A DNA stretch of 64,000 nt from Luteibacter jiangsuensis (GTDB lineage Bacteria; Pseudomonadota; Gammaproteobacteria; Xanthomonadales; Rhodanobacteraceae). Within the stretch, counting starts at the first letter, position 1. Each line of letters starts with the position of its first letter. Made by a program: the position numbers and the translations under genes. Shown piece after piece: positions 1 to 64,000 of the stretch. The notes under the pieces were generated by a model, which did no database searches, was not told where the DNA came from, and saw nothing but the letters and a program-made list of their open reading frames with translations. The DNA lies in NCBI RefSeq assembly GCF_030812295.1, contig NZ_JAUSSK010000003.1, positions 248,001-312,000 on the forward strand, in the 5' to 3' direction.

Positions 1-223
1 GGAGGAGGCGTGCGGGCATCGCGAGCATGGAACCGTCCGGCGGGGGAATTCCCCATTGTGTGGTCTTTTCGCTTCCTCACGGAAGGTCTGCCCTGGGGGC
101 GGCTCCCACCACGGGTCTCGGCTCCCGCCAAGGGTCTTGTCGACGTTTCCAGCGGCGATGCCTAAGGAGCCGCTAAGCTCGGCGAAAGGATAATCGGCAC
201 CTATCGGACACTGGGGCTTCGCC
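1..223. other. Upstream intergenic region with repeat remnant
   Basis: No gene is supported before the response regulator. Positions 98-110 (GGCGGCTCCCACC) match one arm of the palindromic repeat family found elsewhere in the window, so this may be a decayed copy. The promoter of the two-component operon should lie in the right part, but no convincing -35/-10 pair stands out. Confidence 0.4.
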
Positions 224-889
224 TTGCACATCATCCTTGTCGAAGACGACGTCCAGCTTGGCGAAGCGATCCGCCGGGCCCTGGAGCGGCTGGCTTACTC
301 GGTCAGCTGGTTCCGTGACGGCAACGAGGCGCTGCGGGCCTTGCAGGACCATGACGCCGACCTGGTCCTGCTCGACCTGGGCCTGCCCGGCAAGGACGGC
401 ATGGACGTGCTGACCGAGGCGCGCCGCCTGCGGGTGAAGACGCCGGTCATCGTGATGTCCGCCCGGGACGCGCTGGATTCTCGCATCCGCGTGCTCGACG
501 CCGGGGCCGACGACTACCTGATCAAGCCGTTCCACCTGGACGAGCTGGCCGCGCGCATCCGCTCGTTGGCGCGCCGCGTGCGTGGCGAGGCGGTTAACCG
601 CCTCGAGGCCGGCGCGCTCAGTCTCGACCTGGGCACCTTCGACGTGACCTGGCATGGCGAGCGCGTGGATCTCACCCGGCGTGAGTTCGCCCTGCTGCAA
701 GCCTTGATGGAGCGAGCTGGGCGGATCGTCCGCCGCGAATCGCTGGAGAACTCGCTCTACGGACCGGACAACGTGATGAGCACCAGCGCACTCGAAGTGC
801 TGGTGCATTCGTTGCGCCGCAAATTGAGCCATGGCGCGATCCAGACGGTGCGCGGTTTCGGCTACATGGTGCCGCGGGAGCCGCAATGA
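224..889 (+). CDS. OmpR-family response regulator (QseB/PmrA-like)
   Basis: This is a 221-residue response regulator. An N-terminal receiver domain (about residues 1-115) carries the acidic pair EDD near the start, the phospho-acceptor Asp in LLDLGLPG (about residue 51) and the conserved Lys in IKPF (about 101). A C-terminal winged-helix DNA-binding domain follows (about 125-220). The start is TTG, directly before the first beta-strand HIILVEDD; no better ATG exists. The stop overlaps the next gene by four bases (ATGA), so this regulator and the kinase form one operon. The family controls envelope and metal or polymyxin-type responses, but the signal cannot be read from sequence. Confidence 0.93.
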   Translation: MHIILVEDDVQLGEAIRRALERLAYSVSWFRDGNEALRALQDHDADLVLLDLGLPGKDGMDVLTEARRLRVKTPVIVMSARDALDSRIRVLDAGADDYLIKPFHLDELAARIRSLARRVRGEAVNRLEAGALSLDLGTFDVTWHGERVDLTRREFALLQALMERAGRIVRRESLENSLYGPDNVMSTSALEVLVHSLRRKLSHGAIQTVRGFGYMVPREPQ

Positions 890-2274
890 CCCTGGCCAGC
901 CTGCGTTCGCGCCTGCTGGTGTTGATCGTGCTCGTGCTGGCGGCGGTCTTGTTGCCGTTGGGTATCCTCAGCGCGAAGCGCACGCTCGAAGAAGTGAACG
1001 AATTGTCGGACGGCCGGCTTGCCCAGGCCGCGCGCACGCTGGAAGTCCTGGTCGGCCGCATCGGCGTCGAGCAGTTGCGTGAATACCGTTCGGCCCGCCT
1101 GCTCGTGCCCAGCGTGTCCAACCACCCGCAGGAACTGACCGTGCAGGGGCGCACCTTCGAGTCGGAGGTGGGTTTCCAGGTGTTCGACCGGGACGGCACA
1201 TTGCTGCTCGCCACGGAAAACCTGGCGGTCGTGCCGAACACCCATGCATCCGATGGCGCATTCGAGGACGTGCACAAGGGCAAATACAAATGGCGCATGT
1301 TCACCCTGATCATGGAACAGGACGGGGTGATCATCCGGGCGGGTGAGCGCTACGACAGCCGGAATGAGATAACGCGTGCGCTGTGGCTCGAACATGGCCT
1401 GCCGACCCTTCTCGGCCTGCCCTTGCTGGCACTCCTGGTCGGCTGGGCGATCCGCCGCGGCCTGGGGCCGCTGGAGTCACTGGCCGGAGCGCTGACCCGT
1501 CGCGAGCCGGGCAGCCGCGAACCGATCCACCTGCCGGACGCGCCCCTCGAACTGAGGCCCGTGCTGACGGCGTTGAACGATCAGATCGAACGGCTGGAAG
1601 GGGCGTTGGAGCGCGAACGGCAGTTCAGCGCGGACGTGGCCCATGAGCTGCGCACCCCCTTGGCCTCGACCATGATCAACCTCGAAGACGCGATGGCCTC
1701 GGCGCAACCGGACGAGGCACAGGCTGCGCTGGAAGCGGCTCGCGAATGCCTGGTCTCCCTGGCACGGCGCACCGAGCAATTGCTGGCGCTGGCCCGGCTC
1801 GAAGCCGGTGCGGCCTCGGGGCCGCGAAGCCGCGTGGATCTCAGGGAAATCGCGCTGGAAGTGGTCGAGGAAATGTCGCCCGTGATCGGCACCGGTGGCG
1901 TGGAGTTGAGCATCGAGTTGCCCGTTCACCTCTTCGTGAACGGATATGGCGTCGCCCTCGGCGCGATGATCCGTAACCTGCTGGAAAACGCCTTTCGCCA
2001 CGTACCACACGGAGGCCATGTCGAATTGTCGATTCGGCATGTCGAACGAAGTGCCGTCATCGAGGTGGCCGACGATGGTCCCGGCATTCCGGCGGAACGC
2101 CGCGCCGCCATGTTCACCCGGTTCCAGCGCGGCGTGGACACGCAGGGAGAGGGCTATGGCCTGGGATTGTCGATCGTGAAACGGGCCGTCGAGCTGCACG
2201 GGGCGGTTATCGAACTCCTGGACCGTGAAGGCGGGTCGGGGCTAAGGGCGGTGGTGACCCTGCCTCTGGCCTGA
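886..2274 (+). CDS. Membrane sensor histidine kinase (QseC/TctE-like)
   Basis: This 462-residue inner-membrane kinase is the partner of the preceding regulator. It has a first transmembrane helix (about residues 8-30), a periplasmic sensor region of the 2CSK_N type, a second helix (about 168-188), a HAMP-like linker, the phospho-acceptor His in AHELRTPL (about 253) and an ATPase domain with NLLENAF (N box), DDGPGIP (G1) and GLGLSIVK (G2). The start ATG overlaps the regulator stop. The ligand is unknown. Confidence 0.93.
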   Translation: MTLASLRSRLLVLIVLVLAAVLLPLGILSAKRTLEEVNELSDGRLAQAARTLEVLVGRIGVEQLREYRSARLLVPSVSNHPQELTVQGRTFESEVGFQVFDRDGTLLLATENLAVVPNTHASDGAFEDVHKGKYKWRMFTLIMEQDGVIIRAGERYDSRNEITRALWLEHGLPTLLGLPLLALLVGWAIRRGLGPLESLAGALTRREPGSREPIHLPDAPLELRPVLTALNDQIERLEGALERERQFSADVAHELRTPLASTMINLEDAMASAQPDEAQAALEAARECLVSLARRTEQLLALARLEAGAASGPRSRVDLREIALEVVEEMSPVIGTGGVELSIELPVHLFVNGYGVALGAMIRNLLENAFRHVPHGGHVELSIRHVERSAVIEVADDGPGIPAERRAAMFTRFQRGVDTQGEGYGLGLSIVKRAVELHGAVIELLDREGGSGLRAVVTLPLA

Positions 2275-2354
2275 ATCGCGAGCGCGTTTCATTCAAGCGC
2301 GACGGACGCGATCGGAGCATCCTTGGAGGGCCCAATCACGCGGAGTCAGTCACG

Positions 2355-2876
2355 ATGAAAAACCCCGAAGCGACCAAAAAGCTGCGCAAAGCCGCCTTGA
2401 ACACGCGTACCGGCCTGGGTGCCGACGCGACGCGCGACATCTCGGGCGCGTTGAATGCGTTGCTCGCCGACACGTTCGCGTTGTACCTGAAGACGAAGAA
2501 CTTCCACTGGCACATGTCCGGTCCGCGCTTCCGCGACCTCCACCTGCTGCTCGACGAGCAAGCGTCGCAGATCTTCGCCACTACCGACGACATCGCCGAG
2601 CGCGTGCGCAAGATCGGCGGAACCACGATCCGTTCGATCGGGCACATCGCGCGCCTGCAACGCATTTCCGACAATGACGCCGACTTCGTCACGCCGCAGG
2701 ACATGCTCGCGGAGCTGCGCGACGACAATCTCCGCATGGCCGCCTCCCTGCGAGAGACGCATGGCGTGTGCGACGAGTACTCCGACGTCGCGACGGCGAG
2801 CCTGATCGAGAACTGGATCGACGAGACCGAGCGTCGCGTGTGGTTCCTGTTCGAGACGGCACGCGAAACCGACTGA
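2355..2876 (+). CDS. dps: Dps-family DNA-protecting ferritin
   Basis: This 173-residue protein belongs to the Dps/miniferritin family, which forms dodecamers, oxidises Fe(II) with hydrogen peroxide and shields DNA. The ferroxidase-site pattern KTKNFHWHMSGP with a downstream FRDLHLLLDEQ (about residues 44-71) is clear. A basic N-terminal tail (KKLRKAALNTR) could contact DNA. A GGAG motif lies nine bases before the ATG. It is monocistronic and converges on the M61 peptidase gene with a palindromic repeat between them. Confidence 0.93.
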   Translation: MKNPEATKKLRKAALNTRTGLGADATRDISGALNALLADTFALYLKTKNFHWHMSGPRFRDLHLLLDEQASQIFATTDDIAERVRKIGGTTIRSIGHIARLQRISDNDADFVTPQDMLAELRDDNLRMAASLRETHGVCDEYSDVATASLIENWIDETERRVWFLFETARETD

Positions 2877-2891
2877 CGAAGAAAGGGCCGT

Positions 2892-2990
2892 TGTGGGAGC
2901 CGATTTTGTGGGAGCCGACTCTGTCGGCGATCCCGCGGTAGCGGGCAAGGGTGCGGCAAGCATCCATCGCCGCTGAAGCGGCTCCCACCA
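2892..2990. repeat. REP-like palindromic intergenic element
   Basis: The copy at 2908-2990 starts GTGGGAGCCGAC and ends GGCTCCCACCA, with an inner GATCCCGCGG-type segment, so the ends are inverted. A second partial arm (TGTGGGAGCCGA) precedes it at 2892. Similar units occur at 31691, 47686 and 62538. It lies between the converging dps and M61 peptidase genes and could act as a transcription terminator or REP element. Confidence 0.75.
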
Positions 2991-3001
2991 TGTTCTCTCG
3001 T

Positions 3002-4885
3002 CTACTTCTTCGGCGAGGCGATCGCTCCGATGAGGTCCTTGCCTTCGCCACGCACCAGGTGCGGATATTTCAGGCCGCCGTGGTAGTCGACGCCGACAGT
3101 GCGGTAGTCGTCTATATCCTTGATCAGGAACTGGATGGGCGCGGTGCCCGATTTGGCTTCGGCCACGGCGTCCTTCAGTACCTGTGCCGAGTAATCCTTG
3201 CCGTTCACCGCGACCAGCGTGACACCGGGAACGATGCCCGCCTTCGCGGCGACACCATCCCACTGCGAATCCGTCACCACGCCCTTGTCCGACACCTGGA
3301 TGCCCAGTGAATAGGCGAGGTTGACCGTCTTGCGGAGTTTCTCCGCCGTCTTCGCGAATGCCGTGGGCTTGTCGTCGTACACCAGCTTCCAGCCGCCTCC
3401 CTCGATGCCATGCTCGGGCAGTGTGTCGCCCGTGTAGTCCAGGCGTTGGCGCAGGAAGCTCGCCCAATCGTAGGGCTGGATACCGTTGAGGGTGGCGACC
3501 ACGTCGTCGAAGGTATAGGTCTTGGGAACGTAGCTGCCGTTGTCCATGCCGTAGAAGGCGCGGGCGAACTCGTCCAGCGTGTGTTTTCCACCGGAGAGGT
3601 CGCGGATCTTCGTATCGACGTCGAGCCAGAGCATCTGGCCTTCCGGGTAATAGTCGGAGCCGCGGCGCAGGTTGCCCCAGCCCTGGCTGCCACCGCGCGA
3701 CGACAAGGGAATACCGTCCGCCGTGTCCTGCAAGGAGCGCCACGAGCGGCCTGTGCGTGCCGACATGTCGGCGGCGATCGCGGCCAGCGAATCGCGCCAC
3801 TGGTCGGTGGTCCAGATACCCGAGCGTGCGGTGAGCACGCCGGCCCAATAGTCGGTGAGCCCTTCGTAGACCCAGAGCAGGTCGTCCTGCATCGGTTCGG
3901 TGAAGGTCGGTGTCCACAGGTCGGCGGGGCGGCGGAACTTGCCGTTCCACGAATGGATGTACTCGTGTGGCAGGAGGGTGCCCGCCGCCACGTTCACGTC
4001 GGGATCGGTGAGGAAGTTCGCGTAGAGGCGATCGTCGCTGGACTGGTGATGTTCCAGGCCGAAATGATTCGTGTGATCCGAGGTCACCAACAGGAAATCG
4101 TAGTGCGCGTAATGGTGCGCGCCGAAGAGCTTGTTCGCCTGCACCACGAGGGCACGCTGCTTCGCGATCTGTTCTTCGGTGGCCTTGACGCCGGCGGCCG
4201 TATCGCCGGTGATATTGAGGTGGACCTGGGTGGCCTGGCCAGGCGCGAGGTCGATGCGGGTGAAGTGCTTGCCCGTCATCAGCGGCGAGTCCACGAGGTT
4301 CTCGAAACTCACCGGCTTGAAACTCACCTCATCACCGGATTGAGACGCGGTTTCCAGCGCCGAGGCGAACTTCCATCCCTGGGGAAGTTTCACGCTGGGC
4401 TCGACCGTGATTCGGCTGGTGTAGTGCCCGGCGGGATAGAAGGCCACTTCGTTGAACGAGAGTGGTACGTAGTTCGGCGTGGCGGGAGCGAGGTATTCGA
4501 AGGCGAGTTCGAGCTTGTCCACGCCGGCGGGTACATCCACATGGAAGGCGTACATCTCCTTCAGGTCGCGGCGCCAGGGGATGCGCTTGCCGTTCGCCGT
4601 GATGATGAAGCCCGCCACGTTGGAGAGCGGGCCGGAGGGTCCATGCACGCCGGGGATCCACTTCGGGTAGTAGAGGATGGCGTGGCCCGCGCTGACCGGG
4701 ATGGTCTCGCGTACGTGGTAGAGGTGCCTCGACGCGTCGGAGAGATCGACATGCAGCGTCAGGTTGCCGGGGTAGGGCTGGTCGGCTGCCACGGGTAGGT
4801 CCGCTGCGATGGCCTGGGACATGGAAAAGGCCATCGCGGAAGCGACGGCGGCGGCGAGGGTGGCGCGGCGGAGCGATTGGCGCAT
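3002..4885 (-). CDS. Secreted M61-family aminopeptidase with PDZ domain
   Basis: This 627-residue protein has a signal peptide (residues 1 to about 28, ending AIA|A). An N-terminal beta domain is followed by the gluzincin motif HEYIHSWN (about residues 305-312) and then the downstream WVYEGLTDYWA that supplies the third zinc ligand. The C-terminal part has a PDZ-like fold with GIQVSDKGVV and AGIVPGVTLVAVNG. These features define the glycyl aminopeptidase (M61) family, which cleaves N-terminal small residues, probably in the periplasm. The open frame continues upstream, but the ATG at 4885 is the one that begins a signal peptide. Confidence 0.92.
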   Translation of the reverse strand: MRQSLRRATLAAAVASAMAFSMSQAIAADLPVAADQPYPGNLTLHVDLSDASRHLYHVRETIPVSAGHAILYYPKWIPGVHGPSGPLSNVAGFIITANGKRIPWRRDLKEMYAFHVDVPAGVDKLELAFEYLAPATPNYVPLSFNEVAFYPAGHYTSRITVEPSVKLPQGWKFASALETASQSGDEVSFKPVSFENLVDSPLMTGKHFTRIDLAPGQATQVHLNITGDTAAGVKATEEQIAKQRALVVQANKLFGAHHYAHYDFLLVTSDHTNHFGLEHHQSSDDRLYANFLTDPDVNVAAGTLLPHEYIHSWNGKFRRPADLWTPTFTEPMQDDLLWVYEGLTDYWAGVLTARSGIWTTDQWRDSLAAIAADMSARTGRSWRSLQDTADGIPLSSRGGSQGWGNLRRGSDYYPEGQMLWLDVDTKIRDLSGGKHTLDEFARAFYGMDNGSYVPKTYTFDDVVATLNGIQPYDWASFLRQRLDYTGDTLPEHGIEGGGWKLVYDDKPTAFAKTAEKLRKTVNLAYSLGIQVSDKGVVTDSQWDGVAAKAGIVPGVTLVAVNGKDYSAQVLKDAVAEAKSGTAPIQFLIKDIDDYRTVGVDYHGGLKYPHLVRGEGKDLIGAIASPKK

Positions 4886-4971
4886 GGCTCGGATCCCCTG
4901 GCGGATGTATCGACCGATGGTCGGGGCCGGAGGACAGGGCGACCTGTGCCATAGGTCATGGCCGGGGAGTA

Positions 4972-5391
4972 TCAGGGCATCACCAGGACCGGGGCACTGC
5001 TGTCCAGGATCACCTTGCGGGCAATCGCCCTGGACGCCCACGCGTCCTGCTGATGGCCTTGCAGCACGATGAGATCGCACCGGTGCCGCGCCGCCTGGTC
5101 GAGGATGGCCATGTCGTGGCGGCTGTCCACGACGATCGTGGTGGAAGCGGCGATGCCGTGACGCTGGGCGGCCGCGGCGGCTTCGTCGAGCGCCTCGCCC
5201 GCGCGTGCGGCCCAGCGGTCGCGGCATGTACCGCCCAAGGCGTCCGCCGCCCGCTCCACCGCCGGCAGAGGGGACATCACGTAGAGCACCCTGACCTGGC
5301 TGCCCAGCGCGACGGCCAGCGCCATGCACTGATCCGTCGCCCGCTCCGCCCCATCCGCGCTGTCGATCACCAGAAGAATGGTCTTGATCAT
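4972..5391 (-). CDS. Universal stress protein (single domain, non-ATP type)
   Basis: This 139-residue USP-fold protein begins MIKTILLVIDSADGA, with a strong GGAGG ribosome site before the ATG at 5391. The fold elements VRVLYVMS and CDLIVLQGH are visible. The C-terminal Gly-rich ATP signature of UspA proteins is absent (GHQQDAWASRAIARKV), so nucleotide binding is doubtful. It is divergent from the next USP gene, and the FNR-like box at 5456-5469 lies between them. It is the left edge of the stress island. Confidence 0.85.
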   Translation of the reverse strand: MIKTILLVIDSADGAERATDQCMALAVALGSQVRVLYVMSPLPAVERAADALGGTCRDRWAARAGEALDEAAAAAQRHGIAASTTIVVDSRHDMAILDQAARHRCDLIVLQGHQQDAWASRAIARKVILDSSAPVLVMP

Positions 5392-5455
5392 TTTTTCCTC
5401 CACCGGCTGCCGTAACCCATGAAGGCGAGCGTGCACCGCCGCATCCCGCGCCAGC

Positions 5456-5469
5456 TTGATATGCGTCAA
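5456..5469 (+). promoter_or_regulatory. FNR/ANR-like box and promoter of tandem USP gene
   Basis: TTGATATGCGTCAA matches the FNR consensus TTGAT-N4-ATCAA except for one base. Its centre is 65.5 bp before the ATG at 5528. If the box is at -41.5, the -10 hexamer falls at 5492-5497, which reads TAGAAC. Read leftwards it could also serve the USP gene starting at 5391 (71.5 bp), but no good -10 is seen there. Confidence 0.7.
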
Positions 5470-5527
5470 GCCTCGGTGTCCCGATCGGCGATAGAACGGC
5501 TATTACGCCAACCTAGACGAGGTCGCC

Positions 5528-6427
5528 ATGTCTTCTCCCCCCGTTCTCAAACCCGTTCACAACCAGACCGGCCATGACGAACCGGTCTATCGCGACATCG
5601 CCGTCGTCCTGACGCAAACACCCGGCGAGGACACATCGCTGAATGTCGCTGCTTCGCTGGCGCGTCGTTTTGGCGGAGAGCTCGAGGTTCTGCAGGTGCT
5701 GGCCATGCCCGCTCCGGTGACGGACGCATGGGCGCTCATGCCCGACCCCGACCTCATGGAGCGTTATGCCCGGATACGGGAAGCGGCGGCGAAACGGACT
5801 ATCGACCTGGACAGCCGGATGAAGTCGCTCGGCGTCACGGGCCGCGTGCATGTGCTGGAAGCCTTGTTCGACACCCCGCCGGATGTCGCCGCGGCCGGCG
5901 CGCGCCGTACCGACCTGGCGGTGATATCGAGGCCTGACAATGCCCCCGCCGATGCCGCGCTGGTTCATCGTTATTTCGCTGGACTATTGCTCGAATCCGG
6001 GCGGCCGGTGCTGGTCGTGCCAGCCACGTGTGATGTCTCGCTTCCGCCCCGGCACGCGGTGGTGGCGTGGTCGGAAACGCGGGAGTGCGCGCGAGCGGTG
6101 CATGACGCCCTGCCGTTGCTCGAAGCGGCCGAGGCCGTCGACATCGTCATGGTCGACCCGGTACCGACAGGGTTCGAGGGCGCCGACGCATTCGGAGCGA
6201 GCCTGGCGGCCCACCTGTCACGCCACGGCGTGGCGACGCGGATCGTCACCGACAAGTCGCGCGGGCGGCCCGTGAGCCGGATCATCCTCGACCGCGCCAG
6301 CAGGGCACGCGCGCAGCTGATCGTCGCCGGCGGTTATGGCCATAGCCGCATGCGTGAGTGGGCACTCGGCGGCACCACGCGGGAACTGTTCCTCGAGTCG
6401 GCCATTCCCGTCCTGTTCGCACATTGA
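5528..6427 (+). CDS. Tandem-domain universal stress protein
   Basis: This 299-residue protein has two USP domains. The N-terminal half (about 18-150) keeps the fold (IAVVLTQTPGED, RPVLVVPA) but lacks the Gly-rich nucleotide loop. The C-terminal half (about 170-299) has GGYGHSRMREWALGGTT, the ATP-binding signature. It closely resembles the USP at 14453-15349 (shared ESGRPVL, FREWALGGTTR-like and PVLF-H endings), so these are paralogues. An FNR-like box upstream suggests induction by low oxygen. The ATG follows GACGAGGTCGCC. Confidence 0.9.
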   Translation: MSSPPVLKPVHNQTGHDEPVYRDIAVVLTQTPGEDTSLNVAASLARRFGGELEVLQVLAMPAPVTDAWALMPDPDLMERYARIREAAAKRTIDLDSRMKSLGVTGRVHVLEALFDTPPDVAAAGARRTDLAVISRPDNAPADAALVHRYFAGLLLESGRPVLVVPATCDVSLPPRHAVVAWSETRECARAVHDALPLLEAAEAVDIVMVDPVPTGFEGADAFGASLAAHLSRHGVATRIVTDKSRGRPVSRIILDRASRARAQLIVAGGYGHSRMREWALGGTTRELFLESAIPVLFAH

Positions 6428-6479
6428 CGAGCCACGGATGACCGGGGGCACATGGCCGGGTCGTTCTCGACCGCGCCGC

Positions 6480-6493
6480 TTGATAACGGTCAA
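6480..6493 (+). promoter_or_regulatory. FNR/ANR-like box and promoter of GNAT-phosphorylase-RNase unit
   Basis: TTGATAACGGTCAA has its centre 76.5 bp before the ATG at 6563. A -10-like TATACC occupies 6516-6521, exactly the position expected for a box centred at -41.5. A start codon before 6548 would place the box inside the gene, which argues for the later start. Confidence 0.75.
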
Positions 6494-6562
6494 GTCGTGC
6501 CGCCGGCAGCTCGTCTATACCTATACCGAAGCTTCACACATCCCGCCATGCCGGAGTCCGTC

Positions 6563-7129
6563 ATGTCCAGCAAGACAGCTACACCTTCAGCCAGTCATCC
6601 TGGCTTTCCGCCGATCGAGGGCGATCACTGGATCGAGTCGCTCGGAGACGGCACGCGTGTTCTGATCCGCCCCCTGCGGCCTGACGACAAGGAGCGCGAG
6701 CAGGCATTCATCCGGCGCCTTTCCCCGGAGTCCCGCCGTTGGCGGTTCCTGGGAGAGATGCGCGAAGCCTCGCCAGCCTTGCTCGCTGGCCTGATGGACG
6801 TCGACTACGTGAACACGATGGCCTTCGTGGCACTGGCGCACGACAACGGTGAACTGCGAGAAGTCGGCATCAGCCGCTATAGCGCAACCGATGACCGCGC
6901 CCGCTGCGAATGCGCGGTCACGGTCGCCGACGACTGGCGTCATCGAGGCCTGGCAGTCACGCTCATGCGTCACCTCATCGAGGTTGCCCGGCGGAATGGG
7001 TTCAAGACCATGTTCTCGCTCGACCTGGCCGAGAACGACGAGATGCGCCAACTCGCCCATTTCCTCGGTTTTACGAGGGCGCCCGATCCTTCCGATCAAA
7101 CCCTTGTCGTGCACACGCTCAAGCTTTGA
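6563..7129 (+). CDS. GNAT-family N-acetyltransferase (Pat GNAT-domain-like)
   Basis: This protein of about 188 residues has a GNAT domain. The segment RVLIRPLRPDDKER...FIRRLSPESR resembles the acetyltransferase domain of Pat/YfiQ-type protein acetyltransferases, and the acetyl-CoA loop is seen as WRHRGLA (about residue 131), followed by LAENDEMRQLAHFLGF. The CoA-ligase-like half of Pat is missing, so this is the stand-alone form. The ATG at 6563 is chosen because GGAG lies seven bases before it; ATG 6548 is the alternative. It is the first gene of a unit with the phosphorylase and RNase. Possible targets are metabolic enzymes, which is inference. Confidence 0.85.
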   Translation: MSSKTATPSASHPGFPPIEGDHWIESLGDGTRVLIRPLRPDDKEREQAFIRRLSPESRRWRFLGEMREASPALLAGLMDVDYVNTMAFVALAHDNGELREVGISRYSATDDRARCECAVTVADDWRHRGLAVTLMRHLIEVARRNGFKTMFSLDLAENDEMRQLAHFLGFTRAPDPSDQTLVVHTLKL

Positions 7130-7142
7130 GGGTGCCGTGTCG

Positions 7143-8432
7143 ATGCATGCCGGTAGCACCCAGAGCGCCTCCATCATTGCAGTGCGTCCAGCCTCGCTGG
7201 CATCGGTGCGCGCCAAGATGTATGGACGGCCACTTACCGAAGAGCAGATCGGGGGTATCGTGAGCGACCTGGCCGCCGGCCATTACACCGACGTGGAAAC
7301 GGCCGCATTTCTGGTGGCCACCGCGCATCGCAACCTGTCGATGCGCGAAGTCGTTGCGCTGACCCGGGCATTGGCGGCCACCGGCAGAACCCTGAGCTGG
7401 CCGGGACGCCATCCCGTCGACAAGCACTGCGTCGGCGGGCTGCCGGGTAATCGCACGACCCCGATCATCGTCGCGATTGCGGCGTCCCTCGGTGTCACCA
7501 TGCCCAAGACCTCGTCGCGTGCGATCACGTCAGCGGCGGGAACGGCGGACGTCATGGCGACCATGGCGCCGGTGGACCTGGACGAGGCGAAGGTGCGGCA
7601 GGTTGTCGAACGCACGAATGGCTGTGTCATATGGGGCGGAGCCATCGGCATGGCCCCAGCGGATGACAGGCTGGTGCGCATCGAGCGTCAACTCGATATC
7701 AACATGCCGGTGCATATCGTCGCGTCGGTCCTGGCGAAAAAAATGGCTTCCGGCGCGTCAAGCGTGCTGGTGGACATCCCGGTCGGGCCAAGCGCGAAGT
7801 TGCGTACGCGTGAAGATGCCGAAGTGATGGCGGAGATGTTCTATTGCGTGGCCAACGAACTGGGCATGGCGATTCGCGCGGTATTCACCGATGGAACGCA
7901 GCCGATCGGCAGGGGCATCGGTCCCGCGCTCGAGGCGCGCGACGTACTGGCGGTGCTCCGCCGTGCGCCCGATGCACCGGTGGCACTGCGCGAGCGGGCC
8001 ATTCGCCTGGCGGCATCTGTACTTGTCTTGTCAGATCCCGGAATGACCGAGCTCGGCGCGCGCCGGCTCGCTGCCGAGGCCTTGGCCAGCGGTCGCGCGG
8101 GTGCGAGGTTCGAAGCGATCTGCGAAGCCCAGGGCGGCATGCGCGAGCCCCCCGTCGCTCGTCATACACGCACCCTTCTGGCGAAGGAGAACGGGACGGT
8201 GACGGCGATGAAATGCCGTGAACTGGCGCGGTTGGCAAAGCTTGCCGGCGCTCCCGATATACCCGAAGCGGGTGTGTTCCTGCTGGTGGGTGTTGGGGAT
8301 CGTGTGCATCGGGGGCAGCCGCTGCTCGAGGTGCACGCCACGAGCGAGGCGATGCTCGACCATGCAGTGGCGTACGCATCGTCCAGGGACGACCTGCTTT
8401 CCATCGATTGTCGCCAGGATGCCGCCGCATGA
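7143..8432 (+). CDS. Thymidine/AMP phosphorylase family protein (archaeal-type)
   Basis: This 429-residue protein belongs to the pyrimidine/AMP phosphorylase superfamily. The hallmarks are DKHCVGGLPGNRTTP (about residues 93-107) and SSRAITSAAGTADVM, which match the archaeal-type thymidine/AMP phosphorylase subgroup, and a C-terminal barrel-sandwich domain (GDRVHRGQPLLEVHA). Members phosphorolyse nucleosides or NMPs, releasing base and ribose phosphate. Full-length members are near 500 residues with an extra N-terminal domain; that domain is not encoded here, because the upstream in-frame stretch overlaps the GNAT gene. GTG at 7137 is an alternative start. The stop overlaps the RNase start, so the two are translationally coupled. 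Confidence 0.87.
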   Translation: MHAGSTQSASIIAVRPASLASVRAKMYGRPLTEEQIGGIVSDLAAGHYTDVETAAFLVATAHRNLSMREVVALTRALAATGRTLSWPGRHPVDKHCVGGLPGNRTTPIIVAIAASLGVTMPKTSSRAITSAAGTADVMATMAPVDLDEAKVRQVVERTNGCVIWGGAIGMAPADDRLVRIERQLDINMPVHIVASVLAKKMASGASSVLVDIPVGPSAKLRTREDAEVMAEMFYCVANELGMAIRAVFTDGTQPIGRGIGPALEARDVLAVLRRAPDAPVALRERAIRLAASVLVLSDPGMTELGARRLAAEALASGRAGARFEAICEAQGGMREPPVARHTRTLLAKENGTVTAMKCRELARLAKLAGAPDIPEAGVFLLVGVGDRVHRGQPLLEVHATSEAMLDHAVAYASSRDDLLSIDCRQDAAA

Positions 8433-9811
8433 TCGTTTATTCATGTCACGGCGCCGCGCGGGAAGTGACGGGTTCCTGTCATGTCGTGGAATGCGGCGAT
8501 AGCAGGATACTCGTCGATTGCGGGCTTTTTCAGGGCGGGCATGGCGCATTCGACGCCAACACGCGCGGATTCGCTTTCGACCCGCGCTCGATCGATGTCG
8601 TGCTCCTCACCCATGCCCACCTGGATCACTGTGGCAGGCTGCCCAAGCTCGTGCGCGACGGATTTGCCGGTTCTGTCGTGTCCACGGCAGCGACGCGCGA
8701 TCTCGCCCGCGTGGTGCTCCTGGATGCCGCGTCCCTCCAGGAAGACGAGGCCAGGCGCGCGCGGTCGCGGGGCGATCGCGATGCCATGCCGATCTCGAGC
8801 CTGGATGATGCGTTTCGTGCCCTCGACGCGTTCGACCGGGTCGCTGCATACGATGAGGCATTCGAAGCCGCTCCCGGCATTCGCGCCACTTTCCTCGATG
8901 CCGGGCATATTCTCGGATCGGCCTTCCTGCTGCTGGAACTGGACGACGGCACGAACCGCCGGCGCATGTTGTTCTCCGGTGACCTGGGGCACCATGGGTC
9001 CGGGATGCTACGGGACCCCTTACCGGCGCCTCCCGCCGACTTCGTCGTCATGGAGACCACGTACGGCAATCGTCCACACCGGTCGTTCGAAGCTACCCGG
9101 AAGGAATTCCTCGACGCGGTGGGGGACACGCTCAAGGCACGTGGCAATGTCATCATCCCGACCTTCGCGCTGGAACGCGCCCAGGAAGTGCTCTATTGCC
9201 TGCATGGTGGCTTGCGCGAAGGGAAGATCGCTCCGGGAACCCAGGTCTTTCTCGATTCGCCGATGGCGATATCCGCAACCGCGATCTTTCGCCGCCACCC
9301 CGAATGCTTCAGCGAAGGGTTCCGGGAAGCCTTGCGGCATGAGGACCCCTTCGCGATGCCCCACGTGCACTTTACCCATAGCGTGGAGGAGTCGATGGCC
9401 ATCAATGCGATCGAAGGAGGGGCCATCATCCTCGCCGGTTCGGGAATGTGCACCGGTGGACGTGTCCGCCATCACCTGAGGCATAACCTGGGTCGCTCCC
9501 GTGCCGGGGTGGTCCTGGTCGGTTACGCGGCCGAAGGCACCTTGGCCAGGGACATCGTGGATGGCAAGAAGGTCGTGCGCATCGGCAGGCACGAGGTTCC
9601 CGTGAGGGCACGGGTCTGGACCATCAATGGGTTTTCCGCCCACGCGGGTCAACCCGAGCTGCTAGCCTGGCTGGGCGAGGAACCTCGCCGGCAGGTATTC
9701 CTGGTGCATGGCGAGCCGGACGGTGGGATGGCGGCCATGCGCGATATCCTGCAGGCACGGGGCGTTTCCGTGGCGTGTCCCGCGTTCGGAGTGCCATGCC
9801 GCCTGGCGTAG
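8429..9811 (+). CDS. MBL-fold beta-CASP RNase (CPSF73/Ysh1-like)
   Basis: This 460-residue metallo-beta-lactamase-fold protein carries the complete zinc set: HAHLDHCG (about 62-69), DAGHILGS, FSGDLG, METTYGNR, then the beta-CASP motifs IPTFALERAQE, GSGMCTGGR, and the C-terminal FSAHAGQ and VHGEP. These are features of RNA-cleaving beta-CASP nucleases. The ATG overlaps the phosphorylase stop (ATGA). With the phosphorylase it could form an RNA-to-ribose-phosphate salvage pair, which is inference from coupling only. Confidence 0.9.
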   Translation: MIVYSCHGAAREVTGSCHVVECGDSRILVDCGLFQGGHGAFDANTRGFAFDPRSIDVVLLTHAHLDHCGRLPKLVRDGFAGSVVSTAATRDLARVVLLDAASLQEDEARRARSRGDRDAMPISSLDDAFRALDAFDRVAAYDEAFEAAPGIRATFLDAGHILGSAFLLLELDDGTNRRRMLFSGDLGHHGSGMLRDPLPAPPADFVVMETTYGNRPHRSFEATRKEFLDAVGDTLKARGNVIIPTFALERAQEVLYCLHGGLREGKIAPGTQVFLDSPMAISATAIFRRHPECFSEGFREALRHEDPFAMPHVHFTHSVEESMAINAIEGGAIILAGSGMCTGGRVRHHLRHNLGRSRAGVVLVGYAAEGTLARDIVDGKKVVRIGRHEVPVRARVWTINGFSAHAGQPELLAWLGEEPRRQVFLVHGEPDGGMAAMRDILQARGVSVACPAFGVPCRLA

Positions 9812-9814
9812 CCG

Positions 9815-10699
9815 TCAATGGCAAAGCAGCGTGGCGATCGTTCCGTGGGTCAGCACGTGGCGCGTCGCTCCGCCGAGCAGGTGCTCGCGCAACGGCGTGT
9901 GTCCATAGGCACCCATCACGAGAAGTTCGGCCTTGAACCGGCGTGCCCGGTCGAGGATAGCCGCTCCGGCGGAGGACGGCGTCGCATGCAACCGCTTGTG
10001 AGTGATCTCGACACCGTGACGAGCCAGGAAAGCCATCGGATCGAATCTCGGCACGCCATCAGTGACGGCGTGAGGTTCGGTGCCGTCCAGGACACATACC
10101 CGTTGTGCCGCCACCACCAGCGGCAGTGCCGCACGGATGGCCCGCGTCGATGGCGCACTGCCATCCCATGTGAGCATCACGTTGTCGAAGACACCACATG
10201 GTGCGCAAATCTCCGGAAGCACGAGGCAGGGCAGGCCGGTTCCGAGCAGCAGGTGGTTCAGGCCGTCGAGCGGATTCGCATCCAGATCGGCGGGGCGCTG
10301 GACGACGACCAGATCGTGCCAGGTACTGAGCGATGCGAGTCGTCCGGCGGCATCGTTCTCGATGACAGCCCACTGTGGATCGTGGACCCCCGCGGTCCGG
10401 GCGAGATGCATGAACTGGTCGCCATCGCCCCCGGACGCGAGGTCGTCGCGGCGCCGCGCAGCGGGCGGCTGGTCGAGGAGAGCCATGACAGTCGGCTCGC
10501 TGGGAACCGCATGCCCCAGGAAAGCCGCTGACATGGAGCATCCGGTCACCGACCCGTTGGTACGCGCCGCAAGGCGGCTGCTTACGTAAGAGGCGGCGTC
10601 GCGGGGTGAACCGACGATAGCCAGCACATCGCCCACGGCGCGAAGGGAGGTTTGCATCATGGGCGTGGAGCGGTCTGGGTTGGAAGCGGTCGTCACCAT
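9815..10699 (-). CDS. Tandem-domain universal stress protein
   Basis: This 294-residue protein has two USP-like halves. The C-terminal half ends with GAYGHTPLREHLLGGATR, the nucleotide-binding loop; the N-terminal half (VGDVLAIVGSPRDAAS...) is divergent and lacks it. The ATG at 10699 is preceded by GAGGG. It converges tightly on the RNase gene (3-bp gap). It has its own FNR-like box and a perfectly placed TATAAC, so it is probably not just read through from the USP gene upstream. Confidence 0.88.
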   Translation of the reverse strand: MVTTASNPDRSTPMMQTSLRAVGDVLAIVGSPRDAASYVSSRLAARTNGSVTGCSMSAAFLGHAVPSEPTVMALLDQPPAARRRDDLASGGDGDQFMHLARTAGVHDPQWAVIENDAAGRLASLSTWHDLVVVQRPADLDANPLDGLNHLLLGTGLPCLVLPEICAPCGVFDNVMLTWDGSAPSTRAIRAALPLVVAAQRVCVLDGTEPHAVTDGVPRFDPMAFLARHGVEITHKRLHATPSSAGAAILDRARRFKAELLVMGAYGHTPLREHLLGGATRHVLTHGTIATLLCH

Positions 10700-10758
10700 G
10701 GGAACCCTCGTGTTTGCGCACCGATGATGCGTTATAGCGCGACTGCGCGTTCTGCCGG

Positions 10759-10772
10759 TTGATGCAGGTCAA
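10759..10772 (-). promoter_or_regulatory. FNR/ANR-like box and promoter of tandem USP gene
   Basis: On the minus strand this reads TTGACCTGCATCAA. Its centre is 66.5 bp before the ATG at 10699. The predicted -10 position, 10736-10731 on the minus strand, reads TATAAC. This is the best promoter match of the set. Confidence 0.78.
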
Positions 10773-10799
10773 GCCTCCGGAAGCGCCCGGAAGGAGTGG

Positions 10800-11255
10800 C
10801 TAGCCCGCAGCATGCGACGCATGGCATACGAGCACGGGAAGATGTGTCGTCAGCAGGATCTTCTGTGTCTCGCTGCCGAGAAGGAGCCGTTGGAGCCCAC
10901 GCCGGCCATGTGAACCCACCACGATGAGATCGCATCCCCTTTCCTTGGCGACACCCTCGATCACATGATGAACGGGCTCGCCGATCTCGCACACCGTGGT
11001 GCAAGGTATGCCTGCCTCCTTGGCAACCTGCTCCACCTCGAGCAGATAACGCGCGGCAAGCGTGCGCGCGTTATCCAGATACACCGCCTCGCTCGTCGGC
11101 AGCATCATTTCGCCATAGGTGGTGGCGCGGAAGGGTTCGATCACGTGCACGGCGGTAAGCGTCGCGCCACAGGTCTTCGCAAGATCCACGGCCATGCGCG
11201 TTGCGAGCGCGGCCACGGCCGAGCCATCGGTGGCGATGAGAAGGTGCTTGAACAT
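10800..11255 (-). CDS. Universal stress protein, UspA type
   Basis: This 151-residue single-domain USP begins MFKHLLIATDGS and has the canonical ATP loop GSHGRRGLQRLLLGSETQ (about residues 119-136). It is therefore the most classical USP of the island. It is the last gene of the unit P-type ATPase - USP - USP on the minus strand, 38 bp after the previous USP. An AATGGAG ribosome site precedes the ATG. Confidence 0.92.
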   Translation of the reverse strand: MFKHLLIATDGSAVAALATRMAVDLAKTCGATLTAVHVIEPFRATTYGEMMLPTSEAVYLDNARTLAARYLLEVEQVAKEAGIPCTTVCEIGEPVHHVIEGVAKERGCDLIVVGSHGRRGLQRLLLGSETQKILLTTHLPVLVCHASHAAG

Positions 11256-11293
11256 GATGATTTCTCCATTTCACGAGGGTGGTCGGGTCGCTT

Positions 11294-11716
11294 TCAGCGG
11301 ACCACGAGCACGGGAATTTTCGAATGCGACAGTACTTTCAGGACCACGGATCCCAGGAATACGCTGCCCACGGCACCCCGCCCGTGCGAGCCCATCGCCA
11401 CGAGGTCGAAGCGCCCCTTCGCCGCCAGCCTCACGATCTCTTCGGCCGCATCGCCGACAAGCATCCGTTCGTCGTGGATGTGCCCGGCGCTGGCAAGCAG
11501 GCGGCGCACGGGCCGCATCGCCATCGTCCCGTTGTGTGCATGGAACTGGGTCACGGCGACGGGATCGAGATAGCCGCTGATGTGCGCGTTCAGCGGCGCG
11601 TCCACATGGACCAGGGTGATGTCCGGAGGCGTGCTGGCCTCCGACCAGCGGCGTAGCAGGAAACGCGCGGCACGCGTGCTGTGCGCACTGCCGTCGACAG
11701 GTATCAGGATCTTCAT
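11294..11716 (-). CDS. Universal stress protein, UspA type
   Basis: This 140-residue single-domain USP begins MKILIPVDGSAHS and contains GSHGRGAVGSVFLGSVV, the canonical nucleotide loop. Its start overlaps the end of the P-type ATPase gene by four bases, so it is translated from the same message. The pairing of a transport ATPase with ATP-binding stress proteins hints at an energy-linked role, which is inference. Confidence 0.92.
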   Translation of the reverse strand: MKILIPVDGSAHSTRAARFLLRRWSEASTPPDITLVHVDAPLNAHISGYLDPVAVTQFHAHNGTMAMRPVRRLLASAGHIHDERMLVGDAAEEIVRLAAKGRFDLVAMGSHGRGAVGSVFLGSVVLKVLSHSKIPVLVVR

Positions 11717-14319
11717 GATTCGCTCTCCTCACGATAAGGGTGTGGCGCCGGCTTCCGATCCTGTCCCGTGCGGGCAGGGGCGTATCGGTGGATCAGGTAA
11801 TTCACGAACCGCAGCCAAAGCAGAGCCCCGGCAGCACATGAAACAGGCACGGCGAGGGTGAGCAGGGAGGGGCCCGCAAATCCGAGGATGTGCCGTAACG
11901 GGGGGATGAGTGCCACGCCGGCGGCGACAGACAGCGCGACGAAGACCAGCACCGACGCCAGGGGTGTCCGCTTCGCCGGCGCCGCCGTGTCGGCCCCACC
12001 GGCCAGGACGAGCACGACGGTCGTTGCCAGCAGACCCAGGAACGCGGCCAGCCGCGCCGAGGGGGCCGGTACGCCGGCGGAAAGCATCAATCCGTAGGCT
12101 GCGACCAGCAATGCACCCATGCCCGCTCCTTCGAGCAGGCCGGTGCCGACATTGCGGCTGGCGAAGGGCGATTCGTCCGATCGCCGGGGCGGGCGGCGCA
12201 TGATGTCCCTCGCGGCCGGCGTCGCCTCGAAGACGATGGAACAGGCCGGATCGATGATCATCTCGACCAGGGCGATCTGAACTGGCAGCAGCAGTGGGGA
12301 CCATTGCATGACCGCGGGCACGATCGCGAGCATCACGATGGGAACGTGGGCGGCGGAGATGAAGCGCATCGAACGATGCACGTTATCGTAGACGCGGCGA
12401 CCGAGCCGGATGGCGCTCACCAACGCGGCGAAACGGTCGCTCAGCAGGACGAGGTCGGCGGCTTCCCTCGCCACGTCACTGCCGCGGCGTCCCATGGCGA
12501 CACCCACGTCCGCCGCTCTCAGGGCCGGTGCGTCGTTGACACCATCGCCGGTCATGCCCACGACATGCCCTGCCTGCCGGAACGCCGCGACGAGGCGCAG
12601 TTTCTGCGATGGCTGCACGCGCGCGCAAACCTCGGTCTCGCGCAGGCGGATGGCCAGTGTTTCATCGTCGAGACGGTCGATCTCCGCTCCTGTAAGCAGG
12701 TGATCGCTGCGCAGGCCGGCTTGTACGGCGATCGCCGCGGCCGTGGCCGGGTGGTCGCCTGTCAACATCACCACCCGGATACCCGCCCCCCGGCATTCGG
12801 CCATCGCGGCCGGGACGTCGCAACGGAGCGGATCGGCCAACGCCACCAGGCCGACGTAACGATGACGGATCGACTGCACCGCTTCCGGCGCGACATCGCC
12901 CTGCACAGCCGCCTGCGCCACGGCAAGGACGCGAAGGCCGCGCGCCGCCATCGCCGCCGCCTCGGCCAGGGTACGGCTGAGCGTCTCCTGGTCCAGCCCG
13001 CATAGATCGACGATGGCTTCGGGCGCGCCTTTGGTCGCCATGGTCCATGTACCCGCAGCCGTGCCCGCGAACACCCGCGAAACGAAGGGCCTTCCCGGGG
13101 CCACCGGGTATTCGTGCCATGCGACGGGTTCGTCCCCCACGGCACGATCGTGCAGGTGGGTGCGCGTGAAGGTGAGGATGGCCCGGTCGGTCGGGTCGAG
13201 GGAACCACGCGGGCATGCATCCGCGGCGACGCTCATCAGGGATCGCATCGCCTCCCCGAGGGGCTCGGTGGCCATGCGGACTCCTCCGGATACGTCGGCG
13301 AGCGCGGTGACGGCCATCTCGTTGCGGGTGAGCGTACCGGTCTTGTCTACCGCGAGGAGGGAGATCGTTCCCATGGTTTCGACGGCAGCGAGCCGGCGCG
13401 TGAGCACCTCGTGCCTGGCGATGCGCCGGGCACCGAGTGCGTAAAACACGGCAAGCACCACCGGTACTTCCTCCGGGAGGATGGCCATCGCCAGGGCAAT
13501 GGCTGCCAGCGCGGCATCGAGGGGGGCCATTCCGGCCCATGACCAGCTGACCAGCCACAGGAGCATGGCCAAGGCGATGGCGATCGTCGCGAAGATCCTG
13601 ACGATGCGTCCCGCCGCCTTCTGCAAGGCGGACGGCAACGAGCTGGCCTCCGCGATCGATTTGCCGATGGATCCCAACGCGGTGCGTTCGCCCGTCGCGG
13701 TGACGCGGATCCGCGCATGCCCCCCCACCACAAGCGTGCCTGCATGCACCAGGATCTCCGCACCGCCGGATATGCGTTCGACGGGGACCGATTCACCGGT
13801 GAGAAGCGACTCGTCCACGAGGACCGTACCGTCGATCAAGTCGCCGTCCGCCGCGACCCGGTCGCCTTCACGCAGCATGAGGGTATCGCCCATCACGACC
13901 TCGGTGGCGGGGATGCGCCTTTCCTTGCCTGAGCGGAGTACGTGGGCGAGGGGTGCCGCCAGTTCGCGGAGTGCCGCCAGCGCTCCTTGCGCCCGGACCT
14001 CCTGCGTCACCGTGATGGCGATGACGATCAGGACGGATGCTCCCAGGAATGCCGCTTCACCGCCGTCGCCGAGTATGGCGTAGATGGCGGTGGCGACGAT
14101 CAACATGAGGAACATCGGTTCCGTCACGATGTCGCGAAGCAATCGGACCCAGTGGTGCCGGCGTCCGGTCGACCATGTGTTGGCCCCATCGCGTTCCAGG
14201 CGCCGGCGCGCCTCGTCCTCTTCCAGGCCGCCGATCTCGCACGGCGGATCGCCGGATCGCCCTGGGAGTGGCGGCATCGTCGTCATGCCAGCGACTAGGA
14301 GATCCATGAGGAGATCCAT
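11713..14319 (-). CDS. P-type cation-transporting ATPase
   Basis: This protein of about 868 residues has all core P-type motifs: LTGESVP (actuator), DKTGTLTRNE with the phosphorylated Asp (about 324), MLTGDHP and MTGDGVNDAP. Hydrophobic segments flank these domains, with a long C-terminal block of about six helices. The helix-4 motif is PEEVP instead of the PEGLP usual in Ca2+ or Na+/K+ pumps, and no heavy-metal CPC motif is present, so the ion is uncertain. Start candidates are 14319, 14307 and 14286, none with a clear ribosome site. The FNR-like box at 14381 lies 68 bp upstream of 14319. It heads an operon with two USP genes. Confidence 0.88.
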   Translation of the reverse strand: MDLLMDLLVAGMTTMPPLPGRSGDPPCEIGGLEEDEARRRLERDGANTWSTGRRHHWVRLLRDIVTEPMFLMLIVATAIYAILGDGGEAAFLGASVLIVIAITVTQEVRAQGALAALRELAAPLAHVLRSGKERRIPATEVVMGDTLMLREGDRVAADGDLIDGTVLVDESLLTGESVPVERISGGAEILVHAGTLVVGGHARIRVTATGERTALGSIGKSIAEASSLPSALQKAAGRIVRIFATIAIALAMLLWLVSWSWAGMAPLDAALAAIALAMAILPEEVPVVLAVFYALGARRIARHEVLTRRLAAVETMGTISLLAVDKTGTLTRNEMAVTALADVSGGVRMATEPLGEAMRSLMSVAADACPRGSLDPTDRAILTFTRTHLHDRAVGDEPVAWHEYPVAPGRPFVSRVFAGTAAGTWTMATKGAPEAIVDLCGLDQETLSRTLAEAAAMAARGLRVLAVAQAAVQGDVAPEAVQSIRHRYVGLVALADPLRCDVPAAMAECRGAGIRVVMLTGDHPATAAAIAVQAGLRSDHLLTGAEIDRLDDETLAIRLRETEVCARVQPSQKLRLVAAFRQAGHVVGMTGDGVNDAPALRAADVGVAMGRRGSDVAREAADLVLLSDRFAALVSAIRLGRRVYDNVHRSMRFISAAHVPIVMLAIVPAVMQWSPLLLPVQIALVEMIIDPACSIVFEATPAARDIMRRPPRRSDESPFASRNVGTGLLEGAGMGALLVAAYGLMLSAGVPAPSARLAAFLGLLATTVVLVLAGGADTAAPAKRTPLASVLVFVALSVAAGVALIPPLRHILGFAGPSLLTLAVPVSCAAGALLWLRFVNYLIHRYAPARTGQDRKPAPHPYREESES

Positions 14320-14380
14320 CGTGAGGGGAACATCCGCGGCAGGTGTCGGATACATGGTGGTGCCGGACGCGGAGCGCGCC

Positions 14381-14394
14381 TTGACCTGCGTCAA
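14381..14394 (+). promoter_or_regulatory. FNR/ANR-like box in divergent promoter region
   Basis: TTGACCTGCGTCAA is a symmetric version of the box. Its centre is 65.5 bp before the USP start at 14453 on the plus strand, and TATAAC at 14417-14422 is exactly where a -41.5 box needs the -10. On the other side it is 68.5 bp before the ATPase start, without a good -10 at the matching place. Confidence 0.75.
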
Positions 14395-14452
14395 TCCAGC
14401 GACGGGTAGGCGGCCGTATAACGAAGGCCAATCACATCGCCAAGAGGTCGCC

Positions 14453-15349
14453 ATGTCCGTTTCAATCCATGCCAGCGCCACCGGCTCGTCACGGGTGGCC
14501 TCACACATGCCGTACGCGGATATCGCCGTGGCCATGACCGGCGCGCCCGGCGACGCCGCCGCCCTGGATGCCGCCGCGACGCTGGCCCGTGCCTACGGCA
14601 GTCGTCTCGATGTGTTGCAGTTGCTGGTGATGCCCGCGCCCATCATCGATGCATGGGGCCTGATACCGGATGCCGGCTTCGGCGAGGTGTACGCGGACAT
14701 GCGCGAGGCGGGACGAAAGAGCGTCGAGATGTTGCGGTCGCGACTCGCCGAACTTGCCGTGCCCGGTGACGCTCGCTTGCTGGAAGCGCTGTGCGTGGAG
14801 CCATCCAGCCTTGCGGCCATGGCCGTACGGCGCAATGACCTCGTCGTGATGGCAACGCCATACCGGGAGCCGCTCGACACATCGGTCGTGCATGCCTATT
14901 TCGCCGGCGTGTTGCTCGAATCCGGGCGGCCGGTGCTATTGGTGCCCTCTGGCAAGGCGTATCCGTTGCCGCCGCGACGCGTCCTGGTGGCGTGGTCGGA
15001 TACGCCGGAGGCGGCGCGTGCCCTGCACGACGCCATGCCTTTCCTGCGCACCGCCGACAGCGTCGAGATCGTTACGGCATCTTCCACCGAGGCAGGTGGC
15101 GATGACGATACCGGCAACGCATCGTTGGTCGAGCATCTCGCCCACCACGGCGTGAAGGTGGTCAGCGCCACGATCAACCCCGGGCGCCGTTCTACCGGCA
15201 TGGCGCTGATCGACCATGCAACGCGCATCCATGCCGACCTCATCGTGGCAGGCGGCTATGGGCATGGGCGCTTCCGCGAGTGGGCGTTGGGCGGTACGAC
15301 CCGGGACCTGTTCCTGGAAACGGCGGTGCCCGTGTTGTTCTCTCACTGA
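14453..15349 (+). CDS. Tandem-domain universal stress protein
   Basis: This 298-residue protein has two USP domains and is a paralogue of the one at 5528-6427. The C-terminal half has GGYGHGRFREWALGGTT and ends PVLFSH. The N-terminal half lacks the nucleotide loop but keeps ESGRPVLLVPS. The ATG at 14453 follows AAGAGGTCGCC. It is divergent from the ATPase operon and is followed by another USP after nine bases. Confidence 0.9.
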   Translation: MSVSIHASATGSSRVASHMPYADIAVAMTGAPGDAAALDAAATLARAYGSRLDVLQLLVMPAPIIDAWGLIPDAGFGEVYADMREAGRKSVEMLRSRLAELAVPGDARLLEALCVEPSSLAAMAVRRNDLVVMATPYREPLDTSVVHAYFAGVLLESGRPVLLVPSGKAYPLPPRRVLVAWSDTPEAARALHDAMPFLRTADSVEIVTASSTEAGGDDDTGNASLVEHLAHHGVKVVSATINPGRRSTGMALIDHATRIHADLIVAGGYGHGRFREWALGGTTRDLFLETAVPVLFSH

Positions 15350-15358
15350 GGGCGCGCG

Positions 15359-16252
15359 ATGGCCACGCCCGTATCCGTCTCATCTCCCGCCCCCCTGGTC
15401 TCTGCCGTCGATGGTTTTGGTGGCGTCGTTGCCTTGTTGACGATGGAGCCGCATGACGGCTCCGTCATAGAGGCCACCGTGGCCATGGCCGGGGAGGGAT
15501 GGCCGTGGCGGGCATGGCTCCCGCTCGCCATGCCAGCGAGGGTGGAATGTCCCTGGGGTGTGCCGCCGGCGCAAGCCTTGGCCCTCGATCACCTCGCCCG
15601 GCGGCAGGATGCATTGGCGCATCTGGCCATGATGCGGCGCACCGCCGCGAGGCTGGGCCAGACGTTGTCCTGCGCGGCGGTGGAATTCCCGGAACGCGCC
15701 CTCGCCAAGAGCATCGTCGCGCGCGTCCGCGCCGCAGGGCTGGTCGTGCTTGGTGCGCCTCCCGAACGGGCCATGGTGGCCGGCCCTCGGTGGTTTGACC
15801 AAGTCGTGTCCATGTCAGGCAGGCCGGTGCTCGTCGTACCGCGCTGCGCCCGGATAGCTGGGCCACCGCGACGGATACTGATCGCGTGGCACGACCGGCC
15901 GGAGGCGTGCCGGGCGCTCCACGATGCGCTTCCCTGGCTACGTGCGGCCGCCGCCGTACGCATCGTGATCGCGGTGGGTTACGGTGCGTCACGGGCGCAG
16001 AGACAGGCCGTAGCCGGTACGGAGCGGCTGCGTGCCCATCTCGCCCACCATGGAGTTTCCACGGAGGTCGCCTGCGTCGATTCACAGATGCGCCCGCCGG
16101 AGGACATCCTCCTCGAGGAGGCTTACAGCATGGCTGCCGACCTGATCGTCGCCGGCGCGTCCGGCAGGCATCGCACGCTTGCGTTCGCATTCGGCGGAAC
16201 GACCCTGAGCCTCATACGTCGCAGCCGGCTTCCCTTGCTGCTGGCTTCGTGA
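15359..16252 (+). CDS. Divergent tandem-domain universal stress protein
   Basis: This 297-residue protein is a degenerate two-domain USP. The first half is barely recognisable; RPVLVVPRCARIAGPPRRILIAWHD marks the domain junction, and the second half has GASGRHRTLAFAFGGTT, a preserved nucleotide-type loop. It lies nine bases after the preceding USP, so they are co-transcribed. Its last 41 bases overlap the converging gene 16212-16583. Confidence 0.8.
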   Translation: MATPVSVSSPAPLVSAVDGFGGVVALLTMEPHDGSVIEATVAMAGEGWPWRAWLPLAMPARVECPWGVPPAQALALDHLARRQDALAHLAMMRRTAARLGQTLSCAAVEFPERALAKSIVARVRAAGLVVLGAPPERAMVAGPRWFDQVVSMSGRPVLVVPRCARIAGPPRRILIAWHDRPEACRALHDALPWLRAAAAVRIVIAVGYGASRAQRQAVAGTERLRAHLAHHGVSTEVACVDSQMRPPEDILLEEAYSMAADLIVAGASGRHRTLAFAFGGTTLSLIRRSRLPLLLAS

Positions 16253-16583
16253 TCGGGGGCGGGGGGAGCACCAGCAGGTCGCAGTCCTGCGTCGCCATGG
16301 CCTCTGCTATCACACTGTCGGCATCGCTTCCGAATCCGTAACGGCAGGTGCAGCCAATTCGCAGCGAGGCGGCGATCCTTCGTGCGCGGGCGAACAGGCG
16401 TTCACCCGCCGCGATGGCGTCGCGGGACGAACCCTGCGACGCCGGCCCACCCGAGGGTGACACGTCGACGACGAACAGGATCGTGACCGGAATGCCGGTG
16501 CACCAGGCCAGGCGCAGTCCCGCGCATACGGCGCGGAACGACCGCGGGTGGCTTCCGGTGGCAACGAGAAGGTGATGAAACAC
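16212..16583 (-). CDS. Small USP-like protein lacking the ATP loop
   Basis: This 123-residue protein has the beginning of a USP fold (VFHHLLVATGSHPRSFRAV, TILFVVDVS, CDLLVLPPPP), but it ends after the fourth strand in a proline run without the Gly-rich loop. GTG at 16583 is chosen: GCGGAAG lies five bases before it, and a longer start at 16685 would put the FNR-like box 16639-16652 inside the gene. It converges on and overlaps the preceding gene. Confidence 0.65.
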   Translation of the reverse strand: MFHHLLVATGSHPRSFRAVCAGLRLAWCTGIPVTILFVVDVSPSGGPASQGSSRDAIAAGERLFARARRIAASLRIGCTCRYGFGSDADSVIAEAMATQDCDLLVLPPPPITKPAAREAGCDV

Positions 16584-16638
16584 GACGGCTTCCGCAGTGA
16601 GGGCGACATCATCTGACGTGAATTCAGGGCCCGGCGTG

Positions 16639-16652
16639 TTGATGGGCGTCAA
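16639..16652 (-). promoter_or_regulatory. FNR/ANR-like box upstream of small USP-like gene
   Basis: On the minus strand this reads TTGACGCCCATCAA. Its centre is 62.5 bp before the GTG at 16583. The predicted -10 (16616-16611 on the minus strand) reads TCAGAT, a weaker match than at the other sites. Confidence 0.65.
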
Positions 16653-16801
16653 GCGCGGCGTCCGCTGGTGGAGCGGCCGGGCCATGGTGCGGGCTGCTGT
16701 TACATACCGTTACACGTGGATACGCGCCTGACACCGGGGAATGAGTGAGCGCGGCTAGGCTGCGAAGCGTGGCATGGCTCCACCACCTGGGAGGAAAGGA
16801 C

Positions 16802-17527
16802 ATGATCGCGAACGTCAGCCAGAGTACGTCGACCCATCCGTCATGGACGAGCCAGGCGGTGCAGCCACCCTCGTTGAGCGCCATCGACCTGGAGGCGCTG
16901 CGGCGGGAGTTGCCGGTGACACGCCGCAAGCATGCGGCGGGCCAGTACCTGTACAGATCGGGTCAGCCGTTCCGCGCCATCCATCTGGTCCACGTCGGTT
17001 CCTACAAGATATGCGACACGTCGACCGACGGCCGCGAAAAGGTGACCGCCTTCAAGATGCGTGGTGAACTGGCGGGCGTGGAGTCGATCGGTCTCGATGC
17101 CTATGCGTGCGATGTGATCGCGTTGGAGGACAGCGAAGCCTGGGATCTGCCGTACCCGGCGGTCATGAAGGCCGCGGTACGCATCCCCGAACTCCAGGAG
17201 CAGATCCACACGGCGCTGGCGGCGGAAATCCGTTGCGACCGTACATGGATGTTGCTGCTGGGCACGCTGGCGGCCGAACCGCGGGTGGCCGCTTTCCTGA
17301 TCGACATCGCCGCGCGCCACGCCCGGCTGGGCTACAGCGCGAAGCACTTCATCCTGCGCATGAGCCGGCTGGACATGGCCAGTTTCCTTGCGCTCAAGCA
17401 CGAAACCGTCAGCCGCGCGCTAAGCCATCTTGCCGATCTGCGCTTTATCGAGGTGCAACGTCGCGAAGTACGCGTCCTGGACGTCGATGGGCTGCGTGCG
17501 ATGGCCTGCTGCGCCCAGGCCGCGTGA
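16802..17527 (+). CDS. Crp/Fnr-family transcriptional regulator without Fe-S cysteines
   Basis: This 241-residue protein has a cyclic-nucleotide-type beta-roll (about residues 40-130), a dimer helix and a helix-turn-helix. The recognition helix LKHETVSRALSHL keeps the E, S and R that FNR uses to read TTGAT. The N-terminal cysteine cluster of FNR/ANR is absent: the first Cys is in YKICDT at about residue 71. It therefore has FNR-type DNA specificity but senses something other than oxygen through an N-terminal [4Fe-4S] cluster; a Dnr-like or effector-independent mode is possible. GGGAGGAAAGGAC before the ATG fixes the start. It is the best local candidate to bind the FNR-like boxes. Confidence 0.9.
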   Translation: MIANVSQSTSTHPSWTSQAVQPPSLSAIDLEALRRELPVTRRKHAAGQYLYRSGQPFRAIHLVHVGSYKICDTSTDGREKVTAFKMRGELAGVESIGLDAYACDVIALEDSEAWDLPYPAVMKAAVRIPELQEQIHTALAAEIRCDRTWMLLLGTLAAEPRVAAFLIDIAARHARLGYSAKHFILRMSRLDMASFLALKHETVSRALSHLADLRFIEVQRREVRVLDVDGLRAMACCAQAA

Positions 17528-19531
17528 TCAGCCGCCATCGATCACGTGACGCAGCGACGTCGCGAGCTGCTCCCGGCGATAGGGCTTGCGCAGCAGTTCG
17601 AGCTCTCCCATGCGGCGGCGGTCATCCTCGGGCGCGCCATATTCGTAACCCGAAGTCATCAGTACCTTGAGGCCCGGCCGCTCGCGCTGAAATTCGTTCA
17701 CCAGATCCAGGCCCGTCACGGTACCGCCCAATACCACGTCCGTGAACACGACATCGATCTCGGGATGGTCGTCGAAGGCGGTGCGTGCCGCCTTGGCGGT
17801 GCCGGCTTCTATCACGGTATACCCGAGACGGCGGAGAAAGAACGCCGCCACCCGGCGCACTTCATCTTCGTCCTCCACCACGAGTACGGTCTCGTCACCT
17901 TCGACGATATCCGCCGCGGGGGCGACGGCGGCACGGTACTCGACCGACGGCAGATACAGTTCCACCCGCGTGCCCGATCCGGGTTCGCTATGGATGGACA
18001 GCTTGCCGCTGGATTGCTTGACGAACCCGTAGACCATGCTCAGGCCGAGTCCGCTGCCCTTGCCCCCCGTTTTCGTGGTGAAAAACGGCTCGACCGCCCG
18101 CGAGAGCACGTCCGGTAGCATGCCCACGCCTGAATCGACGACGGTGAAGACGACGTAAGGGCCTGGCAGCAGGTCGCCGCCATCCATGGTCTGCTCATGC
18201 AGTCGTGCATTGATGCTGATCTTGCCACCGCGTGGCATCGCATCGCGCGCGTTGAGCGCGAGGTTCACCAGCGCGGCTTCCAGTTCGCCCGGGTCCGCGA
18301 AAACGGCGGGCAGTCCCAAGGGGCAGTCGGCGACGACGCGGATGCGTTCGCCAAGGGTCCGGGCAAGCATCTCGCTGAGGTCGGCCAGCAGCAGTTCGGT
18401 GCGTACCTGTTGCGGATTCAGTCGCTGACGCCGTGAAAAGCTCAACAGCTTGCGGGTGAGCGTCGAGCCACGCTCCACGGCGCGCGACGCACTGGCGATG
18501 GTTTCGCGGGCGGAGGAATCGGCCTCGAGGTCCCACTCGAGCAATTGCAGGTTGCCCGAGACGATGGTCAGCAGGTTGTTGAAGTCATGGGCGATGCCGC
18601 CGGTCAATTGGCCGAGGGCGTCCAGCCGTTGCGCATGGGCCAGTTGTTCTTCGCTGCGGCCGCGCTGGATCGACGCGGACAGCACATTGGCCACGGACTG
18701 GAGGAAATGCTGACGATCCCGGTCGAACGTCTCGGTTTGGGGAATCACGACGGCGAGATATCCGGCCGGGGCCTCGCGGTCGGGTAACAGGGCCAATACC
18801 GCATCGAGAGCTGGACGGGTCGCTGCGTTCGCGCCCAGCGGGGTCCGGGTCACCAGTCCACCATCCAGGTCGTCGCGGGGCGGGGGATCGCCGGCTTGCG
18901 ACCCGCGCAGGCCGGTCAACAGGATTCGCATGGGATCGTCGACGCCGACGGCGGCGGCTATCCGGAGGCCGCCACCATGCGGGTCGACCAGCAGCACGGC
19001 GACGGTCGGTACGGACAACGTTTCGGCGATGAGGGCGGGAATCTCCGTCATGGCCGCGTCGTGGGTTGCCGCCAGCAGGATGCGCCGGCTGATATCGGCG
19101 ACGCGGGTGTCATAGCGAGCCCGTGCAAGGGCCTGCCGGGCTCGCTGCGTTTCGGAGATGTCTCGGATGGATGCCGCGAACAAGGGTTTTCCGCCGACCT
19201 GCGCCGGACTCAAACCGATCTCCACGGGAAAGACCGTGCCGTCCGCCCGCACACCCGTGAGTTCGTAACCCGCGCCCATGGGGCGTACGCGGGGGTTGTC
19301 CATGTACTGCGTACGGTGCGCCACATGGACCTCGCGCAGCGTCGCGGGAAGAAGATCCTCGATGGGCCGTCCGTGGAGTGCGTGGGTCGGGTAACCGAAC
19401 AGCCGATCGGCCTGGGGGTTTGTCAGCATGATCGTACCGAGCCGGTCGACGACGATCATGGCGTCCGGTGCCATGTCGAAAAGGACGCGGAACAGCCCGC
19501 TGTCATCGAACGAGGCGCTGGGCCGTGTCAT
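17528..19531 (-). CDS. Soluble PAS-GAF hybrid histidine kinase with C-terminal receiver
   Basis: This 667-residue kinase has no membrane segment. In order it shows a PAS domain (about 12-125, with [12 protein letters not shown]), a GAF-like region (about 140-290), a dimerisation domain with [11 protein letters not shown] (His about 317), an ATPase domain ([33 protein letters not shown]) and a receiver ([26 protein letters not shown]). It overlaps the upstream response regulator by four bases. A cytosolic PAS-GAF sensor next to an FNR-type regulon suggests redox, gas or small-molecule sensing, which is inference; no heme His or Cys cluster was identified. Confidence 0.9.
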
Positions 19532-20265
19532 GGCCGGGTGACCGATGGGGTAAAGACGTAACCGGCACCTCGCACGGACTTGATCAGCGCGGGGCGTGAC
19601 GGATCGGGCTCGATCTTCCGACGGAGACGGCCCACCTGGACGTCGATGGCACGATCGAAGGGGCCGGCATCGCGACCATAGAGGCGCGTCATCAACTGGT
19701 CGCGGGATAGCACCCGATGGGCATTCTCGGCCAGGATGCACAGCAGCGTGAATTCGCCGGTGGTCAGTTCGACGGGACTGCCGTCAGGCGAGCACAGGGT
19801 GCGTGACCGCGTGTCCAGGGTGAATCCCCCGAAGGCATAGTCCGTGCTGACGCATGGTGTCTCGGATGCGGCGGTGGCGGATTGGCGTGTCCTGCGCAAC
19901 ACGCTGCGCACCCGCGCGAGCAGTTCACGGAGGTCGAACGGTTTCGTCACATAGTCGTCCGCACCGAGTTCGAGCCCAACGATGCGGTCGACCGAATCGC
20001 CACGGCCCGTCACGATCACGACCGGTCCTTTCCAGGTTTCCCGAAGATAGCGCGTGATGGAAAAGCCATCTTCCCCTGGGAGGCCCAGGTCGAGCATGAC
20101 CAGGTCGATGCGTGCTTCGGTGAGGCGCCGGCGCATCTGCTCGCCATCGGCCGCGGTGACCACCTCGAACCCCTGGCCGCCGAAATAGCGGGCGAGCATG
20201 GTTGCGACTTCCGTCTCGTCGTCGACGATCAGTAGCCGGTGCTCGGGCCGCTCGTTCGAAGCCAT
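19528..20265 (-). CDS. OmpR-family response regulator
   Basis: This 245-residue regulator has a receiver domain (LLIVDDETEVA, phospho-Asp in MLDLGLPGEDG, KPFDLRELL) and a winged-helix output domain ending VRGAGYVFTP. The ATG at 20265 is chosen because the longer frame upstream has no regulator sequence. It is the first gene of a two-gene operon with the hybrid kinase (ATGA overlap), so the two are probably partners. Confidence 0.9.
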   Translation of the reverse strand: MASNERPEHRLLIVDDETEVATMLARYFGGQGFEVVTAADGEQMRRRLTEARIDLVMLDLGLPGEDGFSITRYLRETWKGPVVIVTGRGDSVDRIVGLELGADDYVTKPFDLRELLARVRSVLRRTRQSATAASETPCVSTDYAFGGFTLDTRSRTLCSPDGSPVELTTGEFTLLCILAENAHRVLSRDQLMTRLYGRDAGPFDRAIDVQVGRLRRKIEPDPSRPALIKSVRGAGYVFTPSVTRP

Positions 20266-20376
20266 CGCGGCGGTATCCTCTTCGATGAGACGGTACGCGG
20301 GAGAACCCCCGGAGTTCGTCGATGTCGCCGATCCATTAGAAGCGATGGGGATGCCGTTCGCAAGGCGGCGCCCCAG

Positions 20377-20390
20377 ATGATGCAGGTCAA
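20377..20390 (+). promoter_or_regulatory. FNR/ANR-like box upstream of alcohol dehydrogenase
   Basis: ATGATGCAGGTCAA differs from the other boxes only in its first base. Its centre is 66.5 bp before the ATG at 20450, the same spacing as at the USP genes. The hexamer at the expected -10 position (CATGCT) is weak. Confidence 0.55.
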
Positions 20391-20449
20391 CCTGCCCGAT
20401 GACCGCCAGGCGCATGCTGGCGATCACGACGACGAGGACGAGGCGGTCG

Positions 20450-21487
20450 ATGGCTGCGATGACAACCGATGGCGACGGCGCGGCGACATCGGGTCGCCAG
20501 GGCAAGCGGGCCATGGTGCTGGAAGCGGTGGGAACCCCCCTGCGGCTGGCGTGGCTCGACCCTTCCGCACCGGGTCCGGGGGACATCGAAGTACGCGTGG
20601 AGGCGTGTGGCGTTTGCCGTACCGACCTTCACGTGGTGGATGGCGAGTTGCCCGAAGTGCGGCCGCCCGTGATACCCGGGCACGAGGTCGTCGGCAGGGT
20701 CGTGGCGCTGGGTGCGGGGGTCGACGCTTTCCATATCGGTGACCGGGTCGGCATTCCGTGGCTGGGCGGCACCTGCCAGGTTTGCGAATTCTGTCGCGAG
20801 GGCAGGGAGAACCTGTGCGACGCGCCGGAATTCACGGGATACACACGTCCGGGTGGTTTCGCCAGCCACGTCGTGGCCCACGCGGCCTACTGCATACCGT
20901 TGCCGACGGATCGGGACGCGGTGGCCCTGGCGCCGTTGCTATGCGCGGGCCTGATCGGTTGGCGATCCTTGCGCCGTGCGGGCAGTGGGCGATGCCTCGG
21001 GTTATACGGTTTCGGTGCGGCCGCTCATCTCGTTGCCCAGATGGCGCTTGCGGAAGGACGCACGGTTTATGCCTTCACCCGCGAGGGAGACGTGGCCGCA
21101 CAGGATTTCGCACGATCCCTCGGCGTGTCATGGGCGGGCTCGTCGCTCGGCGGCGCTCCCACTCCGCTGGATGCGGCGATCATCTTCGCGCCCGACGGCG
21201 ACTTGGTGGTTCGTGCCCTGCGGCAGGTGAAAAAAGGCGGCAGGGTGGTGTGCGCAGGCATCCACATGTCCGATATCCCCGCGTTTCCCTATCGCTGGCT
21301 TTGGGAAGAACGCGAGATCGTCTCCGTCGCCAACCTCACTCGTGACGACGCGACGTCGTTCTTCGGATCCCCCCTTAGCGCCGACTTGCGGGCCACCACC
21401 CGTACCTACAAGCTCGAAGAAGCGAACCATGCATTGGACGACCTGCGTTCCGGACGTCTCAGTGGAGCGGCTGTCCTCGTGCCTTGA
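20450..21487 (+). CDS. Zinc-dependent alcohol dehydrogenase
   Basis: This protein of about 345 residues is a medium-chain dehydrogenase. It shows the catalytic zinc region ACGVCRTDLHVVDGEL and PGHEVVGRV, the structural zinc cysteines in CQVCEFCREGRENLC, and the nucleotide fold LGLYGFGAAAHLVAQ. It likely reoxidises NADH by reducing an aldehyde, which would suit fermentative survival. The start is set at ATG 20450 because it gives the same box-to-start distance as other FNR-like promoters of the island; 20459 is possible. Confidence 0.88.
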   Translation: MAAMTTDGDGAATSGRQGKRAMVLEAVGTPLRLAWLDPSAPGPGDIEVRVEACGVCRTDLHVVDGELPEVRPPVIPGHEVVGRVVALGAGVDAFHIGDRVGIPWLGGTCQVCEFCREGRENLCDAPEFTGYTRPGGFASHVVAHAAYCIPLPTDRDAVALAPLLCAGLIGWRSLRRAGSGRCLGLYGFGAAAHLVAQMALAEGRTVYAFTREGDVAAQDFARSLGVSWAGSSLGGAPTPLDAAIIFAPDGDLVVRALRQVKKGGRVVCAGIHMSDIPAFPYRWLWEEREIVSVANLTRDDATSFFGSPLSADLRATTRTYKLEEANHALDDLRSGRLSGAAVLVP

Positions 21488-21541
21488 ATCGCCGCTATCG
21501 TTTGAAACGGGGGTCTTGCGCGGAGGGTGGTGGCCGATAGC

Positions 21542-21994
21542 ATGGGCGCCATGAACGCACCCACCTTGCGGCGCATCCTCAACGCCTGGCCACCTTTCCT
21601 GTTCACCGGAATCCGGGTGGTGCGGATGGACGATTACCGGTACGCGAAGGTGCGCCTGAAACTCACCTGGTACAACCGCAACTACGTGCGCACGCAGTTC
21701 GGCGGCAACCTTTTTTCCATGACCGACCCGTTCTGGATGATCATGGTGCTCAAGAGCCTCGGCAACGACTACATCGTATGGGACCAGGCAGGAGAGATCC
21801 GTTTCGTCGCGCCAGGTCGCGAGGATGTCTATGCGGAGTTCCGCGTCGAGGAATCCTTGCTCGACGAGCTGCGCGCCGCCACGGCGAACGGTGAAAAATG
21901 CCTTCGCTGGTTCGAGACCGATGTCCGCACGGCATCGGGCGAGCTCGTGGCCACGGTGCGCAAGCAACTCTACGTGCGGCGCAAGCGCCGCTGA
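21542..21994 (+). CDS. DUF4442 hotdog-fold protein
   Basis: This protein of about 150 residues matches the DUF4442 family, thought to have a thioesterase-like hotdog fold. Visible landmarks are LNAWPPFLFTGIRV at the start, WYNRNYVRTQFGGNLFSMTDPFW in the middle and a basic C-terminus (YVRRKRR). No catalytic role is established. Start candidates are 21542 and 21551. It is followed by the converging thioredoxin gene. Confidence 0.78.
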   Translation: MGAMNAPTLRRILNAWPPFLFTGIRVVRMDDYRYAKVRLKLTWYNRNYVRTQFGGNLFSMTDPFWMIMVLKSLGNDYIVWDQAGEIRFVAPGREDVYAEFRVEESLLDELRAATANGEKCLRWFETDVRTASGELVATVRKQLYVRRKRR

Positions 21995-22867
21995 TCAGAA
22001 CAGCAGCGACGCCATCTTGCGGCGATACGCGCCCACCAGCTCCGGATCGTCGATCGTCGCGAACGCCGCTAGCAGGCGCTTCTTCGCCTGTCCTTCATTC
22101 CAGTCGCGCTGGCGCTTGAGCACATCGATGAACTGGTCGAGGCCCGCCGGTGCGTCGCCTTCGATCAGCAGGCGCACACCAAGCAGGTCGCGTGCCTCCC
22201 AGTCGGAATCGTTAGCCTGCACGCGGGCCTGGAGCTCTGACAGCGACGGGGCGCCGGCCAGTGCGCGGGCCAGTTCCAGCTGGCTGCGCAGGCGTACCGC
22301 GCGGGCGTCGGTCGCGAGGTTGGCGGGCAGGGCGTCGAGTTCGGCCTGGGCCGGCTCGACCTGGCCGGCGCGCATCAGCGCCAGGGCGAGGTCGAGCTTC
22401 AGTTCGGCGCGATCCGGTTCGGCGGCGATGGCCTGCTGGAGGCGGTTGATGGCCTCCTCGGCGGTTTCAGCCGGTGCCGGCGCGATGTCTTCGTCGTTGG
22501 CCGTATCCGCCGGTTGCACGCCGTGACGGGTGAGGAACTCTCGGATCTGGCCCTCCGGCAGTGCGCCGGCGAAGCCATCGACCACCTGGCCACCGCTGAT
22601 CAGGACCACGGTGGGGATGCTGCGGACGCCGAACATGGCGGCCAGCTGCTGTTCGGCATCCACGTCGATCTTGGCCAGGCGGAAGGCGCCGTTGTACTCG
22701 GCGGCCAGCTTTTCCAGGATCGGGCCGAGCGACTTGCAGGGGCCGCACCATTCGGCCCAGAGATCGACCAGGACGGGGGTTTCGAGCGACGCCTTGATGA
22801 CGTCGTTCTCGAAACCGGCCGTGGTCGCGTCGAAGACATGTTCATTGCGGGTCTGGGCGCTGCTCAC
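21995..22867 (-). CDS. Thioredoxin-fold co-chaperone with TPR region (CnoX/YbbN-like)
   Basis: This 290-residue protein has an N-terminal thioredoxin domain with the intact active site WAEWCGPCKS (Cys about 41 and 44) and cis-Pro in SIPTVV. A C-terminal TPR-like helical region (about 135-290) follows. This layout is that of CnoX/YbbN. The E. coli protein lacks the CxxC pair, whereas this one should be redox active. GTG at 22867 is chosen because AGGAG lies eight bases upstream. Confidence 0.9.
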   Translation of the reverse strand: MSSAQTRNEHVFDATTAGFENDVIKASLETPVLVDLWAEWCGPCKSLGPILEKLAAEYNGAFRLAKIDVDAEQQLAAMFGVRSIPTVVLISGGQVVDGFAGALPEGQIREFLTRHGVQPADTANDEDIAPAPAETAEEAINRLQQAIAAEPDRAELKLDLALALMRAGQVEPAQAELDALPANLATDARAVRLRSQLELARALAGAPSLSELQARVQANDSDWEARDLLGVRLLIEGDAPAGLDQFIDVLKRQRDWNEGQAKKRLLAAFATIDDPELVGAYRRKMASLLF

Positions 22868-23037
22868 GGAAGGCTCCTGGGACAAGGTGTCGATGCCCGG
22901 TAAGTCGGGGAAGGGGGGGAGCATATCAAGCCCCCGGGGCCTTTTAGGACTACTCCTATCCGTCCCCTCATGCGCCGTTTACGCGGATTTGCGATCATAC
23001 GGCGCGGGCCGGTGCGGCCTCGAACCGCCGGGAAGGC

Positions 23038-23649
23038 ATGCATAACGCCCAGGAACTGATCGTCTGCGAACACTGTGACTCCGTCTACCGGAGGCGTACG
23101 CTCGCGCGTGGCGAAGTCGCCGATTGCGTCGTTTGCGGCGCCGTGCTGGAACGGCACCAGTGGCTCGGCGTGGACGCGCAGTTCGCCCTGATCGTCGCTG
23201 CGTTCATCGTCTTCGTCATCGCCAACGTCTCGCCCATCGTCACCCTCGGCCTGTCCGGGATGACCGCGGCCACCACCCTGTGGGGCGCGGTCATCGCCAT
23301 GTGGAACGATGGTGCCCAGGTCGTGGCCTTCCTCAGCGCGATGACCCTGTTCTTCTTTCCACTCAGCCAGATCCTGATCTTCGGCTGGGTGCTCTGGTTC
23401 GCCCGCGACGGACGCCGGGCACCCGGTTTCGCCCAGGCCATGTCGGCCCTGGTCAGGGTCAAGCCATGGAGCATGATCGAGGTGTTCATGCTGGGCACGC
23501 TCGTCGCGGTGGTGAAGGCGCACACCTATTTCGACGTGGTACCGGGGCCGGGCATCTGGGCGTTCGGCTTCCTTACGTTGCTGGTCACGTTGTTTTCCAG
23601 CCACGATCCGCGCCAGCTCTGGGATATCACGCGGGAGGCGAGGGCATGA
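23038..23649 (+). CDS. pqiA: PqiA N-terminal half-like membrane protein
   Basis: This 203-residue protein begins with a zinc-ribbon-like CEHCDSVYRRR...CVVCGAVL and then has four hydrophobic segments (about 48-70, 95-120, 140-165, 172-190). It corresponds to one of the two repeats of E. coli PqiA, an inner-membrane partner of the PqiB lipid-transport tunnel. The next gene encodes the other half, with a four-base overlap. Confidence 0.88.
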   Translation: MHNAQELIVCEHCDSVYRRRTLARGEVADCVVCGAVLERHQWLGVDAQFALIVAAFIVFVIANVSPIVTLGLSGMTAATTLWGAVIAMWNDGAQVVAFLSAMTLFFFPLSQILIFGWVLWFARDGRRAPGFAQAMSALVRVKPWSMIEVFMLGTLVAVVKAHTYFDVVPGPGIWAFGFLTLLVTLFSSHDPRQLWDITREARA

Positions 23650-24266
23650 ATGCGCCGCCGCGGGCCAGCGAGCTGGGCATGATGTCCTGCCATGTGTGCC
23701 GGCTGGTCACGGCATACGTGGACGATCCGCACGCGCACTGCCCACGCTGCGGCAATGCGCTTCACGTGCGCAAGCGCGGCAGTATCGGCCGCGCCTGGGC
23801 CTTGCTCGCGGCGGCGGCGATCTTCTACATCCCGGCGAACCTGTTCCCGATCATGCGCACGCAGAGCCTTTCGTCGAAAGACGACAACACGATCCTCAGC
23901 GGGATCGTGGAACTGTGGCGCGCGGGCTCGCCCGGTCTCGCGGTCATCGTCTTCACGGCGAGCATCGTCGTGCCGATGCTGAAATTCATCATCATGGGTT
24001 ACCTGCTGGTTTCCGTGCAGCGTTCCAGCGGGTTCGTGGCGAAGCAGCGGACGCGGTTGTACCGCTTCGTGGAACTGGTCGGCTATTGGTCGATGCTCGA
24101 CGTATTCGTCGTGGCGATCCTGTCGGCCCTGGTCCATTTCAAGATCCTCAGCCGCGTCGAGCCCTTGCCCGGCGTGGTCTATTTCGGCGTGGTCGTCGTA
24201 CTGACGATGCTATCGGCCATGAGCTTCGATCCCCGCCTGATCTGGGACAACAGGAAATCGCAATGA
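23646..24266 (+). CDS. PqiA C-terminal half-like membrane protein
   Basis: This 206-residue protein has CHVCRLVTAYVDDPHAHCPRCG followed by four membrane segments, including IPANLFPIMRTQSL, which is typical of the PqiA repeat. It overlaps the genes on both sides by four bases (ATGA). Together with the previous gene it replaces the fused PqiA of E. coli. Confidence 0.88.
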   Translation: MNAPPRASELGMMSCHVCRLVTAYVDDPHAHCPRCGNALHVRKRGSIGRAWALLAAAAIFYIPANLFPIMRTQSLSSKDDNTILSGIVELWRAGSPGLAVIVFTASIVVPMLKFIIMGYLLVSVQRSSGFVAKQRTRLYRFVELVGYWSMLDVFVVAILSALVHFKILSRVEPLPGVVYFGVVVVLTMLSAMSFDPRLIWDNRKSQ

Positions 24267-25942
24267 GCGACACCAACGTAGGAAACACACCTCCGCCGGA
24301 GGATCTGCCGCAACCGGTCGTACGCCGGTCGAAGCTGGGCTTCTCGCTGATCTGGCTGGTGCCGATCGTGGCCGCGCTCGTCGGCATCTCGCTGCTGGTC
24401 AACCACTACACGTCCGCGGGACCCCGGATCACCGTGACCTTCCTCACCGCCGAAGGCATCGAGGCGGGCAAGACCCAGGTCAAGTACAAGAACGTGGTGA
24501 TCGGCAAGGTCACCACGATGCGCCTCTCGCGCGACCGCACGCACATCACGGTCATGCTCGACCTGGACAAGGATGCCAAAGCCTTCGCCACCAAGGGCAC
24601 CCGTTACTGGGTGGTGCGCCCGCGCATCGGTGCCAGCGGCGTATCCGGTATCGATACCTTGCTCTCGGGCGCCTTCATCGGCGCGGACGCCGGCGATTCG
24701 GACGAGGAACAAAGCGACTTCACGGGCCTGGAAATACCGCCGGCGGTGACCCACGGCGCGCCCGGCCGGCGCTTCGTGCTGCATTCCTCGGACCTGGGTT
24801 CGCTGGATATCGGTTCGCCGGTGTACTACCGGCGCATCCAGGTCGGCCGGATCGTCTCGTACGAGTTGGACAAGGATGGCAAGGGGGTCTCGTTGCAGCT
24901 CTTCATCGACGGGCCCAACGATCGCTTCGTGGGAAAGGACACGCGCTTCTGGAACGCCAGCGGCGTCGACGTATCGCTCGGTGCCGACGGCCTGAAGATG
25001 AACACGCAGTCGCTGGCCACGGTGATCGCCGGCGGCGTCGCCTTCCAGGATCCGCCGGGGCCGCACGACGAAGCCCCCGCGCCGGAAATGGCGGAATACA
25101 CCCTCTTCAACGACCAGACCACGGCACTGGCACCACCGGACGGCAAGCCTCGTTACATCCGCATGCGTTTCGAACACTCGCTGCGTGGGCTGACCGTCGA
25201 CGCGCCCGTCGAGTTGCTCGGTGTCAAAGTCGGCCGCGTGGTCTCGGTGAACCTCGATTACGATCCGAAGACGCAGACCTTCCCGGTCATCGTGGGCGCG
25301 CTGGTCTACCCGCAGCGCCTGGGCCAGGCCAACGAGAAGCTGGCCAAGGCGGTCGGTGGCGACGAGGACAGCCTGTTCCCCCGGATCATGGGCGGACTGG
25401 TCGCGCACGGGCTGCGCGCGCAGGCGCGCGCCGGCAACCTGCTCACCGGCCAGCTCTACATCGCTCTGGATTTCGACCCGAAGGCGCCCAAGGTGGCTTT
25501 CGACGAAAAGGCCAAACCGGTGGAGGTGCCGACGACCCCGGGCGATTTCGACCACTTGCAGGAACAGCTTTCCAGCATCGTCGACAAGGTCGAGAAGATT
25601 CCGTTCGATTCGATCGGCAAGAACCTCGATGGCAGCCTGAAGGAGCTCCAGGGCACCCTGAAGCAGGTCAACGGCGATCTCCTGCCCGAAGCGAAGAAGA
25701 CCTTGCAAGGCGTGAACAGGACGGTGGGCACGGCCAACGACGCCTTGTCCGAGAATTCGCCCTTGCAGCAGAACATCGCCAACACGCTGGAGGAACTGCA
25801 GCGCACCGTGCGTTCGGTCCGTGCTTTCACCGATTACCTGGGGCGGCATCCGGAAGCGCTGCTGCGCGGCCGCGGCGCCGACGCGCCGCCGCAGATACGT
25901 ACCCCGTCGTCCCCGAAGCAGGGCAAGGAAGAACAGCCATGA
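24263..25942 (+). CDS. pqiB: PqiB-like MCE protein, intermembrane lipid transport
   Basis: This 559-residue protein has one N-terminal transmembrane helix (LIWLVPIVAALVGISLLV, about 30-50). Three MCE domains follow, recognisable by AGKTQVKYKNVVIGKV, IGSPVYYRRIQVGRIV and VDAPVELLGVKVGRVV. A C-terminal helical region (about 425-540) could form the needle-like coiled coil. PqiB hexamers bridge inner and outer membranes and move phospholipids. Confidence 0.93.
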   Translation: MSDTNVGNTPPPEDLPQPVVRRSKLGFSLIWLVPIVAALVGISLLVNHYTSAGPRITVTFLTAEGIEAGKTQVKYKNVVIGKVTTMRLSRDRTHITVMLDLDKDAKAFATKGTRYWVVRPRIGASGVSGIDTLLSGAFIGADAGDSDEEQSDFTGLEIPPAVTHGAPGRRFVLHSSDLGSLDIGSPVYYRRIQVGRIVSYELDKDGKGVSLQLFIDGPNDRFVGKDTRFWNASGVDVSLGADGLKMNTQSLATVIAGGVAFQDPPGPHDEAPAPEMAEYTLFNDQTTALAPPDGKPRYIRMRFEHSLRGLTVDAPVELLGVKVGRVVSVNLDYDPKTQTFPVIVGALVYPQRLGQANEKLAKAVGGDEDSLFPRIMGGLVAHGLRAQARAGNLLTGQLYIALDFDPKAPKVAFDEKAKPVEVPTTPGDFDHLQEQLSSIVDKVEKIPFDSIGKNLDGSLKELQGTLKQVNGDLLPEAKKTLQGVNRTVGTANDALSENSPLQQNIANTLEELQRTVRSVRAFTDYLGRHPEALLRGRGADAPPQIRTPSSPKQGKEEQP

Positions 25943-26532
25943 TGCATACCCTCCGCCTCGCCGGCAGCGCCATCCTGCTCGGGACGCTGGCCGCCTGCGC
26001 CTCGGCGCCGACCCACTTCCATACCCTGGTTCCACCCTCGGTGCCGGGGGCGGCGGCATCCGCGGCCTTCGTCATCGATGTGCAGCCGGTGAGCGTGCCG
26101 CCCCAGGTCGACCAGCCTGCGCTGGTATTGCGACAGGGCTCCAGTGGCATCGCCGTTCTCGACGGCGAACGTTGGGCCTCGCCGCTGGGCGACGAGATCC
26201 GCGGCGCGCTATCGGCCGACCTGACGGCGCGGCTGGGGACCCACGACGTCCATGGGCTGCCAAGGGCGAAGGACAGCAAGGTCGTCGGCGTGCGGCTCGA
26301 CGTCCGCCGGTTCGATTCGGAAGTCGGCGGCAAAGCCACGCTGGAAGCCTCCTGGTCGGTGCGTGGCGTCGAGGGCGTCGCCGCGAACTGCGCGTCGCGC
26401 GTCGCCGAGCCTGCCGGCTCGACGTACGACAGCCTGGTCGAGGCCCACCAGCGAGCCCTTGGCAAGGTGGCCGACCAGGTCGCCGCGGCCGTACGCGCCG
26501 TGGCCGCCGGCCAGAACCCTCCCTGCCAGTAG
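25939..26532 (+). CDS. pqiC: PqiC-like outer-membrane lipoprotein
   Basis: This 197-residue protein has a lipoprotein signal peptide ending at LAAC (Cys about 20). The mature part matches the ABC-transport auxiliary/PqiC family (FHTLVPP near the start, DVQPVSVPPQVDQPALVLR). It overlaps pqiB by four bases and closes the operon; PqiC anchors the PqiB tunnel at the outer membrane. Confidence 0.88.
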   Translation: MMHTLRLAGSAILLGTLAACASAPTHFHTLVPPSVPGAAASAAFVIDVQPVSVPPQVDQPALVLRQGSSGIAVLDGERWASPLGDEIRGALSADLTARLGTHDVHGLPRAKDSKVVGVRLDVRRFDSEVGGKATLEASWSVRGVEGVAANCASRVAEPAGSTYDSLVEAHQRALGKVADQVAAAVRAVAAGQNPPCQ

Positions 26533-26563
26533 CCGGGGGAGCCCGATGTGTCTGTGAGAACCC

Positions 26564-26610
26564 GGCAGGCTCCCACAAGTGCTTCATCCGGGTACCGGAG
26601 CGGCTCCCAC
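26564..26610. repeat. Degenerate REP-like repeat arms
   Basis: Two copies of the arm GGCTCCCAC (in 26564-26576 and 26596-26610) lie in direct order between pqiC and leuS. The pairing arm is lost, so this looks like a decayed member of the repeat family. Confidence 0.5.
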
Positions 26611-26671
26611 ACGTGCTCTGCTTCGACCCGGAGTGGCCTCAACACTTGGCCCGAACGGCCCCGTGGGATAG

Positions 26672-29479
<2,808 letters not shown>

Positions 29480-29481
29480 CC

Positions 29482-30033
29482 ATGAGCCCGAACCTCCTTC
29501 GTTCGCTTCGCATCGCCACGTTGGTCTCCATCGCGGCCCTGGTCAGTGCCTGCGGCTTCCACCTGCGCCAGAGCGCGGCGTTGCCGCCGGGGATGAAGAA
29601 GATCCATCTCACGGTATCCGGCGGCGGCAAGCTGGAACGCGAGCTCACCCGGGCGCTGGAAAATTCCGACGTGACGATCGTGGACAAGCCGTCGGTCGAC
29701 GCGGCCGAGCTGGCGGTCACCTCGAACACCTTCCGCACCGATTCGCTGACTGTCAGCGGTACCGCGCGCGTCACGGAATACGCGGTGCGCTACCACGTCG
29801 ATTTCAACGCGAAGGCGGGCGACGGCACGGTGATCATCCCCTCGCAGTCGGTCGACATGTCCCGCGAGTTCAGCTACGACGCGACCAACACCATCGGTAC
29901 CGCAAGCCAGACCGAAGAGCTGCAGCGCAGCCTCATCGGCGACATGGTCCAGGCGATCCTGTTCCGCTTGCAGGCGGCTGGCGCGCATCCGGCCATGGCG
30001 GCGCCCGCGCAGGCGCCCGCCACCTCGAACTGA
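29482..30033 (+). CDS. lptE: LPS-assembly lipoprotein LptE
   Basis: This 183-residue outer-membrane lipoprotein has a signal peptide ending LVSACGFHLR, the typical LptE lipobox and following residues. It plugs the LptD barrel and helps insert LPS in the outer leaflet. Its position between leuS and holA is conserved in gammaproteobacteria. The C-terminus is rich in Ala and Pro. Confidence 0.93.
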   Translation: MSPNLLRSLRIATLVSIAALVSACGFHLRQSAALPPGMKKIHLTVSGGGKLERELTRALENSDVTIVDKPSVDAAELAVTSNTFRTDSLTVSGTARVTEYAVRYHVDFNAKAGDGTVIIPSQSVDMSREFSYDATNTIGTASQTEELQRSLIGDMVQAILFRLQAAGAHPAMAAPAQAPATSN

Positions 30034-30042
30034 GCCGGCGGC

Positions 30043-31053
30043 GTGCCCTTCAATCCGAGCCAGTGGCAGAAGCATCTCGCCGGCGACCGCATGGCGCCGG
30101 CCTATCTGCTGGTGGGCGAGGAACTGCTCGTGCTGGAAGCGGCCGATGCCGTGCGCGCCATGGCGCGCCGGCTCGGTTACGCCGAGCGCGAGGTGCTGGA
30201 GGCGGATAGCCGCTTCGACTGGGACGACCTCGCCCGTGCCTCCGCGGGCTTGTCGCTGTTCGCGACCCGGCGCCTCCTCGACCTGCGCCTGGCCGGTGGA
30301 CGCGCCGGGAAGGATGGCGGGGCGGCGATCTCCGAATTCGTGGTCAATCCACCGCCGGACACGACCTTGTTGATCACCGCCACCGAGTGGAGCAACAAGC
30401 ACGAGGCCGTGTGGACCAAGACGGTCGACCAGGGTGGCATCCAGGTGGTGTTCAACGCCCCGCGGCCGCATGAATGGACACAGTGGATTGGCGCGCGGCT
30501 CGCCTCGCGTGGCGTCAAGGCCACCCCCGACGCCGTGGCGATGCTCGCCGAGCGCGTCGAGGGCAACCTGCTCGCCGCCGCGCAGGAGGTCGACAAGCTT
30601 GTCGTCCTCGCAGGCGACCAGCGACTCGACGCCGCGACATTGGAAAGCCTGGTCGCGGACAGCGCCCGCTACGATGCCTTCAAGCTGACCGACGCCGCCT
30701 TCGCGGGCGAAGGAGGACGTGCCTTGCGCATCCTCTCCGGCCTGCGCGCGGAAGGCGACGAACTCATCGCGCTCATGGGTTGGCTGGTCAACCAGTTGCA
30801 ACTCGCCATGCGCCTGGCCAACGCGCGTGATTTCGGCGCGCAGGCAAAGGCCGAGCGTCTCTGGCCCGCGCGTGAGCAACTGTTCCGCAAGGCGCTGCGC
30901 CGTGCGCCGCGTGAGCACTGGATGGCTTGCCTCGCCCGGGCCGCGCGCATCGATCGCATGGCCAAGGGTCGCGAGCAAGGCGATCCCTGGCTGGAAGCCG
31001 AAAGGCTCGTCGCCGCCATCGCCGAGCCGCGCGCGGCTACCGTTTTCGCATGA
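30043..31053 (+). CDS. holA: DNA polymerase III delta subunit
   Basis: This 336-residue protein is the clamp-loader delta subunit, which opens the beta clamp. It begins (GTG) with FNPSQWQKHLAGDRMAPAYLLVGEELLVLEAAD, the family's N-terminal AAA+-like region. The C-terminal helical collar contains LMGWLVNQLQLAMRL. It overlaps nadD by four bases (ATGA). Confidence 0.94.
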   Translation: MPFNPSQWQKHLAGDRMAPAYLLVGEELLVLEAADAVRAMARRLGYAEREVLEADSRFDWDDLARASAGLSLFATRRLLDLRLAGGRAGKDGGAAISEFVVNPPPDTTLLITATEWSNKHEAVWTKTVDQGGIQVVFNAPRPHEWTQWIGARLASRGVKATPDAVAMLAERVEGNLLAAAQEVDKLVVLAGDQRLDAATLESLVADSARYDAFKLTDAAFAGEGGRALRILSGLRAEGDELIALMGWLVNQLQLAMRLANARDFGAQAKAERLWPAREQLFRKALRRAPREHWMACLARAARIDRMAKGREQGDPWLEAERLVAAIAEPRAATVFA

Positions 31054-31691
31054 GCCGGCCGCGCCCGCTCGCCATACTCGGCGGCACTTTCGACCCGGTC
31101 CACCACGGCCACTTGCGTGCCGCCTGGGAGGCGGCCGAAGCGCTCGACGCCGAGGTGCGCCTGGTGCCCGCGCGCACGCCGCCGCACCGGCCGCCCCCCG
31201 TCGCCGATGCCAGTGGCCGTGTCGCCTTGCTGCGCGCGGCGCTCGCGGGACAGGATCGCCTTGCCATCGATACCCGCGAACTGGACCGCGACGGGCCCTC
31301 CTATACGGTCGACACGCTGGCGTCCCTTCGCGCCGATATCGGGCCGGACCGGTCGCTGGTGCTCCTGGTGGGCGCCGACGCGTTCGCCGGACTGGCGTCC
31401 TGGCACCTCTGGCGGGACCTGTTCGCCTTTGCCCACGTGGGCGTGCTGACGCGACCCGGGACCCTCCATCCGCCGTCGGGCGACCTCGCCGCTTTCATCG
31501 CCGGGCGCCGGGTGGAGCGCTTGCACGGGCCGTCCGGGCAGGTGATCGACATAGCGATCACGCCGCTCGACATCGCCGCCACGGCGATTCGCGAGTCCTT
31601 CGCGGCGGGTGGCGAACCACGCTTCCTGATGCCCACGGCCTGCTTCGCGGACGAGGCCCTGCTGGCGCCGTATCGAGCCCTCGGGCGCTAA
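31050..31691 (+). CDS. nadD: Nicotinate-nucleotide adenylyltransferase
   Basis: This 213-residue enzyme adenylates nicotinate mononucleotide in NAD synthesis. The nucleotidyltransferase motif GGTFDPVHHGHL (about 10-21) and the C-terminal IAATAIRESF, the equivalent of the ISSTxIR signature, are present. The stop codon TAA directly touches the palindromic repeat. Confidence 0.95.
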   Translation: MSRPRPLAILGGTFDPVHHGHLRAAWEAAEALDAEVRLVPARTPPHRPPPVADASGRVALLRAALAGQDRLAIDTRELDRDGPSYTVDTLASLRADIGPDRSLVLLVGADAFAGLASWHLWRDLFAFAHVGVLTRPGTLHPPSGDLAAFIAGRRVERLHGPSGQVIDIAITPLDIAATAIRESFAAGGEPRFLMPTACFADEALLAPYRALGR

Positions 31692-31759
31692 TCGCCGACA
31701 GGGTCGGCTCCCACCAGGCAGGCAGCGGCGCTCTGGTGGGAGCCGACCCTGTCGGCGAT
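31691..31759. repeat. Perfect 26-bp inverted repeat (REPIN-like hairpin)
   Basis: Arms 31691-31716 and 31734-31759 are exact reverse complements with a 17-base loop. The arm contains CCGACAGGGTCGGCTCCCAC. It is the same repeat family as at 2908, 47686 and 62538 but with a short centre. The last base of the nadD stop is its first base. The RNA would fold into a very stable stem between nadD and rsfS. Confidence 0.85.
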
Positions 31760-31853
31760 GCTTTTTACCTGCCCAGGCATTTGACGCACCCCAGACCCCC
31801 CGGGGTTATACTCGCCCCAACCCCGGCATTCCGCCGTACGAGGTTTCCGTATC

Positions 31854-32240
31854 TTGAGTTCGACCGCATCCCGCAAGGCCAAGTCCGCCGCCACCAACGA
31901 ACACCTGCGTCTGCGCGTGGTTGCCGCCCTCGAAGACCTCAAGGCCAAGGACGTCCGTGAAATCGATGTCCGTGGAAAGACCTCCATCGCCGACATCCTG
32001 TTCATCGCATCGGGCACCTCCGCCCGTCACGTCAAGTCGATCGCCGACGAAGTCATCAAGTTCGCCAAGGAGGCGGGTGTGATGCCGCTCGGCGTCGAAG
32101 GACAGACCGAAGCCGAATGGGTGCTCGTCGACCTGGGCGACATCATCGTCCACGTGATGATGCCTCGCATCCGCGAGTTCTACGGCCTGGAGCGTCTCTG
32201 GACCGTCGGCGACGACGGCGCCGAAGCCGCGAACGCCTGA
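31854..32240 (+). CDS. rsfS: Ribosomal silencing factor RsfS
   Basis: This 128-residue protein of the Iojap/RsfS family binds ribosomal protein L14 and blocks subunit joining during starvation. Typical sequences are ADILFIASGTSARHVKSIADEV and EAEWVLVDLGDIIVHVM. The start is TTG with GAGG upstream. It lies between nadD and rlmH as in most proteobacteria. Confidence 0.95.
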   Translation: MSSTASRKAKSAATNEHLRLRVVAALEDLKAKDVREIDVRGKTSIADILFIASGTSARHVKSIADEVIKFAKEAGVMPLGVEGQTEAEWVLVDLGDIIVHVMMPRIREFYGLERLWTVGDDGAEAANA

Positions 32241-32247
32241 GCCCGCC

Positions 32248-32718
32248 GTGCGGGCTCGCCTCATCGCGGTCGGCGAGCGCATGCCGGCCTGGGTGGCCGA
32301 AGGCTTCGCCGAATACCGGAAGCGGCTGTCCCACGACTTTCCCCTCGAACTGGTCGAGATCAAGCCCGGTGCGCGCGGCAAGGGCCGCGACGACGCGCGG
32401 GCGACGCTCGACGAGGGCGTCGCCATCCTGGCGACGCTGCCACGCGACATCCACGTCGTCGCCCTCGATGGGCGCGGCAAGGCATGGTCCAGCGAAGACC
32501 TCGCCCGGCAGCTCGAGCAATGGCGCATGGGCGGACGCGACGTCGCCTTCCTTATCGGTGGCCCTGACGGCCACGCACCCGAGGTACTGGCGCGGGCGGA
32601 CCAGACCTGGTCGTTGGGGCCGTTGACGTTGCCGCACATGCTGGTCCGCCTCGTGCTGGCCGAGCAGCTCTACCGCGCCACGACCCTCGTGGCCGGCCAT
32701 CCCTATCACCGCGCCTGA
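32248..32718 (+). CDS. rlmH: 23S rRNA (pseudouridine-1915-N3) methyltransferase
   Basis: This 156-residue SPOUT methyltransferase modifies pseudouridine 1915 of helix 69. The knot residues are visible as [13 protein letters not shown] and [13 protein letters not shown], with the invariant C-terminal HPYHRA. The start is GTG, seven bases after rsfS. Confidence 0.96.
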
Positions 32719-32728
32719 AGGAATCTCC

Positions 32729-33286
32729 GTGCTGTACCTGGCCTCGCAATCGCCCCGTCGCCGCGAACTCCTGGGCCAGATCGGCGAAGACCACCGGATA
32801 CTCGAGGTGAACGTGGAGGAGATCCGCGCGCCCGGCGAGCCAGCGGACGCCTATGTCTCACGCGTGGCGCTGGACAAGGCGCGGGCGGGATTCGCGCGCG
32901 TGATGGACGAACCGGGCGCGCGGGTGCTGGGCGCCGACACCGAGGTGGTACTCGGCGGCGAAGTCTTCGGCAAACCTCGTGACGCCGCGGACGCCGTGGC
33001 CATGCTTGGCCGCCTTGCGGGACGCGAGCATCGGGTGCTCTCGACCGTATGGCTGGTGGAGGCCGGCGGCGAGCGGCAGGCGGTATCGGTATCGACGGTG
33101 CGCTTCGCGCCCCTCTCCGGACGAGCCATCGCGTCCTACGTGGCCACCGGCGAATGTTTCGGCAAGGCGGGCGCCTATGCGATCCAGGGCGCCGCGGCGG
33201 CCTTCGTGGAACATCTATCGGGCAGTTACTCCGGTGTCATGGGCCTGCCCCTGTTTGAAACCTTCCAGCTCCTCCACGGTCAGTGA
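32729..33286 (+). CDS. Maf-family nucleotide pyrophosphatase
   Basis: This 185-residue protein has the Maf signature [18 protein letters not shown] and the catalytic region [18 protein letters not shown]. It hydrolyses dTTP/UTP or modified nucleotides to monophosphates; family members also influence cell division. The start is GTG, ten bases after rlmH. Its position before rng is conserved (YhdE type). Confidence 0.92.
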
Positions 33287-33341
33287 CAGGCTGTCGACGC
33301 GCGGGCTATAAAGCACGATGACTCAAGGAAAAGGGGCGCCG

Positions 33342-34829
33342 GTGAGCGAGGAAATACTGATCAATGTCACGCCGCGTGAGACGCGGGTGGCGATCGTCGA
33401 GAACGGCATGCTCCAGGAAGTCCACGTGGAGCGTGCGCAGAAGCGCGGCTACGTGGGCAACGTGTACAAGGGACGCGTGCAGCGCGTGATGCCGGGCATG
33501 CAGGCCGTGTTCGTGGAGATCGGGCTGGAGCGTGCCGCGTTCCTGCATGCCTCCGATATCGTGCGCCCGCCGTTGCCACCGACCGATGCGCCGATGGACG
33601 GCAAAGGCAACGGCCATGGGCCGGTGCCGTCGATCTCCGAGTTGGTGCACGAGGGACAGGAAATCGTCGTGCAGGTGGTCAAGGACCCGATCGGCAGCAA
33701 GGGCGCGCGTCTTTCCACGCACTTGTCGATTCCATCGCGCTATCTCGTCCTCTTGCCGCATTCGCGCACGCTGGGCGTGTCGGTGCGCATCGAGGAAGAA
33801 GCCGAGCGCCAGCGGCTCAAGGACATTCTCAATCCGCTGATCGGCGAGAACCACCTGGGTTACATCGTGCGCACCAATGCCGAAGGCCAGTCGGAGGAAT
33901 CGCTCGCGTTCGACGTGACCTACCTCGGCAAGGTCTGGCGCGTGGTGCAGGAAAACATCCAGAAGGCCAAGGTCGGCGAGCGCGTGTACGAGGAACTTTC
34001 GTTGCCGCTGCGCTCCCTGCGCGATTCGCTCAACGACGGCATCGAGAAGGTTCGCGTGGATTCACGCGAAACCTACGAGAAAACGGTCAAGTTCGTGCAC
34101 AAGTTCATGCCGGTGCTGTCCGAGCGCATCGAACATTACGCGGGCGAACGGCCGATCTTCGACCTCTATGGCGTGGAGGACGAGATCCAGCGTGCGCTGC
34201 GCAAGGAAGTGCCGCTGAAATCGGGCGGCTACCTGATCGTCGACCAGACCGAAGCGATGACCACCATCGACGTCAACACGGGCGGTTACCTCGGTACCCG
34301 CAACCTCGAGGAAACCGTGTATCGCACGAACCTCGAGGCCGCGCAGGCGGCGGCCCGCCAGCTGCGGCTGCGCAACCTCGGCGGCATCATCATCATCGAC
34401 TTCATCGACATGATCGACGACGAGCACAAGCGCCAGGTATTGCGCATGCTCGAGAAAGGCCTGGCGAAGGATCACGCGAAGACCACGGTTTATCCGATGT
34501 CGGCCCTGGGCCTGGTCGAGATGACCCGCAAGCGCACCACCGAAAGCCTGGAACGCCAGTTGTGCGAACCGTGCCCCGCTTGCAGCGGACGCGGCACGCT
34601 GAAGACCGCCGAAACGGTGATCTACGAGATATTCCGCGAGATCACGCGGGCGGTACGCCAGTTCAACGCGCAGAAACTCCTGGTGATGGCCAGCCCCAAG
34701 GTGGTCGGCCGCATCCTCGAGGAGGAATCGGCGGCTGTCGCGGAACTGGAAGAATTCATCGCCAAGAGCATCCGCTTCCAGGCGGAAGAGCATTACTCGC
34801 AGGAACAGTTCGATGTCGTCCTCCTCTGA
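33342..34829 (+). CDS. rng: Ribonuclease G
   Basis: This protein of about 495 residues belongs to the RNase E/G family and matures the 5' end of 16S rRNA. The S1 region (GNVYKGRVQRVMPGMQAVFVEIG), the catalytic aspartates in TTIDVNTG and IIDFIDM, and the zinc-link CEPCPACSGRG are present. It lacks the long C-terminal scaffold of RNase E. GTG 33342 has AGGGG five bases upstream and gives the usual length; ATG 33318 is in frame but has no ribosome site. Confidence 0.94.
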   Translation: MSEEILINVTPRETRVAIVENGMLQEVHVERAQKRGYVGNVYKGRVQRVMPGMQAVFVEIGLERAAFLHASDIVRPPLPPTDAPMDGKGNGHGPVPSISELVHEGQEIVVQVVKDPIGSKGARLSTHLSIPSRYLVLLPHSRTLGVSVRIEEEAERQRLKDILNPLIGENHLGYIVRTNAEGQSEESLAFDVTYLGKVWRVVQENIQKAKVGERVYEELSLPLRSLRDSLNDGIEKVRVDSRETYEKTVKFVHKFMPVLSERIEHYAGERPIFDLYGVEDEIQRALRKEVPLKSGGYLIVDQTEAMTTIDVNTGGYLGTRNLEETVYRTNLEAAQAAARQLRLRNLGGIIIIDFIDMIDDEHKRQVLRMLEKGLAKDHAKTTVYPMSALGLVEMTRKRTTESLERQLCEPCPACSGRGTLKTAETVIYEIFREITRAVRQFNAQKLLVMASPKVVGRILEEESAAVAELEEFIAKSIRFQAEEHYSQEQFDVVLL

Positions 34830-34859
34830 ACCCGGCGCGCACCGCCGGAACCCGGGCCG

Positions 34860-37800
34860 GTGAATCCGCACTGGCGCCATCGCGCACGACGCCTGCGGTT
34901 CTTCTTCCTGGGTCTGGTCGCGAGCCTGTTGGTCGCCCTCGCGATCGTGATGGCGCTCGGCCAGCTGTTGCTGCCCCTGGCGGCGCGTTATCCGGAACGG
35001 GTGGCCGCCATGCTCAGCGAACGCCTGCACCGGCCGGTGCGTTTCGCCTCGCTGGAAGGCTTCTGGCGACCCTCCGGTCCACTGTTCGTGATGCGCGACG
35101 TGAGCATCGCGCCCACGGAGGGCGGTGAACCGCTGCATTTGCCGCAGGCGGCGGTGAAGCTCGATTTCGGCGCGTTCGTGCTGCCGTCGCGGCATCTCGT
35201 CAACCTGCGCCTGAGCGATCTTCGCCTCGGCTTGCGCCGCGCCGTCGACGGGCGTTGGAGCATCGACGGTTTCGGTGCGGGAGGCGGCACCCAGAAGGTT
35301 TCCCTGGGCAACCTTTCGGCCGATCTCTGGCTTGGCAACCTGCACCTGGACATCGCCGACGACACCACCCAGCGGCATTACGGACTGGTCGCCGACAAGC
35401 TCCGGATCAGCCTGCAAGGCAGGACCATCCGCTTTGGAGGCACCTTGCGCCGCGAGCATGTCGGCGGGCTGCTCAGCGCCGCGGGCCGGTTCGCCGACGA
35501 CGGCTCGAACGGACGCGTCTACGTAAAGGGCGCCGATGTCGATTTCGCGGCGCTCACCGGCGATTTCGACGCCAACGGCTATGCCCTGGCGGGTGGCAAG
35601 GGACGTTTCGAAACGTGGCTGGACTGGCGCGATGCGCACGTGGTGCGCGCGACGTCGCGGCTCGACCTCGATAACCTCGCCATCCGCGGGCCCGCACGCA
35701 CGGTAAGCACGGCGGGGTTGCATGGCGTCGTCGATTTCCACCGCACCGCCGACGGGCAGCGGATCGACTGGGCGGGAAACGACGGCAGCGATGTCGCCCT
35801 CGTACTGCGCAAATCGGGTGAACGAAGCGACGGTACGCTGATGGGGCGCACGCTCGACCTGGCGCCCTTGCTGCCCTGGGCGGGCGTCTTGCCGCAGATG
35901 TCGCCATCGCTGGCGCGCTGGCTGGGCGAAGGGCATCCACACGGACGCTTCGACCAGCTGCGCGCCGACTGGAATTCCGTCGACGGAGTGAGCTTCGCGC
36001 ATGCCACCTTCTCCGGAGTGGGCATCGATGCGAGTGGCGGGTTGCCGGGCGTGTCGTCGCTGAAGGGCGAGGTGTTCGGCGATGGCGAGGCACTGGCGCT
36101 CAGCCTGCCGAAGCAGCCCACCACGATCGACGCCACGGGTGTATTCCGCAAACCGTTCGTCATGTCTTCGTTCGGCGGCGACATCGCCGTCTACAAGGAT
36201 GACGGTGACTGGCACGTCGGTGTCGATCCGCTGGATTTCCGTGGCGAGGGTTACGGCGGACAGGTGCGTGGCGAGCTGGTCCTGCCTGCCGCGGATACCG
36301 GGCCCTTCATGGACATGTACGTCGCGCTCGGCGAAGGCGAGGTGCCAGCCGCCAAGCTGTTCTGGCCGATCCATTCGATGTCCGAAGGCGCGCAGAACTG
36401 GCTCAACCGCGGTCTCGTGTCCGGTCGTATCGAAGGTGGGTCGGCGTTGCTGCGCGGCAACCTGCGCGATTTTCCCTTCAGGAACCAGGAGGGCCGTTTC
36501 GAGGCACGCGCGGCGATCGCCGATCTGGTGCTCGACTACGGCACGGGGTGGCCGCGCGCCGAGGGCGTCGCCGCCGTCGCCAACTTCATCGGCAACGGCA
36601 TGTATGTCGAAGCGACCGAAGGCCATTCGCTCGGCAACGCGGTGAGTTCCGCGTCGGCCGCCATTCCCGATTTCGCCGATGGCATCCTCGATCTCAAGGT
36701 GAGCGGCGCGGGAACGGGCGGCAGCTACCTCGACTTCATCAAGAACAGCCCGGTCGCCAGTCGCAGCCGCGAGGCGCTCGACGCGATGAAGCTCGGCGGT
36801 ACGGGCGAATTCGGCTTCAACCTGCTGATGCCCCTGAAGAGCGCGAAGGACTTCACGCTGCAAGGCAAGGCAACCATCAAGGACGCGGATCTTGTCGCCG
36901 ACGCGTGGAAGCTGCGCCTCGACAAGATCACCGGGCCCATGACGTTCGATGGCACGGGCTTCTCCGCGAAAGGCCTGAAAACGGCATTTCACGGCCAGCC
37001 GGCGGATCTCGACGTCGCCATCGCGGGCGCCACTGGCGATCCGGCCAGGATCGTCGACGCCTCGCTCACCGGTGCCTTCACGGTCGGCGAGATGATCGGG
37101 GATTTCGAAAACCTGAAATGGCTGGCCGACATCGCGAAGGGACGCGGCACGTTCCGCATCGGCTTCGACCTGAGCAAGACGGGAGAGGGAGACGCTGCCG
37201 CGCAGACGCTGCGCGTCGATTCCGACCTGCGTGGCGTGGAATTGACGATGCCCGCGCCTGTGAAGAAACCGGCGAACGCCGCCACGCCGCTTTCGGTGCG
37301 TGTCGGGCTTCCCGTGGACGGGGCACGCCTGGATGTCGCGCTGGGCGATGTCGTGCGTGGCCGCCTGCGCCTGCCGACCGACACGGCTCCTATCGCCGCG
37401 GCGTTCAATCTCGGCAGCACGGTGCCGGCGACGATGCCAGCGCAGGGTTACCTGATCGGCGGTCGCGCCGCCCGGCTCGATGTCTCCGGCTGGGTCCAAT
37501 ACGTGGTCGGCCTTTCCACCGGCGGCAGTGGACCTGGCCTGTCGGCACTGGACGTGAGTGCGGACGACGGCGAAGTCTTTGGTCAGCATTTCGCCAACAT
37601 GCATCTTGTCGCCCGTCCCGGCACGCAAGCGTTGTCACTGCGCGTGGATAGCGACGCCATGGCTGGCCAGATGACCGTGCCGAACGATGAGTTGCGCCGG
37701 CGCGGCATCACCGCGCGCATGGATCGTCTGTGGTGGCCCGCGGCCGACGACGCGGCCGACGCCGCGAAGAAAGGCAAGACGGTGGCGTCTGCCGCCACGA

Positions 37801-38732
37801 CCGTCGCCGCCACGGTGACCAAGGCGGAAGAGGCCAGGGAAACGCCTGCTCAGGCACCGAAACCGCCGGATTCGAACGAAGCCGGCGTGGCTCCCGCCAG
37901 CCTGCCGCCATTGCATCTGCAAGTGACCGACATGCGGCTGGGCAAGGCGCGCCTCGGCGAGGCGCGGCTGGAAACCTGGCCGACCGACGAAGGCATGCAC
38001 ATCGACCAGCTGCGGGCGCAGTCGAAGAACATCCAGATCACCGCCACAGGCGACTGGAACGGTGACGAGAAGCGCAGCCGCACCCATCTGTCGATGGATT
38101 TCGCTTCCGAGGACGTCGCGCGCATGTTCGATGCGCTCGGCTTCGCCGGCATCCTGCAAGGTGGCCGCGCCGAGGCACGCCTGGACGCGGCGTGGCCGGG
38201 CGGACCTTCGGCGCTGGCATTGGCGAACATGGATGGCACCCTGAGGGTCGACGTCGCCAACGGACGCATCCTCGAAGTACAGCCCGGCGTGGGCCGGCTG
38301 TTCGGACTCGTCTCGGTCACCGAACTTCCCCGGCGCTTGTCGCTGGATTTCGGCGACGTCCTCGGCAAGGGTTTCGCCTTCGATTCGATCACGGGCGATT
38401 TCCGTTTCGCCGACGGCAACGCCACCACGCAGAACCTGAAGATCCGCGCACCCGCCGCGGAGATCACGATCACCGGCCGCGCCGGCCTCAAGGCGCGCGA
38501 TTACGACCAGGAAGTGCTGGTCGTCCCACACCTGGGCAGTAGCCTGCCCGTCGTGGGCGCCCTGGCCGGCGGACCGGTCGGCGCGGCGGCAGGCCTGGCG
38601 GTACAGGGCATCCTGGGCAAGGGCCTCAACCAGGCCGCGCGCAAGCGTTACCACGTCACGGGCAGCTGGGATAAACCCGTCTTCACACCCATCGACAAGG
38701 GTGGCCCCTCGACCGCTCCCGAAGCGCGCTGA
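34860..38732 (+). CDS. YhdP-family AsmA-like envelope protein
   Basis: This 1290-residue protein has one N-terminal transmembrane helix (about 15-38) and a long beta-rich body of the DUF3971/AsmA-like type, ending in an AsmA_2-type region (LEVQPGVGRLFGLVSVTELPRRL). YhdP proteins are proposed bridge-like carriers of phospholipids to the outer membrane. The Ala/Lys-rich stretch near residues 965-1010 looks like a flexible insertion. The gene order rng-yhdP-tldD is conserved. The start is GTG. Confidence 0.92.
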   Translation: MNPHWRHRARRLRFFFLGLVASLLVALAIVMALGQLLLPLAARYPERVAAMLSERLHRPVRFASLEGFWRPSGPLFVMRDVSIAPTEGGEPLHLPQAAVKLDFGAFVLPSRHLVNLRLSDLRLGLRRAVDGRWSIDGFGAGGGTQKVSLGNLSADLWLGNLHLDIADDTTQRHYGLVADKLRISLQGRTIRFGGTLRREHVGGLLSAAGRFADDGSNGRVYVKGADVDFAALTGDFDANGYALAGGKGRFETWLDWRDAHVVRATSRLDLDNLAIRGPARTVSTAGLHGVVDFHRTADGQRIDWAGNDGSDVALVLRKSGERSDGTLMGRTLDLAPLLPWAGVLPQMSPSLARWLGEGHPHGRFDQLRADWNSVDGVSFAHATFSGVGIDASGGLPGVSSLKGEVFGDGEALALSLPKQPTTIDATGVFRKPFVMSSFGGDIAVYKDDGDWHVGVDPLDFRGEGYGGQVRGELVLPAADTGPFMDMYVALGEGEVPAAKLFWPIHSMSEGAQNWLNRGLVSGRIEGGSALLRGNLRDFPFRNQEGRFEARAAIADLVLDYGTGWPRAEGVAAVANFIGNGMYVEATEGHSLGNAVSSASAAIPDFADGILDLKVSGAGTGGSYLDFIKNSPVASRSREALDAMKLGGTGEFGFNLLMPLKSAKDFTLQGKATIKDADLVADAWKLRLDKITGPMTFDGTGFSAKGLKTAFHGQPADLDVAIAGATGDPARIVDASLTGAFTVGEMIGDFENLKWLADIAKGRGTFRIGFDLSKTGEGDAAAQTLRVDSDLRGVELTMPAPVKKPANAATPLSVRVGLPVDGARLDVALGDVVRGRLRLPTDTAPIAAAFNLGSTVPATMPAQGYLIGGRAARLDVSGWVQYVVGLSTGGSGPGLSALDVSADDGEVFGQHFANMHLVARPGTQALSLRVDSDAMAGQMTVPNDELRRRGITARMDRLWWPAADDAADAAKKGKTVASAATTVAATVTKAEEARETPAQAPKPPDSNEAGVAPASLPPLHLQVTDMRLGKARLGEARLETWPTDEGMHIDQLRAQSKNIQITATGDWNGDEKRSRTHLSMDFASEDVARMFDALGFAGILQGGRAEARLDAAWPGGPSALALANMDGTLRVDVANGRILEVQPGVGRLFGLVSVTELPRRLSLDFGDVLGKGFAFDSITGDFRFADGNATTQNLKIRAPAAEITITGRAGLKARDYDQEVLVVPHLGSSLPVVGALAGGPVGAAAGLAVQGILGKGLNQAARKRYHVTGSWDKPVFTPIDKGGPSTAPEAR

Positions 38733-38825
38733 CCGATCGGGGAAATCCAAGTGTGACTCCGGGGTTTAACCTGATGGTTCCAGGCCCCATCATCGGGGCT
38801 CCCGTTTCCGCTACCGGCTGCCCAG

Positions 38826-40265
38826 ATGGATTCCCTGATTTCCCTCGCCGAACGTCGCCTGCTCACGCCGGGCGGCCTTGCCTCGAATGACTTGGACCGG
38901 GTGTTTTCACAGCTCATGGGTCCCTCGATCGATGCCGCGGACCTGTATTTCCAGCATTCGCGCAGCGAGTCCTGGGTGCTGGAGGAAGGCATCGTGAAGG
39001 ATGGCAGCCATTCGATCGAGCAGGGCGTCGGTGTACGGGCCATATCCGGCGAGAAGACCGGCTTCTCGTACTCCGACGAAATCGTCCTGCCGCAGCTGCT
39101 GGAAGCGTCGCGCGCCGCGCGCGCCATCGCCCAAGGCGGTGCGGGCGTGGGCAAGCCGCTGGCGATCGCCACCGGTCGTGGACTGTATCCGGCGATCGAT
39201 CCGGTGGAGAGCCTGCCCAACGAAGAGAAGATCGCCCTCCTGCGCGAGGTGGACGCCTATGCGCGTTCGCGGGATCCACGGGTGAAACAGGTGGTGGTGA
39301 GTCTGGCGGCGACCATGGATACGATCCTTGTCGCCGGTTCCGACGGCACGCTCGCCGCCGACGTGCGCCCGCTGGTGCGCCTGAACGTGCAGGTGATCGC
39401 CGAACAGGGCGGGCGCCGCGAGCAGGGGCATGCGGGTGGTGGCGGCCGCTATGGGTACCGTGAGTTGATCGAGAACGGCCGGGCGCATGCGTTCGCCGCC
39501 GAAGCCGTGCGCCAGGCGCTGGTCAACCTAGAGGCCGTGGACGCCCCGGCGGGCAGCATGACCGTCGTGCTCGGTCCCGGCTGGCCGGGCATCCTCCTGC
39601 ACGAGGCCATCGGGCACGGTCTCGAAGGCGACTTCAATCGCAAGGGCAGCTCCGCCTTCGCCGGCCGCATCGGCCAGCGCGTGGCGGCCGAGGGCGTCAC
39701 CGTGGTGGACGATGGCACGCTGCCGGGCCGGCGCGGTTCGCTCAGCATCGACGACGAAGGCACGCCCACCGAGTGCACCACGCTGATCGAGAACGGCATC
39801 CTCAAGGGTTACATGCAGGACAAGCTCAACGCTCGGCTCATGGGCGTGAAGTCCACCGGTAACGGCCGTCGCGAATCGTTCGCGCAACTGCCGATGCCGC
39901 GCATGACCAATACGTACATGCTCGCAGGCAACCGCGAGCCGGAGGAAATCATCCGCTCGGTGAAGCGCGGCATCTATGCCGTGAACTTCGGTGGCGGGCA
40001 GGTGGACATCACCAATGGCAAGTTCGTCTTTTCCGCGAGCGAGGCGTACCTCATCGAGGATGGCAAGGTCACCCGTCCGGTGAAGGGCGCCACCCTGGTC
40101 GGCTCGGGCCCGGACGTGCTCACGCGCGTGTCGATGATCGGCAACGACCTGGCGCTCGACGAGGGCGTGGGCGTGTGCGGCAAGGATGGCCAGAGCGTGC
40201 CGGTCGGCGTCGGTCAGCCGACGCTGCGTGTGGATGGCATGACCGTCGGTGGCACCGCGGCCTGA
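38826..40265 (+). CDS. tldD: Metalloprotease TldD
   Basis: This 479-residue protein is the catalytic subunit of the TldD/TldE protease, which processes peptides such as microcin precursors and unfolded substrates. The zinc motif [11 protein letters not shown] (His about 259 and 263) is intact, with [17 protein letters not shown] downstream. Its partner PmbA/TldE lies at 48706, separated by the large glycosidase gene. Confidence 0.96.
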
Positions 40266-40617
40266 CCTCGCTTCGGCTCCCCTGCCTCGAGGCTAAAAAG
40301 CCGTCTTGTCCAAACCTATCCACTTGCGCTAAACCGGACGCGTGTCACGGAACGCGAGCGTATGGTGGACGTTTTCGGGGCGGTACCCCTAATTGGTATT
40401 GTGACTGTCATTACGCAGGCGGATGATCCGCGCAGACAGCGTATGGATGGCTAAACCCGGTAGAGCTGCAGGGGCTCGCAGAGACCGGCATCAGGGTTGA
40501 CAGTCCACTCACCGCAGAACGACACAGGCAGCCGGCGATTCATTCGCCGGCTCATGGCGTCGTGCGCGCCGAGCATCGCGCTGTTCCCACGCGGCACAAA
40601 CAGGGGACTCCGATCCA
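40266..40617. other. Intergenic region upstream of the giant glycosidase
   Basis: This 352-bp stretch holds no supported gene. It contains GGGGCGGTACCCC at 40377-40389, a short palindrome followed by the AT-richer TAATTGGTATTGTGA, and a 9-bp stem hairpin at 40530-40552 (AGCCGGCGA/TCGCCGGCT) without a T-tract. TTGACA at 40497-40502 could be a -35, but no convincing -10 follows. AGGGGA lies about ten bases before the downstream ATG. Confidence 0.5.
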
Positions 40618-43600
40618 ATGAAACGACCATCCGCATCACCCGGCAGTACGCAAAGGCGAGCGAGGCTATGCGCCTTGCTCGCCTTCGCGTTCGTCGGCGT
40701 TACCGCGACGGCCCAGGCCGTCACGCTCGCGCCGTCGGATCGCCAGGACATCAACCTCGGCGCACGGCCCTGGAAGTACACCAAGCAGGCCGTCGTCAAT
40801 CCGAACGATCCGGTGGTGTACGCACCGGTGCCCAATGGCGACGACGGTGCCAATCCGGCCTTCAACGACAGCGGCTGGCTGACCGTCGGTATCCCGCACG
40901 CCGCCAACGACTTCACCACCTTCATCAACCAGGAGTCCGGTGGCGGCCAGGGCAGCCTCGATGGCGAGACCAGCTGGTATCGCGTCAAGCTGACCGACTC
41001 GGCGAAGTTCGCCGGTAAAAAGGTGATGGTCGAGTTCGAGGGGGCGCACACGGGCGACCGTGTCTACCTCAACGGGCAGTTCATCCACGGCACCGGTGTG
41101 CTCAACCAGGCGGGCCAGCCGGACGAGAACGCCACCCACGTCATCGGCTTCCTGCCGCATATCGTGGATCTGACGCCGCTCATGAAGTTCGACGGCACCG
41201 ACGTGCTGGCGGTCAAGGTCAGCCGAAGCGGCGGCGGCTTCTTCGAGGACCCGGGATTCTCCGGCTCGTTCCGTTTCGGCCAGGCCGAAGCCGGCCTGTT
41301 CCGTCCGGTAAAACTGCACGTGACCAACTTCGTGCACATTCCGGAAAACGTGTACGCGGGACAGAACACATGGGGCACGTACGTCGGCACGCAAAGCATC
41401 GCCGCAGACCACAGCACCGCCACCGTCCGCGTACAGACCAACGTCGTGAACGAGACGAAGGACCCGAAGTCGGTCATCCTGACCACGCAGATCGTCGACG
41501 CCCAGGGTAACCTCGTCGCGACGGACCAGCAGCAGAAGACGCTCGCTCCGAATTTCGTACCGAATGACCAGACGCCGGTCTTCGACGAGACGCTGACGGT
41601 TCCGCATCCGACGCTCTGGTATCCGAACAACAGCCTGGACGGCAAGCCGTACCTCTACAAGGTATTGCACACGGTCAGTATCGACGGTGTCGTGGTGGAT
41701 GCGAAGCAGAGCACGCTCGGTATCCGCACCATCACGTGGGACAAGGATTTCCCCTACGTCAACGGCAAGAAGCAGTACATGTGGGGTGGCTCGGGCCGCT
41801 ACGATTACCCGGCGCTCGGTTCCTCGGTGCCCGAGGAACAGCAATGGCGCGATCTGCAGCAGCTTGCCGCCGGTGGTGGCAATCTCTGGCGTCCGGGCCA
41901 CTCGCCCTCCAGCCCCGAATTCGTCGAGGCGGCCGATGCGCTGGGCGTGTTCATCGTGCAGCCCAGCGGCGACGGCGAGAACGGTTTCGCCAATCCCTGT
42001 GCCGCCGGCGACAAGGCCTGCAACGACATGTGGACGATCAAGCGGGAGGTCCATCGCGACATCGTGATCCGCGATCGCAGTCACCCGTCGATCCTGGCCT
42101 GGGAACACGACAATGGCGCGATGTTCACGCCGTTCGCGGTGGAACTGCGTGCTCTCGCGCGTTCGTGGGACACCATCGCCCCTCGCGCCGCCGCCGACCG
42201 CACGCCCGATGCCGCCAATGGCGACATCCTCAGCTGTTCGAAGGCAGGATGTGAGACCTACCTGCACTCCACCGAATTCCCGAACAAGCCCGCATGGGGC
42301 GCGGAATACTGGGGGCCGGGTACGCTGCGCCACTCGTACGACCACGAGCTGGCCTTCGCCTTGAACTACCTTGTGCCGTACTCGCAGGCGCGCAAGGTCG
42401 GCACGTTCGGCATGGCGCAGTGGTACATGTCCGATACCCCGGGCGAAGTCATCGAGATGGTGGAAGGCCTCGAGGACGATACCCATTGGGTATACCAGCG
42501 CGACGCGAACGGCAACATCATGAACCACCCGGACGGAAACCCCATCAAGGCGTTCCGTCACAACGTCCGCGGCAACAACGCGTCGATGACCGATGCGAAC
42601 CGTTTCCCGCGCATGCTGTACTACATCTACGAATCGGTCTGGGTTCCTTACGAACTCCGTCCGGTCGTCAAGCTGGCGCACCACTGGAATCGCGCAGGCG
42701 ATATCCAGGTCAACGCGTTCAGTAACTGCCCGAAGGTTCGCCTGTTGATCAACGGCGTGCCACAGGGCCTCGACCAGACGCCGAATACCTGGGATACGAT
42801 CGACGATGCGTCCTATAACGCCGAGAACGGCGCGACGGACGAACTGACGGGCAAGATCGTCGGTTCCGACAAGGCGCAGATGACCACGAAGTTGCCGGGC
42901 CAGGTCCACTGGAACGTCACGTGGCAGCAAGGCAACGCGACGGCACAGTGCATCGACGCGCTGGGTAACGTGCGGACCGACGACAGCGGCAACCCGGTGG
43001 CCGATACGGTGACGACCGCGGGCAAGGCCGACCATATCGAACTCGATGTCGTGCCGGCGGTGGTGAGGCCGGACGGCACCCGTTTCCAGGTGACCGCGAA
43101 CGGTTCGGACGCCGCCTTCATCGTCGCCAAGGTGGTCGATGCCAACGGCGTCGTCGTGCCGGACGCGTCGCAGAAGGTGACCTTCGACGTGGCATCGGGT
43201 GCCGACATCGTCACCTACCAGGGTGGCACGCAGCAATATGTCGACTACGGCGCCGGTCTTCAGCCGGGCGAGCAGCCGGCCAACCCGGGCGTTTATGTTC
43301 CGGAGCCGTTGCACAGCTACCATTCCCCGGGCTCGCATGAACTGCAGTTCGAAGGCGGCCTGCAGAAGATCGCGTTGCGCTCGAAGTTCGCGGCCGGCCA
43401 GGTCACGGTGACCGCCTCGGCACCGGGTCTCCTGACGGGCTCCGCGACGTTCAACATCGTCGACGTGCCTGCCGCGCCGACCGTCTCCGGTCCGCCCGCC
43501 ATCATCGCGCAGCCGATCGGCCAGCAGATCACCGTCGGTGACGTCGGCCGCTTCTCCGTGACGGCCTCGGGCGCTCCGCCGCTGACCTTCACCTGGAAGA

Positions 43601-46600
43601 AGAATGGCGTGGAGATCCCGGGTGCGACGGGTGCGAGCTATACCACCCCCGCAACGACGCTGGCGGACGACGGTTCCACGTATTCGGTCGTCGTCCATGG
43701 CCAGGGGCCGGACCAGGAATCGGCACCGGCCACGTTGAAGGTATTCCCCTTCAGCCAGGTCGTGATTTCGGCCCAGCCGCAGCCGCAAAACGTGGACGAG
43801 GGCCAGAGCGCCCACTTCCAGGTCACGGCATCGGGATCGCCGACGCTGACCTACCAGTGGATGAAGAACAACGTCGTCATTCCTGGGGCCACGAACCCCG
43901 GCTACGACACGCCGACACTGGGCGTGGCCGACAACAACGTCGGTTACTCCGTGGTTGTCAGCAACTTCGGCAGCTCCGCGCCGTCGATCACCGCACCGCT
44001 CACCGTGAATGCGGCGCGCCCGCCGGTGATCACCGGAACGATGGCCGACGTTCGCGCGAATCCCGGGCAGCCGGCCATCTTCGATGCATCCACGCTGGTG
44101 GCCGGCACCTCGCCGTTCCACTACAAGTGGTCGCACGACGGTACGCCGGTCGGCGACGACCTGCCGACGCTGACGATTCCGTCGGTGCAGCCGGGCGACG
44201 TTGGCACGTATACCGTTTCCGTCACCAACATCACCGGCGCGTCGGCGACCGTATCCGCCAAGCTCACCCTTGCTCCGCCGGGTGCGAACCTGGCACGTGA
44301 AAAGGCGACGCTCGCGTCGGAAGTGGAAAATCCGCAGGGTACCGCGGCGTGGCAGGCCGTCGACGGCGACGAGACCACCCGCTGGGGTTCGAAGATCGGT
44401 GACGACAAGGCGTTCATCACGGTCGATCTCGGTGCTTCGCGCACGTTCAACCGTGTGGTGCTCAAGTGGGAGAACGCGCACGCCACATCGTACGAGATCC
44501 AGTACTCGGATGATCCGGACACCGGTTTCGACACCCATGTCGCGTACCACACCGACACGAGCATCGGCGGCACCGAGGATGTCACCTTCGACAAGCCCGT
44601 CACGGGACGCTATGTCCGCATGCAGGGCCTCGTCCGTGCGACTGACTACGGCTACTCGTTGTACGAGTTCGAGGTGTACAACTCGCCCACCTGCTGCAAC
44701 CTGACCGACCGTTACACGACGACGGCCGGTTCCAACCTCGTGACCGACACCCTGAGTGGCCTGCAGTGGGACCGCATCCAGCGCGGCTTCCCCGACCAGG
44801 GTGCGCAGTTCACGCAGTCCGTGGCGATCTCGACCTGTACAGCGGCCAGCATGCGCCTGCCGACGGTCGCCGAAGCGCTGGCCATCAGCGGCCAGAACTA
44901 CTCGACGGCGGCGTTCCCCGGTGCCTGGACCACCTGGACGGAAGGCAAGGATCCGAACGATTCGACGTTCGCCTTCCAGGTGAACTCGACCGGCGATGTC
45001 CATCGCGAAGTGGCGGAGAACAATCCGGGCCACGTGCTGTGCGTGAAGGGAGCCAAGGCGGTCGCTCCGGTGATCACCGGCCAGCCGGCCGACCAGAAAG
45101 CGGGCGTCGGCCGCTCGGCGCATTTCGCGGTGACCGCGTCGGGCGTGGGTCCGTTGACATACGACTGGTACACCGTGACCAAGGACGCCAACGACCAGGA
45201 TGTCCTGTCCCTGCTCTCGAGCACGGCTGATGGTACGTACGCGACGCGAGCCCTCACGGCGGCGCAGAACGGCAGCGTCCTGCGTGTGAACGTGGTCAGC
45301 GCCCAGGGGATCACGACGGCAAGCGACGATGTGACGCTTACCGTCGACAACTCCACCGACGGCTTCAACCCGCCTGCGTGGGCTGGTCCGGCCCCGCAGC
45401 AACCCCAGCAACCGGGTGATGGTGGTGGCAGCAACCCGCCAAGCCCGGGTACGCCGGGTGACGGCAAGGGTGGCGTGAACATCGCCCTCGGCGCCACCGC
45501 TTCGTCGCACGTCGATCCCGAGCGCGGCGACCTGGATGCGTCCAAGGCGGTCGATGGCGACTTCACGACCCGCTGGAGCTCGGCACCGGGCGTCGACCCG
45601 ACCGACCTGGTACTGAACTTCGGCACCCCGAAGACCTTCGACCACGTGATCCTGCGCTGGGAGAACGCCTATTCGAGCTCGTACACGCTCGACACGTCCA
45701 ATGACGGCCAGACCTGGACCCCCGTGTTCAAGGACCCGATCGTCGGCAAGGGTGGCGTGGATACGCAGACGTTCGCGGCGGTGACCGCCCAATACGTGCG
45801 CATCAACAGCACGGCGCGCGCCACCGGGTACGGCAACTCGCTGTTCGAGTTCGAGGTCTACCAAGCCGCCGCCACGTCGCAGCCGCAACAACCGGTGAGC
45901 GACCAGCCGCAGCAGACCCAGCCGCAACAGCCCGACGTGGGCGTTCCCGCCACGGGCAATCTCGCCCTGAAGAAAACGGTGCTCGCGTCCGACAGCGAGA
46001 ACGCGGTCGCCTTCAAGCCCGAGAACGTCAATGACGGCGATGCCGGGACACGTTGGTCTTCGGGTTTCACCGACGACCAATGGATCCAGGTCGACCTCGG
46101 TTCGGTGCAGGTGATCGGCAAGGTGGTGCTGTCGTGGGAGAACGCGCATGCGCTCGCCTACCGCATCGACACCTCGATCGATGGCAAGACCTGGACGCCG
46201 GCGTACGACAACGAGAACAGCCAGGGTGGCGTGGAAACCGTTGCCTTCCCGGCCAGATCGGCCCAGTACGTGCGCATGACGGGCCTCAAGCGTTCGAGCC
46301 CCTATGGGTACTCGCTGTGGGAAATGGGCGTCTATGCCGCCGATGGCGGTGGCGACACCGGCACCCCGCCGGAAAACCCGCAGGCCAACGATCCGTCGCA
46401 GGGCTTCAACTACGAGACGTACCCGGGCTTCATCGGCACGCAGCTGCGCAACACGACCAACGGCAAGTACCGCGACGACCAGATCTACGTCGCCGTTATC
46501 GGCCGCGATCCGACATCGCAGGTGTTCTCGTGGGTCAAGCCGGACGGCACGCTGACCGCCGCCGCGGTGGAAGACAACGATGGCCCCGGGCATCTGACCA

Positions 46601-47559
46601 AGAACGGCCAGAACTACCCGAACTACTTCTTCACCCTTGCGCAGGCGAAGTTGCTCAAGCTGCCGAAGATGGATTCGGGCCGGATCTTCGTGTCGGTCGG
46701 CGAGCCGATGTACATCAAGATCCTCAAGGCGGCCGATGGATCGATCGGTTTCGCCGGTCCGAACCCGCTCAACGGCACCGATCCGAACATCGGCGTGTAC
46801 TACGACTGGTATGAGTTCACCTGGAACGACAACGCCATCTTCATCAACACGACGCAGGTCGACCAGTTCTCGATCCCGTTGTCGCTCGATGTGTATGGCG
46901 GGGACAAGACGAGGCACGAGTCGTCGGGCATCACCCAGACGCGCGCGCAGATCTTCGCCCAGTACAACCAGGAGGTCCCCGCTGAGTTCCAGTTGACCGA
47001 TGCCGACCCGATCCGCATCCTCGCACCGGGCAAGGCGGCGTTCGATGCCGGGCAGCCGCAGGGGCATTACTTCGACGACTACATCGACCAGTCGTGGACG
47101 TACTACCAGAACCATGTGCTGCAGATGACGATCGGCAACAAGCAGTTCGAAGGTACCGTGATCGACGGCGTGTTGACCTTCACCCACACCAATTGGGCCG
47201 ACACGCACGAACAGGACGAGCCGGAAGGCATGCTGTTCAAGGTGGCCAAGCCCAACACGCAGGACGTACTCGAAGGCAAGGGCGCGCTGGCCCGGTCGAA
47301 CGATCCCTGGGGTGTGGAAGGCCAGCTCGAAGCGCAGATCTGCGCCGCGTTCAACCGTCACGTGATGGAAGACACGACGCTGTGGAAGGATTCCGGCTCG
47401 TTCTACCAGCAGTCACCGGCGAATTACTATTCGCGCTTCTGGCACCTGCACGGCGTGAATGGCAAGGCCTACGGTTTCGCCTACGACGATGTTTCCGACC
47501 AGAGCTCGACGCTGATCGAGACCCAGCCGGAGCATCTCGAACTCGGGATCGGCTTCTAA
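40618..47559 (+). CDS. Giant secreted GH2-like / F5-8C / GH64 beta-1,3-glucanase
   Basis: This 2313-residue protein has a signal peptide (1-34, ending TAQA). Residues about 40-800 are GH2-like: sugar-binding beta domain, immunoglobulin-like domain and barrel with GNLWRPGHSPSS, WEHDNG (about 495-500) and WGAEYWGPG (about 560-568). Three Ig-like domains (about 955-1222), a discoidin/F5-8C domain (1223-1358), an Lcl_C/DUF1566-like domain with paired Cys (1359-1480), a fourth Ig-like domain (1482-1578), Q/P-rich linkers, and two more discoidin domains (1620-1753 and 1779-1912) follow. The C-terminal 385 residues (FINTTQVDQFSIPL, FFDDYID-like YFDDYID, GKAYGFAYDDVSDQSS) match GH64 beta-1,3-glucanases. 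The likely substrate is fungal or algal glucan, which is inference. Confidence 0.88.
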   Translation: MKRPSASPGSTQRRARLCALLAFAFVGVTATAQAVTLAPSDRQDINLGARPWKYTKQAVVNPNDPVVYAPVPNGDDGANPAFNDSGWLTVGIPHAANDFTTFINQESGGGQGSLDGETSWYRVKLTDSAKFAGKKVMVEFEGAHTGDRVYLNGQFIHGTGVLNQAGQPDENATHVIGFLPHIVDLTPLMKFDGTDVLAVKVSRSGGGFFEDPGFSGSFRFGQAEAGLFRPVKLHVTNFVHIPENVYAGQNTWGTYVGTQSIAADHSTATVRVQTNVVNETKDPKSVILTTQIVDAQGNLVATDQQQKTLAPNFVPNDQTPVFDETLTVPHPTLWYPNNSLDGKPYLYKVLHTVSIDGVVVDAKQSTLGIRTITWDKDFPYVNGKKQYMWGGSGRYDYPALGSSVPEEQQWRDLQQLAAGGGNLWRPGHSPSSPEFVEAADALGVFIVQPSGDGENGFANPCAAGDKACNDMWTIKREVHRDIVIRDRSHPSILAWEHDNGAMFTPFAVELRALARSWDTIAPRAAADRTPDAANGDILSCSKAGCETYLHSTEFPNKPAWGAEYWGPGTLRHSYDHELAFALNYLVPYSQARKVGTFGMAQWYMSDTPGEVIEMVEGLEDDTHWVYQRDANGNIMNHPDGNPIKAFRHNVRGNNASMTDANRFPRMLYYIYESVWVPYELRPVVKLAHHWNRAGDIQVNAFSNCPKVRLLINGVPQGLDQTPNTWDTIDDASYNAENGATDELTGKIVGSDKAQMTTKLPGQVHWNVTWQQGNATAQCIDALGNVRTDDSGNPVADTVTTAGKADHIELDVVPAVVRPDGTRFQVTANGSDAAFIVAKVVDANGVVVPDASQKVTFDVASGADIVTYQGGTQQYVDYGAGLQPGEQPANPGVYVPEPLHSYHSPGSHELQFEGGLQKIALRSKFAAGQVTVTASAPGLLTGSATFNIVDVPAAPTVSGPPAIIAQPIGQQITVGDVGRFSVTASGAPPLTFTWKKNGVEIPGATGASYTTPATTLADDGSTYSVVVHGQGPDQESAPATLKVFPFSQVVISAQPQPQNVDEGQSAHFQVTASGSPTLTYQWMKNNVVIPGATNPGYDTPTLGVADNNVGYSVVVSNFGSSAPSITAPLTVNAARPPVITGTMADVRANPGQPAIFDASTLVAGTSPFHYKWSHDGTPVGDDLPTLTIPSVQPGDVGTYTVSVTNITGASATVSAKLTLAPPGANLAREKATLASEVENPQGTAAWQAVDGDETTRWGSKIGDDKAFITVDLGASRTFNRVVLKWENAHATSYEIQYSDDPDTGFDTHVAYHTDTSIGGTEDVTFDKPVTGRYVRMQGLVRATDYGYSLYEFEVYNSPTCCNLTDRYTTTAGSNLVTDTLSGLQWDRIQRGFPDQGAQFTQSVAISTCTAASMRLPTVAEALAISGQNYSTAAFPGAWTTWTEGKDPNDSTFAFQVNSTGDVHREVAENNPGHVLCVKGAKAVAPVITGQPADQKAGVGRSAHFAVTASGVGPLTYDWYTVTKDANDQDVLSLLSSTADGTYATRALTAAQNGSVLRVNVVSAQGITTASDDVTLTVDNSTDGFNPPAWAGPAPQQPQQPGDGGGSNPPSPGTPGDGKGGVNIALGATASSHVDPERGDLDASKAVDGDFTTRWSSAPGVDPTDLVLNFGTPKTFDHVILRWENAYSSSYTLDTSNDGQTWTPVFKDPIVGKGGVDTQTFAAVTAQYVRINSTARATGYGNSLFEFEVYQAAATSQPQQPVSDQPQQTQPQQPDVGVPATGNLALKKTVLASDSENAVAFKPENVNDGDAGTRWSSGFTDDQWIQVDLGSVQVIGKVVLSWENAHALAYRIDTSIDGKTWTPAYDNENSQGGVETVAFPARSAQYVRMTGLKRSSPYGYSLWEMGVYAADGGGDTGTPPENPQANDPSQGFNYETYPGFIGTQLRNTTNGKYRDDQIYVAVIGRDPTSQVFSWVKPDGTLTAAAVEDNDGPGHLTKNGQNYPNYFFTLAQAKLLKLPKMDSGRIFVSVGEPMYIKILKAADGSIGFAGPNPLNGTDPNIGVYYDWYEFTWNDNAIFINTTQVDQFSIPLSLDVYGGDKTRHESSGITQTRAQIFAQYNQEVPAEFQLTDADPIRILAPGKAAFDAGQPQGHYFDDYIDQSWTYYQNHVLQMTIGNKQFEGTVIDGVLTFTHTNWADTHEQDEPEGMLFKVAKPNTQDVLEGKGALARSNDPWGVEGQLEAQICAAFNRHVMEDTTLWKDSGSFYQQSPANYYSRFWHLHGVNGKAYGFAYDDVSDQSSTLIETQPEHLELGIGF

Positions 47560-47592
47560 GCGATAGCCGGTAAAACCGGTAGTAAAAGAAAA

Positions 47593-47622
47593 GGGCGGTG
47601 GATTTCTCCACCGCCCTTTTTA
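47593..47622 (+). terminator. Rho-independent terminator
   Basis: A 10-bp GC-rich stem (GGGCGGTGGA / TCCACCGCCC) with loop TTTC is followed by a run of five T. It ends transcription of the giant glycosidase gene, 33 bases after its stop. Confidence 0.92.
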
Positions 47623-47685
47623 TTCGGCGCGACCGTCGTCGCAGTCGCTTGGATGTAGTCGCCTTCCCTTGGATAAGGCATGCTC

Positions 47686-47770
47686 TGGTGGGAGCCGACC
47701 TTGTCGGCGATCCCGCGGCAGCGGGCCAGGTCGAGGCAAGCACCTATCGCCGACAAGCTCGGCTCCCACC
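47686..47770. repeat. REP-like palindromic intergenic element
   Basis: The ends GGTGGGAGCCGACCTTGTCG and CGACAAGCTCGGCTCCCACC are inverted, with a GATCCCGCGGCAGCGGG centre that forms its own small stem. Measured from the first GG at 47687 it is 84 bases long, the same as the copy at 62538-62621. It lies between two converging genes. Confidence 0.82.
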
Positions 47771-47800
47771 CGGGGTGGCTCCACCGCGCGGGGATCTTCC

Positions 47801-48343
47801 TCATTCCCCTGGCGAGGATGCTTCCAGCTCTTTCAATATCCGGTACAGCTCACGGAACGCGTGCAGCGGCTTGTTCGCCTCGCGTTCGGCCTTGGCCTGG
47901 CGAACCAGCGAGCGCAGGTGCTGTCGGTCGAGGTCCGGGTACTGGTCGAACAGTTCGCCGAGGGCGACGTCACCACCTTCCATCAGGCGTTCGCGCCGTG
48001 CCTCGAGACGATGCATGTGCGCGGCTTCCTGACGCTGGCGGTCGCGATCCTCGCCCAGCGCGGCGCGCGCATCCGCGAATGCCTCATCGCCATGCCGGCG
48101 CATCTGCTTGGCGAGGAAGGCCAGCTGGCGCTTGCGTGCGATATGCGCGGTGATCTTCCGCGTCCGGCCGATCTCGTCGACGATGTCGTCCGGCAAGTTC
48201 AGTTTCGGAATGCGGCTCGGCGGCAACTCCATGAGCTGGCCGGCCAGCTTCAGGATGTCGAGGGCATTGCGGCGCTTCTCGCTGCGGCTCGGACCGAAGT
48301 CCTCTTCGTCTCCGTCGCGCGGGCGGTCGTCGACAGGCTTCAT
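47801..48343 (-). CDS. darP: Ribosome-associated protein DarP (YjgA, DUF615)
   Basis: This 180-residue protein matches YjgA/DarP, which acts in late assembly of the 50S subunit. Typical sequences are SRSEKRRNALDILKLAGQLMEL and KITAHIARKRQLAFLAKQMR. An acidic N-terminus precedes the basic helical body. The ATG at 48343 overlaps the upstream DUF1653 gene by four bases. In E. coli the homologue is adjacent to pmbA, as here. Confidence 0.93.
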   Translation of the reverse strand: MKPVDDRPRDGDEEDFGPSRSEKRRNALDILKLAGQLMELPPSRIPKLNLPDDIVDEIGRTRKITAHIARKRQLAFLAKQMRRHGDEAFADARAALGEDRDRQRQEAAHMHRLEARRERLMEGGDVALGELFDQYPDLDRQHLRSLVRQAKAEREANKPLHAFRELYRILKELEASSPGE

Positions 48344-48585
48344 GGCTGGGCATCCGTGATGGGCTCGAAATCCGCTTCGCGTTCGAACGTGAAACGGGGG
48401 AAGGTCTTGCCGTCGCGTTCCACCGTCTCGGCGAACATCGCGGCGGGACGCACCCACAAGCGGTGCTGGTCGTAGAGGTCCTGGTAGAGCACCATTTCCT
48501 CCATCGACTCGCTGTGCAGGGCGGTACCCAGCACCCGGTAGGGCATGCCCTTGAAGTGGCGGTAGTAGCCGACACGGACGCTCAT
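48340..48585 (-). CDS. DUF1653 family protein
   Basis: This 81-residue protein has the DUF1653 pattern: GYYRHFKGMPYRVLG near the start, then MVLYQDLYD and LWVRPAAMF. The function is unknown; the fold may be SH3-like. It is co-transcribed with darP (ATGA overlap) and divergent from pmbA. Confidence 0.85.
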   Translation of the reverse strand: MSVRVGYYRHFKGMPYRVLGTALHSESMEEMVLYQDLYDQHRLWVRPAAMFAETVERDGKTFPRFTFEREADFEPITDAQP

Positions 48586-48705
48586 ACGGTATTTCCATGG
48601 CACCATGCGCGGTGCGTTGCTTTTGATCGGGTGACGCGACCCCATGTGTATCGGGTCGGCCGCGTGCGGCCTGCCATTCTAACCGCCAGCCCCCGGGATG
48701 CCCAC

Positions 48706-50055
48706 GTGAGCCAAGTTGCCACCCTCGACACCAGCCACCAGGACCTCGACCGCCTTGCCAGCCTGGCCGAGGACACGATTCGCCGTGCCCGCGCCGCGGG
48801 GGCGACCCAGGCCGAGGTTTCCGCGAGTGTCGACGTGGGACTGAACGTGAACGTGCGCCTGGGCGAGGTGGAGACGGTGGAACACACGCGTGACCGGGGT
48901 TTCGCCCTGACCGTGTACTTCGGCCAGCGCAAGGGCTCGGCCAGCACCGCCGACCTCAATCCGGACTCGATCCAGGCGACCATCGACCAGGCCTGCGCCA
49001 TCGCCAGGTTCACCGAGGAAGACCCTGCCTCGGGCCTTGCGGACGCCGATCGCATGGCCACGTCGTTCCCCGACCTCGACCTATGGCACCCGTGGGACAT
49101 CGACGTGGACGGGGCCATCGCCCTGGGCCAGGAGATCGAGGAGGCCGGCCGGGCCATCGCCGGTATCACGAACTCCGACGGATCCAGCGTGAACGCGGGG
49201 CAGAGCCTATCGGTGTACGCCAATTCCCACGGGTTCCTCGGTCGCGAGCGTGGCACGCGGCATTCGCTCTCGGTGGCGTTGATCGCGGGCGACGACGATG
49301 GCATGCAGCGCGACTACTGGTACGACAGCGTACGGCGCGCGGGTGATTTCATGGACGCCGCCGCGATCGGCCGCAAGGCTGCCGAACGTACGCTGTCGCG
49401 GCTTGGTTCACGGCGCATCGGTACCCGTCAGGCGCCGGTGCTGTTCGCGCCGGAAGTGGCGCGATCGCTGCTCGGCCATCTGCTGGGCGCCGTGAGCGGG
49501 GGTTCGCTGTATCGCCGCTCCAGCTTCCTGGTGGACCACGCGGGCAAGCAGATCCTGCCGTCCTGGTTTCGCATCGATGAAAAGCCTTTGATTCCCCGTG
49601 GCCTGGGCTCGTCGGTGTTCGATGCCGAGGGCGTGGCCACGCTGGACGCGCCCCTGGTGGTCGATGGCGTGCTACAGCGCTACATCCTCGGCAGCTACTC
49701 CGCACGCAAACTGGGCCTGTCGTCCACCGGCAACGCGGGCGGCGTGCACAACCTCTTCGTGAAAACGGGTGACGACGACTTCGCCGGCATGCTGCGCAAG
49801 CTGGGCACCGGCCTGCTGGTGACCGAGGTGATGGGGCAGGGCGTGTCGATCGTCACCGGCGACTACTCGCGCGGCGCCTCGGGTTTCTGGGTCGAGAACG
49901 GCCAGATCGCCTATCCGGTCGAGGAGATCACCATCGCCGCCAACCTGCGCGACATGTACGCGAACCTGGTGGCGGTGGGCGCGGACGTCGACCGCCGGTC
50001 GCATATCCTCACCGGCTCCTGGCTGGTCGAAAAGATGACGATCGCCGGCGAGTGA
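48706..50055 (+). CDS. pmbA: TldE/PmbA metalloprotease partner
   Basis: This 449-residue protein is the non-catalytic homologue of TldD and forms the TldD/E heterodimer. It lacks the HExxxH zinc motif and shows GGSLYRRSSFLVDHAGKQIL and the C-terminal GQIAYPVEEITIAANL of the family. GTG at 48706 gives the usual length (450 in E. coli); the longer frame upstream is not PmbA-like. Confidence 0.95.
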   Translation: MSQVATLDTSHQDLDRLASLAEDTIRRARAAGATQAEVSASVDVGLNVNVRLGEVETVEHTRDRGFALTVYFGQRKGSASTADLNPDSIQATIDQACAIARFTEEDPASGLADADRMATSFPDLDLWHPWDIDVDGAIALGQEIEEAGRAIAGITNSDGSSVNAGQSLSVYANSHGFLGRERGTRHSLSVALIAGDDDGMQRDYWYDSVRRAGDFMDAAAIGRKAAERTLSRLGSRRIGTRQAPVLFAPEVARSLLGHLLGAVSGGSLYRRSSFLVDHAGKQILPSWFRIDEKPLIPRGLGSSVFDAEGVATLDAPLVVDGVLQRYILGSYSARKLGLSSTGNAGGVHNLFVKTGDDDFAGMLRKLGTGLLVTEVMGQGVSIVTGDYSRGASGFWVENGQIAYPVEEITIAANLRDMYANLVAVGADVDRRSHILTGSWLVEKMTIAGE

Positions 50056-50153
50056 TTGCCTGCACGGGCGGGCCGCCCATGTGCCGCAAGTCGGCTTGAC
50101 AGGCGGCCGGGCGAATCGGACAGTGGGCGCGACATCGCCCACGGAGTTGCGCC

Positions 50154-50558
50154 ATGAGTACGCCGTCCGATCAGGTCCCGCCGTCGCCCCCGCCGTCCCC
50201 GCCGCCTTACGAGCCCACCGGTCCCGTGGCGCCGAACACCGACGACAAGAACATCGCGATGCTGACCCATCTCTCGGGGATCATCTTCAGCATCATCGTG
50301 CCGCTCATCGTCTGGCTGGTTCACAAGGATCGTGCCGAAAAGAGCTACCTCGTGACGGAAGCCAAGGAGGCGCTGAATTTCCAGATCACCGTGCTTATCG
50401 GCTATGTGATCTGCTGGGTGCTCGCCTTCGTCATCATCGGCGCGTTCCTGACGCCGCTGCTGTGGTTGTTCAACCTGGTGTTCTGCATCATCGCGGCGAT
50501 ACGGGTGAGCCAGACCGGCAGCTACCGATATCCCTTCGCGTTGCGCCTGATCGCCTGA
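50154..50558 (+). CDS. DUF4870 small membrane protein
   Basis: This 134-residue protein has a Pro-rich N-terminus (about 1-30), then MLTHLSGIIFSIIVPLIVWL and two further hydrophobic segments with KEALNFQITVLIGYVI between them. This is the DUF4870 pattern. The role is unknown. ACGGAG precedes the ATG. Confidence 0.88.
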   Translation: MSTPSDQVPPSPPPSPPPYEPTGPVAPNTDDKNIAMLTHLSGIIFSIIVPLIVWLVHKDRAEKSYLVTEAKEALNFQITVLIGYVICWVLAFVIIGAFLTPLLWLFNLVFCIIAAIRVSQTGSYRYPFALRLIA

Positions 50559-50577
50559 TTGGGGAGTGTCTTGATGG

Positions 50578-50605
50578 AAAGCCCGCTTCGGCGGGCTTTC
50601 TTTTG
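50578..50605 (+). terminator. Rho-independent terminator
   Basis: Stem AAAGCCCGC / GCGGGCTTT with the stable TTCG loop, followed by CTTTT. It lies 20 bases after the DUF4870 gene. Confidence 0.92.
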
Positions 50606-50714
50606 GTACTCCGCGCATTTCCGGTGATGTTGCGCCGTCAGGCTCGGCCTTCCAGCAAGGACGTTTCTTCTTGCCGGACATCACGTCCTATCCATCCAAG
50701 CGGATGGAACGGGA

Positions 50715-51617
50715 TCAGTGGCCGCGGTGTGCGGAATAGCGTGCCAGTTCGGCCAGCCATTCGCCGCGTTCGCCCAACGGTTCGATGGCTTCGAGGGCTT
50801 CGTCGACAAGACCGGCGAGGCGCACGCGGGAGGCGTCGAGGCCGATGATCGACGGAAAGGTGGGCTTGTCGGCGGCGGCGTCCTTACCGGCCGTCTTGCC
50901 GATCACGGCGGACTCACCCTCGACGTCGAGGATGTCGTCGCGGACCTGGAAGGCGAGGCCGACGGCGTGGCCGTAACGATCCAGGCGGGAGAGCATGCCG
51001 GCATCCGAGCAACCGGCGGCTAGCGCGCCAAGGCGGATCGACGCCCTGATCAACGCACCGGTCTTGTAGGCATGCATGCGCTCCAGTTCGTCGAGCGAGA
51101 GTTGCTGGCCCACACCGGCGAGATCGAAGGCTTGTCCCCCGGCCATGCCCTCCGCGCCACAGGCGGCGCCCAGCGCGCGCAGCATGGCGATGCGCCGGTC
51201 GGCGTCACCGCCGACGTGTGGCGTGGCGAGGATCTCGAACGCCAGCGCTTGCAAGGCGTCGCCGGCGAGGATCGCCATGGCCTCGCCGAACACGATGTGG
51301 CAGGTGGGCCGGCCACGACGCAAGGCGTCGTCGTCCATCGCGGGAAGATCGTCATGCACCAGTGAATAGGCGTGGATGATCTCCACCGCGCAGGCCGGTG
51401 CGTCGAGGATCGTGTCATCGCACCCCAACGCATGGCCCGCCGCATAGACGAACAGGGGGCGCAGGCGTTTGCCGCCGCCGAGCACGGCATAACGCATCGC
51501 CCGGTGCAGGTCGCTGGGCGGGAGGTTTTCGGCGGGCAGGGCGCGCGCGAGCGCGTCGTCGGCCCGGCCGACCAGCGCCCTGAGGGGGGCCGGCAGGTCA
51601 GTCGATGCGGGAGTCAA
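50715..51617 (-). CDS. ispA: Farnesyl diphosphate synthase (geranyltranstransferase)
   Basis: This protein of about 300 residues is a short-chain trans-prenyltransferase. It condenses IPP with DMAPP/GPP to FPP for ubiquinone, undecaprenyl and hopanoid pathways. Both Asp-rich motifs are present ([10 protein letters not shown] and [10 protein letters not shown]) along with [12 protein letters not shown] at 51617, which overlaps the end of xseB, gives the usual length; no ribosome site is obvious there, so the start is uncertain. Confidence 0.92.
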
Positions 51618-51858
51618 AGGGTTCGGCGGTATCGGGGGCTTCAGGATCGAGCAGCAGGCGCACACGCAGTTCCGCCTGCTCCAGCGCGGTCTGGCAATGC
51701 CGGTAGAGACCGATGCCGCGCTCGAACGACTTCAGTGATTCGTCGAGGCTGAGTTCGCCGCCTTCCATGCGGGTAACCAGCTGTTCGAGCTCGTCCAGCG
51801 AGTGCTCGAATTCGGCAATCGAGGAGGCGGGCACGGGGGTGGCGGGAGACTTCGGCAT
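51598..51858 (-). CDS. xseB: Exodeoxyribonuclease VII small subunit
   Basis: This 86-residue helical protein has the XseB pattern [20 protein letters not shown] and [16 protein letters not shown]. It forms exonuclease VII with XseA, which is not in the window. It overlaps ispA, as is common in proteobacteria. Confidence 0.94.
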
Positions 51859-51890
51859 GGCCGCAAAACTAGCTCACATGGCGGTTTCGA

Positions 51891-53180
51891 TCAATCGCCG
51901 CGGTGCCACACCGGTCGTCCGCCGGCTGCGTCGAACAGGCTTTTTCCTTCGTCGTTTAGCCACTTGTCGGCGACCGCGATGAGGCGGCCATCGATCTCGA
52001 CCAGTGGGATTCGGGGACGTTCCCAGGGGGGCACGGCCGCTTGCTGGAACAGGTCCCGCAGTTCGCGTGTGTGCTTGTCCCCGTGGGGGCGCAGGGCTTC
52101 GCCTCCGCGCCGGTAACGAACCGTCACGGCGTGGGCGAGCCTGCCGTGGGACAGGGAGAGCATGCCGCCGCCGGGAAGCGCGAGCGGCTCGCCGTGCCAG
52201 GAGGCCGACCAGCCGCCGTCGAAGGCGTCGCACCGAGGCATGGCCCAAAGACGGCCCTTCCATACGCGCACCTCGGTGCCATCCCAGCCGACCAACGGCA
52301 GGCGTTCGGCGGCGGCCTCGCGGACCTGCCGTTCGAGCGCTTCGCGTTGTGCGGTGGTCGGTGCGGAAAGCCCCGCTTCATGGAGCCAGTGTTCCAGCAG
52401 GGGTGCGCGCCATGCCGGAGGCAGGGCGAGCCAGCCGTTGGCGTCCAGCGTATCGTTCTCGCCGCTCAGGCGGAGCAGGGCGTCCATCCACGCCTCGCGA
52501 AGGTTGTCCGCGGCCTCCCGGCACAAACGGGCACCATGCGCGATGCTGGTGGCCGCCTGGGGCCAGCGCGCGGTCAACGCGGGTATGATCGTGGCGCGCA
52601 GATAGGCGCGCGCGATGCGCGGGTCGTCGTTGGAGGGGTCGTGGATGACGTCCAGCCGGTACTCCGCGACGTGGTCGAGCAGGGCCGCGCGTGGCAGGTC
52701 GAGCAAGGGGCGCCACAACGTGCCCGCGCCCAGCGCACGTCGTTCGCGCATGCCGGCGAGGCCTTCCGGACCGGCGCCGCGCAGCAGCTTCAGCAGAATG
52801 GTTTCCACCTGGTCGTCGCGATGATGGGCCAGCACCAGCTGCTCGCCCGGCTGGAGCGAAGCCGTGAACGCGGCGTACCGTGCGCGACGTGCCGCCGCTT
52901 CGACACCTTCGCCCCGCGTCAGGTCGACCGCCACGCGAACCACGTCGCATCGCACCTCCAGCGACTCGCAGAACCGGCGGCAATGCAGGGCCCAGGCGCC
53001 GCTCTCCGCGTGCAGTCCGTGGTCGACATGAAGCGCGCGCAACATGGGGCGGTGCGTCCGGCTGGCAAGCGCGTGCAGCAGCGCGGTGGAATCGGGGCCA
53101 CCACTGTAGGCGACGACGAGCGGTGCGTCTTCCGCCTCGCGCAGCGAACGATCGAGATGATCGGCGAGCGATACGCTCAT
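51891..53180 (-). CDS. tilS: tRNA(Ile)-lysidine synthase
   Basis: This 429-residue enzyme converts C34 of tRNA-Ile(CAU) to lysidine. The PP-loop VAYSGGPDSTALLHAL (about 22-37), the LHVDHGL segment, AHHRDDQVET and the TilS C-terminal domains (RYRRGGEALRP) are present. The ATG at 53180 overlaps the upstream NYN-domain gene by four bases. Confidence 0.95.
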   Translation of the reverse strand: MSVSLADHLDRSLREAEDAPLVVAYSGGPDSTALLHALASRTHRPMLRALHVDHGLHAESGAWALHCRRFCESLEVRCDVVRVAVDLTRGEGVEAAARRARYAAFTASLQPGEQLVLAHHRDDQVETILLKLLRGAGPEGLAGMRERRALGAGTLWRPLLDLPRAALLDHVAEYRLDVIHDPSNDDPRIARAYLRATIIPALTARWPQAATSIAHGARLCREAADNLREAWMDALLRLSGENDTLDANGWLALPPAWRAPLLEHWLHEAGLSAPTTAQREALERQVREAAAERLPLVGWDGTEVRVWKGRLWAMPRCDAFDGGWSASWHGEPLALPGGGMLSLSHGRLAHAVTVRYRRGGEALRPHGDKHTRELRDLFQQAAVPPWERPRIPLVEIDGRLIAVADKWLNDEGKSLFDAAGGRPVWHRGD

Positions 53181-53920
53181 TTTGCCTTGCCGCGCAAGCG
53201 CACGTAGAGATGCTTGGCATTGCCGAACTGGCGTTCCTCGACGTCGAACAGGCCGATCCCGTTGATGAGCCCGCTCAGCTTCGAATAACCGTAATTGCGC
53301 GAATCGAAATCGGGGGAGCGCTTGCTGAGGATGCTGCCGATGCCACCGAGCGCGGCCCAGCCGTTTTCGTCGGATGCGGCCTCCACCGCGTTGCGCAGCA
53401 GGTTCATCAGCTTGGTATCGCCGCGCAGTTCGTGCGCGCTCCTGGGTGCGGGCGCGACCTCGTTCTCGTTCTGCTCGGTACCGACCAGCACTTCGGTATA
53501 GATGAACTTGTCGCACGCGGAAACGAAAGCTTTCGGCGTCTTCTGCTCACCGAAGCCATAGACGATGAGGCCGGCCTCGCGGATGCGCGATGCGAGGCGC
53601 GTGAAATCGCTGTCGCTGGACACGATGCAGAACCCGTCGAAACGTTCCGCATAAAGCAGGTCCATCGCGTCGATGATCATCGCCGAATCGGTGGCGTTCT
53701 TGCCCGAGGTATAGGCGAACTGCTGGATCGGCTGGATCGAGTGATCGAGCAGCGCGGTTTTCCAGCCGTTGAGGTTCGGCCCCGTCCAGTCGCCGTAGAT
53801 GCGCTTGACGTGCGCCGTGCCGTATTTCGCTACCTCGGCGAGCAGCCCATCGACGATGGCCGGCCTCGCGTTGTCGGCATCGATCAACACGGCGAGCTTC
53901 TGGGTGACGTCATTGGCCAT
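53177..53920 (-). CDS. NYN-domain protein with C-terminal OST-HTH/LOTUS domain
   Basis: This 247-residue protein has an N-terminal NYN (PIN-like, LabA/DUF88) domain with the acidic residues LIDADNA (about 12-18), NATDSAMIIDAMDLLY and SSDSDFTRLASRIREAG, which form a metal-dependent RNase site. The C-terminal part (about 160-240) with GWAALGGIGSILSKRSPDF...YGYSKLSGLI fits an OST-HTH/LOTUS RNA-binding domain. It is translationally coupled to tilS, so a link to tRNA or RNA processing is possible but not shown. Confidence 0.87.
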   Translation of the reverse strand: MANDVTQKLAVLIDADNARPAIVDGLLAEVAKYGTAHVKRIYGDWTGPNLNGWKTALLDHSIQPIQQFAYTSGKNATDSAMIIDAMDLLYAERFDGFCIVSSDSDFTRLASRIREAGLIVYGFGEQKTPKAFVSACDKFIYTEVLVGTEQNENEVAPAPRSAHELRGDTKLMNLLRNAVEAASDENGWAALGGIGSILSKRSPDFDSRNYGYSKLSGLINGIGLFDVEERQFGNAKHLYVRLRGKAK

Positions 53921-53997
53921 GGCGGGCTCCGGTGTCGGCGATGAGCCGATGGTACGCGTTAGCCGTGCGCCCCGTCCCTTTCGGCTCGCCGCTTGCT

Positions 53998-54957
53998 TCA
54001 GCCCTCGCTGAAGGCGCCGTAGGCACGCAGGCGCTTGTAACGTCTTTCCAGCAGTTCGTCGGTGGACAGGGTTTCCAGCGCGTCGAGTTCGTTGAGCAGG
54101 ACGGCCTTCAGGCGGATCGCCATCGACTGGGGATTGCGATGCGCGCCCCCGAGTGGTTCACGCACGATCTTGTCGATGAGACCGTTCTCGAGCAGGCGCG
54201 GTGCCGTCAGGCCCATGACCTCGGCGGCGTCCTTGGCCTTGTCGGCGCTCTTCCACAGGATGGAAGCGCAGCCTTCCGGCGTGATCACGGAATAGGTGGA
54301 GTACTGCAGCATCAGCGTGCGGTCACCCACGCCGATGGCCAGCGCGCCGCCGGAACCGCCTTCACCCGTGACCGTGCAGATGACCGGAACGCGAAGGTCC
54401 GCCATTTCGAGCAGGTTGCGCGCGATGGCTTCCGACTGCCCGCGTTCCTCGGCATTGATGCCCGGCCAGGCGCCCGCGGTATCGATGAAGGTGAACACGG
54501 GGATGTGGAAACGCTCGGCGAGCTTGAACAGGCGCAGGGCCTTCCGGTAACCCTCGGGGCGCGGCATGCCGAAGTTGCGCTTGACCTTCGACTTGGTGTC
54601 GCGTCCTTTCTGGTGGCCGACGATCATGATCGAGCGGCCGTTGATCCGGGCCAGGCCGCCGACGATGGCCTGATCGTCGGCGAACATGCGGTCGCCCTTG
54701 AGTTCGTGGAATTCCTCGCACATCGCCTGGATGTAATCCAGCGTGTAGGGCCGTGCCGGATGACGCGACACCTGGCTGACCTGCCAGGGCGTGAGGTTGC
54801 GGAAGATCTCGGCCGTCTTGACCTTGAGCTTTTCGCGCAGCCGACCGACTTCCTCATCGATATTGAACGCCTGGCCACTGCTGGCGTGACGAAGTTCTTC
54901 GATCTTCGCTTCCAATTCGGCAATGGGTTGTTCGAAATCGAGGAAATTGGGGTTCAT
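53998..54957 (-). CDS. accA: Acetyl-CoA carboxylase carboxyltransferase alpha subunit
   Basis: This 319-residue protein has the E. coli length and typical regions [46 protein letters not shown] and [15 protein letters not shown]. With AccD it transfers carboxyl from biotin to acetyl-CoA for fatty acid synthesis. ATG 54957 is preferred over an in-frame TTG six bases earlier. Confidence 0.97.
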
Positions 54958-55288
54958 GGGCAACGGTGGTTCGGAAAGACCCGACAGTATACCGGGTGCC
55001 GTGGGAGGCCGGTGTGCGCCGGGGTACGGTGCGGGGGCTGTCTGCTAAGTACTTGACTGGACAGCCGTGACGGGCCTTCCCGGTCTGGATGTGTGTGGTC
55101 CGGGCGGGAATGAAAGGTTATTCGGAACTGGTTGTCGGCGCAGCCCTTGCCTGCTGTGGGGCACGCCCCAGTACCGGTCTGGATTTGATGCAATGCCCGC
55201 GCCTGCCGGGACAAGCCCGACGGGCGAACATGACCTCGGCCGGTGCCCCGGGAAGGGCGCCGCCCCACTTCAAGGAGAAACCACGATC
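54958..55288. other. Divergent intergenic region accA / secreted protein
   Basis: This 331-bp region separates two divergent genes and should hold both promoters. It contains an inverted repeat GGCTGTC (55036-55042) / GACAGCC (55060-55066) flanking TTGACT, a possible operator. Small open frames inside it have no supporting codon pattern or homology that I recognise. Confidence 0.45.
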
Positions 55289-56050
55289 ATGAAGAAGAAA
55301 GTGTTGCTTTGTTCGGCGCTGCTCACGCTCACATGCCAGACGGGTGCCGCCGCGCAAGCGCAGGCATACATGGCTCCGGGCCATGCCCCTGGTGGAATGT
55401 CCTTGGCCAGGGGCGGCGTGGTGCCCATCTCGGGAGCCCTCATCAACGTATCGATCCTGGGTCTCATCCAGCAGCCCCGGCGCGACGCCGCTCCCAGCGG
55501 CATGCCGGTGTGCGAGGACACGGGGAAGCAGACCTTGTGCCGCGTGGGTCTTGGCAATGGTGATTTCGAACATCCCCACGATCCGGAAGCAATCGCAGGA
55601 TGGGTGTTGAAAGCCGGCGAGTACTCGCTCAATCCCTATCTGGGCGCCACGCCGGATTCGCGCGTGCTTGCCATGCCGGGGCGGTACGCCCTGGCGGCTT
55701 CGGGGGCATTGCTTCCGCAGGCATCGACGAGCGCGGCATCGGCAGTACACACCTACACGGTCCGGCTTCGTGCACGTGGTTCCGGCCCGATGCCGGCCAA
55801 CGTCGAGACCACCCTGATGCTGGGCGGCTCGAAGGAGGGAGACGCGATCCACTATCTTGCCTCGGCCGACGAGACCGTGGGTTGGGATTGGAAGGATATC
55901 GAGTTCAAGGTCGAGACCGCCGTCGAACCGTCCGAGGCATTGATGCTGATAGGTATCGAGCGCAAGGACAACAACACGCCGACCATGCTTTGGGTCGACG
56001 ATGTCCGCATCATCCGTACTCCCGCCGGCGTGACTCCCGACGCCGATTGA
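55289..56050 (+). CDS. Secreted protein of unknown function (paralogue 1)
   Basis: This 253-residue protein has a signal peptide (MKKKVLLCSALLTLTC..., about 1-25), a Gly/Ala-rich linker, a Cys pair (PVCEDTGKQTLCR) and then a domain with NGDFEHP...GW and a C-terminal MLWVDDVRII. That pattern resembles jelly-roll carbohydrate-binding folds. I do not recognise a named family. AAGGAG precedes the ATG. The next gene encodes a related protein 41 bases downstream. Confidence 0.75.
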   Translation: MKKKVLLCSALLTLTCQTGAAAQAQAYMAPGHAPGGMSLARGGVVPISGALINVSILGLIQQPRRDAAPSGMPVCEDTGKQTLCRVGLGNGDFEHPHDPEAIAGWVLKAGEYSLNPYLGATPDSRVLAMPGRYALAASGALLPQASTSAASAVHTYTVRLRARGSGPMPANVETTLMLGGSKEGDAIHYLASADETVGWDWKDIEFKVETAVEPSEALMLIGIERKDNNTPTMLWVDDVRIIRTPAGVTPDAD

Positions 56051-56091
56051 TCGATGCGTGTTTCCGGAAAACTCCCACACAAGGAAAGTGC

Positions 56092-56694
56092 ATGATCTCG
56101 TTAAAGTCCCTTTATCGCCCTGCGTTCGCCATGGCCCTGTGCGCGACCGCGGGCACCGCCGTCGCGGGCAATGGTCCCGATCCTTCCGGCTTGCCACTCT
56201 GCCAGCAGGTCAGCGGTGCGGACGCGTGCCGTCTGCCTGTAAGGAATGGCCAGTTCGATAACCTGGATGGCTGGACACGTACCTCGGGACTGCCGTCCAT
56301 CGGTTATGACCCGTCCGGAAATCCCTACGCTTCGCTCTACACCGGCGCCGGCATCCATCAGGCGGTCTACGCGCATTTCGGCACGTTGTCCCAGGAAGCC
56401 GCGTATGTCCTGCGCTTTCGTGTTCGTTCCGACAACGGCGACACACAGGTCAGGGCGACGTTGTCGATGAGCGACGGCGACGGTGCCAATGCCCTCCCGC
56501 TTGGCTCGACGGCGACGATGGCCCGCGAGGGGGAGTGGAGCAGCGTGGAGTTGGTGGTCAATGGCGCGGCGTTCGCGGCGCCGGCACATGTCCTGCTGGA
56601 GATCGCCAATGAAGGCGGCAATCACGACACCGTGCAAGTGGACGACGTCTACCTCGTCCAGTCTGTAGGTGTCGAAATGCTTCGACGCCGTTGA
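56092..56694 (+). CDS. Secreted protein of unknown function (paralogue 2)
   Basis: This 200-residue protein has a signal peptide (about 1-25, ending AVA|G) and the same plan as the previous one: PLCQQVSGADACR, NGQFDNLDGW and a C-terminal VQVDDVYLV. The beta-rich middle (YVLRFRVRSDNGDTQVRATL) supports a jelly-roll fold. The linker of paralogue 1 is absent. AAGGAAAG precedes the ATG. Confidence 0.75.
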   Translation: MISLKSLYRPAFAMALCATAGTAVAGNGPDPSGLPLCQQVSGADACRLPVRNGQFDNLDGWTRTSGLPSIGYDPSGNPYASLYTGAGIHQAVYAHFGTLSQEAAYVLRFRVRSDNGDTQVRATLSMSDGDGANALPLGSTATMAREGEWSSVELVVNGAAFAAPAHVLLEIANEGGNHDTVQVDDVYLVQSVGVEMLRRR

Positions 56695-56701
56695 TGTCGA
56701 T

Positions 56702-56735
56702 CGTGGCCCGGGCGGGATTCGCCCGGGCCACGTTT
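56702..56735. terminator. Bidirectional terminator hairpin
   Basis: A 13-bp perfect stem (CGTGGCCCGGGCG / CGCCCGGGCCACG) with a five-base loop is followed by TTT. It lies between the secreted paralogue and the end of dnaE, which converge. Confidence 0.85.
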
Positions 56736-59700
56736 CAGTCAGCCGGACGTACCAGGCGTAATTCGGTGCCGAGTACGCCCGGCAACGTGCGCAGCGTACG
56801 CATGAGATCGGGCAGGGCGCGCACGCGCCACGCGTCGCCCAGTTCGAAGCTCGCCTGGCCCACGGCGTTTCGATAGCCGGCGAGCAGCAACGGCGTGCGT
56901 CCGCCGCGATAGCCCATGAGCGCCTGGCGCAGGTGCTGGGCGAAGTCCGGGCCGACACCATTGAGTTTCAACGTGAGCAGACGGCCGAAGTGCTCCATCG
57001 CATCGGCGAGCGAGTAAGCCTTGCGGGCGCGTAGCTGGTAACCGCCGGCGAAATCGTCGATGCGCAGGCCACCTTCCACCACGATGAGGTTGCCTCGCGT
57101 CAGCAAGGGCGCCGCGTCGGTGAATACTTCACGGAAGAAGCTGGTTTCCAGCAGGCCGGTCGCATCCTCGATCTGCACGAAAGCGTCGCTGTCGCCGCGC
57201 TTGCGCATGCCCACGACCATACCGGCAACCGTCCAGGGGGTTTCCGGTCCGCGGCGGAAACGGCTGGCGTTGTCGTCATCGTCGTTGCGCCGTGGCTTGG
57301 GCGGTTGGTAACGCTGCGGGATCTCGCCGATCGGGCAACTGGAAAGCTGCGCCAGTTCCGCCTTCCACGGATCGGTGGGATGGCCGGAGAGATAATGACC
57401 GAGCGTGTCGTGCTCGCCCTGCAGCAATTGCTCGAGGGGCCACTCGGGCACTGCCCCCGACAATTCGATGAGACTGGGCGCCTCGGCGGCACCGAAGGCG
57501 TTACCGAAGATGTCGACCTGGCCGGACGCGCGGTTTTTCGCCTCCTGGTCGGCCGCGCGCATCGCTTCGGGAATGTGCGTCAGGAGCGTCGCGCGGTTTT
57601 CGCCCAGGGCGTCGAGCGCGCCGGATTGCACCAGGGCTTCCATCGTGCGCTTGTTGAGCTTGTTGGAGCCGACGCGCTGGCAGAAATCGACCAGGCCGCG
57701 GAACGGCCCCTTCGCCTTGCGCTCGGCGACGATCTCTTCGCAGATGCCCTGGCCCACGCCCTTGATCGCGCCCAGTCCGTAGCGGACCACGCGCGGTTCC
57801 ACCGCTTCGAACATCCAGGCGGATGCGTTCACGTCCGGCGGCAGCACCGTGATGCCGATCGCGCGGGTTTCCTCGAGGAAGGTGACGACCTTCTCGGTGT
57901 TGTCCATGTCCGACGAGATCGTCGCGGCCATGAACTCGGCGGGATAATGCGCCTTCAGCCAGGCGGTCTGGTAAGAGACCAGCGCGTAGGCGGCCGCGTG
58001 CGACTTGTTGAAGCCGTAGCCGGCGAACTTTTCCATGAGGTCGAAGATCGCATCGGCTTTCTCGCCGTCGATCCCGTCCTTGGCGGCACCTTCGCGGAAC
58101 GTCGCGCGGTGCTTGACCATCTCCTCGGCTTTCTTCTTGCCCATCGCACGGCGTAGCAGGTCGGCGCCGCCGAGCGTGTAACCGCCGACGATCTGCGCCA
58201 TCTGCATCACCTGCTCCTGGTAGACCATGATGCCGTAGGTCTCTTTCAGGATGGGCTCGACGCGCGGATCCGGGTATTCCACCGGCTCGCGGCCATGCTT
58301 GCGGGCGCAGAAGCTGGGAATGAGGTCCATCGGACCGGGCCGGTACAGCGCCACCAGCGCGATGATGTCCTCGAAGCGGTCGGCCTGCGCGTCCTTGAGC
58401 ATGCCCTGCATGCCGCGCGATTCGAGCTGGAAGACGGCGACGGTCTGTGCCTTCTTCAGCAGGTCGTAAACCTTGGGATCGTCCAGCGGGAGCGCTTCGA
58501 TCACCAGGGGCTCGATGCCTTCCCGTTCCCGGCGCGTGTTGATCGCCTTCACGGCCCAGTCGATGATCGTGAGCGTGCGCAGGCCGAGGAAGTCGAATTT
58601 CACGAGGCCGACGGCTTCGACGTCGTCCTTGTCGTATTGCGTGACGACGCCGTCGCCGCTGGCTTCGCAGTACAACGGCGCGAAGTCGGTCAGCGGTGTC
58701 GGCGCGATGACCACGCCGCCGGCGTGCTTGCCCGCGTTGCGGGTGAGCCCCTCGAGGCTCAGGGCGAGGTCGATGAGCTGGCGAGGCTCCTCTTCCTGCT
58801 CGTAGACGTCGCAGAATTCCTTGACGATGCGGTCGGGTTCTTTTTTCGATTTTTCCGTGCGACCGAGCGCGTCGCCGAGGGTGAGGTCGAGGGGGCGGTT
58901 GGGGATCAGCTTGGCGAGCCGGTCGACCTGGCCATAACCCATGCCGAGCACGCGGCCGGAGTCGCGCAGCACGGCCTTCGCGGCCATCGAGCCGTAGGTG
59001 ATGATCTGGCTGACGTGGTCGCGTCCGTACTTGCGCGACACGTAGTCGATCACCTCGTCGCGGCGATCCATGCAGAAGTCGATGTCGAAGTCGGGCATCG
59101 ACACGCGTTCCGGGTTGAGGAATCGCTCGAAGAGCAGCTCGAACTGGAGCGGGTCCAGGTCCGTGATCTTCAGCACCCAGGCCACCAGCGAGCCCGCGCC
59201 GGAACCGCGGCCCGGGCCCACCGGGATGCCGTTCTGCTTACCCCAGTTGATGAAGTCCGCCACGATCAGGAAGTAGCCGGGAAAGCCCATCCGGATGATG
59301 ACGTCGACCTCGCGATCCAGGCGGGCCTGGTAATCCTCCAGGGTTTTCCCCGGTGCCAACGGGTGGTTGCGCAGGCGCTCGTCGAGTCCCAGCTGCGCCT
59401 GTTCGCGGATGTACGTGTCGAGGGTATGGCCTTCGGGCACCGGGAAGTTCGGCAGGTAATACGTGCCGAAGCTCAGTTCCAGGTTGCAACGCTTCACCAG
59501 TTCGACGGTGTTCTCGAGCGCTTCGGGAATGTCGGCGAACAGCGCCTCCATCTCCTCGGGCGACTTGAAGTACTGCTCTTCGCTGTAGTCGCGCGGACGC
59601 TTCGGATCGGCAAGGACGCGGCCCTGGTTGATGCAGGTGCGCGCTTCGTGCGCTTCGAAACCGTCCCGCTCCAGGAAGCGCACGTCGTTGCTGGCGATGA

Positions 59701-60280
59701 CCGGCAATTCGTACTCGCCGGCCAGCGCCATGGCCGCGCGTACCCAGTGTTCCTCGTTCTCCCGGCCGGTGCGGGTGAGCTCCAGGTAGAGGCGGTCGGG
59801 AAAAAGGCGACGCAGCGACTCGAGGCGCGGGCCCGCCGCGGTCAGGCCCGCGCCGAGTGCGACCCGCGCCACTTCGCTTTCGCGCCCGGCGACGGCGATC
59901 AGGCCACGCACGCTCTCCGGGTGCATCCAGGCGGCGTCGACCAGCGCGCGGCCCGTACCCTGGCCTTCGCGCCAGGCGCGGGAGACCAGTCGCGACAGGT
60001 TGAGGTAACCGTCGCGGTCCTGGCAGAGCAGGGTGAGGCGCCAGGGGCGCGGGTCGTCGGGGCTGGACACCCAGATATCGCAGCCGGCGATCGGCTTGAT
60101 GCCAGCCGCGGTGCACTGCTTGTAGAACTTCACCAGGCCGAACAGGTTGTTCTCGTCGGTCAGTGCGACCGCCGGCATCCCCGCACGCACGCAAGCGGCG
60201 ACCAACTGCTTGATGCGGATGGTCGAATCGACCAGCGAATACTCGCTGTGCAGGTGGAGATGGGCGAAACGGACGGACAT
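56735..60280 (-). CDS. dnaE: DNA polymerase III alpha subunit
   Basis: This 1181-residue replicative polymerase starts MSVRFAHLHLHSEYSLVDS, the PHP domain. The catalytic aspartates lie in MPDFDIDFCMDRR (about 398-406), with GRGSGAGSLVAWVL upstream, a helix-hairpin-helix and an OB domain (PWTVAGMVVGMRKRGD). The length is close to the E. coli enzyme (1160). Confidence 0.97.
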   Translation of the reverse strand: MSVRFAHLHLHSEYSLVDSTIRIKQLVAACVRAGMPAVALTDENNLFGLVKFYKQCTAAGIKPIAGCDIWVSSPDDPRPWRLTLLCQDRDGYLNLSRLVSRAWREGQGTGRALVDAAWMHPESVRGLIAVAGRESEVARVALGAGLTAAGPRLESLRRLFPDRLYLELTRTGRENEEHWVRAAMALAGEYELPVIASNDVRFLERDGFEAHEARTCINQGRVLADPKRPRDYSEEQYFKSPEEMEALFADIPEALENTVELVKRCNLELSFGTYYLPNFPVPEGHTLDTYIREQAQLGLDERLRNHPLAPGKTLEDYQARLDREVDVIIRMGFPGYFLIVADFINWGKQNGIPVGPGRGSGAGSLVAWVLKITDLDPLQFELLFERFLNPERVSMPDFDIDFCMDRRDEVIDYVSRKYGRDHVSQIITYGSMAAKAVLRDSGRVLGMGYGQVDRLAKLIPNRPLDLTLGDALGRTEKSKKEPDRIVKEFCDVYEQEEEPRQLIDLALSLEGLTRNAGKHAGGVVIAPTPLTDFAPLYCEASGDGVVTQYDKDDVEAVGLVKFDFLGLRTLTIIDWAVKAINTRREREGIEPLVIEALPLDDPKVYDLLKKAQTVAVFQLESRGMQGMLKDAQADRFEDIIALVALYRPGPMDLIPSFCARKHGREPVEYPDPRVEPILKETYGIMVYQEQVMQMAQIVGGYTLGGADLLRRAMGKKKAEEMVKHRATFREGAAKDGIDGEKADAIFDLMEKFAGYGFNKSHAAAYALVSYQTAWLKAHYPAEFMAATISSDMDNTEKVVTFLEETRAIGITVLPPDVNASAWMFEAVEPRVVRYGLGAIKGVGQGICEEIVAERKAKGPFRGLVDFCQRVGSNKLNKRTMEALVQSGALDALGENRATLLTHIPEAMRAADQEAKNRASGQVDIFGNAFGAAEAPSLIELSGAVPEWPLEQLLQGEHDTLGHYLSGHPTDPWKAELAQLSSCPIGEIPQRYQPPKPRRNDDDDNASRFRRGPETPWTVAGMVVGMRKRGDSDAFVQIEDATGLLETSFFREVFTDAAPLLTRGNLIVVEGGLRIDDFAGGYQLRARKAYSLADAMEHFGRLLTLKLNGVGPDFAQHLRQALMGYRGGRTPLLLAGYRNAVGQASFELGDAWRVRALPDLMRTLRTLPGVLGTELRLVRPAD

Positions 60281-60344
60281 GGGCGACGCCGGACAAGGCA
60301 GAGGGAAGGCTACCCGTGGGAGCCCGGCAGGACAAGAATTGACA

Positions 60345-60929
60345 TCAACGCATGTGCGCCTCGGGATGGTCGATGAACCAGAGCCCGGCGAACAGCTTGG
60401 CGTCGATGGAGAACCCTTCCTTGGCGCGGTCGAACAGCCATTTGCCGGCCTCGGCGCGCGGAACCTCGTGGACGATGATGTTCTCGGTCTCGTCGCCGCC
60501 GCCCGCACCGACGCGCACCAGGTCCCATGCCCGCACGAAGGCGATCATCTCGGTGCTCATGCCGGCCGACGAGGGCCCTTCGTGTACGAACTCGAGGTGG
60601 CCGCAGCGATAGCCGGTTTCTTCCTCGAGTTCACGCCGGGCCGCGATCAGGACGTCTTCGTCCTCCGCGCCGGCGATGTCACCGACCAGGCCGGCCGGCA
60701 TCTCGATGGTGTTCGCGAGGATGGACACGCGGTATTGCTCCACGAAGACGACCTTGTCGTCCGGTGTCACCGCGAGGATGATCACCGCGCCACCGGCGTT
60801 GTTGCGCACGGCGTATTCCCAGCGCCCGCGCTTCTTCATGGTCAGCCATTTGCCCTGGTACAGCGTTTCCTCGGGCGCGGCGGCGTCTTCGGGCACGGGC
60901 GAGGCGTGAGGCAGGGGACCGGTCGGCAT
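60345..60929 (-). CDS. Nudix hydrolase (ADP-ribose pyrophosphatase-like)
   Basis: This 194-residue protein has a complete Nudix box (GLVGDIAGAEDED...AARRELEEETGY, about 78-106) in the layout of ADP-ribose or nucleotide-sugar pyrophosphatases. AAGGAG precedes the ATG at 60929. It lies between dnaE and the exonuclease gene, in the same direction. Confidence 0.9.
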   Translation of the reverse strand: MPTGPLPHASPVPEDAAAPEETLYQGKWLTMKKRGRWEYAVRNNAGGAVIILAVTPDDKVVFVEQYRVSILANTIEMPAGLVGDIAGAEDEDVLIAARRELEEETGYRCGHLEFVHEGPSSAGMSTEMIAFVRAWDLVRVGAGGGDETENIIVHEVPRAEAGKWLFDRAKEGFSIDAKLFAGLWFIDHPEAHMR

Positions 60930-60997
60930 GGGTGGGCTCCTTGAGGGGACGGCGAAGTATCCGCACAAGAGTATCGTGCCCGTGTGACGTCGGGGGA

Positions 60998-61888
60998 TCA
61001 GATCAGCGCGCGCAGCCTCGTGCGCGTCAACGGGCCGAAGCGGATGCGTTCGCAGAGGTCGTCGACGGCGGAAGCGTCGCCGGCGCGCCGGCTGAGCGCG
61101 TCGGCCGTATCGGCCACCGCGATATCCAGTGCGATGCGCGTCAGTCGGCGGCATAGCAGCGCTTGGTCGGCGTGCTCGCGCAGGCGGACGGCGCAGGCCG
61201 CGGCGCCACGGATGCGCAGGTAGGGCACTTCGTCGATGCGCTCCAGGATGGCGTCGAGGCTGCCGAAGTGGCCGAGCAGCGCGGCGGCGGTCTTGGCGCC
61301 GATCCCCGGAACGCCGGGGATGTTGTCCACGGCATCGCCACACAACGCGAGATAGTCGGCGACCTGGTGCGGATGCACGCCCATGCGTTCGAAGACACCG
61401 GCAGCGCCCCAACGAACGTTCTTCGCGAAATCCCATTGCTCGTCGAACTCACCGAGCAACTGGCCGAAATCCTTGTCCGCCGAAACGATCACGCCGCGGA
61501 ACCCGTGCGAGCGCAGCCCCCATAAGGCGCTGCCGATGAGGTCGTCGGCCTCGTACTGGTGATCGTTGAGCACGGTGAGGCCGAGCGCCGCGGCGATCTC
61601 GCGGCACAACGCGAACTGGCGCACGAGCTGGGGCGGCGGCAGGTCGCGATTCGCCTTGTAGGCGGGATAGATCGCATTGCGGAACGAGGTGGTGAGCGAC
61701 GCGTCGAACGCCACCGCGATGTGTTCCGCGCGGCTGCGCTCGAGCAACTCGCACAGGAACCGGGCGAAGCCGTGCACCGCGTTGACCGGCTCACCCTCGT
61801 GGTCGTGGAATTCGTCGGGCATCGAATGCCAGGCGCGGAAGACGTAGAGGCTGCCGTCGACCAGGTGGACGAGTGAATCGCCGCTCAC
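60998..61888 (-). CDS. 5'-3' exonuclease / flap endonuclease-like protein
   Basis: This 296-residue protein matches the 5'-3' exonuclease domain of DNA polymerase I and ExoIX. It has LVDGSLYVFRAWH at the start, the metal site YEADDLIGS and SADKDFGQLL, and the helix-3-turn-helix GVPGIGAKTAAALL. It probably removes 5' flaps. GTG at 61888 overlaps the nitroreductase stop by four bases. Confidence 0.92.
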   Translation of the reverse strand: MSGDSLVHLVDGSLYVFRAWHSMPDEFHDHEGEPVNAVHGFARFLCELLERSRAEHIAVAFDASLTTSFRNAIYPAYKANRDLPPPQLVRQFALCREIAAALGLTVLNDHQYEADDLIGSALWGLRSHGFRGVIVSADKDFGQLLGEFDEQWDFAKNVRWGAAGVFERMGVHPHQVADYLALCGDAVDNIPGVPGIGAKTAAALLGHFGSLDAILERIDEVPYLRIRGAAACAVRLREHADQALLCRRLTRIALDIAVADTADALSRRAGDASAVDDLCERIRFGPLTRTRLRALI

Positions 61889-62457
61889 GGTTCCCACGTG
61901 CTCACGATGTCGTCGTAGGCGGGGCGATCGCGCTCGGGGGCCTCCATGGCGGGCGTGCCGACGTGGATGAACCCGATGACGTGTTCGTTCTTCTTCATGC
62001 CGAGCAGTTTCGCCACGTCGCGGTCGTAGGCGGCCCAGCCGGTGAGCCACTGCGCGCCGTAGCCCAGGGCCTGCGCGCCGAGCAGGATGTTGTAGGCGAC
62101 ACAGCCGGCGGCGAGGTCCTGTTCGAGCTCGGGAACCTTGCTTTCTTCGTCGATCCTGGCCGAAACGACCAGCACCAGCGGCGCGTGTTCGTAACGGCGC
62201 TGTTCCTTCTCGCGCTTCGCTTCTGACAGGTCAGGGTTTGCCTCGACGGCGCGCTTCGCCAGCTTGCGCCCGAAGGCCCGTTTTGCCTCGCCGCGCAGGA
62301 TGCGTATGCGGAAGGGCTCGAGCTTGCCGTGGTCGGGCACGCGGATGGCGGCCTCGAGCAGGCGGCGCAGCGTGGTGTCGTCGGGAGCCGGTTCGCCGAG
62401 CTGGCGCGAAGGCACGGAGCGGCGGGTGTCGAGGAAAGCCAGGGCGGTCTGGGTCAT
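61885..62457 (-). CDS. Nitroreductase-family flavoprotein (YdjA-like)
   Basis: This 190-residue protein has the FMN-binding nitroreductase pattern: DTRRSVPSRQLGEPAPDD, AAIRVPDHGKLEPFRI, and QDLAAGCVAYNILLGAQALGYGAQWLTG. The short form resembles E. coli YdjA. The substrate is unknown. It is the first gene of a pair with the exonuclease. Confidence 0.92.
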   Translation of the reverse strand: MTQTALAFLDTRRSVPSRQLGEPAPDDTTLRRLLEAAIRVPDHGKLEPFRIRILRGEAKRAFGRKLAKRAVEANPDLSEAKREKEQRRYEHAPLVLVVSARIDEESKVPELEQDLAAGCVAYNILLGAQALGYGAQWLTGWAAYDRDVAKLLGMKKNEHVIGFIHVGTPAMEAPERDRPAYDDIVSTWEP

Positions 62458-62473
62458 CGCCCTAGTTTACCTG

Positions 62474-62621
62474 GGTGGGACGGTGCCAAGCGCCTTGGTG
62501 GGAAATGGCCAGGCACCATGGTGGGAGCCGACACCTTGGTGGGAGCCGACTTTGTCGGCGATCCCGCGGCAGCGGGCCAAGTTACGGCAAGCACCCATCG
62601 CCGACAGGGTCGGCTCCCACC
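62474..62621. repeat. REP-like palindromic element with partial arms
   Basis: A full 84-base unit at 62538-62621 (GGTGGGAGCCGACTTTGTCG ... GGTCGGCTCCCACC) is preceded by partial arms at about 62474, 62497 and 62519. The cluster suggests repeated insertion or duplication at one site between the nitroreductase and DUF3106 genes. Confidence 0.8.
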
Positions 62622-62692
62622 TTAGGGGGCTGCCACCGTGGAAGGGACAGCCACAGTCAAAGGGGCGGCAGCCACGGTCAACGGCCCCGCCG

Positions 62693-63280
62693 TCAGTCGC
62701 CGGGAGGAGGCCTGGGGCCATCCGGAGGCGGCCTGTGCCCATCGGGCGGTGGCGGTGGCGGGGGCAACGCATCGTTCGGTCCCAGGTGGTCGATCGCTTC
62801 GCGCTGCTGTTCCGGCGACTGTTGCCGCCACTTGTCCATCAGCTGGCGGCGCTGTTCCGGCGAGAGGTTACGGAAGCGCTCGAAGGCATCGTGCAACTTC
62901 GCGCGCTGCTCGGGCGTGAGGTCCTGAAACTTCTGCCGGTTCCTGCGCGCTTCGGCACGCTCCTCGGGTGTCATGTGTTGCCACCGCTCTATGCGCTCGC
63001 GGATTTCGGCGCGGCGCTCCGGCGGCAGGCCGCGCCAGCGCTGCGCCTTGTCGAGCATCCTCGACTGGCGCTGGGGTGGAAAACCGTCCCATTCACCGGC
63101 AAGCGGCGAGAGGATGTCTTTCTCGTCGGCTGACAGCGCGCTCCAGGGACGCGGTGGCGGGAGCGGCTCCCCCTCGCCCGGAGGCGGGGGCGGCGGACGA
63201 TCCTGCGCCGATGCGGCCACGGGGGCCGTCAGTGCGAGAAACATGGCGAGGACGAGCGAAACGCGGCGCATGGGAGTCAC
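62693..63280 (-). CDS. Secreted Pro-rich DUF3106 protein
   Basis: This protein of about 195 residues has a signal peptide (to about residue 23, ASA|Q), a Pro-rich segment, a central helical region with repeated L-(S/T/P)-P-E-(Q/E)-R units (LPPERRAEIRERI, LTPEQRAKLHDAF, LSPEQRRQLMDKW) and a Pro-rich tail. DUF3106 proteins are periplasmic helical proteins of unknown role, possibly Spy-like. The GTG at 63280 overlaps the upstream gene (GTGA); ATG 63271 is the alternative. Confidence 0.82.
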   Translation of the reverse strand: MTPMRRVSLVLAMFLALTAPVAASAQDRPPPPPPGEGEPLPPPRPWSALSADEKDILSPLAGEWDGFPPQRQSRMLDKAQRWRGLPPERRAEIRERIERWQHMTPEERAEARRNRQKFQDLTPEQRAKLHDAFERFRNLSPEQRRQLMDKWRQQSPEQQREAIDHLGPNDALPPPPPPPDGHRPPPDGPRPPPGD

Positions 63281-63648
63281 TTGCGGGACGAGGACGGGGT
63301 GTCGTTGTAGGCCAGCCAGCTATAGAACTGGAGGTCCTTGTACAAGGCCGGATCGGCGACATCGGCATCCGGCGGCAGGTCGTTCGGATCCGTATCCGCC
63401 GCCTGGCTGGCAACGGGCGGCGCCGATGGCGTCACGCCAGGCTGCCAGACCATCAACGTGGCCAGGGCGAGCACCGCGAACGCCCCCGCCGGCAGCAACA
63501 GGCGGCGAACCGCCGACTCGTGTGGCTGGGCCAGCGCGTTGCGGCGGGCGGCGCGCAGGCGGCCGGCCACCGCCGGGTCCACGTCGCGGCTGGCGCGCAG
63601 GTACAGGTCCCTGGCGCGGCGTTCCAGTTCCCGATCGTGCTGGCTCAT
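63277..63648 (-). CDS. Single-pass membrane protein, probable anti-sigma factor
   Basis: This 123-residue protein has a charged N-terminal domain (about 1-50, HDRELERRARDLYLRASRDVD), one transmembrane helix (LLLPAGAFAVLALATLMVW) and a short periplasmic tail. The placement directly after an ECF sigma gene with a four-base overlap suggests an anti-sigma role, but no zinc anti-sigma motif is seen. ATG 63648 has GGAGG seven bases upstream. Confidence 0.75.
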   Translation of the reverse strand: MSQHDRELERRARDLYLRASRDVDPAVAGRLRAARRNALAQPHESAVRRLLLPAGAFAVLALATLMVWQPGVTPSAPPVASQAADTDPNDLPPDADVADPALYKDLQFYSWLAYNDTPSSSRK

Positions 63649-64000
63649 CGCCATGCCTCCAGTTGGTCGCGCAGCGCATGCATCGCGCGCGAAAGATGGG
63701 TCTTCACACTGCCGTCGGAGCAACCCATGGCTGCCGCCGTTTCGGCCACGTCCAGGCCTTCCATGATGCGAAGCATGAAGGCTTCGCGCTGACGCCGGGG
63801 CAGGTTGCGCAGGGCCGCCACGATATCCGCGTAGGCCTGGGAATCCTGCAACCGGGCCGATGGATCGGGGCTGTCGTCGGCCGGTTCCCAGCTCGGCAGT
63901 TCGTCGCCGTCGTCGTCCTTGCCGCCACCCAGCCAGCCCACCACGATCGAGCGCACCTTGCGCCGACGTTGCAGGTCGACGATGCGCCTGCGCAGGATGC
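63645..64000 (-). CDS. ECF RNA polymerase sigma factor (partial, 5' end outside window)
   Basis: The visible 117 codons cover the end of region 2 (LRRRIVDLQRRRKVRS), an acidic linker and region 4 (LPRRQREAFMLRIMEGLDVAETAAAMGCSDGSVKTHLSRA). The reading frame stays open to the window edge, so the start lies beyond 64000. It heads the operon with the probable anti-sigma and DUF3106 genes. Confidence 0.9.
   Translation of the reverse strand, partial: ILRRRIVDLQRRRKVRSIVVGWLGGGKDDDGDELPSWEPADDSPDPSARLQDSQAYADIVAALRNLPRRQREAFMLRIMEGLDVAETAAAMGCSDGSVKTHLSRAMHALRDQLEAWR

Follow-up and report, generated by a model that had tools for sequence, protein, structure and literature searches.

The window analysed here, a 64,000-nucleotide stretch of a Luteibacter jiangsuensis contig, carries on its plus strand an open reading frame without internal stop (40618..47559) that codes for a protein of 2313 amino acids and recurs as one frame in 18 of the 23 Luteibacter genomes compared. 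The predicted protein begins with a signal-peptide-like N-terminus, recognized by eye from a basic start, a hydrophobic run and an ATAQA-like end (40618..40722). It is followed by a GH2-fold module (residues 45-885; 40750..43272) with sandwich, Ig-like and TIM-barrel regions and a DUF4982- and C5-like tail. In Pfam searches with the whole protein, Glyco_hydro_2 (residues 258-370, 2.3e-12) and Glyco_hydro_2_C (380-518, 4.3e-8) passed their cut-offs, whereas Glyco_hydro_2_N (117-234, 0.0013) did not; Glyco_hydro2_C5 matched residues 823-872 (3.3e-11). Three Ig-like domains (residues ~957-1222; 43486..44283), a first CBM32-like F5/8C domain (~1224-1354; 44287..44679), an Lcl_C-like region (~1374-1476; 44737..45046), a weak fourth Ig-like domain (matched over ~1484-1539; 45067..45234), a second CBM32-like F5/8C domain (1621-1748; 45478..45861) and a third F5/8C domain (~1790-1914; 45985..46359) precede a GH64 module that reaches the C-terminus (1936-2313; 46423..47556), all encoded on the plus strand. 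The whole-protein search returned three stretches of F5_F8_type_C (2e-67), four of Ig_3 (2.9e-27) and Glyco_hydro_64 at 1941-2309 (5e-81), while Ig-like domains 1-3 and the two later F5/8C domains were placed by Pfam on slices of the protein. This domain order, length and set of coordinates had been proposed in a first-pass annotation and are correct according to Pfam, NCBIfam and solved structures, with two elements below threshold: the Lcl_C/DUF1566 profile reached 21.9 bits with the whole protein (2.2e-4) and 27.5 bits with a slice against a cut-off of 34.9, and the slice with the fourth Ig-like domain 19.9 bits against a cut-off of 30. A terminator-like hairpin of 14 pairs (47589..47620), reported on the minus strand and similar on the plus strand by eye, lies between the fusion gene and the converging yjgA; a scan for sigma-70-like promoters found none where 1.1 were expected. 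The antisense frame of 2231 codons (40666-47361, minus strand) was rejected as a gene, since it is a mirror of the sense frame in DNA of high GC content and probably a by-product of GC-rich codon use.

A pattern scan of contigs yielded 11 loci. Eight named Luteibacter loci encode the whole protein (69-82% identity in the best segment), in all eight between tldD and yjgA/pmbA, and a ninth locus, L012, has a short copy with one F5/8C domain and GH64. Of the 23 Luteibacter genomes, 18 contain GH64, each with at least one GH64 in a frame of 2146-2445 amino acids, and in comparisons with ten Luteibacter orthologues every module, wherever present, has a dN/dS below 1; thus, the fusion reflects neither chance nor an assembly artefact. 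GH64 is absent from the other five genomes and is therefore dispensable. In these five, the gap between tldD and yjgA measures 49-267 bases (from tblastn ends) and represents an empty site. None of thirteen neighbouring genes was found near the loci of g17, g21, Granulicella and Paraburkholderia or near the paralogue. The shared Luteibacter site, the empty sites and the different surroundings elsewhere thus indicate a single gene gained or lost at one place in Luteibacter. Short Luteibacter copies with GH64 and no GH2-like part occur at L012, L114 and L084 (frames of 667, 660 and 429 amino acids), and L. anthropi (G186) carries a second full fusion (L099) that is located away from tldD and shares 66% identity in the GH2-like module.

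The fusion extends beyond this genus. Among 197 genomes of the Rhodanobacteraceae, 30 encode GH2-like and GH64 modules in one long open frame (16 Luteibacter, 13 of the genus g17 and one of the genus g21), and across 299 genomes of the order the identity of the GH2-like module falls from 57-58% (g17) to at most 35%. Plasmid records added five matches in Paraburkholderia and one in Granulicella, with 48-53% identity over at least 95% of the module. The Granulicella protein has GH64 and the one scanned Paraburkholderia protein lacks it; a GH64 search of the plasmid records matched 12 records, none of them a Paraburkholderia plasmid. The Granulicella protein (WP_157478238.1, G. tundricola pACIX902) combines the GH2-like module, Ig-like and F5/8C domains, a weak Lcl_C match and GH64 in one chain and has the motifs WEEDNG and QVDEF, but it is plasmid-borne and stems from another phylum, and its identity to the Luteibacter protein is 51% over the GH2-like module and 38% over GH64. 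With 18 of 23 Luteibacter genomes, 13 g17 genomes, one g21 genome and Granulicella (Acidobacteriota) encoding it, a fusion unique to one genome can be rejected. According to the first-pass annotation, no described enzyme joins the two families. Literature searches, judged by title, indeed retrieved no work on a GH2-GH64 fusion, but the architecture is already present in public genomes, and the Granulicella fusion is annotated in public records as 'beta-1,3-glucanase family protein'.

The GH64 end is well supported. Glyco_hydro_64 scored 273.2 bits against a cut-off of 27 and was covered from profile position 5 to 368 of 370, and the solved GH64 chain 5h4e matches at 5.5e-88. The whole domain aligns with the beta-1,3-glucanases 5h4e, 9vp9, PbGH64 (5h9x) and LPHase (3gd0) and shares their presumed catalytic Glu and Asp. 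In LPHase the catalytic pair is Glu154 and Asp170, and the L. jiangsuensis protein keeps both residues as E2066 (WYEF; codon 46813..46815), the presumed catalytic acid, and D2082 (TQVDQF; codon 46861..46863), the presumed base. In the alignments of solved chains, the catalytic Glu is Ala in 5h9y as compared to 5h9x. Members of GH64 are inverting endo-enzymes that attack beta-1,3-glucan of any source. The Luteibacter domain differs from the solved GH64s in being the last domain of a 2313-residue chain, and its g17 counterpart differs from them in having Asn in place of Asp. Among 39 GH64 loci compared, 26 (some of them from the same genome) retain both acids and read QVD, and 13 read QVN, all from g17; the GH64 of other family members reads RVDQF in eight cases and MVDMF in a ninth. 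The exchange was found in 13 of 13 g17 genomes (L097, L100, L101, L103 and L115-L123), where the frame of 2773-2831 amino acids is still open. The g17 GH64 is predicted to be impaired, though Asn might be tolerated. The one g17 protein that was scanned contains two Malectin matches and fn3 domains in the middle of the chain.

In a phylogenetic tree of GH64, the fusions cluster with the three short Luteibacter copies in a single group (96/95), which is separate from the GH64 of nine other family members. Within this group, Granulicella branches beside g17 (100/99) and g21 beside Luteibacter (94/92); the basal place of the short copy L084 within its half is weakly supported (89/71). The tree of the GH2-like module, calculated with a quick method that warned of long branches in the outgroup, shares this backbone, with Granulicella next to g17 (100), g21 next to Luteibacter (95) and Paraburkholderia outside. 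Like the domains, the residues, their conservation and their distribution, this shared backbone is a matter of observation. The simplest reading is one fusion event, after which the whole protein would have moved in one piece, in either direction, between Acidobacteriota and Rhodanobacteraceae.

The first-pass assignment of the two ends to GH2 and GH64 thus holds at the level of fold, and 38 distinct solved sequences match the GH2-fold module at 1e-10 or better. None of the curated NCBIfam equivalogs for GH2 enzymes was reached, however, the best being GalA at 216.4 bits where 900 are required. The catalytic roles of the GH2 residues are established, and the pocket was examined in an alignment of 32 rows picked by identity, namely 16 close relatives (at least 54%) and 16 ordinary GH2 sequences (at most 29%). 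The position of the acid/base is Gly in 16 of 16 close rows (G500; codon 42115..42117) as opposed to Glu in 16 of 16 ordinary rows, and the nucleophile Glu (E563; codon 42304..42306) is present in all 32. W495 and N499 are likewise invariant in every row, with no gap between them except in L076, which has one extra residue. Since these columns fix the register of the alignment, a misalignment can be rejected as the cause of the apparent acid/base loss. The GH2 frame of L076 reads WECSLNES and combines an extra Glu behind the Trp with the usual Asn-Glu, with a one-residue insertion between them. With Gly in place of the acid/base Glu, the chemistry of an ordinary GH2 exo-glycosidase is not expected, and the earlier suggestion that the protein trims side sugars finds no support here.

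All 36 distinct sequences of the close clade read WE..NG and also contain [AS]EYW and PSG[DE]GE; this clade was defined by the motif itself, so that the independent evidence is the identity-chosen alignment. The motif pattern used for ordinary GH2s matched 23 sequences, was escaped by L070 (Asn-Glu in the alignment) and leaves out L131. For L096 (Paraburkholderia sp. PGU19), whose GH2-like match is split into two pieces in different frames, the longer frame alone was used. A sample of the class (369 genomes, E 1e-60) contained no clade member beyond the L. jiangsuensis genome, and a sample of the phylum (398 genomes, E 1e-30) gave eight loci in six other genomes, all with Asn-Glu, and no further clade member, but as samples with a loose first look these sets do not permit the rarity of the clade to be read from them. 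In the comparisons with the ten Luteibacter orthologues, dN/dS ranged from 0.046 to 0.150 for the barrel and from 0.082 to 0.332 for GH64; the barrel had the lower value in 10 of 10 comparisons and the lowest of all compared modules in eight of 10. In amino acid identity the barrel is not more conserved than GH64 (92 versus 93% for L007, 82 versus 88% for L102). The strong constraint and the 36 distinct sequences that look alike rule out a decaying relic. Judged by these residues and ratios, the GH2-fold module is maintained for a role that differs from textbook GH2 catalysis.

What this role may be depends on the remainder of the pocket. E454 (in PSGDGE; codon 41977..41979) and E496 (directly after the Trp; codon 42103..42105) do not vary in any of the 16 clade rows and are also Glu in L132 from Persicobacter, a marine member of the Bacteroidota, whereas the E454 column contains Glu in none and the E496 column in one of the 16 ordinary rows. 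Arg394 is fixed in the clade and replaced by His in 16 of 16 ordinary rows and by Lys in Persicobacter. Thus, the module shares the fold regions, the nucleophile Glu, the Asn preceding the acid/base, His428 and Arg425 with GH2 beta-galactosidases (4ypj, 7cwd and others), but differs from them by Gly for the acid/base Glu, Arg394 for His and the additional E454 and E496. Its best solved match is 6hpd, 'Beta-galactosidase (GH2)' (2.1e-74, profile), presumably from Formosa, for which a literature search found no paper describing the chain. This chain reads PGVSGE and WEGGNW. The Persicobacter protein, a GH2-like frame of 996 amino acids without the acid/base Glu, has the same WEGGNW and a preceding GE. 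Neither has Glu after the Asn, both have Trp where the Luteibacter clade has Gly, and L132 is not fused to GH64.

Being clade-fixed and shared with Persicobacter, E454 or E496 could replace the lost acid/base, and the module would then be an enzyme. Alternatively, the acid/base may not be needed at all, as in plant myrosinase (GH1), where the leaving group or a cofactor makes it superfluous. In either case an active glycosidase might trim side sugars of wall glycans after all. The invariant nucleophile, the two additional Glu residues, the corresponding motifs in 6hpd and the strongly constrained barrel are in line with such an activity. However, the lost Glu is the defining acid/base of GH2, E454 and E496 are located elsewhere in the sequence, and the constraint would be equally compatible with binding. 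An active, rewired module is therefore considered rather unlikely. A search for literature on GH2 pseudoenzymes, judged by title, led nowhere.

The F5/8C domains offer hints at the target. Among solved chains, domains 1 and 2 are closest to the CBM32 modules DD1/DD2 (4zy9 at 1.7e-30 and 2rv9 at 2.2e-31, respectively) of the chitosanase/glucanase from Paenibacillus sp. IK-5, whereas the nearest solved chain to domain 3 in the whole-protein search is 7d29, the CBM32 of the alginate lyase AlyQ (3.7e-11). DD1 and DD2 are described as chitosan binders in passages of PMC5651945. We favour a reading in which domains 1 and 2, owing to their resemblance to chitosan-binding CBM32, are putative wall binders. 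Of the proposed binding and degradation of fungal beta-1,3-glucan, the direction toward the fungal wall is thus favoured on sequence grounds, and the degradation would be left to GH64. A related layout is known from pneumococcal BgaA, a large secreted protein that likewise unites a GH2 region with Ig-like and CBM-like modules. Unlike the Luteibacter protein, which lacks the acid/base and carries GH64, BgaA has beta-galactosidase activity, the acid/base Glu564 and an LPXTG anchor; its adhesion does not depend on this activity (PMC4161441).

By analogy, the whole protein might serve primarily as an adhesin or a scaffold on glycans of fungi or of other sources, with hydrolysis as a secondary function that was lost in one genus. 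The Asn of all 13 g17 genomes in a frame that has stayed open, the two Malectin matches and the activity-independent adhesion of BgaA would suit this idea, but the GH64 Glu and Asp are kept in Luteibacter, g21 and Granulicella, the Pfam layout contains no surface anchor, and GH64 ends at the C-terminus. It appears doubtful that adhesion is the main function.

The Luteibacter protein is probably secreted. In Paraburkholderia L094, gspG and genes for a GspF and a GspE are annotated just downstream of the GH2-like protein, and tblastn recovered the same GspG-GspF-GspE order in L093 and L096, that is, in three of three fetched loci, which represent three of the five Paraburkholderia plasmid matches. 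At these loci (L094, 8893-17962; L093; L096) the GH64-less protein is encoded directly upstream of gspG, gspF and gspE on the same strand, and the gsp genes are perhaps a dedicated secretion set. The L. jiangsuensis genome has one T2SSG match. A type II route for the Luteibacter protein would follow by analogy from this gene neighbourhood in another family. As for ecology, soil or deadwood habitats with fungi appear in parts of PMC8247643, and Luteibacter is counted among necromass decomposers in a section of PMC11497827; GH64 goes unmentioned in the main text of PMC4850484. The match between this ecology and a fungal target amounts to a coincidental agreement of names and tests nothing.

Other targets, such as beta-1,3-glucan from algae or plants (laminarin, callose) or a bacterial exopolysaccharide, would agree with the broad substrate range of GH64, the marine Bacteroidota that provide the relatives with a similar GH2-like pocket and the AlyQ-like third F5/8C domain, but are very improbable in view of the DD1/DD2-like domains 1 and 2 and the fungus-bearing habitats mentioned above.

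Taken together, it appears somewhat probable that the protein is an exported beta-1,3-glucanase directed at fungal walls, in which a GH2-fold module serves glycan recognition and is not an ordinary exo-glycosidase. It would be exported by type II secretion and anchored on a chitosan- or wall-like glycan by the DD1/DD2-type pair of F5/8C domains, with the Ig-like domains as spacers between the parts, and the C-terminal GH64 would cut beta-1,3-glucan in the inverting endo mode of its family. The GH2-fold module, which keeps the nucleophile, the adjacent Asn and other pocket residues and has lost the acid/base Glu, would most likely be a glycan-recognition pseudoenzyme, or else have a rewired site. 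The common element of these proteins may be the GH2 module with Ig-like and F5/8C domains, which in Luteibacter, g17, g21 and Granulicella would carry GH64 as cargo and in Paraburkholderia would lack it.

More tentatively, and with less than even confidence, the clade may represent a new branch of GH2 with a rebuilt pocket, either a new class of retaining glycosidases or a conserved glycan-reading pseudoenzyme that crosses phyla together with GH64. This idea draws on the retained nucleophile and the acid/base Glu missing from all members seen, on Arg394 in place of His, on E454 and E496 in common with the 6hpd type, and on a GH64 that would have turned into a pseudoenzyme in g17.

The fusion is real, conserved and already in databases under a plain name, and the GH2 part of it is no ordinary member of that enzyme family. 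The label GH2 on such proteins thus gives no licence for the term 'exo-glycosidase', and the residues do not support a trimming of side chains. The Asp to Asn exchange makes the g17 protein, with its identical architecture, a natural control. Should the rebuilt pocket prove catalytic, GH2 contains an unrecognised mechanism. Otherwise, the module would be an enzyme fold of the TIM-barrel type put to lectin-like use, under strong conservation and linked to a glucanase, in bacteria that have been described as fungus feeders.
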